Source: Verrucomicrobiota bacterium (lineage in GTDB: Bacteria > Verrucomicrobiota > Verrucomicrobiia > Limisphaerales > UBA1100). Taken from it: DNA of 12,326 bases. Position numbers and translations under genes: made by a program. The DNA lies in assembly GCA_015660155.1 (NCBI GenBank), contig DQLO01000163.1:1-12326 (forward strand). Reading direction: 5' to 3'. The notes beneath the pieces were generated by a model. That model searched no databases and was not told the DNA's origin. It worked only from the letters and a program-made list of their open reading frames with translations. How positions within the stretch are numbered: position 1 is the stretch's first letter; each line of letters begins with the position of its first letter. Shown in pieces: positions 1 to 12,326 of this stretch.

Positions 1-566
1 AACTCGGCGGTGATTTGTTTTTCAAACCCGCGATTCATCATCGTGATGGCGTAATCACCCTCCTGTTCGGCACACACCCGCACGCAGCGGAAGCACGAAA
101 TGCAAAGGTCGTAATCACGAAGGATGAAAGGATTGTCGTCGTCGTTCGACATGCCGGAATGTTGCCCTTGAAAACGCCCCGGCTGCACGTTGTGTTTGCA
201 GAGCAAGTCATTCAACTCCTGCGAAGCAAACCCGCGCAACGGGTCGATGGTGGCGTCCGGATTTTCCGACGCCACCAACTCGAGCAAAGTGCGGCGATGC
301 TTCTCAATGGCCTCGGTGCTCGTGTGAACCACCATCCTGGCTTCGGCGAGGGTCGTGCAGGAGGCCACCGGATTGCGCGCGCCTTCTAATTGCACCACGC
401 ACAAACGGCACGCGCCGAAGGTTTCGAGGCGTTCGTCGTAGCATAGCGTGGGCACTTCGCGTCCGGCGCGTTGGGCGATTTCGTAAATCGTCTCGCCTTC
501 GCGGAAGGACACTTCCTCGCCATCAAGCGTGAGCGTCTGGGTTTGAACTTCGGCGGTCGCGTTCAT
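1..566 (-). CDS. Iron-sulfur subunit of an NADH-linked oxidoreductase (HoxU/NuoG/formate dehydrogenase alpha-like), C-terminus cut by window edge
   Basis: The visible 188 residues start at ATG 564-566 and run off the left edge. An N-terminal ferredoxin-like [2Fe-2S] domain is shown by Cys42, Cys53, Cys56 and Cys70. A [4Fe-4S] site follows with Cys155, Cys158, Cys161 and Cys165 (DLCISCFRCVRVC). Between them, where relatives bind a [4Fe-4S] cluster through HxxxCxxCxxxxxC, this protein has Asn102, Thr106, Pro109 and Ser115 at the same spacing, so that cluster is probably absent. The order of domains fits HoxU, NuoG or the alpha subunit of NAD-linked formate dehydrogenase; what lies beyond the window (a molybdopterin domain or an early stop) would decide. 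It begins 14 bases after the nuoEF stop codon and very likely passes electrons between that flavin subunit and a catalytic subunit or domain in the cytoplasm. I see no clear ribosome binding site before the ATG. Confidence 0.85.
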   Translation of the reverse strand, partial: MNATAEVQTQTLTLDGEEVSFREGETIYEIAQRAGREVPTLCYDERLETFGACRLCVVQLEGARNPVASCTTLAEARMVVHTSTEAIEKHRRTLLELVASENPDATIDPLRGFASQELNDLLCKHNVQPGRFQGQHSGMSNDDDNPFILRDYDLCISCFRCVRVCAEQEGDYAITMMNRGFEKQITAE

Positions 567-580
567 TTCGGTAATTGTCG

Positions 581-2155
581 TTATCGGGAAACCGATTGCA
601 AGTGCGCGCTAACTTGATCTGGAAAATATTTTTGTAAACTGCGCGTGATGTTGGGCGCGGCCATGCCGAGGCCGCACGCGCTGGTGGCCATCATTGTGTC
701 GCCGATGTCGTCCACTTCGCTGTGCCAATCCGCTTCGGTGGTGGGGCCGGCGCTGCCGTCGAGTCGTTCGGTGAGGCGATGGGTGCCGATGCGGCAGGGG
801 AAACATTTGCCGCAGGATTCCTCCGCGAAAAACGCCATCGCGTTGTGGGCGACATCGACCATGTTTCGGCGGTCATCAAAAACCATAATGCCCGCCGCGC
901 CGAGGAATGCGCCTTTCGCGCGGATGGAGGGTTCGTCGAGCGTGACTTCATCGAGGTCGCTGCCGCCGAGAAAACCGCCGGACAATCCCGCCATGCTCAC
1001 GGCTTGGATGGATTGTCCCGCGAGCGGGCCGCCGGCCCAATCGTGCAGTAGAGTTTTCAGCGGCAAACCGAAAGGCACTTCGTAATTTCCGGGGCGTTGA
1101 ATGTCGCCGGAAAGGCTGACGGCTTTGGTGCCGGCGTGTTCGCCGAGGCCGAGTGATTGGTACCAGTCCGCGCCGTGGTTTACGATGGGTGGCGCGGCGG
1201 CAAAGGTCTCGACGTTGTTGACCACCGTGGGCAAATCCTCGAAGCCGTGGGTGACGGGGAAGGGCGGCCGATTGCGCGGGAAGGGGTGCTTGCCCTCGAG
1301 GCTGTTGAGCAGCGAACCCTCCTCGCCGCAAATGTACGCGCCCGCGCCGCGGCGAATGTAAATTTCAAAATCAAATCCCGCCTTGCCGCCAATATTTAGG
1401 CCGAGCCATCCGGCGGCTTTGGCTTCGGCGATGGCGCGTTCGAGGATGACTAGCGTGTCGGGATATTCGTATCGCAGATAAATGAACCCGCGCGTTGCGC
1501 CGGTGGCGTGTGCGGCGAGAATCATTCCTTCCAAAGTGGCGTGCGGGTCGTAGTCCAGCAGCGCGCGATCCTTGAAGCAACCCGGTTCGCCTTCGTCGGC
1601 GTTGCACACAATCGTTTTGGGATTGCCTTCGGCTTGCGCGACCATCTCCCATTTTTTGCCCGTGGGAAATCCTGCGCCACCGCGTCCGGCCAATTTGCTT
1701 TCGGTGATGAGCGCCACCAAATTTTCCGGCGAATCGGCCAATGCCTTTTCGAGGCCCGCATAACCGCCGGTTTTTCGGTAGCCCTTAATTGTGGCGCGCC
1801 CCTCTTCGCGGATGTGGGCGAATAAGCATTCTTCAATTCCGCCGGGATTGGGCGGCGGCAACGGCGAGGGCAATGGTTTCAAATCACTCGCGTCGCAGCC
1901 GATGAGCACTTCATTTCCCTTGAGCACCGGCACGGGGCCATCGCAGCGACCGGCGCAGGGCATGGGTTTGGCGCTCAACGCTTCCAATAAATTTTCCGTC
2001 CCGCGAAAGCGGCACACCGGCCCATCGCAAACACGCGGTTTGTTCCGCCCGTTTTCCTCGCGGGAAAAGTGATGATAAAAAGTAACCGTGCCAAACAACT
2101 CCGCCAGTGGAATTTTCAGGCCATCGGAAATACACCGCAATGCATCCTCACTCAA
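581..2155 (-). CDS. NuoE-NuoF fusion: NAD(H)-binding flavin/iron-sulfur subunit (HoxF/FdsB-like)
   Basis: This is the diaphorase subunit that exchanges electrons between NAD(H) and FMN and relays them through iron-sulfur centres. Numbering from TTG 2155, a NuoE thioredoxin-like domain with [2Fe-2S] ligands Cys43, Cys48, Cys67 and Cys71 is followed by the NuoF part. That part has an FMN loop from residue 157 (GRGGAGFPTG), a GAGAYICGEE nucleotide motif near 270-280, and [4Fe-4S] ligands Cys448, Cys451, Cys454 and Cys494. The listed start is the most upstream of ATG, GTG or TTG, but it falls inside the NuoE helical region. The same frame continues upstream with family-like sequence (LLPLLHAFHERDGWLSEDAL), and is open back to 2296, so the true start is probably a rare codon such as CTG 2228-2230. 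Residue 280 is Gly, where relatives usually have Thr. The gene sits between the tricorn protease and the iron-sulfur subunit gene. Confidence 0.9.
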   Translation of the reverse strand: MSEDALRCISDGLKIPLAELFGTVTFYHHFSREENGRNKPRVCDGPVCRFRGTENLLEALSAKPMPCAGRCDGPVPVLKGNEVLIGCDASDLKPLPSPLPPPNPGGIEECLFAHIREEGRATIKGYRKTGGYAGLEKALADSPENLVALITESKLAGRGGAGFPTGKKWEMVAQAEGNPKTIVCNADEGEPGCFKDRALLDYDPHATLEGMILAAHATGATRGFIYLRYEYPDTLVILERAIAEAKAAGWLGLNIGGKAGFDFEIYIRRGAGAYICGEEGSLLNSLEGKHPFPRNRPPFPVTHGFEDLPTVVNNVETFAAAPPIVNHGADWYQSLGLGEHAGTKAVSLSGDIQRPGNYEVPFGLPLKTLLHDWAGGPLAGQSIQAVSMAGLSGGFLGGSDLDEVTLDEPSIRAKGAFLGAAGIMVFDDRRNMVDVAHNAMAFFAEESCGKCFPCRIGTHRLTERLDGSAGPTTEADWHSEVDDIGDTMMATSACGLGMAAPNITRSLQKYFPDQVSAHLQSVSR

Positions 2156-2250
2156 CCAACCATCGCGTTCGTGAAAAGCGTGCAGCAGCGGCAGCAGCGG
2201 CGCGGGCTGATTGCGCCAATGATTTATCAGATCCGAGTCGTCAGCCGGCT

Positions 2251-5200
2251 TTACGGCTTTTGCGCGGTGGGCTTGGGTTGCAGCAATTCCAGCGCTTTAT
2301 CCAGTTGGGGGTCCTTGCCGGCGAGCCATTCATCGGGCGTCATCCATACGCGCACGTCCGGTTTTTCCCCGTTGTTTTCCATGTTGGAGCCGTCCATCCG
2401 GTACACTGCTTTGCCCGGGATGCGCGCCTTGAAGCCACCGGGGAGGGAGAAGCCGGAAGTCCAAATGACATAGCCCGGAGTGGCGATGCCGACCAGTTTT
2501 TCCGCGAGGCCCCGCTGGCGCATCGCGTATGGAAACATTTCTCCATTCGAATAGCTGTGTTCATTCATCAGGACAATCACGCGTTTATTCCAGGCGCGGT
2601 CGGGTGCGACCTCGGGCGCTTGGTCGCGTGATTGGTAAATGCCGTGTGGCTTGCGCTCGAGCCAGTCGATGAGGGTATCGGAAATGTTGCCGCCGCGATT
2701 ATTGCGGACATCAAAAATCATCGCGTCCTTGCCGAGGATGTATTCGTACGCTTCGCGCTCGAAACGGGTTTTGTCGGAGGAACTCATGGCGGCAATGTGG
2801 AGATAGCCAATTTTGCCTTTGCTGGCGGTTTCCACCGCGCGGCGGGCGGCCGTTACCTGATTTTGATAAGTCAAATCTCTCCAATCCGTTTGCGACATAA
2901 GCTGGTAACGCACCTTGCGGCCGCCGGCTTTTTGTGGCTTGTCATTTACCAGCAGCTCAACGATGCGATCCTCCCTGGCATTGAGCAGGCTGTACATTCG
3001 CTCGTTCGCGTCGATCATCGAGCCGTCGATCAAAATAATAAACTCGCCTGTTTTGATATGCGTTTTTTCAAAAGACCCCGGTGCGCCCTTGGGCACGGTT
3101 TTGACTTTCAGGCCCAGCCCGCGGTGGGAGTGGTCGATCGTGAACCCGAGGTGCGGGGTGGTGGGTTTGGGGGTGTCCGACGGGGCGGTGACTTCTGTGT
3201 GCGATGCCTCCAGCTCGCCCACCATCATTTGCAGTAGCGTTGAAAATTCCATCGGGGTGTCCACGCTGCCCATGCGTTTGAGGTATTTGACGCGCAGAGC
3301 ATCCCAGTCGCGTCCGTGAAAGTTGGCGTCATAAAACCGGTGGTGAAAGGTTTTCCAAAATTCATTGAAGGCTGCCATGCGTTCTGCATTTACATCGTGA
3401 ACCCAGTCGGCCCCGAAAGTGATTTTGGTTTCCGGACCGCCGTCAATTCGGCCGACATACATTTCACCGCCTTTCATAAAAGTAACCCGGCGCCCGTCAT
3501 TCATTACGCGAAATGCCATGCGCCGGCCGCCGATGGTGATCTTTTTAGTTTCACGGCCATCATACGAAACGCGATAAATATCACCGCGGGCCAGAAAATA
3601 TAAACGCCCATCAGCCGCCGCGATTAGATCGGAGCTCGGGTTTTGAGAGGACATCTTGGTGATGCGCCGATGGATCCCATCAAAATCAATTTCCACTTTC
3701 ACGGGTTTGGAGGGCTTCACAAATTTCATATCCACATCAGAAATTCGGAAGGCATCGGGTTTCAGCGCGAGCCGGTAAAGCCCTTCGCCGTCGCGGTCGC
3801 TTTGGAAGTAGAGATATTTTCCGTCCACCGACCAAGTGGGGTCACTGTGAAACGCATTGAGGCGCGTGACGTTGATCGGTTTGCCGCCCTCGGCGGGCAC
3901 AATCCAAATGTTGAATGAACTGCTGTCGGTGCGCGTGGTGTAGGCGATCCATTGGTTGTCCGGTGACCATTCGTATTCCACCCCACCGCGGCCGCGCACA
4001 TGGGTGCCGGGGAGTTTGATGATGGTCTTGAGTTTTTCATCCGCCAGCGTGAGGCGCTGCAGCCCTCCCTTGGGGCCGGCCATCCAGAAAAACAGATGTT
4101 TGCCGTCGGGTGAAAGTCTCAAGCGAACGACATCCTCTTTTCGATTCCACAGGGGGCGCAGCTTTTGCGTTTCCAAATTAAGTTCATAAATGCGTGTGTT
4201 GTTTTCGCGATCGGAAGTGAAATAGATTTTTTTGCTGTCTTTGGCCCAGGAAAAATCCGAGTCGTCCCCAGGCCAGCGCGTGAGGCGGCGGGCTTGCTCG
4301 GCGGATTTGCGGGCCACGCCGCTGGGTTTGGTGATGGGGATTTGCCAGATGTCTCCCTTGAGGCCAAAAATCATGCTCTTGCCATCCGGCGCGGGCTCGG
4401 CCTCGGTGACGCCGTCTTCGAGGCGCTCGCGCCGCCGCGGGCTTTGTTTGTGGTCGGTGAGCACGATCAAAGGAACCGGTCGGGCGTCCGTGCGGCCTTT
4501 TTTGAGCAGCCAAATTTGGTGCCCATATTCGAATGCAATATCGCCGGTGCGCGCGGCCACGGAAGGGTAACGCACGCTGTCGCCGGTGAAATGTGTCAGT
4601 TGATTTGCCTCACCCTTGGCGTTGATTGCCCAGAGGTTGGGTGTGCGTTTTTCGTTGTCGGAATTTTTTTTTCGCGTTTCGTTTAGCTTAGGCGAAGACG
4701 GAGTGGCTTCGCCAGTAGTTACGGTGACGAGGCGTCCGTCGGGGAGGTATTGTGTGAACAAATTCTGATGACCGGTACCGCGAACTTTTTTGCGTTCTTT
4801 GGTTTCAAGATTGATCGTCCAAATATCCGCCGCCGCCGAGCCGCTGTAGCGCGGGCGATACCACGGCATACCGTACCGGCCGTAGACCATCGTTTTGCCA
4901 TCGGGCGACCAGCGTGGGTAACGCATAGTGGCGTAGTCTTCGCAGATCAACTCGGTGCGGAAGGTGGCCACGTCCACCGTATAGAGTCCATAGCGGGTGC
5001 CATCGCGGCGGGCAGTGAAGCTAATGCGACTGCTGTCGGCATTCCAACCGAAAGGCAGCTCGTGGCCGCTGTGCCACGTGAGCTGGCGCGCCGAGCCGCC
5101 GAGGGCGGGAATCACAAAAATATCCCATTGCCCGTGCCGGCGGCTGCCAAAGGCAATCCAGTTTCCATCGGGCGAAAATACCGGGTACGCATCCAGCTCA

Positions 5201-5412
5201 ATATGCGAAGTGAGCGGCACCGCGCGCCCGCCCGTGGCGTTGGCAAGCCAGATGTCACCGCGATACACGAACGCCAGTCGTTTGCCATCCGGGCTCAGAG
5301 CAGGATGGCGCGCGCCGGAAACAGGTTTGGGTTTGGGCGGCGGAATTTGAGCCGAGGACGATGTAACAGACGAGGCCAGCACCAGCGCCATTATGGAAAA
5401 AAGCATTTTCAT
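2251..5412 (-). CDS. Exported tricorn-like serine protease (peptidase family S41)
   Basis: This is a 1053-residue protein close in length to archaeal tricorn (1071 from memory). It opens with a probable signal peptide (hydrophobic residues 4-21, ending SSSAQ), so it likely acts in the periplasm or outside the cell. Residues about 35-650 carry repeated WD40/PD40-type propeller blades (PALSPDGKRLAF, PVFSPDGNWIAF, PRWSPDGKTMVY and more). A mixed helical C1 region follows, then a PDZ domain at about 755-850 and the S41 protease core to the end. The expected tetrad is visible: Ser737-His738 (EASHTEV), Ser955 (HSYSNGE) and Glu1012 (NMENNGE). The spacing nearly matches tricorn Ser745, His746, Ser965 and Glu1023. 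The family trims peptides into short products; the substrate here is unknown. It starts 46 bases after the VOC gene, at an ATG with another in-frame ATG two codons later and no clear ribosome binding site. Confidence 0.93.
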   Translation of the reverse strand: MKMLFSIMALVLASSVTSSSAQIPPPKPKPVSGARHPALSPDGKRLAFVYRGDIWLANATGGRAVPLTSHIELDAYPVFSPDGNWIAFGSRRHGQWDIFVIPALGGSARQLTWHSGHELPFGWNADSSRISFTARRDGTRYGLYTVDVATFRTELICEDYATMRYPRWSPDGKTMVYGRYGMPWYRPRYSGSAAADIWTINLETKERKKVRGTGHQNLFTQYLPDGRLVTVTTGEATPSSPKLNETRKKNSDNEKRTPNLWAINAKGEANQLTHFTGDSVRYPSVAARTGDIAFEYGHQIWLLKKGRTDARPVPLIVLTDHKQSPRRRERLEDGVTEAEPAPDGKSMIFGLKGDIWQIPITKPSGVARKSAEQARRLTRWPGDDSDFSWAKDSKKIYFTSDRENNTRIYELNLETQKLRPLWNRKEDVVRLRLSPDGKHLFFWMAGPKGGLQRLTLADEKLKTIIKLPGTHVRGRGGVEYEWSPDNQWIAYTTRTDSSSFNIWIVPAEGGKPINVTRLNAFHSDPTWSVDGKYLYFQSDRDGEGLYRLALKPDAFRISDVDMKFVKPSKPVKVEIDFDGIHRRITKMSSQNPSSDLIAAADGRLYFLARGDIYRVSYDGRETKKITIGGRRMAFRVMNDGRRVTFMKGGEMYVGRIDGGPETKITFGADWVHDVNAERMAAFNEFWKTFHHRFYDANFHGRDWDALRVKYLKRMGSVDTPMEFSTLLQMMVGELEASHTEVTAPSDTPKPTTPHLGFTIDHSHRGLGLKVKTVPKGAPGSFEKTHIKTGEFIILIDGSMIDANERMYSLLNAREDRIVELLVNDKPQKAGGRKVRYQLMSQTDWRDLTYQNQVTAARRAVETASKGKIGYLHIAAMSSSDKTRFEREAYEYILGKDAMIFDVRNNRGGNISDTLIDWLERKPHGIYQSRDQAPEVAPDRAWNKRVIVLMNEHSYSNGEMFPYAMRQRGLAEKLVGIATPGYVIWTSGFSLPGGFKARIPGKAVYRMDGSNMENNGEKPDVRVWMTPDEWLAGKDPQLDKALELLQPKPTAQKP

Positions 5413-5458
5413 TCGGTCGGCCCGTTTTACCCGAAAACGCCCTTGGGGGCAATGCGGT

Positions 5459-5914
5459 TTAAGCGTCGTGCCATTTTTGCAATTCCACGATATTGCCTTC
5501 GGGGTCGGTCATGTAAAGCAGCGTGAGACGTCCCGCTTGCGGAATATCAATCGTCACCAACTCACCGTAATCATCTCCGCCCAGTTGTTTGATTTGTGCG
5601 CGCTTGGCATCCACGTCATCCACTTCAAACGCGAGGTGCGCCAGTCCGGGTCGGTTCAGGGGTTTGGGAAAATTTTTACCATTTTCAACGAAGGTGAAAA
5701 TTTCAATCGTTGGCCCGTTCTCACCGTGCCCGGGAACGCGCAAGTGTCGTCCCTGCACCCGTGCTCCGGGCATGCCGGTGAGCGCGTCAATGTGCGGTCC
5801 GTGATGATCGCGTTCACTGCTCCACGGTTTGCAGTCGAAAACGGTTTCATAAAAATCACAAAGCGTTTGCCAATCCTTGGCGATGATATTTACGTGGGCA
5901 TAACGCGTGGCCAT
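5459..5914 (-). CDS. VOC-family (glyoxalase/dioxygenase fold) metalloprotein
   Basis: This 151-residue cytoplasmic protein has the paired beta-alpha-beta-beta-beta layout of the vicinal oxygen chelate superfamily. Four candidate metal ligands sit where glyoxalase I-like proteins place them: His7 (YAHVNI), Glu71 (TIEIFTF), His93 (LAHLAFEV) and Glu144 (GNIVELQ). The ending, with DPEGNIVELQ, is typical of glyoxalase/bleomycin-resistance-type members. The fold supports glyoxalase, epimerase, dioxygenase and drug-binding roles, and sequence alone does not pick one. A complete ligand set favours an enzyme over a pure binding protein. It begins 12 bases after the queD stop codon and is likely cotranscribed with it. 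No signal peptide is present. Confidence 0.88.
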   Translation of the reverse strand: MATRYAHVNIIAKDWQTLCDFYETVFDCKPWSSERDHHGPHIDALTGMPGARVQGRHLRVPGHGENGPTIEIFTFVENGKNFPKPLNRPGLAHLAFEVDDVDAKRAQIKQLGGDDYGELVTIDIPQAGRLTLLYMTDPEGNIVELQKWHDA

Positions 5915-5926
5915 CGCCGAGGCTAG

Positions 5927-6289
5927 TCAGTCGCCGCGATAAACACAACGCGCATTGCAGGTTTCGGCGACTTCGATGGCGGAGAGCAGCGGTAGGCGCG
6001 GTTGAAGTTGATTCCAAATCCACACCGCGATGTTTTCGCTGGTGGGGTTTTCGAGGCCGTCGATTTCGTTGAGGTGAAAGTGATCAAGCTGTTTCCAAAG
6101 GGGATCGAAGGCTTCGCTAATCTCCGCATAATCCATCACCCAACCGAGGGTGGGATCGCACTCGCCTTCGACGACTATGTCCACCTTGAAACTGTGCCCG
6201 TGCAGCCGCGCGCACTTGTGGTCCGCGGGCAAATTTGGCAGCGAATGCGCGGCCTCGAACTGAAACGTTTTTCGTAATTCCATTTTCAT
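5927..6289 (-). CDS. queD: 6-carboxy-5,6,7,8-tetrahydropterin synthase (QueD/PTPS family)
   Basis: QueD converts 7,8-dihydroneopterin triphosphate to 6-carboxytetrahydropterin, an early step toward 7-deazaguanines such as queuosine. The 120-residue length matches bacterial QueD. Zinc ligands are His15 (FEAAH), His30 and His32 (LHGHS). The catalytic triad is Cys26, Asp69 and His70, and Glu109 (VAET) is the pterin-anchoring glutamate. The Cys26 spacing (CxxxHGH) is the QueD type rather than that of animal pyruvoyltetrahydropterin synthase, though side-branch PTPS-like roles cannot be excluded. The ATG lies one base after the luxC stop codon, implying translational coupling; a second in-frame ATG two codons on (MKMEL) is an alternative. 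No QueC, QueE or QueF gene is in the window, so the rest of the pathway must lie elsewhere if this is queuosine synthesis. Confidence 0.9.
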   Translation of the reverse strand: MKMELRKTFQFEAAHSLPNLPADHKCARLHGHSFKVDIVVEGECDPTLGWVMDYAEISEAFDPLWKQLDHFHLNEIDGLENPTSENIAVWIWNQLQPRLPLLSAIEVAETCNARCVYRGD

Positions 6290-6290
6290 T

Positions 6291-7688
6291 TTAAAGTTCC
6301 CAATCTGTCCACGTCACTAAATCCCCCAGCGTCGGTCGGCCGTCGTGGCGCCAGCCCATGGGCGGGTTTTGCATTTGGCCGATCGGGCACACGCGCGTCA
6401 CGCCCCAATGCGCGAGCGTTTTGACCATTTCCTCGGCGTCATTTTTCGGCGCGGCCAAGGCGACGGTCGAAACTTGCCCGCGAGTCATCTCGGCGACGCG
6501 CAGCATTTCGCCCAAATTTTCCACCGCCTTCACGTGGATGAATCGGTTCAAGCAAGAGTTTACAAACACGGGGTCTTCCTCGAACACCACTGTCCAACTG
6601 GTGTCGCCATCGCTTTTCCATTGTTTCACATCACCGGTGTTGACCGAGCGCAGTTCAAAAAAATCTCGGCGATAGGCGATGTTCGCCGATTCTTCCGTGG
6701 AAATTTCACCGCGCGGTTCCTTTGCCTCCAAGGCTTCGATTTCGCCGGCCAACATTTCAGCGAACACCTCCGGCCGCACTGCGCCATTTTTCTCCACATA
6801 AAATAATTGCGGCGAAAGGCAGCCGAGCTGATTCCACGCGGCCACATCGCGCGCGGCGTTTTTCGCCAGCTCGATGGCCATCGCTCGGGAGAGGACATCA
6901 CGATGGATGTAACCGAAACTTACACGATGACCGTGCCCGAGGAATCGTTTTCCGAGCGGCAAGCGCGATTGAATTTCCGTCAGCGTTTCGTCGCGTCCGG
7001 TGGCCACGATGCAGTCCGCTTCATCAAAGAGCGCGGCTTCAAATGGATGGTCGCCGCCGGGCCAAATGGCCAACTCGAGACACGCGCCGAGTTTCGCATG
7101 CGCATCGTACAGTGAGTGGGCGAAGAGGCGGGGGATGAATCCGGCCCCTTCCGCGCATTTCACAAACTGTGCCGAACCGACGAGCACGCCGTGAACCATG
7201 CTCATCAGAGTAGGGCAGGGGAGATTGCCGGCGGTGATGTGGCCGATCAGCTCAGGGCCGCGCGCCATGGCGGTGCGGTTGTCGGCGCGTTCCTCGGGCG
7301 TGCCCATGGGGCCATCGAGCCGCCGCGAATCGCCGAGATCCTGAGCGATGAGATTGTGCAGGCTCTCCTCGGTGATGCGGCCGAAGAATTGGTCCAGCCC
7401 ACGGGCAAGGCTGGGTTTGGAAAAACCAGTGGCCTCGGGGCCGTGGGCGAGCGCCAGTTTGCGAATTGGAAAAAGGTCATCGCGCCAGTTGTGGGCCAGG
7501 CGCGCCAATATTTTAACGGACTGTTCGGTGGGCGTATCGCGGAGATGTTGAACGCGGTTGCGCTTCAATTGACGGCATGCCTCGGTAAGGATTTCCGGCG
7601 ACAACCGCGCTTCGGGTTGCGTGTCGATCAGAAAAAAATTTGGCAGGCCGAGGTCAAGCATGCGTTCGAGACCGTGCCTCATCGGCAC
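6291..7688 (-). CDS. luxC: LuxC-like acyl-CoA/acyl-protein reductase
   Basis: The family reduces activated fatty acyl groups to aldehydes with NADPH. In luminous bacteria it takes the acyl chain from LuxE. The product is 465 residues from the GTG at 7686-7688. The aldehyde-dehydrogenase-like fold is indicated by HITAGNLPCP near 150-160 and by the acyl-accepting cysteine Cys290 in NQLGCLSPQLF, close to Cys286 reported for Vibrio LuxC. The end of luxE overlaps the start. In-frame ATGs at 7680-7682 and 7659-7661 are alternatives, and the latter would leave only an 8-base overlap (ATGCTTGA). Since a 35-base overlap is unusual, the 456-residue version is plausible. Only the LuxE homologue beside it belongs to the known pathway; no luciferase subunits or LuxD are present. 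The enzyme should be cytoplasmic, as I see no signal peptide or membrane segment. Confidence 0.9.
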   Translation of the reverse strand: MPMRHGLERMLDLGLPNFFLIDTQPEARLSPEILTEACRQLKRNRVQHLRDTPTEQSVKILARLAHNWRDDLFPIRKLALAHGPEATGFSKPSLARGLDQFFGRITEESLHNLIAQDLGDSRRLDGPMGTPEERADNRTAMARGPELIGHITAGNLPCPTLMSMVHGVLVGSAQFVKCAEGAGFIPRLFAHSLYDAHAKLGACLELAIWPGGDHPFEAALFDEADCIVATGRDETLTEIQSRLPLGKRFLGHGHRVSFGYIHRDVLSRAMAIELAKNAARDVAAWNQLGCLSPQLFYVEKNGAVRPEVFAEMLAGEIEALEAKEPRGEISTEESANIAYRRDFFELRSVNTGDVKQWKSDGDTSWTVVFEEDPVFVNSCLNRFIHVKAVENLGEMLRVAEMTRGQVSTVALAAPKNDAEEMVKTLAHWGVTRVCPIGQMQNPPMGWRHDGRPTLGDLVTWTDWEL

Positions 7689-8745
7689 GGCGATTGTCGA
7701 GGTCGCTCGCGTTCAATGAACACCCGCGCGGTTCGGAGTTGGTTGCACGGCCAATCAATTCAAAGCCATCGGCGTGGCGGATCGCCAAGTCCGCTGTGCG
7801 CACGGCAAGCACGGAGCGCACGTTGGCGAGGTCGATGACTTCCAGTAGCCCCGTTTCGCCGAGGGACACTTCGCGACCGTGTTCCGGCGAGACGATTCGC
7901 GCGCGCGCCCAAGGCGGGAAGCGGAACCGGCGCGGGCCGCGCTGACCGGCCACCGTGTCGTACGCTTGCGAGCTGAGTTCGCACATGCCGTATTCGCTGA
8001 CGATGTCCTCATGTTTCAGCCCGTATTCACGGCTGATAAATTCGTGCAGTTTGGTTTTGGTCCACTCAATTTTTTCACCTTTGTAGCCGCCTGTTTCAAG
8101 AATGCGCGAGCCATGCGACACGATGTTGTTTCGATGTCGGGGCAATCGGTCAGCCAATTGCAGGAACGAAAGTGCCGTGCCCATCAGCAAAACGGGGCCC
8201 ACGTCAGGTTGGGAAAGGCTGTCCAAAACGTCAGTTTCCAAATCCCATTTCCCATCTTCTCCCACTCGGCCCATCGGGGTGACTTCCGGGTGGATGATGT
8301 CGAACATATGCGCCAACGAAGAATGCGGAACCTCCTTTGGGGACGGCGTGAGTGTAATGATGGATTCCACCTCGTCCGTTCGCATGTGAGGTTTGAACCA
8401 TGCGCGGGCGGAGGTCTCGTAAAGGTGAAGTGATTCGGCGTTGTGAAAATGGCGGCTGGGGGTTTGGCCGGTCGTGCCGCTTGAATGAAAAACGGTTGTT
8501 CGCTCGTTCGGTGGCAAACTGGTGATTTCAAATTCCTTGAACGCGGTGGTGGGAATGGCGGGGATGGCCGCGATGGCATTGGCGTTCTTGGGCGTCACGC
8601 CGCGGGATTCGCACAGGTGGCGGTAGGGCTCGACGTGTTCGTATTGGAGGGCAAAGAGGTCGCGGGCCAGTTCATCAAAATCGCCGTCCTCGCCGCCGAT
8701 GAAGGCGCGGACTCGCTCGGTGATGATGGTAAATTTATCGTCCAT
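7654..8745 (-). CDS. luxE: LuxE-like acyl-protein synthetase (fatty acid-activating AMP-forming ligase)
   Basis: LuxE activates a carboxylic acid with ATP to acyl-AMP, loads it on its own cysteine and hands it to LuxC. From ATG 8743-8745 the product has 363 residues, near the usual 370 or so. Adenylate-forming motifs are visible: the phosphate loop HSSGTTGQTPSRHF near residue 97-110, ETGGYKG, SEYGMCELSSQAYD, and LAVRTADLA near the C-terminus. A cysteine in PRGCSL, residue 342, sits where the acyl-accepting cysteine of Vibrio LuxE lies near its C-terminus. A GTG at 8773-8775 would add ten residues of weak conservation, so I prefer the ATG. The stop codon lies inside the start of luxC, which argues for coupled synthesis of a LuxE-LuxC complex. 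The natural substrate may be a fatty acid but could be another carboxylic acid. Confidence 0.88.
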   Translation of the reverse strand: MDDKFTIITERVRAFIGGEDGDFDELARDLFALQYEHVEPYRHLCESRGVTPKNANAIAAIPAIPTTAFKEFEITSLPPNERTTVFHSSGTTGQTPSRHFHNAESLHLYETSARAWFKPHMRTDEVESIITLTPSPKEVPHSSLAHMFDIIHPEVTPMGRVGEDGKWDLETDVLDSLSQPDVGPVLLMGTALSFLQLADRLPRHRNNIVSHGSRILETGGYKGEKIEWTKTKLHEFISREYGLKHEDIVSEYGMCELSSQAYDTVAGQRGPRRFRFPPWARARIVSPEHGREVSLGETGLLEVIDLANVRSVLAVRTADLAIRHADGFELIGRATNSEPRGCSLNASDLDNRRADEARSRTHA

Positions 8746-8793
8746 GCGGTTTTGATTTGGCTGGTGTGCCGCCACAGCCGACAGGAGGATAGC

Positions 8794-10128
8794 CTACGGA
8801 ACAGGCTTTTGCCAAGGCACGCGTCCGGCGCGCTGATAATGTAGCCGGAGGGTGGCCTTGAGTTGGTTGAACATTTGCGGGTTCGTCTTCGCGAGGTCGG
8901 TGGTCTCGAGGGGGTCGTCCTTGAGGTTGTAAAGTTGCAGCGGCTCGTGCGGATTGTTGTGGACCAATTTCCAATCGCCCCGCCGCAAAGCGTGATAATC
9001 CTGCCCTTGATAAAGTCGACCGCCTTCGCGGCGCACAAAAATCATATCGCGTTTAATTATCTGCGGCTTGCCGAGTAGCGTGGGCAACAAACTGACGCCC
9101 TCCACATACTTGGGCACTTTCGCGCCGGCGGCTTCGCACGCGGTTGGGTAAATATCCATCGAGAGGCCGCGGAGGTTGCTGCGCGTTCCCGGCTTGATGC
9201 GGCCGGGCCACACGGCGCAGGCGGGCACCTTGAGGCCGCCTTCGTACATATCCTGTTTACCGCCGCGATGATTGCCGCAGCGCGCGCCCACGCTGAGTTG
9301 ACCGCCGTTGTCGCTGCTGAAAATGATGAGCGTATTTTTGGTTTGGCCGTTATTTTTAAGCGCGGCAATCACTTGGCCGATGCCGTCGTCCAAGTGTTCG
9401 ATGAGCGCCACAAGTTTGGCGCGTGGGTCAGTGATTCCTTTTTCGCGCGCCTTCACTTTGGCTAGCCAATCGGCCGGCGGTTGAATGGGCGTGTGCGGCG
9501 CGTTGTAGCTGAGGTACAGAAAGAACGGTTCCTTTTTGCCTTTGCGGTCGTCGAGATAGTCGATGGCCCACTCGGTAAACAAATCTGTGGCGTGGCCGGG
9601 CGGGTCGATTTCCTTTTGGTTTTCGCGGAAGTAATTGATGCCGTGTCGGCGGTGTTTGTAATAGTCATCAATCATGTCGCAGAGGAAGCCCTTGAAATGG
9701 TCGAACCCGCGTTCGTTGGGGCGGTTGGGCGACTCAAGCCCGAGATGCCATTTGCCGATGATGGCGGTGTGATAGTCCGCGGCCTTGAGGGGCACGGGCA
9801 GCAGTACAGCTTTGGGAGAGAGCCAGCCCCAGTTGTTTTGGGGGAAAGTGCGGATGACTCCCGGCACGCCGACGAGGTCGGGATAGGTTCCGCTGAGCAA
9901 CGCCGCGCGCGTGGGACTGCACACGGGGCAGTTTGCATAAAAGGAATCAAACCGCATGCCGGCGGCCATGAGCGAATCAATGGTGGGCGATTTGAGGTCG
10001 GGCGCGCCGTAGCTGGAGAGGTCTCCGTAGCCGAGGTCGTCGACGAGGATGATGAGGATATTGGGCTTGGCGGCTTGGGCAGTTGCCGCCGCGAGGCATA
10101 GGAGGGCTGTGATGAGAAATTTGCGCAT
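8794..10128 (-). CDS. Secreted type I sulfatase (formylglycine-dependent)
   Basis: This hydrolase removes sulfate esters, probably from a sulfated polysaccharide or small ester; the exact substrate cannot be read from sequence. Its 444 residues begin with a Sec signal peptide (MRKFLITALLCLAAATAQA), so it works outside the cytoplasm. The maturation motif CSPTR has Cys70 as the residue converted to formylglycine. Metal-site residues Asp30 and Asp31 (LVDDLGYGD), the GKWHLG loop, and Asp273-Asn274 (SSDNGG) are present, so the active site looks complete. The C-terminal region has the usual GDWKLV and LYNLKDDPLE motifs. It starts 7 bases after the NHL lipoprotein gene and probably shares its transcript. 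No sulfatase-maturing enzyme is in the window. The start ATG has no recognisable Shine-Dalgarno sequence. Confidence 0.95.
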   Translation of the reverse strand: MRKFLITALLCLAAATAQAAKPNILIILVDDLGYGDLSSYGAPDLKSPTIDSLMAAGMRFDSFYANCPVCSPTRAALLSGTYPDLVGVPGVIRTFPQNNWGWLSPKAVLLPVPLKAADYHTAIIGKWHLGLESPNRPNERGFDHFKGFLCDMIDDYYKHRRHGINYFRENQKEIDPPGHATDLFTEWAIDYLDDRKGKKEPFFLYLSYNAPHTPIQPPADWLAKVKAREKGITDPRAKLVALIEHLDDGIGQVIAALKNNGQTKNTLIIFSSDNGGQLSVGARCGNHRGGKQDMYEGGLKVPACAVWPGRIKPGTRSNLRGLSMDIYPTACEAAGAKVPKYVEGVSLLPTLLGKPQIIKRDMIFVRREGGRLYQGQDYHALRRGDWKLVHNNPHEPLQLYNLKDDPLETTDLAKTNPQMFNQLKATLRLHYQRAGRVPWQKPVP

Positions 10129-10135
10129 GCGTTTT

Positions 10136-11158
10136 TTACTCCGTCTTGCGGATGAATTTCTGCATGCGTTTGCCGATGATGTCGCCGGCGTAAATGTTGC
10201 CGTCCTTGTCCAGCGCGAGGCAGTGCAGCCAGTTTAACTCGCCGGGTTGCTCCTTGCCATCGGTGGCCTTGGGGATGGTCCACATTTGTTGGAGCTTGCC
10301 GCCGGGCCGAAATTTCATAAAAACCTGATCCTTGGGCGGGCATCCGAGCGGTGCGCCGGGATACTTCGGGTTGAACCGCCATTTCATCGGCGAGGAGCCG
10401 CACACCCAAATGTCGTCGTTGGCCGTGATGCAAAATCCCCACGGCACGACGATGTCGCGCCAGGAATCAATCAGCTTGCCGGCGGTGTTGTAAACCTGCA
10501 CGCGCACGTTGTTGCGGTCGGCGATGTAAATATTGTCCTTCGAGTCGATGGCGATGGCGTGGGGAATACTAAAGCGATTATCGGTGTTGCCGAGCGTGCC
10601 CCACGCCTTGATGAATTTTCCATTCTTGTCGCAATGGACAATGCGGGCGTTGCCGTAGCCGTCGGAAATGAACACGTCGCCGTTGGAGGCGATCGCCATG
10701 TCGGTGGGTTTGTTGAGGTGCGTGTCGTCTTTTCCCTCCACGCCGGGCGTGCCGATGTGCATGAGCTCCTTGCCCTCGGGTGTGAACTTGCGCACGAGGT
10801 GCAGGCCGATATCCGCCAGCCAAACATTACCGTCTTTGTCAATTTTGATTTGGTGTGCCGTACTCTCCTCTTCTGTGGCCCAGCTTTTCACCAGTTCGCC
10901 GATGGGCGAGTAAACCTGAATCGCCGGTTGCGTGCGCGTGTAGCACCAGATGTTTCCGTCGGAGTCAATTGCCACGCCGGGCATATGGGCCCACGGCATG
11001 TCCGCCCTCCGCTTCGGCCACGCGGCATCGACTTCGTAATATGGTGAAACATTGACGACCGGATAAGGGCTCGGCTCCGTCGGTTCAGTTGGGGCCGTTG
11101 AACATGCGGTGACGATAACAAGCGACAATGCGAGCGGAAGAATGTGGAGTGGTTTCAT
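10136..11158 (-). CDS. NHL/six-bladed beta-propeller lipoprotein
   Basis: The product of 340 residues has a lipoprotein signal ending in VTAC with Cys19 as the lipidated residue, followed by a Pro/Thr/Glu-rich linker (about 20-35). This anchors it to an envelope membrane. Six similar segments, each with a pattern like AIDxDGNIYxAD, run from about residue 60 to the end (for example GVAIDSDGNIW, QIKIDKDGNVW, AIAIDSKDNIY, CLALDKDGNIY), indicating an NHL-type propeller. Such proteins bind ligands or other proteins, and some relatives act as peptidyl-amidoglycolate lyases; no catalytic assignment is possible here. Its ATG overlaps the ubiD stop as ATGA, and the sulfatase gene follows 7 bases after its stop. 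A role alongside the sulfatase at the cell surface is a reasonable guess from context only. Confidence 0.9.
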   Translation of the reverse strand: MKPLHILPLALSLVIVTACSTAPTEPTEPSPYPVVNVSPYYEVDAAWPKRRADMPWAHMPGVAIDSDGNIWCYTRTQPAIQVYSPIGELVKSWATEEESTAHQIKIDKDGNVWLADIGLHLVRKFTPEGKELMHIGTPGVEGKDDTHLNKPTDMAIASNGDVFISDGYGNARIVHCDKNGKFIKAWGTLGNTDNRFSIPHAIAIDSKDNIYIADRNNVRVQVYNTAGKLIDSWRDIVVPWGFCITANDDIWVCGSSPMKWRFNPKYPGAPLGCPPKDQVFMKFRPGGKLQQMWTIPKATDGKEQPGELNWLHCLALDKDGNIYAGDIIGKRMQKFIRKTE

Positions 11159-12326
11159 CGGGCCGAATCATGGGTGGTGTTCAAAATTTCATCCACCTTT
11201 TTCTTCACGGCCTCATCCATTTCAATAATGGGTGGCCATTCGCGGTGGAAGCCGTTCTCGCCGGGGAGTTTGTGGGTGGCGTCGAGGCCAAGCTTGGTGC
11301 CGATGGCCATCTCGGTGGTGGCGTGGTCGAGGACGTCAGCGGGGCCGCGGGTGAAGAGGGCGTCTCGCTGGGGGTCGGTGCAAGCGCCAAGGCGGAAGAG
11401 GACTTCGCTGGTGTTGTGGACGTCCACATCTTCGTCAACCACGATGATGTATTTGGCGAACATCATTTGGCCCGCGCCCCAAAGACCGTGCATGATTTTG
11501 TAGGCCTGCATGGGATAGGTTTTTTTGATGCTGACGAAAACGAGATTGTGGAAGACGCCTTCGGCGGGCAAGGCGAGGTCGACCAACTCGGGGGAATTCA
11601 TTTTCAGGATCGGCAGAAAAAGTCGGACGCTGGCGCCGCCCAAATAAAAATCCTCCATCGGCGGTTGGCCGACGATGGTGCTCGGGTAAATGGCGTCTTT
11701 ACGATGCGTGATGGCGGTGAGGTGAAAGGCGGGGTAAGGCTCGGGCAAGGTGTAGTAGCCGGTGTGATCGCCAAAGGGGCCTTCGTCGCGCAGGGGCTCG
11801 GTGGGGTCGATGTAGCCTTCGAGGACGATGTCGGCATCGGCGGGCACCTCGAGGTCGTTCGTCTCGCACTTGACGAGCGGCACGGATTTTTTGCGGAGCC
11901 ATCCGGCGAGCAGTAATTCGTCCAGCCCATCGGGCAACGGCGCGCTGGCGCAGAAGGCGTAAACCGGATCGCCGCCGAGGAAGACGCTGACCGGCATCCG
12001 CTCACCTCTTTCGTAATAGCGGCGGCCATGACGGGCGGCGACTTTTTGCAACTGCCAATGCAGCGCGGTGGTTTGCTCGTCAAAAACCTGCATGCGATAC
12101 AGACCAAGATTGCGGTCGCCGGTATCAGGATCGTGAGTGACGACGCAGGGAAGAGTGAGAAAGCGCCCGGCGTCTTGAGGCCAGCATTGCTGAATGGGGA
12201 AATTTAGGAGGGTTGAGAGTTGAGGGTTGAAGGTCGATGGATTCTGACTCCTGTCTCCTGACTCCTCAAAAATGTGAACCACTTCTTTGCAGGGGCCGCT
12301 GCTGACTTTCTTGGGCTTGGCGTGGC
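11155..12326 (-). CDS. UbiD-family prenylated-FMN decarboxylase, N-terminus beyond the right edge
   Basis: UbiD enzymes use prenylated FMN to decarboxylate aromatic or unsaturated acids, classically in ubiquinone synthesis. The frame is open to the window edge and already shows conserved sequence there (HAKPKKVSSGPCKEVVH), so the GTG at 12280-12282 is internal and not a start. Family motifs follow: CWPQDAGRFLTLPCV, NLGLYRMQVFD, ADIVLEGYI and EGPFGDHTGYY (bases 11767-11784 for EGPFGD). The last contains the Glu/acidic pair associated with catalysis in this family, with Asp in the second place. Between VVH and NFPIQQCWP lies a tract of about 22 residues where I expect only about eight (usually like TGDEVDLL). 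It is encoded by 7-base repeats. The exact substrate is unknown: quinone precursor or another aromatic acid. The C-terminus overlaps the next gene as ATGA. Confidence 0.9.
   Translation of the reverse strand, partial: HAKPKKVSSGPCKEVVHIFEESGDRSQNPSTFNPQLSTLLNFPIQQCWPQDAGRFLTLPCVVTHDPDTGDRNLGLYRMQVFDEQTTALHWQLQKVAARHGRRYYERGERMPVSVFLGGDPVYAFCASAPLPDGLDELLLAGWLRKKSVPLVKCETNDLEVPADADIVLEGYIDPTEPLRDEGPFGDHTGYYTLPEPYPAFHLTAITHRKDAIYPSTIVGQPPMEDFYLGGASVRLFLPILKMNSPELVDLALPAEGVFHNLVFVSIKKTYPMQAYKIMHGLWGAGQMMFAKYIIVVDEDVDVHNTSEVLFRLGACTDPQRDALFTRGPADVLDHATTEMAIGTKLGLDATHKLPGENGFHREWPPIIEMDEAVKKKVDEILNTTHDSAR
12207..12265 (-). repeat. Two adjacent 7-base tandem repeat arrays inside ubiD
   Basis: Read on the plus strand, about five 7-base units occupy 12207-12241: aggaggg, ttgagag, ttgaggg, ttgaagg, tcgatgg. 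Three more occupy 12245-12265: tgactcc, tgtctcc, tgactcc. The tract is translated in frame within the UbiD reading frame as a Ser/Asn/Gln/Thr-rich loop (about SGDRSQNPSTFNPQLST). Arrays of this type look like the short intergenic repeats of some bacterial genomes, but I cannot confirm copies elsewhere. The 7-base period is not a multiple of three, yet the total change keeps the frame. Confidence 0.75.

Follow-up and report, generated by a model that had tools for sequence, protein, structure and literature searches.

Heptanucleotide arrays with changing units recur in a loop of UbiD-family decarboxylase genes of Verrucomicrobiota

In the Verrucomicrobiota considered here, a UbiD-family decarboxylase probably has a tolerant loop that is a recurrent site at which heptanucleotide arrays are born and turned over in place by copying in steps of 7 nt. 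Arrays of period 7 recur at orthologous sites, their units differ between sister species, and a length difference of three units keeps the reading frame. The gene in question is the last one of the window, i.e. of the whole stretch of 12,326 nucleotides that was analysed, and the features of this region are the following.

11155..12324, minus strand: UbiD-family decarboxylase gene (Pfam PF01977/PF20696, NCBIfam, overlap with contig C68)
12244..12266, minus strand: array A, GGAGTCA GGAGACA GGAGTCA in coding orientation, first in the gene (TRF, self-match score)
12208..12240, minus strand: array B, CTTCAAC CCTCAAC TCTCAAC CCTC in coding orientation, second in the gene (TRF, self-match score)
12204..12270 (span of the first-pass annotation), minus strand: variable loop between CKEVVH and FPIQQCWP, mostly encoded by the arrays (protein alignment)
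12232..12326, no strand: exact 95-base match to the C68 3' end (contig overlap)

The open reading frame codes for 389 amino acids and is open at its 5' end, where the contig stops; the missing 5' part of the gene was found on contig C68 of the same assembly (G000). Its product matched PF01977 (4.4e-79, 264.9 bits) and PF20696 (129.7 bits), in both cases above the curated cut-off, and passed the NCBIfam model TIGR00148 with a score of 377.8 for a cut-off of 244.85. With TIGR03701, the menaquinone model of NCBIfam, the 5'-open frame scored 480.5 and falls short of the cut-off of 495.9, and the full-length relative P0002 (95% identical) scored 578.4 and passes. Judged by these profile matches, the gene is predicted to encode a UbiD-family decarboxylase, the nearest named model being the menaquinone biosynthesis decarboxylase. 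Elsewhere in the window, at 6291-8775, a LuxC-like acyl-CoA reductase (PF05893) adjoins a LuxE-like acyl-protein synthetase (PF04443), with no sign of light emission.

The two neighbouring 7-base arrays reported in this gene by the first-pass annotation were recovered independently of it. TRF returned GAGGGTT in 3.9 copies at 12208-12234 and CTGACTC in 3.3 copies at 12244-12266, and the self-match score was 13.5 for 12208-12240 and 11.0 for 12244-12266, the sole period-7 segments of the window scoring at least 9.5 (two segments of period 9 reach this value elsewhere in it). Among 300 dinucleotide shuffles of the window, a period-7 segment scoring at least 9.5 was present in 26 and one scoring at least 11 in 6, and two period-7 segments within 80 bp were present in none, so that by TRF and shuffles the degenerate 7-bp tandem units are above chance. 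The arrays keep the frame, as had also been claimed, inside the open reading frame matched by PF01977 and PF20696. Since a period of 7 nt shifts the frame with every unit, such arrays cannot have come from amino acid selection by itself, and they were made at the DNA level.

The loop is a fast-changing segment situated mostly between the Pfam domains UbiD_N and UbiD, which in P0002 span residues 11-87 and 157-340, the loop itself covering residues 134-161. This placement comes from the Pfam boundaries and from the alignment to E. coli UbiD (2IDB/5M1C); an AlphaFold2 model of P0002, computed with 33 close homologues, had a mean pLDDT of 45.2 and was unusable. P0002 and P0003, two metagenome proteins that are almost identical, are distinguished by 5 residues, of which 4 fall inside the 28-residue loop, and the 15 pairs formed by P0002 to P0007 exhibited 4-5 loop differences between two subgroups and 0-1 within them. 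A usual loop of about eight residues, as first proposed, holds in comparison with E. coli UbiD and not in comparison with the gene's own relatives: the segment from CK to CWP has 38 residues in the window, 33 and 31 in the nearest array-free relatives (L136 and L137, respectively) and 47 in many further relatives, with or without arrays.

Contig C68 ends at 12232, within the first bases of array B, and because it stops there the assembly can be said to have broken at the arrays; it is plausible that array B varies among strains at this point. The break, together with the 95-bp overlap with the window contig, is what could speak for an assembly artefact or a chimera, to which we give practically no chance. 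Separate assemblies of sister species carry arrays in the same loop, which refutes an artefact as a general explanation, and array-like loops are found in metagenome proteins as well.

The loop was compared among 110 UbiD loci, i.e. 30 from relatives and the best 80 of 341 named loci, which correspond to 86 distinct genes, the window included, after removal of 23 repeats and of L208. According to their titles, nearly all of them belong to Verrucomicrobiota or to a 'bacterium', and L138 and L144 to Proteobacteria. A period-7 array with a score of at least 10 was found in the loop of 40 of the 86 distinct genes, in a sample that includes the best 80 of 341. At the same score no other period between 4 and 11 was detected and period 12 was detected once, and at a score of at least 9 the periods 4, 5, 10 and 12 were seen 1, 1, 2 and 1 times, respectively. 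Control windows of equal length downstream of the loop (n=568) gave no array of period 7 and six of period 6. The 40 arrays present 25 consensus units, a few of which are mixtures of two neighbouring arrays, and among them are ATCATCA, CACTCCG, CAACACG, CAGTGCT, CACGCAT, CCAGTCA, CTCGAAT and GTCGAGA. A quick tree was computed with the loop excluded; 41 of its 83 inner branches are open, and 9 rows have loops that a loose pattern made over-long at the left at the expense of part of the pre-loop segment. On it, at least 37 changes of unit and at least 20 changes between presence and absence are required. UbiD genes of this type are also found in metagenome bins titled Akkermansia muciniphila (L141, L145, L157, L172 and L191), titles that may be mislabelled. 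L208, a UbiD orthologue, has a stop in the loop (PPTR*KPWP), its frame being otherwise continuous over the part examined.

As to the suggested check against near relatives, the loop of L136 and L137 is array-free and shorter than in the window, and four of the five other orthologues of the same genus (L132, L034, L134 and L135) present an array there, L133 remaining below the score. This is at variance with the idea of one mobile repeat that landed once in a short loop, as are the units themselves, which switch between sisters while position, and often length, stay constant. Array B is identical in the window and in its sister L132 (95% identical), and where the window has GGAGTCA in array A, the sister has a GAGAGCC-type unit, with aligned flanks.

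The repeat had also been thought to be dispersed in this genome, and both array types indeed recur elsewhere in it, several times in frame in other conserved genes. In the G000 assembly (2.15 Mb, 73.6% complete, 423 contigs), TTGAGRG arrays were found on contigs C74, C248, C266 and C309, and CAGGAGNCAG-type arrays, with 1-2 mismatches, on C248, C273 and C213. The arrays of C266 and C213 lie outside any recognised gene, and a UbiD paralogue on C113 showed no obvious array. The remaining sites, to which a weaker copy is added, are the following.

C74: C-terminal tail of AroB, in-frame TTGAGRG array
C248: inter-domain linker of MutL, both array types, in frame
C309: loop of ThiE, in-frame TTGAGRG array
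C273: C-terminal tail of ThiG, in-frame CAGGAGNCAG-type array
C229: DUF1553/1549 protein, weaker array copy

We examined ThiE and MutL in the window's order, using the best 30 matches of 58 genomes for each. In whole open reading frames, period-7 arrays scoring at least 11 were present in 5 of the 30 ThiE and 13 of the 30 MutL orthologues (best 30 of 58), any other period being seen in at most one gene; of the 13 MutL genes, L264 has its array outside the linker and L273 was read in a split frame. In the subset in which a pattern located the ThiE loop (19 of 30) or the MutL linker (20 of 30), period 7 with a score of at least 10 was found in 5 and 11 genes, respectively. Within the genus and with aligned flanks, the MutL linker has CAACCCT in L260 and L262, CAACCAT in L261 and ACTCCCC in L263, and L264 has a related tract that scores just 7.5. 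The MutL loop before GFIGA carries three different units in L282, L285 and L287. In ThiE, L318 is longer than L293 and L294 of the same genus by exactly 21 nt, i.e. three units, after a common ATCAACC, a difference that is not polarised in direction, and ThiE loops with an array often equal those without one in length, at 28 aa within the genus and 32 aa in other families. Three-unit steps and overwriting at constant length are thus both observed. The mismatch-repair gene mutL itself holds several heptamer arrays, with up to three different units per gene (L260, which is G000:C248, L282, L287 and L288). In the sister G006, the match to mutL (L273, G006:C16:1123-2041) falls into two frames that overlap around the linker with the heptamers, through a frameshift or an assembly error.

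Period 7 also dominates in part of the wider sequence sampled. Among 1.11 Mb of UbiD-centred loci, 57 arrays of period 7 reached a score of at least 13, compared with 11, 6, 13 and 17 of periods 6, 8, 9 and 14, respectively; 33 of the 57 lie in the UbiD loop, or 37 by a fuller list that adds four in L172, L178 and L192. At the same score, 385 kb of G043 gave 20 arrays of period 7 and 5, 5, 0 and 5 of periods 6, 8, 9 and 14, 384 kb of the sister G006 gave 2 of period 7 (both in UbiD) and 4, 0, 2 and 2 of the others, and shuffled sequence gave none of period 7. At a score of at least 12, 400 kb of G199 showed 10 arrays of period 7, one of which is a low-complexity C tract, 5 of period 6 and 4 of period 8, and 200 kb each of G115 and G090 showed no period-7 array, six TTGAGRG matches of G115 lying elsewhere than in its 200-kb sample. 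Under a stricter criterion (19 of 21 matches), 6 period-7 tracts were obtained in G043 and 0 in G006. The excess of period 7 is thus not general, as the G006, G115 and G090 samples show, and the samples were not blind, the G199 contigs having been picked from CACGCAT matches and 4 of the 8 G043 contigs from UbiD-like matches. In G043 (L112-L131), period-8 arrays were observed too, 5 at a score of at least 13 and 7 at a score of at least 12 in 385 kb, so that 7 is dominant there and not exclusive. By a crude call of stop-to-stop frames of at least 110 codons, 17 of the 20 G043 arrays and 46 of the 57 arrays of the named loci, which are mostly UbiD, are inside such frames; as these frames cover about 96% of the bases, this indicates no enrichment in genes, merely no visible intergenic bias. 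The arrays of G043 and of the named loci are thus not mainly intergenic, as heptameric SSRs and STRR, the name given to the heptanucleotide repeats of cyanobacteria, would be.

The units are not random and are in part common to different genomes. Outside UbiD, 18 of 895 cross-genome pairs of arrays had identical units, where 60 null draws, with kinship uncontrolled, gave a mean of 1.0 and at most 4. Of 30 genomes in a panel, 17 had CACTCCG, 14 had CACGCAT and 4 had ATCATCA. As unit matches overlap, the following counts exceed the number of arrays: 17 matches of CACTCCG in G197, which has this unit in its UbiD, and 16 in G205 (one long array), and 50 matches of CACGCAT in G199, which has that unit in its UbiD, and 76 in G206. 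ATCATCA was found only at UbiD in its carrier G196, with no other 18-nt array at one mismatch or less. TTGAGRG arrays are present in 97 of 196 genomes of the window's order, and CCCTCAA arrays, searched with a longer pattern, in 21 of 387 genomes drawn evenly from the phylum, G000 included; these are rare outside the order. Such common units point to some preference for certain sequences or to copying from one locus to another, and together with the abundance in carrier genomes they fit inter-locus copying as well as biased birth.

One could see here a dispersed family of mobile repeats, REP-like or copied by an enzyme, that inserts ready-made heptamer arrays at tolerant sites in the style of Rickettsia palindromic elements, an explanation that we hold to be unlikely. 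The identical units at several loci of one genome and the units common across genomes would agree with it, and so would the palindromic or REP-like repeats recognised by eye, in frame, in the UbiD loop of L187, L197, L202, L194, L207 and L211, where they stand alone or sometimes adjoin a heptamer array. In the flanks inspected by eye, however, nothing in common was seen beyond the 7-mers; the often constant length of the ThiE loop with or without an array and the confinement of ATCATCA to UbiD in G196 also count against insertion. Rickettsia palindromic elements are in-frame repeats tolerated in conserved genes, long palindromes that form a conserved sequence family. The window arrays are likewise in frame in a conserved gene, by insertion or overwriting, but they are short 7-mers of changing unit without a palindromic stem, and across loci the 7-mer alone is common, with varying units, instead of a conserved sequence (flanks by eye). 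The analogy to these elements drawn by the first-pass annotation is apt, owing to the palindromic-looking repeats of some relatives in the same loop; the window's own tract is not palindromic.

No enzyme that makes the arrays was identified when RVT_1 and Y1_Tnp were compared across 97 array-positive and 99 array-negative genomes. Y1_Tnp, which would suit a mobile repeat, was present in 87 of the former and 71 of the latter (Fisher p=0.002, uncorrected for genome size, completeness and kinship), a weak association of Y1 transposases with the arrays, yet five genomes with at least 10 TTGAGRG matches (G000, G002, G006, G037 and G094) have no Y1_Tnp match. The status of each genome rests in these tests on one motif, TTGAGRG, with overlapping matches; the reversed motif, on which several genomes are high too, is no true control because the form with R=A reads identically backwards. 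The lack of an enzyme family is weak evidence, since many genomes are incomplete. A reverse transcriptase was considered as the maker and rejected: 47 of the 97 array-positive genomes have RVT_1, as do 35 of the 99 array-negative ones (Fisher p=0.08), and 18 genomes with at least 10 matches lack it.

Considering the turnover of units, the constant position and length, the 21-nt difference in ThiE and the solitary ATCATCA, birth or overwriting of the arrays in place is favoured over transposition, copying from other loci remaining compatible with the same facts. The copying with a 7-nt step would be slippage or template switching at short range, at times accompanied by a nearby inverted copy, and an array would start either on a native seed or on a favoured unit, the set of which is limited. 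The arrays that survive would be those that keep the frame and avoid stops, either by three-unit steps or by overwriting without change of length. Such a process, filtered also by what the loop tolerates, accounts for the recurrence, the change of unit, the three-unit difference and the constant length. We infer the copying mechanism, its direction, gain and not loss, and the position of the loop at the surface. The array would then be a mutational by-product that a surface loop tolerates, and no evidence of a dedicated function was seen. Against this reading, slippage alone does not explain why the period is 7 and not 6 or 8, and slips by one unit would disrupt the frame of conserved genes. 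A dedicated process of copying in 7-nt steps, with favoured units and sometimes inverted, that overwrites the UbiD, ThiE and MutL loops lineage by lineage in many Verrucomicrobiota genomes is a possible but doubtful extension; if true, coding loops would be built by a repeat process at the DNA level and not by codon-level evolution.

Inverted copies could also mean that the arrays are kept for a hairpin of two arms in mRNA or single-stranded DNA, as in P6b of the cyanobacterial tRNA-Leu intron, which seems to us quite improbable. The segments before and after WP.A in 65 UbiD genes had a complementarity of 7.11 within the gene and of 5.75 ± 0.17 when permuted (0/5000), in a permutation that ignores kinship and covers 65 of the 86 genes, the window's genus being absent from it. 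The loop of L206 folds with a z of -2.81, and an inverted partner within 200 bp accompanies 7 of 21 G043 arrays, for 0 of 21 in the control. Against this, the RNA fold of the window's own tract is no better than that of shuffles (z 0.04), and 0 of 10 G199 arrays have such a partner. Inverted copies thus play a part in some lineages and are no requirement.

Repeats of this kind are already known. According to the accessible part of PMC4692102, heptameric repeats are over-represented in many bacteria, an excess that has been noted with little detailed study, GGGNATC having been studied in Xanthomonas and Nostoc; a survey, in the part accessible, finds a subset of 6-9 bp units enriched in prokaryotic phyla (PMC12699852). 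The arrays described here resemble the heptameric SSRs of Xanthomonas and Nostoc and the cyanobacterial STRR in their 7-bp units, few copies and genome-wide spread. As far as the same part of the source goes, the Xanthomonas and Nostoc SSRs are over-represented in non-coding sequence and G-quadruplex capable, whereas ours are located in orthologous protein loops and vary in unit from lineage to lineage. The TAACTGA direct repeats of Beggiatoaceae, Cyanobacteria and Bacteroidetes are, in the available text of MacGregor 2015 (PMC4679880), similar heptamer arrays that differ between strains in 7-nt increments and are occasionally found within ORFs, mostly near protein ends. That text describes a single principal unit, found mainly ahead of start codons, and not an orthologous protein loop with many units. 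It proposes a regulatory role for the intergenic repeats, and heptamer arrays as protein- or RNA-binding regulatory sites would be a further reading, in our view a very improbable one, since the arrays here are inside coding loops and the unit differs between sisters at the same site. The P6b hairpin of the Nostoc tRNA-Leu intron is formed by pairing of degenerate heptanucleotide repeats (the accessible part of PMC3488679, citing Costa et al. 2002); these heptamers too lie at a variable site, fall into two classes and change in copy number, and the complementary arms of some UbiD relatives recall their pairing. P6b is, by that account, a non-coding intron stem of pairing repeats, unlike the window tract, which has no stable hairpin. 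On the whole, our arrays are nearer to the cyanobacterial and Beggiatoaceae heptamer repeats than to Rickettsia palindromic elements. Within a limited search of the literature and as far as shown here, it is the recurrence of lineage-specific arrays in orthologous protein loops that is new.

Orthologous loops with aligned flanks and known sisters allow gains, losses and changes of unit to be followed by comparison, by which slippage, template switching and transposition become separable. Loop sequences of many environmental proteins should accordingly not be taken for functional motifs, and the UbiD loop looks like one case of a recurring, poorly explained route by which protein loops change.

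Two observations on composition were made post hoc: 38 of 42 distinct heptamer units contain TC/GA, compared with 28.0 ± 2.8 of shuffled units, and TA is depleted in the 42 units (7 for 19.5 expected). Both may perhaps come in part from the avoidance of stop codons. Finally, the exact array CCCTCAACCCTCAACCCTCAA, a 21-mer, is present in 35 stretches of uncultivated viral contigs (L320-L354).
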